Shown piece by piece: positions 1-64,000 of a stretch of DNA of 64,000 nucleotides. The translations under genes and the position numbers were made by a program. The DNA is from Salminus brasiliensis (lineage: Eukaryota; Chordata; Actinopteri; Characiformes; Bryconidae). Positions within the stretch are counted from its first letter, which is position 1; each line of letters starts with the position of its first letter. A model generated the notes under the pieces. The model saw only the letters and a list, made by a program, of their open reading frames with translations, did no database searches and was not told the origin of the DNA. The stretch covers positions 23,411,162 to 23,475,161 of the forward strand of contig NC_132898.1 in the NCBI RefSeq assembly GCF_030463535.1, written 5' to 3'.

Positions 1-635
1 TGACGGGTGAACACTCGCAGGGACGGTGCAATGCATGATTTATTAAATTAAACAGGGGAAAACACAAGAGTGCAGCAATAATCAGTGATAAAGGATAAAC
101 AAGACAAACGTGACAAAACAACGTGGGCTGAACCTGAAAGCCACCTGAGGCTGGTAGGTAGCCAGGGAGCAAAGCAAGATGGGGCAAACCAACAGAAGGG
201 AGGAAGAGTAGAACGTAAAACCACTGGCAAGACCAGTAAAACAAAACCGCACTCGTCAGGCATGACTGAACTTACAACACTCGAACTTGAGGGAATCGGA
301 CGCCGTATCCCACAGGCGACAAACCGATAAGCCAGGAAGCGAACTTCCCCAGAACATGAACCGGCTCTTAAAGAGTGTACTCTAGCGAACACCATAAACA
401 CACCTAGAATCCTCGTAACCTGAAGCCAACATACAGCTCGGCGTGGCAAGAACAATTCTCGGCAACGAGAAGATAGTGTTTGCTCCCTTTATACCCCAGC
501 TCTCAGGTGGCCCAAATCAAGACGTGATACAGATGAACATGCACATGCTGTCAACATAAAAGTCCTTGAACTTGAAGCCTGTGGACCGCGGCTCGGGTCC
601 GCCCTCGGGGTGGGCGTGGCGACGCAGACCTGACA
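1..635 (-). mobile_element. Solo LTR of an LTR retrotransposon (cut by window start)
   Basis: Read on the minus strand this piece begins TGTCAGG and contains a TATA box (about 489-496) and an AATAAA signal near 43-48, the order expected of an LTR. The same element is whole at 15189-15847, where it starts TGTCA and ends TGACA. It sits in the intron before MYH exon 4 and is absent from the matching intron of MYH-C. No retrotransposon genes are attached, so it is a solo LTR. A 135-codon open frame on the minus strand (48-455) lies inside the LTR and has no family I recognise; I do not call it a gene. The superfamily (Gypsy-like or other) is not determined. Confidence 0.75.
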
Positions 636-742
636 ATTGCAATTGGTTGCACTCCTCATTCTGAAGCTTTAGTCTTTTATTTTAAACAAAAAAACATTAT
701 AAATTACTTTATCATTACACATTTAAATTATTTAATAAAAAT

Positions 743-803
743 GTATTATTATAATAATAATTATTATTATTATTAACAATAATAATAATAATAATAATAA
801 TAT
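743..803. repeat. (ATT/AAT)n microsatellite in MYH-A intron 3
   Basis: A run of ATT units followed by AAT units, able to fold back on itself. The equivalent tracts in MYH-B (15955-16012) and MYH-C (33031-33097) have different unit numbers, so it is a fast-changing marker inside otherwise near-identical introns. Confidence 0.85.
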
Positions 804-1061
804 AATTAATACTTATTCAAAGTAATTATTTAAGAAGTTCATAAAACCTTCATATACAATGTGAGGCCACAGAAAGTTTTTGATTACGTACATATTTTAA
901 TATACAATACTTGAATATGAAATAAGCCACTTAATCTTAATCTATTACTTCTAACATGTATGTACTGCACACTGCTGCAAACTCCATATACCTACATAAA
1001 CTTGATGTAAACTGTGTTCAGGTGACTTTTGTGTAATACTACAATCCTTCTCACTTCACAG

Positions 1062-11533
<10,472 letters not shown>

Positions 11534-11616
11534 TGGATGAAGACCATACCAGACACTAACAAGCAAAGATATAATATCCATTTCTTGTTCAATGTCCAAT
11601 TTCACAATTTCAGTTC

Positions 11617-11622
11617 AATAAA
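11617..11622 (+). terminator. Polyadenylation signal of MYH-A
   Basis: AATAAA 84 bases after the stop codon, followed by A-rich then T/G-rich sequence. The context is the same in MYH-B. Confidence 0.8.
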
Positions 11623-11639
11623 ACTGCAGGAAAAACCAT

Positions 11640-13060
11640 CAGTTGTTTGTATTTTTTGTATTGCACAAAATTCAGAAAGAGCATGCAGTCATGTAAGTGT
11701 TCACAGTAGATGTACTAATCCACATAACGTAACTCCTTCAATAACATATAAAAAGTGATTGATTACAAGTTGATAAAAATCAGTGTTTCATATTTCCACA
11801 ACAAAGGAGTGGTTTGATAGAAAAACAACAATTAGGATTCTAGGTGTATCACTTGAAGTCAAACATCAAATAAAAGACTTCTAAATAAGATGGCATTGTC
11901 AGACTGCACACAAATCTTACTTGTACTGTATTTGATTTTTTTCATAAATTTCATGTGTTTAGTATTGATAAATACAAAGTCGATAAAACAATTCAATTAA
12001 AAAACACCAGCTAAATGCCTCTTCAATTAGTGGAAAGATGACAGTACTTGGAGAGTACTTGGGCAAAGTGTAGTGTTGAGTATTATGGTCTCTATACTAA
12101 CGTTTGTATTTAGAAGTATCTAAGCAGCTAAGCAAGTTATCTTTGGATCCTAGTCTATACAAACTAGCTATGGGTATTTGAGTAAACAGTGAAGCACTTG
12201 TGTAAGTTGCTAAATGCCTTAATTGCAAATGACACTGTCAGACTGCATACAAAACTTTTACTGTATTTGAATTTATTTGCAATGAATTTCATTGACAAAT
12301 ACAAAATCGAACAAACAAATCAATTTAAAAGGTTATGACCTAAAGGCTAAACCTGACCTGTTGAGCAATTCAAGAAAATGATGAGAAGCCCTCATCCTCA
12401 CCTTCTCAGCCTGGGGGCCATGTGATATAGGGAGGGACCAAATTTGGGGAAGGGAGATCCAGTTACAGCATATATTGCAGGCATGACATGCCTAATCAGA
12501 TCAATTATATATATATATTCCAAATCTGTAAATCTTCATTAGAATGTATTTTATGAGGCAGGGCATCACTCACTTGTCCACAGTGCTTACAAAGACCAAG
12601 ACATCCATAATAACCACCATTAACCCATTTGTACCATATACCAGATATGCACAGTAATCAGCAAGGACACACAGTGGACAGTCAGCACTCATGCCTGGAG
12701 GGGTGGGCAGCCATCGCTGTGGTGCCCGGGGAGCAGAAAGTGTTAATGGTCTTGTTCAAGAGCCCAACAGTGGCACCTTGATGAGCCAGAGTATCAAACC
12801 CACAACCCTGTCATCAGTAGCCTAGTGCTTTAACTGCTAAGCCACCACTCCCCCCAAAATCATCAACAATGGTTGGTATTGATAATGGAATGATGATAAG
12901 TACTAAATTAAATTCATCACAGCCAAGAGTTGCGAAGATTTAATATGTCTATTCATTCTGGTAGGTGAAGATAAAGAGTTTTAATTGCCAACAATCAAAA
13001 AAGTCAAATGATGAACTATGTTTATGATTTAAGCATCAATTAAAGCAAGCAATTTAACCA
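11640..13060. other. Intergenic sequence after MYH-A
   Basis: AT-rich DNA with no gene I can support. It holds one SINE (12665-12855). Short stretches, such as around 12540-12590, resemble the sequence after MYH-B near 27460-27500, so part of this is paralogous flank. Confidence 0.6.
12665..12855 (-). mobile_element. tRNA-derived SINE (minus strand)
   Basis: On the minus strand it starts with GTGGCTTAGCAGTTAAAGC, which resembles a pol III A box. GGGTTTGATAC follows about 40 bases later as a degenerate B box. Then comes a body matching the plus-strand copy at 62829-63130. It belongs to a SINE type common in fish genomes. It cannot be a working tRNA gene, since no acceptor stem closes. Confidence 0.7.
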
Positions 13061-13700
13061 TAATGTCATCTGTTTATTACAACACAAATGCATCCAACAA
13101 GAACAGCAGACAGCACATGGTAAAGGGTACAATGCTATTTGATTCCATGACCATAAACGAGGAAAATAAACGAGGTAAGTGTTATTGCATAGAGATGAAG
13201 GGCGAATGTCACACCCTGCGCAATGTGAGTCGCGATGCCTATTGCTATCTTACACTGTCTGTCAATTACTGTGAATAAATGAACAATTACAGATTATAAC
13301 AACTGTCCATATTTGAGTCTCTTACATTGACTGGTCCCCATGTACATTTAAATCACCATACAGATAAACAGCCTACAATACAGACAAATGTGCAAAATGG
13401 GGTTGTTATGGTCAGAGACTTACTTCAGAGACTGTCCTTCTCAAGCAACCGAGGAGCTCTTAGGGGGTCTGGCTAAACTCTTTTATACTGCCTTCAGAAA
13501 TGGACTAAAATTCTCAACCTCTGACAGCATCTGGTTTGTATATCTGCTTTAATTCCTAATGAGAATATTATACTCATAAGATATTGCATTTCACAATTTC
13601 AATTTATGATTCCAGTTCATCACAAGCAATGGTCTCTGAACTTTCACTGCCTAGTAATGGTCTGCCAAAGACATATTGTATTTCATTTGGAAATAAGTGT
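13060..13700. repeat. Upstream paralogous block of MYH-B
   Basis: This stretch is clearly related to 27780-28495, and parts are related to 29735-30790 and 48590-49450. One such block stands before each complete MYH gene and before the MYH pseudogene. The best-kept parts are the minus-strand TATA/donor cassette (13418-13488) and a stretch around 13590-13680. The latter is shared with the blocks before the pseudogene and MYH-C but not with that before MYH-D. Its function is unknown. The position suggests shared regulatory DNA carried along with each duplicated gene. Confidence 0.7.
13418..13488 (-). promoter_or_regulatory. Candidate minus-strand TATA promoter plus first exon and splice donor
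   Basis: On the minus strand GTATAAAAG (13480-13488) is followed by about 55 bases and then GAA|GTAAGT, with the donor at 13418-13423. The cassette recurs at 30503-30573 and 49308-49378 with TATA box and donor both kept. It lies about 0.86 kb upstream of the MYH-B TATA box and points away from it. An antisense or divergent non-coding transcript is my inference; no second exon is conserved enough to name. Confidence 0.4.
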
Positions 13701-13800
13701 TATACTCTGGTATGAAAATCATCTTTTAAAAATTGTTTTGGCCAAAACTTAAATACAGATGAATTGACAGATAACTAGGTAATAAAAGTTCAGGATAGAG

Positions 13801-13925
13801 TGACGGCCAATTTATTTATTTATAACCTAAAAAGGTTGCACTGACCCTGCAACAGAACACCAGTGAGATCACACAGCTCATTAAAAAGAGGACTCTTCTT
13901 CTAACCCTAGAATCCTTTTAAATGG
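13801..13925 (+). promoter_or_regulatory. Conserved distal upstream block of MYH-B
   Basis: The segment with AACACCAGTGAGATCACACA and CATTAAAAAGAGGACTCTTC recurs at 31196-31345 and 49541-49690. In each case it lies some 0.4-0.6 kb before the promoter. The MYH-B version lacks about 40 internal bases found in the other two. It is a candidate muscle enhancer; I do not assign specific factor sites. Confidence 0.5.
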
Positions 13926-14220
13926 GCTAGCATGCAAACTTAAAAATAAAACTGGAAGAAAAATATGGACCATTTGCATGTCCACATGGCTTTTACACAG
14001 TACATTAGGATATGTGCTGACACTGAAGGGATTAATCATGCCCATTATTTGAAACAATATTATTAATTAGTGTGTATCCTCTTTTCTGACTTTTATGAGC
14101 CCCCCAAAAGTTTAAAAAAATACTGATCAAAACTGTTCAAAAAAGGCCTGATTTTCAAGATTATAGCCTTGTTAGAAAAGTTCTGTATAGAAATTAGGTT
14201 TACTGAAATGAGCCTAATAC

Positions 14221-14402
14221 AGAACGCCAGTACTTTAAAGTATGATACATGAGCATGCCCTCATCATTGCCACTTATGGAGGAAATCCATCAAGCAAGAA
14301 TCCATGACCAAACATAGCCTGAACTTTCTGCTGAGTGAATGTTAATGGGGCTATATAAGAGGCTCCCCCAAGCACTGAGGCTACCCCAGGCACCCTGCAT
14401 AG
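14221..14402 (+). promoter_or_regulatory. MYH-B proximal promoter and first non-coding exon
   Basis: The TATA box is CTATATAAG at 14351-14359. The next about 45 bases, ending GCATAG|GTGAGT at 14402, are nearly identical before MYH-C and MYH-D. The transcript start should lie near 14382, about 30 bases after TATA, giving a short untranslated exon 1. About 130 bases upstream of TATA are also conserved between copies. Confidence 0.85.
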
Positions 14403-14540
14403 GTGAGTACATGATGTTAATTACTTGATATATTTTCGTAGAAACATTCTCATAAAACTAATCACTTATTAGTATTTATAATGTATTTTATTCTGATCTT
14501 CAATCATTTCTTAACTACTTGTCTTGTTTTCATCTTTAAG

Positions 14541-14590
14541 ATTCAACTGCCAAACAACTGCCAACCACTTTCCTATACTTGGGAAAAAAG
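14541..14590 (+). other. MYH-B non-coding exon 2
   Basis: Flanked by CTTTAAG before and GTAACT after. It aligns with 31961-32004 and 50348-50391. It contains no ATG; translation begins in exon 3, which starts at 14781, 12 bases before the ATG. Confidence 0.75.
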
Positions 14591-14792
14591 GTAACTTGTG
14601 CGAAGTAACTTCTTCTACATGTCACTAGCCTATATAAGATTCAACCAAACTAGAAGAAAAAGAGATAACATTGAAAAATGCCAGGAGATCCAGAGAGCTG
14701 CAGTTCACTACAAAATAAGTCATTCATGAAGCATGCCAATGTGAATTTGCAACAGAAATGACAAACATCTAACTTCACAGTAAAACGTCATC

Positions 14793-26703
<11,911 letters not shown>

Positions 26704-26786
26704 TGGATGAAGACCATACCAGACACTAACAAGCAATGATATAATATCCATTTCTTGTTCAATGTCCAATTTCACAATTTCAGTTC

Positions 26787-26792
26787 AATAAA
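26787..26792 (+). terminator. Polyadenylation signal of MYH-B
   Basis: AATAAA 84 bases after the stop codon, in the same position as in MYH-A. Confidence 0.8.
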
Positions 26793-26819
26793 ACTGCAGC
26801 AAAAACCATCAGTTGTTTG

Positions 26820-27780
26820 TATGTTTGTTAAAGAAAATTCAGAAGGATCACTCATGCACTTATTGCAATATCCTCATGCAAGTGTTTACAGTTGACATAA
26901 TGAAACACATAACGCTCATTCAAATATAAAAAGTTAGATTCCCTTGTTGTTTTGAAGCTCTGCTTCACATTTTTGTTTCCCCTCGTTTGTTCAGCGCTGA
27001 TTCGTACTTTTGTTTTCTTCACATTTTTTCCTGAGCTCTGCTCATCTGTTTTCCTTGACAATTGAGCAGTCTAAGTGACTGGAAGCCCTCAGCCTCATCT
27101 TAAATCTTAAACCTCAGCTGTGACCAACCTAAGTTTAACAAATAACTCTTATGCTGTTAATAAACAGCCTTACCATTTCAAGTTGATTTAAGGTTTCTTA
27201 AACTTTTTGTTTAAGGTTTTCTCCATTGTTTTTACATTAAATTTAACAGTATTTTTATTCCTTTTAACATGTAGCCACATTGAGAATTGAATTGAAGAGG
27301 ATTGATCCCACTCTACCACAGAATCTACTTGATTTTTTTTATATCTTAAAACACTTTTGTCTTATGAGAAGTGGTATTATCATTTTCTCAAATACCATTA
27401 GTCATGACATTCATGAAAGCTATATAAATTATCTTATAAATTGTCTGTTAACAATAACTAGAATGTATTTTACTGAGTAGGGCATCACTCCGTAAAATAC
27501 ATTGTAACATTGTCCACATGTAACACTGTGCTTACACCGCTGAGTGCTGATTCAAAGTCATCACAGCAAAGAGTTGTGAAGATGAAGTGGTAATAGGTGA
27601 CAAAACTCATATACATGTGCATACATTTCCATCTAAGGGTGTTTTTCTGGACCTGGGAGCAATTGCTCCACCAGTATGGTTAAATGTGAAAGCTGTTTTC
27701 AAGCCCCAGAGTGGTCCAGAGCACTGATCTCTGGTCCTCCTGAAATTGGTGCTCTGGGGTTTGCTTCAAATGGACTCTGG
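26820..27780. other. Intergenic sequence after MYH-B
   Basis: AT-rich DNA without a supportable gene. It is diverged from the MYH-A flank from about 26820 on. The part near 27620-27780 is richer in GC and looks inserted between two stretches shared with the MYH-A flank. It may be a transposon fragment, but I cannot name it. Confidence 0.5.
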
Positions 27781-28495
27781 TGCATCCAACAAGAACAGCA
27801 GACAGCACATGTTAAAGGGAACAATGCTATGTGATTCCATGACCACAGAAGAAATAAACAAGGCAAGTGTTCATGATGAAGTGAGTGCAGCTCAATACTC
27901 TCACACATCTGAAGGCATGTATTTAAAACCCAGCAACTCATCACTGGGACACTTAATGTGTAAAAGTTTTGTCCTTGTCAATAAAAATAATAAACAAAAC
28001 CTATGTAAATAAACTGTACCACATCTCTTTACTAAAAAAGCATATGTAATTTGATTGAAGAACTGCAACACTGTCAGCAAACACAATACATCTGTCAATT
28101 ACTGTGAATAAATGAACAGTTACAGATTACAACAACTTTTCATATTTGAGTCGCTTACATGGACGCTTACTAGTCTCTGTGTATACTTAAATCACCATAC
28201 AGATAAACAGCCTACAATACAGACAAATGTGCAAAATGGGGTTGTAATGATCAGAGACTTCCTTCTCAAGCAACCGAGGAGCTCTTAGGGGGTCTGGCTA
28301 AACTCTTTTATACTGCCTTCAGAAACTACTAGACTAAAATTCTCAACCTCTGACAGCATTTGGCTTCTATATCTGCATTAATTCCTAATGAGAATATTAA
28401 ACTAAGATATTGCATTTCACAATTTCAATTTATGATTCCAGTTCATCACAAACAATGACCTCTGAACTTTCACTGTCTAGTAACGGTCACCATAA
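27780..28495. repeat. Upstream paralogous block before the MYH pseudogene
   Basis: Related to 13060-13700, including CATCCAACAAGAACAGCAGA and the minus-strand TATA cassette. Similarity stops just before the exon 5 remnant at 28528. The proximal promoter and MYH exons 1-4 that should follow are deleted. Confidence 0.7.
28251..28313 (-). promoter_or_regulatory. Decayed minus-strand TATA cassette (splice donor lost)
   Basis: The TATA box (28305-28313 on the minus strand) is kept. About 14 bases that carry the donor in the other three copies are missing, apparently by deletion between two AGAGACT repeats. The neighbouring MYH copy is dead. Confidence 0.4.
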
Positions 28496-28527
28496 TCTTA
28501 AGAAATCTTTATTGTTTACATCTTCAG

Positions 28528-28995
28528 ACCTATTCAGACACTTGCTCTATGTCATTGTGAACTCCTACAAGTGGCTGCCAGTGTGTAATGTAGTTGTTGA
28601 AGCTGGATACAGAGGCAAGAAGAGAACTGAAGCCCCACTGATATCAAATATCAAAGGCCAGACTGTACCTCAGGTGACAAGCTAATTTGTAAACAAAATC
28701 ACAAGGTCTTTAATAGTCTTGCACTGTGGTCTACAACATTGGTGTCTGGTTAGACAAGAACAAGGACCCTGTGAATGATGTTGTGCAGCTGTACCAAGCA
28801 AACTGCTGGCCTTACTGTACGCCACTCATGCATCTGCTGACGGTAACTTGAAAAAAAATATTTCTACATAAATACAAAATTATATCTGATGGTAAACTTT
28901 AGACATAGTAATTAATTATCTGCAGATGCTGGAAAGGCGGCAAGAAGGGTCAAAAGAAGGGAGGCTCTTTCCAGACAATATCTGCTCTGTTCAGG
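28528..28995 (+). pseudogene. MYH pseudogene fragment (exons 5, 13, 16, 17)
   Basis: Four MYH exon pieces lie within 470 bases in the correct order. Exon 5 (28528 to about 28640) has an early frameshift. The end of exon 13 (about 28651-28673) encodes KGQTVPQ and keeps its donor. The end of exon 16 (about 28715-28842) encodes KNKDP and related residues, with gaps. Exon 17 (28926-28995) is 70 bases instead of 74. Intron 17 resemblance continues to about 29040, then stops. Exons 6-12, 14 and 15 are gone. The loop 2 region differs from all four live copies, so this is an older, separate paralogue. Confidence 0.85.
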
Positions 28996-29039
28996 GTAAG
29001 ATTGTATCACACTTTCATATTATTATTAGAAAGCTATGG

Positions 29040-29735
29040 TTTTGAATGAGGACAATGACAGAGAAAAGGAACATCGAATGCGCTGCACAATGAAGCAAGC
29101 AGGTGTCAGTGCTAGACTATATTGTAAATTGATGAGTTAGTAGAACCTATTGGCTAAAGGGCTGCATTGAGAAGAGCAGTACAATAAGGTTCCAAGTGTT
29201 TTGTTAAATGCAGTGTTGTCAAATCCACTGCTAAGTTAAACCAAGTTATCTGAGGAAGTGAATAATAGTAGTAAAGGCAAACTAACCTTTTTTAAACCAC
29301 CTAAACCTTAGTTAGCTTGTTAGCGTTATGGCTTGTTTACTTACATTTTTATAAAAGACCAGGTGATGCAAATGTATAATTTACAACAGGAGCAGTGGGT
29401 TCTTGCATGCATCTGAACATTAAAATATTTAATGCCCACAAAGCAGGAGAAGGCTATTGAAAGTTATAAAGTAGTTAATGGTATAATCTCATGAGCAAGC
29501 ACCACAATAGAGGTGGTAGTGACAGTGACAAGGACAAACTCCCTCATACTAAGAGGAAGAAACCTTGGGAGAAACCAAGACTCAGTCCGAGGAACCCATC
29601 GGCCTTAGGTCAACCCGCACAGCACAAACAAACAAACAAATACAAAAACAATATAAAAACAATACACAAAGAACTAGACAGAGAGAAAATGAAGAGCTTT
29701 AGATAATAAATCAATCAATGCTAAAAAAAGAGCAT
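29040..29735. other. Intergenic sequence with a fish interspersed repeat
   Basis: Mostly unrecognised. About 29500-29620, with GACAGTGACAAGGACAAACT and GAGGAAGAAACC, has the look of an interspersed repeat widespread in teleosts. I see no gene here. Confidence 0.45.
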
Positions 29736-30790
29736 CCCACAAGAGCAGTACACAGTATTGCATTAACCTTTTAAGTTAAAGGGCACAGTGCTATATTCCT
29801 TGACCATCCAAAAAATAAAGATGCATGGCTCTAAAAATAAACGATGCAAGTGTTCACTCACAGGGCTGAAAGGTCTCTTAGTCTGGAGAGCAGCTGAAGA
29901 CTCTCACACACCTGACCATTAAAGCAGGCATTTGAAACCCAGTAATTACTGGAACCCAATCACCACTGTAACACTGTGTGTTAAATTATTGTCCCAGTGT
30001 TACGGGCACAACACTTATAGTTTAATGATCAGAAAAAAAAGACACTTTAATGCATGATCGAACTAGAACATTAAGGGCATGATGTTCGATAACTGTTAAA
30101 TAAACACTTTCACACTGCATTAAAAGTAGTGTCTATGCATCTTTGTATTCAGTTTTGGTGCTGTACGATGACTGACTTGCCATTAATGGCAATTTTTTGA
30201 GAAAAAATTTGTAATTGACATTATAATGAGCTCATGAATGAAAATTATTGAAAAGCTAATAGAAAACGTTATTCTAATTTAATTTAATGAATTAAATGAA
30301 AAATTTAAAGTCATTATACTTTAACTCTTTATCTATTGTCAGATAATGTAAAAAATGTAGAACAATACATGCACAACAATATACACAAATTACAGCAACT
30401 GTCCCTAGTGACCTTTGTACACAGGCCTGACTCCATCTAATACAGAATTAATGAACATTAAAGCTAAAGAAAGTCTTGACAAATAGGTTTAGATGTTCAG
30501 AGACTTACTTCAGAGACTGCCATTGTCAAGCATCTGAGAAACTCTTAAGGGGACTGGCTAAAATCTTTTATACTGCCTTCAGAAAGGACTAAAATTCTCA
30601 ACCCATGACAGCATGGTCTTCTATATCTGCATTATTTCCAAATGAGCATATTAAACTTAGATATTGCATTTCAGAATTTCAATTTATGATTCCAGCTCAC
30701 TCCAAGCAATGGCCTCTGAACTTTCACTGCCTAGTAATGTCTGCCAAGGACATATTATATTTCATTTGGAAATAAGCGTTATAAACTGCT
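29735..30790. repeat. Upstream paralogous block of MYH-C
   Basis: Closest to 48590-49450, and also related to 13060-13700 and 27780-28495. It includes AAAGATGCATGGCTCTAAAA, shared with the MYH-D block, and the minus-strand TATA/donor cassette. Confidence 0.7.
30503..30573 (-). promoter_or_regulatory. Candidate minus-strand TATA promoter plus first exon and splice donor
   Basis: GTATAAAAG on the minus strand (30565-30573) and the donor GTAAGT (30503-30508), as at 13418-13488. It lies about 1.2 kb upstream of the MYH-C TATA box. An ATGGCAGTCTCTGAA stretch directly precedes the donor here and at 49308-49378, but not in the MYH-B version. Confidence 0.4.
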
Positions 30791-31195
30791 ATTAGTAATA
30801 AATCTTTATTTTTATTATAAAATGAATACTCTGGTTTCCAAAATAGGCAGCACTCAGCTCTCTCAGGATTCTTAGTATTTAAGGTCAGTCAGTTGGTTTA
30901 ATAATAGAATACAAAAAATTCAAAACCCACTCAAAGTTTGGTACTCAGATGAGATACAAACTTTGTACCAAATAATACATGTATTTTAATTCCTTTTGTG
31001 TTTATATCACACATTTCAAATCAATTGTTGTAATTAATACTTGAAAAGAGGACACAATATTAAAGTGTGTTCGATACTTGCCAGAGATTTGCTGTGTATT
31101 TCTTGTTACATAAAGAAAAATGAGTAAACTTGAAAAATGGTGGATTGACAGATTACAAACTAAGGTGATAAAGTTTCTGTTTAGAAACTGAGGGG

Positions 31196-31345
31196 CATTT
31201 TATTTATTTATATCATGAAAAGGTTGTACTGACCTTGCAACAAAACACCAGTGAGATCACACAGCTTCTCCAAATTTGATCTAGGATTTCTTCAGTGCCA
31301 AACCTCATTAAAAAGAGGACTCTTCTTGTAAACCTAGAATGATTT
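31196..31345 (+). promoter_or_regulatory. Conserved distal upstream block of MYH-C
   Basis: Aligns with 49541-49690 along its whole length and with 13801-13925 with a gap. It lies about 0.4 kb before the MYH-C TATA box. Confidence 0.5.
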
Positions 31346-31618
31346 TAAAACTCACACACATTTAAACTTAAAAATAAAACTTATTAACAATTATGTACCA
31401 TTTATATTTTCACCAGACCTTCACATAGGATATATGCTGACACTAAATTGACTGATTATGTATACTCTTTTCATTAATGTATAGCCTAATTTCTAAAATT
31501 ATTAGTAAACAAAATAAACTAATCTAAATCTAATTTAATGAAACTGATTAAAGAAAGTTTTATCTGATTAAATTGTTTCAAAGCCTAAAAACTTGGATGG
31601 AGTGATCCACAGATCCTA

Positions 31619-31807
31619 CAGAACGCCAGTGTTTTAAACGTATAATTTGATACATGAGGACGTCGTCATCATTGCCAGTTAGGGAGGAAATACATCAAGC
31701 AAGAATCCATGACCAAACATAGCCTGAACGTTCTGCTGAGTGAACATTAAAGGGGCTATATAAGAGGCTCCCCCAAGCACTGAGGCTACCCCAGGCACCC
31801 TGCATAG
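31619..31807 (+). promoter_or_regulatory. MYH-C proximal promoter and first non-coding exon
   Basis: CTATATAAG starts at 31756. Exon 1 ends at 31807 with GCATAG|GTGAGG. It is nearly the same as the MYH-B and MYH-D promoters, so MYH-C has what it needs to start transcription. Confidence 0.85.
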
Positions 31808-31960
31808 GTGAGGTGACAGGACGTGTTTGTCCTAATGTCTAAATAGAATGATGTATTTTAGTTTTTTTGAATGCTCTTCCTGCACAATTCTAAAAATATT
31901 TTTGTTCTAATGTCATATTTTCTTATTGTTCTACAACAGTTTTTTTCTGTATTCTTTCAG

Positions 31961-32004
31961 AATCTACAAGCTGCCAGGCATTTTCTGCACTTGGGAACAA
32001 AAAG
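31961..32004 (+). other. MYH-C non-coding exon 2
   Basis: Acceptor TTCTTTCAG, donor AAAAAG|GTCAGA. The donor has C at +3 where MYH-B and MYH-D have A, so it is weaker. Exon 3 begins at 32509 after TTTCAAAG, again weaker than TTTCACAG in MYH-B and MYH-D. Confidence 0.7.
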
Positions 32005-32520
32005 GTCAGATGTACAAAGTAGATGAGGGTCAAACTTAAATTAATACACTGTTAGAGTTATCATTTTCATTTTCTCATTCACCAAAAGCTTACTACTGAT
32101 GTCGTTTAGAGTTTGGCAAAGGTAATATATAACTTGAAAAATACATATTTCTTACTGCTTACCAGTGATTGACAAAATCTCTTTTCCCTCCTGTGCATAT
32201 ATTTAGATTGTGTCTAACCGGCACAGAAATGTACATTATGTGTGCATAAATGTAACTTTATTTTTGGGAAATACTACAACCTTTATCAAAATTATCCCTA
32301 CTTCTGAGCTGCCACTTTAAAATGTCCCAAATTAAAGTTTGCATTTTCATTTTGCAAGTCATTTGTAGCATTTGATTTAAGACAGGAAGCTTGATCCAAA
32401 CATTTTTTGAGCAAAAAAAAAAATATGTACTGATTAGTGTGACATTGTCGATCTATGTACTAATCAACCAAACAAGCAATTAAACAATGACAATAATTAA
32501 TTTCAAAGAAAAACGTCATC

Positions 32521-43705
<11,185 letters not shown>

Positions 43706-43786
43706 GAGATGAAGACCATGCTGGGCATTAACAAGAAATGATACAATATACATTTCTATTTAACTGTTCATGCATAAATACAATTC

Positions 43787-43792
43787 AATAAA
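43787..43792 (+). terminator. Polyadenylation signal of MYH-C
   Basis: AATAAA 82 bases after the stop codon, in the motif TTCAATAAAGCTG shared in part with the other copies. Confidence 0.8.
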
Positions 43793-43799
43793 GCTGTAT

Positions 43800-46080
43800 C
43801 AAACAGAATCAGGTGTTTGTATTTTGTGTTTGTATTTTGTCATGTTCAACTTCAACTGGAAACGGAATCAAGAATACTTTTATTTTATTTTATTAACTTT
43901 TATTATATTTTATTTTACTACTTATTTTGTACATTTATGTACTTACATTCATGTATAGACTAGTCAGAATAAGTTTCAAATATCAAAAGCTGCATGTTTT
44001 CGCCATCAATGGTCAGCAGTCCAAGAGGAGGATGCCCTTAGAAATGTGGTCACACTCCTAATAATTGTCGAGTGTGCAGTGCTTGATGTATTTCAATAAT
44101 TCCCCTCCTAGTTCAGATGGACTTCTTTGGTAATCTCTCACCTAACTGATAAGGCTCTCAATTGGGCTACTGTGGTGTGGCAACACTTTCAAAACCTTTA
44201 TTTTTTGTTAGTAAGTTTGTGAAGGACTTATCACTTATCACTGTTAAGGACTAATCATTCACATGATGGCAGTTTTAGTTTAGTTTGCAGTTTTAAGGTA
44301 TGCTATAGAATGTGACACCCCAGCTGTTGCCACCCCACACTGCCCTGATGCTGCGCACCTGCTGCCATTTTGCCTAACAAGCCCAGAAATCATTGTGAAT
44401 GAGGGATAAGCTGCCAGTAGACTGACCAACATAAATGTTTTGGTCAGTCTTGGGCTGTTGTTGTTCTCTCCAGAGACACAACTGGTGAAAAATAAAGGCA
44501 CCACCTCCTTGTGGGCGAGGTCTGGTGACCTGGTAGGAGGCGAAGTTTAGGAGGCATAAGCAGCATGTGGTTTTGAGTGCCTTTTTCACATGCCTTTATT
44601 TTGCCGCCTAAAGCCACCCCAGTTCCTCCTCCATGTTTTTCCTTCCTCCACATTTTTTTTCTTCTGTGGTCCCCAGGGGCATGCCACACAGTGGTTGTGA
44701 TGAACCTTCACTTTTGGCCACATTTCGCAGTTGAACAAGTACATCCGAGCTGGCATGTAAGCATGATGATGAGTTCTCTCAACTAGTTATTGCATAAGAG
44801 GAGATCAAAGAGGCCCACATTTCCAGTTAGTCTCAAGCCAGTTTCAGTTACATGTGATGAACAACAACCAGGCCGAACCCCTGCAGTTTCACATGAAGAA
44901 ATACTTTGCAGGTTGCTGGTCACGCTTTACTTTGACAGAGCCTGAGTACTGTGGTAAGTATTCACACAGGTTTTGAAATATTTTTTTTTGTTTTTTTTTT
45001 TCAGCTTTGATCAATTCTGTAGCCAAATGTTCAACTGGTGAAGCACCTTAATATCTGTGTAGTACCTCTGAAATCCTCTCTGATATTGCCAGCACTAGAT
45101 CCTGTAGGAGAGGGTTTTTTTGGAAAAAAATCATTGAACTCATCACAGAGAAGCTGAAACAGAGAGGCTGAATTTCCAAACATCAGCCTGTAGGTCATTC
45201 CAGCGATTATCCTAGAGATCACTGAAGAAAGAATTCATCAGTCCAGTGTATGTCTTGCGGTGTCTCTGGCAAACCCTGGGGGGATGTCTGTGGTCAATCA
45301 TTGGGCCACAGAACTGTTCAGTGAGAGGGCGTATAAATCTGCTGTACAGTACAGCAAATGGTGGAGACTGTATCTAGTAAGTACATGAATAGTACATATA
45401 CAGTACATAGATACATATATACATAAAATAGTACATTTTAGCTCTTTTCAAGTACACTTAAATGCACAATAGCATAATAAAGTTTAACATACTTGGGTTG
45501 GGTAAGCACAGTACCCTGCCAGACTCGTCTTTTATGTCAGGACAACATAAATTTCTATCCATTAGCATAGTGATAACTGCGTGGAAAAGTCAAACCCCAT
45601 TGAGTTTAAGTGGATTCCAACATTATTTGGCATACTGCATCTATAAAACCGCCTTCTTTGCTGTGGTTTGAGGCGAGTGTAATTTATGCATGCAGATTAC
45701 ACAATGTTAATAGATAAACTACAAATTCAGTGAGTACTTTAGCCTAGAAGTTGTAGTGCAAGACTAAAGAGAACGAAAATGTAATAATTATTCAAATATG
45801 CCACACATGTCCTGGTCCTGATTTATTAACACAGCAAATGGGAAAGAAACCTGTAACTGGTCTAAGGGGTCCTTACCAACACATAATGGTACGGCATGGC
45901 CTTAGTAACCATTTGGCCTGCAGTGGAAAGGCCTGTATCTTTTGGTTGCAAAGTATTGCTCCTGTTTTCTATAGTGTTCCTTTCCTGTTTGTGCATACTG
46001 TGTTTTGACCTGCTTTAATGTTTATCTGCTGGTTTGATGTTACTGTTTTAGGTTATTGCTGTGGCTTTGTTTTTTTTAGC
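43800..46080. other. Intergenic sequence after MYH-C
   Basis: About 2.3 kb with no intact gene. Around 44090-44190 (+) a short frame reads HLTDKALNWATVVWQ, which resembles a motif of retrotransposon gag proteins. It is flanked by stops and is probably a fragment of an LTR element. The remainder, including a GC-richer stretch at 44300-44700, is unrecognised. Confidence 0.45.
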
Positions 46081-47110
46081 TCCTCCATGTACACCATGTT
46101 CCAAATTATTTTGCAAATTGGATTTAAGTGTCATAAAGATTACATTTTTTGTTTTTTAATTAAACTTATGGATGGTATTGCGTCTCTGGGCTCTTTGGAT
46201 CACTGAAAGCAATCTCAGACATCTGTGATAATTAGTTTACCAAAAATGAAAAGCATCAAATGAAAGGCATGAAAACATTTGATGGTTCACAAAAACTTAA
46301 GCATGATCATCATACTGTGGCTGATTCAGAGCACAGATGGCCAGTGCTCACAAGCAGAAACGATTGCAGTGGGCCCAGACATACATGAAGACTAATCTTC
46401 AAACAGTCTTGTTTACCGATGAGTGCGTGCAACCCTGGATGGTCCAGATTGATGGAATAGTGGATGGTTGGTGGATTGTCACCACATCCCAAAAAGTCTG
46501 CAACATCAGCACTTTTTTTGGCAGAGTCATGTTTTGGGCAGTATTTGGGGAACGAGCTGGTAGGCCCCTTTAGGGTTCCTGAAGGTGTGATGACCTTGGC
46601 AACCATGCATTCTGTAGCAAAAACATTTTCATGCATGACAATGCATGCCTCTTTCATGCTGCAAAGAATACCTCTGTGTCATTGGCTGCTATGGGCATAA
46701 AAGGAGAGAAACTTGGTATGGCCGCCATCCTCCCCTGATCTTAAATCTATTGAGAACCTTTGGAGTATCCTCAAGCAAAAGCTCTATGAGGGTGGGAGGC
46801 AGTTTACATCAAAACAGCAGCTCTGGGAGGCTATTCTGACATCCTGCCAAAAACAATTCAAGAGGAAACTCTCCAAACAACTCACAAGTTCAGTGGATGC
46901 AAGAATTGTTAATATATCAAAGAAGAGGTCCAATATTAACATGGAATTGGAATGTTTTTAATTGAAACAGCTTTTTTTTTAACAAGAAATGTTTCTATGC
47001 ACTTGCTTATTAAGCTGAGAGTGTAATTACTTTTTTACATGTGTGATAAAGATTTTACCCTCAATAAATAATATATTTTGAAAACTTTTATTTTTAATCA
47101 TTTTATATAT
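46080..47110 (+). mobile_element. Degenerate Tc1-like transposon
   Basis: Pieces of a DD34E transposase are visible: QWAQTYMKTN and VLFTDEC (first Asp) near 46360-46425, MHDNA (second Asp) near 46633-46646, and SPDLKSIENLW (Glu) near 46733-46765, followed by EGGRQFTSKQQLWEAILTSC. Frameshifts and internal deletions separate them, so no active enzyme can be made. The 5' flank from about 46095 has the AT-rich form of Tc1-type ends. It inserted between MYH-C and MYH-D. Confidence 0.85.
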
Positions 47111-48370
47111 TTCTGCATTATGAAAATGTGAAAAAATAGAGGAACTCCAGGACCAATATGTTAGGCAAGGACAAATATGTTACAATGACATTCTATGTAG
47201 GTATCAGCTGACCTTTTTAACCTGTACTCTAACTCTCTACACTCACAATAGCTAGAGATACAGTTTCAGAGGGGACAACAGTGCATTTTGTATGTAACTT
47301 TGGATGAGATTAAGTGTCAACTAAATGCTTTAAAAATAAATCAGTAATCGATGTGTTACGATGGGTGAAGCTTGGAGGCAGAGGCGAACATGGTAAAACA
47401 CAGGTATGTGTTAAAGATAAAGATTTGTTAAAGATAAAACTAAACATAATACAAAGAGATACAAACTGGGGAACAAACTAAACACAGAAACTAACAAAGA
47501 AACTGACATGAACACACATACACATGATCACATTCAAGACCAAAGGCTGAAACAAAGGGGTACTTACACATACAATTATACAAATGAGGAACACCTAGAG
47601 CAAAAAAGAGGGCATGGCTACAGAGGAGGGACAGGTGGAAATACTAATGAGCATGCGGGGCAAGGAAGGACAGAAGCAAATCAAGTCAAGTCAAGTGGGT
47701 TTATTGTCATTTCAACTACATACAGAGTACACAGTGAAACGAAACAACGTTCCTCCAGGACCATGGTGCGACATAGACAGTGCATACAAGACAAATAGAA
47801 CCTTGTTTGGTGAAACCAAACAAAGGGACAGTTGTGAAATGTATTACATGCAATCCAAAACAGATCTATTAAGTGAGCACTTATTACCATCAATGAATAT
47901 GTCACAATATTGCTAAATTAATTAATGTAATTAATGTAACTATTCCCAGAATTGTTCATGTTACCTAATGCAGGTGCTCAGTATTTAGAGAAAGGTTACA
48001 CAAATATAATATGTATACTAGTACCAATACTACTACCTCTATTATTAATAATAGTAATAACAAAAAAATAAGAAGAAAATATTTGGTTTACTCCCCCTAA
48101 AGTTAGTTCAATTAAATAAGCGAATGATATAGGCAAAACCTACCAAAACATTTCTTTTTGTATTTTAGGGCTATATACTTTACAGTTTTGCCATTGCAAT
48201 TGTTTCAGAACAATATTACAGTATACAGCAAATTTTGTCAGTGTTAAAGCAACACCATGAGTGTTAAAAAGTAACACTTCCAGTGCTGATTTAACACTAT
48301 ACATTTCCTGTATACATAGCCTACTGACTAGACTCTCCAGCAGAATCTATTTTAAGGAATCTATTCTTAG
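47110..48370. other. Intergenic sequence with interspersed repeat
   Basis: About 47680-47800 (TCAAGTCAAGTGGGTTTATT and following) has the look of a fish interspersed repeat. 47370-47640 is purine-rich and may be another repeat. 48230-48300 holds several GTGTTAA/TTAACAC-type words that can pair with each other. No gene is seen. Confidence 0.45.
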
Positions 48371-48372
48371 GG

Positions 48373-48455
48373 CAGCACTCACCTGTCCAGGTGCAGCTAG
48401 AGTTGTTGCTGACTGAGGAAACTGGTCTGACATTGCTGAGCACCAAGGTATGACA
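48373..48455 (+). pseudogene. MYH pseudogene fragment (exon 40)
   Basis: CACTCACCTGTCCAGGTGCA and later GACATTGCTGAG match the exon that encodes HLSRYRKVQ and ADIAESQ in the live genes. The middle is rearranged and the frame is lost. It stands just before the upstream block of MYH-D, where the end of a preceding MYH gene would be expected. Confidence 0.65.
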
Positions 48456-48589
48456 GACAAGAGCTGAAAAGATAAAAAGGTAATTGATAAAATAGAAGTT
48501 AAGGTCCATTAAAGCAATTACTTTGATCTCTAAACACCTAATTCTTACTGTATACTACAATACTGAACCTCAGAGTAGAAAGAACAGAC

Positions 48590-49450
48590 AGACACACAAC
48601 AAGAACATCAGACAGTATTGCATTCACCTTAAGTTAAAGGGCACACTGCAATATCCCATTACCATTCAAAAAATAAAGATGCATGGCTCTAAAAATAAAC
48701 AACACAAGTGTTCATGCACAGAGCTGAAGAATCTTAAGACTATGGAGAGCAGTTGAAGACTCTCACACATCTGACCATTAAAGCAGGCATTTGAAACCCA
48801 GTAAGTCACCACTGGAACACAGTGTGTTTAATTACTGCCCCAGTGTTATATGCACATTCATATTTCAACCCTTGTACATTGAATATATGATTTACAAATG
48901 CATTTTATTTCTAGAACATAACACTAAATGCAAAGTATACAACAAATACTTAAAGCTATGTGTTCTGAACCTCATTAAAAGCCATCATCCAGCGACCATC
49001 CTTCTTTGCTTTCAGTTTTAGTACTACACAATTATTTACATATATAATAATATAGCACATTCTGGAATAGAAATCTGTTATTCAGATTTAATGTAATCAA
49101 ACTATACTGGTAAAACATTTTCTAGCAGTCTCAGTTAACCTTAAAAAAAAACCTAATATATGCACAATAATATATACAGATTACAGCAACTGTCCATATT
49201 GACCTTAGTACACAGGCCTGACTCAGACTCATGAAACAAAAATCATGAAAACTAAAGTTACAGAAAAATAGAGGTTACAGGAAAAATTAACACATGTTTA
49301 AGAAGAGACTTACTTCAGAGACTGCCATTGTCAAGCATCTGAGAAACTCGTAGGGGGGCTGGCTAAACTCTTTTATACTGCCTTAAGAAAGGACTAAAAT
49401 TCTCAAGCCCTGACAGCATGTCTTTCTATATCTGCATTATTTCCAAATGA
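48590..49450. repeat. Upstream paralogous block of MYH-D
   Basis: Closest to the MYH-C block at 29735-30790: the same order of conserved words, including GACCATTAAAGCAGGCATTT and the TATA/donor cassette. It lacks the stretch near 13590-13680 that the other three blocks share. Confidence 0.7.
49308..49378 (-). promoter_or_regulatory. Candidate minus-strand TATA promoter plus first exon and splice donor
   Basis: GTATAAAAG on the minus strand (49370-49378) and the donor GTAAGT (49308-49313). The distance to the MYH-D TATA box is about 0.77 kb. See 13418-13488 for the argument. Confidence 0.4.
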
Positions 49451-49540
49451 GAACATTAAACTTAAAGGATAAATATATATTGCTCCTTGTTTCTTATCAA
49501 AATTAGCACTTACCATAAACAAATGGAGCAAACCTGAACC

Positions 49541-49690
49541 TTTATTTATTTATAACATGAAAAGGTTGCACTGTCCTTGCAACAGAACACCAGTGAGATC
49601 ACACAGCTTCTCCAAATTTGACCTAGGATTTCTTCAGTGCCAAACCTCATTAAAAAGAGGACTCTTCTTGAAATCCAAGAATCCTTTTAA
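49541..49690 (+). promoter_or_regulatory. Conserved distal upstream block of MYH-D
   Basis: Aligns closely with 31196-31345 and partly with 13801-13925. It lies about 0.45 kb upstream of the MYH-D TATA box. Confidence 0.5.
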
Positions 49691-50010
49691 ACTAGCAAGC
49701 ATTTAAGTTTAAAAATAATACTAATTGACAAATATGGACCATTTACATTTTAACCAGACTTTCAAACATTAGAAAATATTAGGGATATTAGGAAATATGC
49801 TGACACTGAAGGGAATGATTATGTTTATTCTTTTAAAAACATTTCATTAATGGATAGCCTTACTTCTAAAATTATTAGTAACCAAAATACATTCCTGTTA
49901 TCTAATTTTATAAAACTATTTAAAGAATTGTTCAACATTTCTATGAAATAACTATCAAATTTGTTTTGTTTTAAGCCTAAAAACCTTAAGGATGCAGTGA
50001 TCCACCCACA

Positions 50011-50196
50011 GAACGCCAGTGTTTTAAGGTATAATATGATACATAAGGATGTCGTCATCATTCCCTCTTAGGGAGGAAATACATCAAGCAAAAATCCATG
50101 ACCAAACATAGCCTGAACGTTCTGCTGAGTGAACATTAAAGGGGCTATATAAGAGGCTCCCCCAAGCACTGAGGCTACCCCAGGCACCCTGCATAG
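50011..50196 (+). promoter_or_regulatory. MYH-D proximal promoter and first non-coding exon
   Basis: CTATATAAG starts at 50145 and exon 1 ends at 50196 (GCATAG|GTGAGG). The whole stretch is nearly the same as in MYH-C, including CCATGACCAAACATAGCC upstream of TATA. Confidence 0.85.
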
Positions 50197-50347
50197 GTGA
50201 GGTGACGGGACATGTTTGTCTTAATGTCTGAATAGAATGATGTATTTAAGTTTTTTTATGCTTTTTCTGCATAATTCTTTAAATTTATTTGATTCTAATG
50301 TCATATTCACACATTGTCCTACTACTTTGTTTTCTCTTTTATTTCAG

Positions 50348-50391
50348 AATCTACAAACCGCCAGACCTTCTCTGTACTTGGGAACAAAAAG
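50348..50391 (+). other. MYH-D non-coding exon 2
   Basis: Acceptor TTTATTTCAG, donor AAAAAG|GTAAGA. Exon 3 starts at 50951, 12 bases before the ATG. Confidence 0.75.
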
Positions 50392-50589
50392 GTAAGATGT
50401 ATAATACATTCTATCCTGGAGTTAAAAAGTAATGTCTTTCTCTGTCATCTCTGACACATATATCACCATAAGGACCTTTTTTAGAGCATAAAAGTAATGT
50501 TAGATTCAGTGTTAGAGCGTGTATAGGCCACATAACTCACACCTATACAAACAACAAGCTACCTGTTCACAATGTTGCAACTGATCCTT

Positions 50590-50855
50590 TGTACATTGTA
50601 ACTAAAATAGTTGTGGGAAGTTTGGAGTGCTCGTCCCAGGTTCTCATTGGTTTCCTCCAGTTTCCTCCCTTCTTCCACAAACACACTTAGTAGGTAAATT
50701 GGCTAGATTCAGTTTCCTCTAGGTGTAAGTGAATGAGTGTTGTCACACCCTGCGATGGCCTGGCGCACTGTCCAGGAAGTATTCCTGTCCATCAAGACTT
50801 AAAGTGACCTTAACCAGGAAGAGAAGATAAATGAACTAATAATCTTCATCAAATA
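50590..50855 (+). mobile_element. SINE-like repeat in MYH-D intron 2
   Basis: Contains GGTTTCCTCCAGTTTCCTCC, TAAATTGGCTAG, TGCGATGGCCTGGCGCACTG and a tail with ACCTTAACCAGGA followed by ATAAATGAAC. This order of words is typical of a very common teleost SINE or retrotransposon tail. It is not present in intron 2 of MYH-B or MYH-C. Confidence 0.7.
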
Positions 50856-50962
50856 TTTATCAACCATTTAGCAAAAAAAAGTGTATGGTAGGTTGTACTC
50901 CGCTTTCCCAAGTACAGAAAAAATGCTAAACATATTAATTAATTTCACAGTAAAACGTCATC

Positions 50963-61692
<10,730 letters not shown>

Positions 61693-61768
61693 AGAACGAA
61701 GACCACAAGCGACACCCACAAGCAATCATATAATATGCATTACTTGTGAAATGTTCATATACAAATGA

Positions 61769-61774
61769 AATAAA
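61769..61774 (+). terminator. Polyadenylation signal of MYH-D
   Basis: AATAAA 77 bases after the stop codon, followed by ACTGCAACAAAG, similar to the other copies. Confidence 0.8.
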
Positions 61775-61799
61775 ACTGCAACAAAGACACTTGAGCATT

Positions 61800-61996
61800 T
61801 GCATTTTTTTTCAACTGATCAGAAGTTAAAATAATTAACTGTGCTTGTCTTATTTTGTGTAATTATCATAATGAAATATATGTGATATACATCTGAAGCT
61901 TCATTTGAACTAAACATGACAATCACATAATTTCCTCTGAGTTAATCTCCATTGCAAAAATCCAGTGGCAGATACATGTTCCAAACTGTGTAGATA
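61800..61996. other. Intergenic sequence after MYH-D
   Basis: AT-rich sequence with no recognisable gene or repeat, ending at the Tc1-type element. Confidence 0.5.
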
Positions 61997-62502
61997 TACA
62001 CACCAATCAGCCATTACGCCAGAACCACTGACAGATAAAGTGAAAAACAGTGATGATCTTCATCTAAGTGGCATCTGTCAAAGAGGTGGATATACTACCT
62101 TTGCTCTTATGATGTGTTAAAGCAGGAAAAACAAGCAAGGGTGAGAATCAAAAACACAATTTCCAAACTTTGATGGCTAGATGACTGGGTCCGAATATCT
62201 TTAAACGATCAAGCAGGTCTTGTGGGTTTTTTTTCTGGTATGCAGTTGTCAGTACCTACAAAAACTGGTCAAAGAAAGGTCAACTGGTGAACCGCCGCCA
62301 GTTCAGTAATGCTCATGGAGGCCCCATCTCACAAATTACAGGACAAAAAGGATCTGCTGTTAACATCTTAGTGCCAGATTACACAAGACACCTTTAAGGG
62401 TCTTGTGAAGTCCATGTCTTTCTATGCTCAGATCTGTTGTGGCGATCCATGTTGTGGGGACCTATTGGACAAGTGGTGCTAAGGTTATGGCTGACTGGTG
62501 TA
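61997..62502 (+). mobile_element. Internally deleted Tc1-like element
   Basis: Starts TACACACCAATCAGCCATTA and ends with the near inverse, TATGGCTGACTGGTGTA, giving terminal inverted repeats next to TA. The interior joins the start of a transposase-type sequence (GATGGCTAGATGACTGGGTC) directly to its end (TCACAAATTACAGGAC and following). Most of the gene is missing, so this is a non-autonomous deletion derivative. Confidence 0.8.
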
Positions 62503-62828
62503 CAATATAACTCATACATGCTGTGAATGGTTTCATTGTAGATGTTCACTTGTGGTCATATAGCTAGTGGGCACTTTTTGGAGATCTTCAGTGGAAACTG
62601 TAACTTTCCACTTTACTATTGCTTTTGCTCATTTGCAATATTTTAAATTTACATAAGCCAATAAAGAAGGAGATTAAGCTAAACAAGAATAATTACTGAC
62701 ACTCCTGCACTGTTTAGGTGCCCAAAAAGAGTTTTAATAAAAGGATCACGTAGTATTTTGGTAAAATGAACAACAAAAAAAAACATATTAAAAAGGATTA
62801 AACATCAAGTTAGCAATAAGCACCATCC

Positions 62829-63130
62829 AGTGGTGGCTCAGCGGTTAGAGCTCCGGGCTATTGATGACAGAGTTGTGGGTTTGATACCCAAGCTTGACAA
62901 GCTGCAACTGTTGGGCCCTTGAGCAAGGCCCTTCATACTCTCTTCTCCCTGGGCACCATAGCAGTTGCTGCCCGCTGCTCCGGGCTTACGTGTGCTCACT
63001 GTCCACTGTGTGTGTTTCACTGGTGTGTATGTGTGTGTTTCACAGCACAGACGGGATAAAAGCAGAATCCAAACTCCATCTGTGTCCGTCACAAATGATC
63101 AATATGGTTGTCTTGTCTTGTCTGTCAAAA
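62829..63130 (+). mobile_element. tRNA-derived SINE (plus strand)
   Basis: GTGGCTCAGCGGTTAGAG is A-box-like, and GGGTTTGATACC about 40 bases later is B-box-like. Then comes GGGCACCATAGCAGTTGCTG and a GT-rich stretch (CACTGTCCACTGTGTGTG), ending in a TTGTCTTGTCTTG tail. It is the same family as the minus-strand copy at 12665-12855. Confidence 0.75.
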
Positions 63131-63329
63131 GCAGATGCAAGACAAAGACATGTGAAAGGAAAAAGCATCCAGAAATGTTAGAAGTCCCAGTTCTTCACAT
63201 AACCTGAACAAACTGAAGTTTATTTTTATCTGATGTCCTATGAGAATAAATATACAAGGGTCACATATTTTACATCACACAAATGAGGTCACATCTAATT
63301 TATATAAGTATTATATTAATGACCCATCT

Positions 63330-63900
63330 AAACGCATTCTGCAACATGCAATACCAGAGAAGCAGGACAACATTAATTTTCAAATTCATAGGGGAAAAAC
63401 AGCTCCTAAAGATCAATACAGCCAGCGTACAGTTACACTGGGCGGTGTAGAAGAAGTGGATGAGATGAATGCCTTCACTGGGGAGTACCATAGACAGGCA
63501 AGGGACCAATGCTGATATTACAGCAAGAATTGGCAAGGTCAGATCAGCTTTCTTGCAGTTCAGAAACATCTAGATCTCCAGACTACTGACAACATACAGG
63601 AAGATCAGAATGTTTAAATGTGAAGGCAGTCTTACTTTATGGGGCAGAGACCTGGAGAACTACCAAGACCACCATCAGAAAAGTATAGACCTTTATTAAC
63701 AGCTGCATGTGAAGAATCATCTGCATTCGCTGGCCACCAGCTGGCCACCAGCTATCCGCCAAGCAAGAAATCAAGAAAAGGCAGCGGGGATGGCACATGG
63801 GCCACAAACTGAAGTCGAGCCTTATCAGACAGGCCCTCGCATGGAATCCCAAAAGGAAATGAGGCTGGTCAAGAAACAAGCAAACTGTACTAATCATACT
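63330..63900 (+). mobile_element. Remnant of a non-LTR retrotransposon (3' end of the RT protein)
   Basis: Broken frames give ARIGKVRSAFLQFRNI near 63520-63570, NVKAVLLYGAETWRTTKTTI near 63618-63678, and IRWP plus a degraded tail after 63720. This order is typical of the C-terminal part of endonuclease/reverse transcriptase proteins of LINE elements. Several stops and frameshifts make it inactive. The clade is not determined. Confidence 0.65.
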
Positions 63901-64000
63901 TGGGGCCACAGCACCGTTCATTAGGAGGACTTAATGGTACAGGGACTGACTCCATATTTGTCACTTTTGCTCCTGGGTCTTTATATTTCTTGTACAGAAA

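Follow-up and report, generated by a model that had tools for sequence, protein, structure and literature searches.

Does a short cassette that recurs upstream of the fast MYH genes of Salminus brasiliensis drive transcription away from these genes, on the opposite strand? An initial annotation of a 64,000-nucleotide stretch of DNA (hereafter called the window) described three places where a minus-strand TATA-like box is followed about 60 bases on by a splice donor, and compared them with the antisense transcripts of mammalian fast MYH genes. We analyzed the layout of these cassettes, their copies in the rest of the array and in the genome, and the sequences that surround them.

A minus-strand cassette upstream of tandem MYH genes

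The window lies in an array that comprises 14 or more MYH genes, all on the plus strand, and spans 23.298-23.517 Mb of the 34-Mb sequence C25. We numbered the genes g1 to g14 from matches to the Myosin_N profile, on which the gene list rests; in the whole 1.07-Gb genome, this profile recovered 41 exons, which is a lower bound. The window contains genes 9, 10, and 11 with their promoters and the body of gene 8. The MYH promoter is the best-kept stretch of the region, with 61 invariant bases, and exon 1 ends with a GTGAG donor; the ATG of gene 9 is at 14793. By alignment, the MYH TATA region was also recognized in genes 1, 12, and 13 and, weakly, in gene 14. The MYH promoters and the cassettes of the window are as follows.

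14350, plus strand: TATA box GCTATATAAGAGG of MYH gene 9 (motif scan)
14347..14407, plus strand: core promoter of MYH gene 9, an invariant 61-nt run that begins at the TATA region and ends with the exon 1 donor GTGAG
31755..31767, plus strand: TATA box GCTATATAAGAGG of MYH gene 10 (motif scan)
50144..50156, plus strand: TATA box GCTATATAAGAGG of MYH gene 11 (motif scan)
13480..13488, minus strand: TATA-like box GTATAAAAG of the gene 9 cassette, inside a 16-nt invariant run (13479-13494)
13418..13423, minus strand: donor-like hexamer GTAAGT of the gene 9 cassette, exon side GAA (read directly; the 21-nt run 13414-13434 is invariant in g5, g9, g10, and g11)
13424..13461, minus strand: putative first exon of an antisense RNA from the gene 9 cassette, placed by the TATA-donor spacing
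30565..30573, minus strand: GTATAAAAG of the gene 10 cassette (motif scan)
30503..30508, minus strand: donor-like GTAAGT of the gene 10 cassette (motif scan)
49370..49378, minus strand: GTATAAAAG of the gene 11 cassette (motif scan)
49308..49313, minus strand: donor-like GTAAGT of the gene 11 cassette (motif scan)
28305..28313, minus strand: TATA-like box of a fourth window copy (g10b), which is without donor

The layout described in the initial annotation was exact at all three places, with 65 nt from the first TATA base to the start of the donor in each. Its position was confirmed as well, since the cassettes of genes 9, 10, and 11 lie 862, 1182, and 766 nt upstream of the respective MYH TATA boxes and point in the opposite direction. 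The donor, which had been called perfect, is so on the intron side; on the exon side it reads GAA, not MAG. The cassette donor scored 4.28 versus 8.66 for the consensus, a score reached by 6 of the 310 GT sites on both strands of 11400-14200. At the expected distance from the cassette TATA, no perfect initiator was found. The fourth copy, g10b, lost its donor via a deletion of 13-14 nt between flanking AGTCTCTGA direct repeats.

The exact 9-mer GTATAAAAG occurs 4 times in the window versus 0.59 expected. Pairs of TATAAAAG and a GTRAGT 35-65 nt further on number 3 in the window, whereas 100 first-order Markov simulations gave 0.05 on average and never more than 1; in the surrounding 240 kb, there are 8 such pairs. 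As the window copies are homologous, they reflect one origin and not three independent hits, so these enrichment counts overstate the case.

The safest statement, judging from the sequence, is that the cassette is a paralog-conserved block upstream of the MYH unit, with the layout of a promoter and first exon on the opposite strand. Our main reading, held tentatively at a probability of roughly 0.42, is that this block works as an antisense promoter in at least some copies.

Distribution of the cassette in the array and in the genome

An intact cassette was present upstream of 8 of the 14 MYH genes (g4 to g11), five of these copies being on C25 outside the window. All were on the minus strand, the genes being on the plus strand, and the TATA-donor spacing was 65 nt in seven copies and 64 nt in one (g4). 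The copy g10b, at 28.3 kb, is a ninth close copy, with the TATA kept and the donor deleted. Exact GTATAAAAG occurred 13 times in 240 kb, always on the minus strand and never on the plus strand: nine in cassettes, two at second sites in the upstream regions of genes 4 and 5, and two elsewhere. The second sites of genes 4 and 5 lie 214-217 bases 5' of the cassette TATA (C25:23350473 and C25:23365200).

Searching the whole genome with 171 bases of the cassette returned 9 matches at E values up to 10, all of them within the C25 array. A dispersed repeat was thus rejected for the close copies, the only ones for which this search speaks, since it missed the diverged copies of the array. The genome contains further MYH clusters at C1:14496160-14621147, C5:26021912-26078440, and C12:26261285-26310698, with 9, 4, and 3 Myosin_N exons, respectively. 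In the 4 kb upstream of one gene from each cluster (3 of the 16 genes), no cassette was detected, the best E value being 3 with a cassette profile built from eight copies of the C25 array. At ten further Myosin_N loci, covered for ∼1.5 kb on each side, the profile had no match at E values up to 10.

Conservation extends beyond the TATA and the donor

It is also quite possible that the block serves the MYH unit as a conventional conserved enhancer or as an element distal to the promoter, in which the TATA-like and donor-like strings would be incidental parts of factor sites, used neither in transcription nor in splicing. Six of the eight intact cassettes (g4 to g9) are near-identical recent duplicates, 95-100% identical to g9, so their agreement says little, and the informative comparison is that of the g9 type versus g10 versus g11. 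Over 13436-13585, taken in three 50-nt steps, 8 of the 9 comparisons gave 80-92% identity and the ninth gave 66%, versus 30-62% at 13336-13385 and 6-13% at 13736-13785. A patch about 100 nt past the donor (13286-13335) was 60-90% identical among the three. The divergence of the surrounding sequence, as first described, holds on the intron side (13350-13417, 35-52%); it does not hold for the 72 nt 5' of the TATA, which are 83-91% identical, like the exon (82-93%). Conservation therefore covers no less than 150-200 nt, without being concentrated on the TATA and the donor, which speaks for an enhancer. So does the presence of conserved non-coding elements in the MYH 5' flanks of zebrafish and lamprey, as described in PMC3869912.

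The seven longest invariant runs include that of the donor (21 nt, 13414-13434) and that of the TATA (16 nt, 13479-13494), but also two runs at 13856-13900 and TTGAGAATTTTAGTCC beside the TATA, whose run equals that of the TATA in length. We slid a pair made of a 6-mer and a 9-mer at the same spacing over 13380-13600 in g5, g9, g10, and g11, four of the eight intact copies. The pair was fully invariant at 10 of 150 positions, which tells against the combination of TATA and donor being special in the young copies. What an enhancer accounts for less readily is the precise TATA-donor spacing kept in 8 copies.

Two further conserved blocks lie on the MYH side of the cassette.

13489..13719, unstranded: conserved block C, on the 5' side of the cassette TATA, with partial counterparts upstream of genes 2, 3, and 12
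13805..13878, unstranded: conserved block B, situated between the divergent TATA boxes of cassette and MYH gene, with matches in genes 3, 12, and 13 (alignment; motif scan)

The part of block C at 13586-13735 is 66-94% identical between g9 and g10 and absent from g11. Block B has counterparts by alignment at g2, g10, and g11 too. It carries TTATTTATAA in g9, g11, and g12 (at 13816 in gene 9), which we take to be a MEF2-type site, and CCTAAAAAGG at 13826 in gene 9, presumably a CArG box. Blocks B and C are present upstream of gene 12, whose own copy lost the TATA and the donor, and this again favors an enhancer.

Older copies retain the donor end in two lineages

The cassette profile, searched over 240 kb, identified diverged copies upstream of g2, g3 (two copies, g3 and g3b), and g12, all on the minus strand. 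Four weaker copies (g3c, g2b, g13, and g3d), with E values of 2.9e-5 to 1e-3, were on the minus strand as well; their homology is probable, not certain, because these E values are weak and the profile comes from the same array. We discounted a further 15 hits, with E values of 3 to 8, as chance matches. The profile search found no copy at g1, where 8.5 kb upstream were covered, or at g14.

g2 and g3b, old copies: TATA reads GTGCAAAAA, donor GTAAGT intact
g3, old copy: TATA reads GCGCAAAAG, donor GTGAGT
g12, old copy: TATA and donor both gone
g13, weak copy: GTATAAAAA kept, 8 of 9 TATA bases, without donor
g3c, weak copy: GTATTAAAG, 8 of 9 TATA bases, GTAAGA at the donor
g2b, weak copy: donor lost
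g3d, weak copy: fragment

Across the paralogs, the TATA is kept in g4 to g11 and g10b, still matches at 8 of its 9 bases in g13 and g3c, and is lost in g2, g3, g3b, and g12. The donor is GTAAGT in g4 to g11, g2, and g3b, GTGAGT in g3, and GTAAGA in g3c, and it is lost in g10b, g12, g13, and g2b. That the two signals were not kept together in the old copies is a further point for an enhancer. Set against this, the donor end is the best-kept part of the exon in g2 and g3. In g2, the donor and the 8 exon bases before it together match g9 at 14 of 14 positions versus 25 of 48 (52%) in the remaining exon; in g3, the corresponding figures are 12 of 14, with a single donor change from GTAAGT to GTGAGT, versus 18 of 48 (38%). 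Such retention within a decayed exon is unexpected if the donor-like string were incidental. Summed over six old lineages (g2, g3, g12, g3c, g2b, and g13, leaving aside g3b, which is like g2, and the fragment g3d), the donor hexamer was kept at 21 of 36 positions versus 140 of 288 for the rest of the exon, with no clear difference. Evidence of donor constraint is thus found in two or three lineages and is absent in the others. Genes 1, 12, 13, and 14 are without an intact cassette although their MYH TATA is alignable, if weakly in gene 14; not every MYH gene, then, requires a cassette.

Copying of MYH units within the array

The block might instead be passive baggage, copied along with each MYH unit in recent duplications or conversions and devoid of present function; we consider this unlikely. 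The near-identity of g4 to g9 is what it would predict, the pair-slide test shows nothing special, and where the next MYH coding start is over 2.5 kb away (g2, g3, g3b, g10b, g12, and g13), the copies have lost the TATA, the donor, or both. However, the block, at mostly 80-92% identity among g9, g10, and g11, appears to evolve at a lower rate than most of the sequence on either side, and homologous blocks persist at g2, g3, and g12.

Coding pieces of g1 to g11 show 91.9-99.2% third-position identity (a few pieces slightly overrun the exon ends), and genes 10 and 11 are 98.3% identical over 1.1 kb (window 33352-34471 and 51319-52438). Unlike these coding regions, the DNA between the genes aligns poorly over much of its length. 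For the coding regions, this looks like gene conversion or concerted evolution. MYH-like gene fragments upstream of genes 10 and 11 (window 28721-29025 and 48369-48483) are possibly traces of lost gene copies.

In genes 8 and 9, the intron that follows the first coding exon contains an insert of ∼660 bp (15189-15847 in gene 9, near the window start in gene 8). The insert has no match in gene 10, contains a minus-strand TATAAAGG of its own at 15705, and looks like a fragment of a mobile element. By eye, letters in the 900 bases upstream of gene 3 (C25:23338840) resemble this insert. Within 6.5 kb upstream of gene 3, no counterpart of the MYH core promoter was found at E values up to 1e-3, and this gene may be a broken or re-promotered copy.

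We also considered that the cassette might be what is left, in inverted orientation, of an old MYH promoter with its exon 1 from a head-to-head pair, and rejected this as very improbable: the succession of a TATA, ∼50-65 nt, and a donor does recall MYH exon 1 (GCTATATAAGAGG to GTGAGT in gene 9, TATAAAAGAGG in a C5 gene), but over 240 kb the cassette profile had no plus-strand hit at any MYH promoter, its sole plus-strand hit (E = 5.9) being downstream of the start of gene 14, and the Myosin_N profile, an exon-4 probe, and a carboxy-terminal probe gave only plus-strand MYH exons on C25.

Sequences downstream of the donor

Beyond the intron-side divergence, a patch at ∼13081-13202 is 60-63% related to ∼29723-29873 and ∼48583-48729. 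Two weak candidate acceptors were identified.

29828..29850, minus strand: candidate acceptor of g10, TTTATTTTTAG|AGC, first exon base 29830 (weak; common to g11, not in gene 9)
48686..48708, minus strand: candidate acceptor of g11, TTTATTTTTAG|AGC, first exon base 48688 (weak; not in all copies)

Among the best six scoring acceptor sites per locus, one was common to g10 and g11 and none was common to g9, g10, and g11; the g9 type is without the TTTATTTTTAG|AGC site because of an indel there. A spliced antisense RNA with a shared second exon thus found no support among these sites, the candidate acceptor being in g10 and g11 and not in the g9 type. Work in yeast reports that promoter directionality depends on a whole splicing-competent intron and not on the 5' splice site alone (PMC4859611), which weighs against a donor without an acceptor.

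A coding antisense gene was rejected, as all 5 listed open reading frames of at least 50 amino acids in 11300-13560 are on the plus strand. A structured RNA was also rejected, with 0 Rfam matches at the gathering threshold in the window; 11250-14500 gave two sub-threshold matches only (E = 0.086 and 0.66), which were taken as chance.

A putative divergent promoter in the MYH control region

Together, these results leave antisense transcription from the cassettes plausible. The antisense interpretation of the initial annotation is partly supported by the layout, with a TATA, ∼60 nt, and a donor directed away from the MYH gene, by its setting in a conserved upstream region with a MEF2-type site, by the donor end being best kept in g2 and g3, and by the strand-specific lncRNAs complementary to MYH loci of trout. 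It is weakened by the TATA and donor not being kept together in old copies, by the pair-slide test, and by the acceptors, none of those compared being common to g9, g10, and g11.

Under our main reading, that of an antisense promoter, the control region of g4 to g11 would comprise the MYH core promoter, the MEF2-type block ∼0.5 kb upstream (with the spacing of gene 9), and the cassette block ∼0.9 kb upstream, the cassette end most likely acting as a divergent antisense promoter. When this region is active in fast fibers, TBP would bind the minus-strand TATA, and Pol II would start near window position 13450-13460 and transcribe back toward the previous MYH gene, whose 3' end lies at a distance of 2-6 kb in the window. 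U1 snRNP bound at the donor would help Pol II to elongate through early poly(A) signals, whether or not splicing takes place. The antisense RNA, or the act of transcription, could then influence the previous MYH gene. We infer initiation, the use of U1, the direction of the effect, and any role in isoform choice from the arrangement of these elements. In its fullest form, this model would have eight consecutive genes, each with a TATA-driven, donor-bearing antisense promoter that reads over the 3' end of the previous gene and couples the activation of neighbors as in mammals; we regard this as rather doubtful.

Comparison with known systems

The conserved elements of zebrafish and lamprey resemble the cassette in being conserved upstream blocks that precede fast MYH genes, according to PMC3869912; they differ in that no antisense promoter is described, the word "antisense" occurring 0 times in that paper. 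In mouse, deletion of the enhancer that drives Linc-Myh abolished Linc-Myh RNA, and the authors conclude that Linc-Myh is not required for efficient expression of Myh4 or Myh1 (PMC8873246), a result that calls for caution before a function is assumed for RNAs of MYH loci.

The closest case in fish is the trout, in which strand-specific RNA sequencing reported 17 lncNATs complementary to 12 MYH loci (PMC9763276). All 17 were higher in susceptible than in resistant fish at day 1 after infection, and the lncNATs correlated positively with the sense MYH genes. Like the transcripts that we propose, they are antisense RNAs at MYH loci of a fish; the difference is that their start sites and any use of a TATA or donor are not stated in the text of PMC9763276 available to us. 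A fish counterpart, which the initial annotation had presented as new, would thus not be wholly so. The repeated cassette element itself was not found in the literature searched, which comprised titles, the openings of abstracts, and passages, with few subscription papers covered.

For mammals, the intergenic antisense transcripts that the initial annotation had mentioned are indeed on record. In the fast MYH cluster, according to reviews, antisense RNAs arise from intergenic bidirectional promoters (PMC3795307, PMC10300182). As reported there, the aII, xII, and bII NATs share with the fish cassettes a setting of tandem fast MYH genes with an antisense start between the genes, and their bidirectional promoter is in the 5' proximal region of the downstream gene. 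The fish cassettes have the same placement, lying between tandem fast MYH genes and pointing away from the downstream gene. The two systems differ in that the mammalian NATs are transcripts mapped by RT-PCR, with IIa antisense RNA inverse to IIa mRNA, whereas the fish cassettes are known from sequence alone. If no antisense RNA is made, the block would still be a candidate for the control of a large array of fast-myosin genes. If antisense RNA does start at the cassettes, they would represent a fish counterpart of the mammalian antisense control between neighboring myosin genes, with a start site and a donor recurring from one gene to the next.
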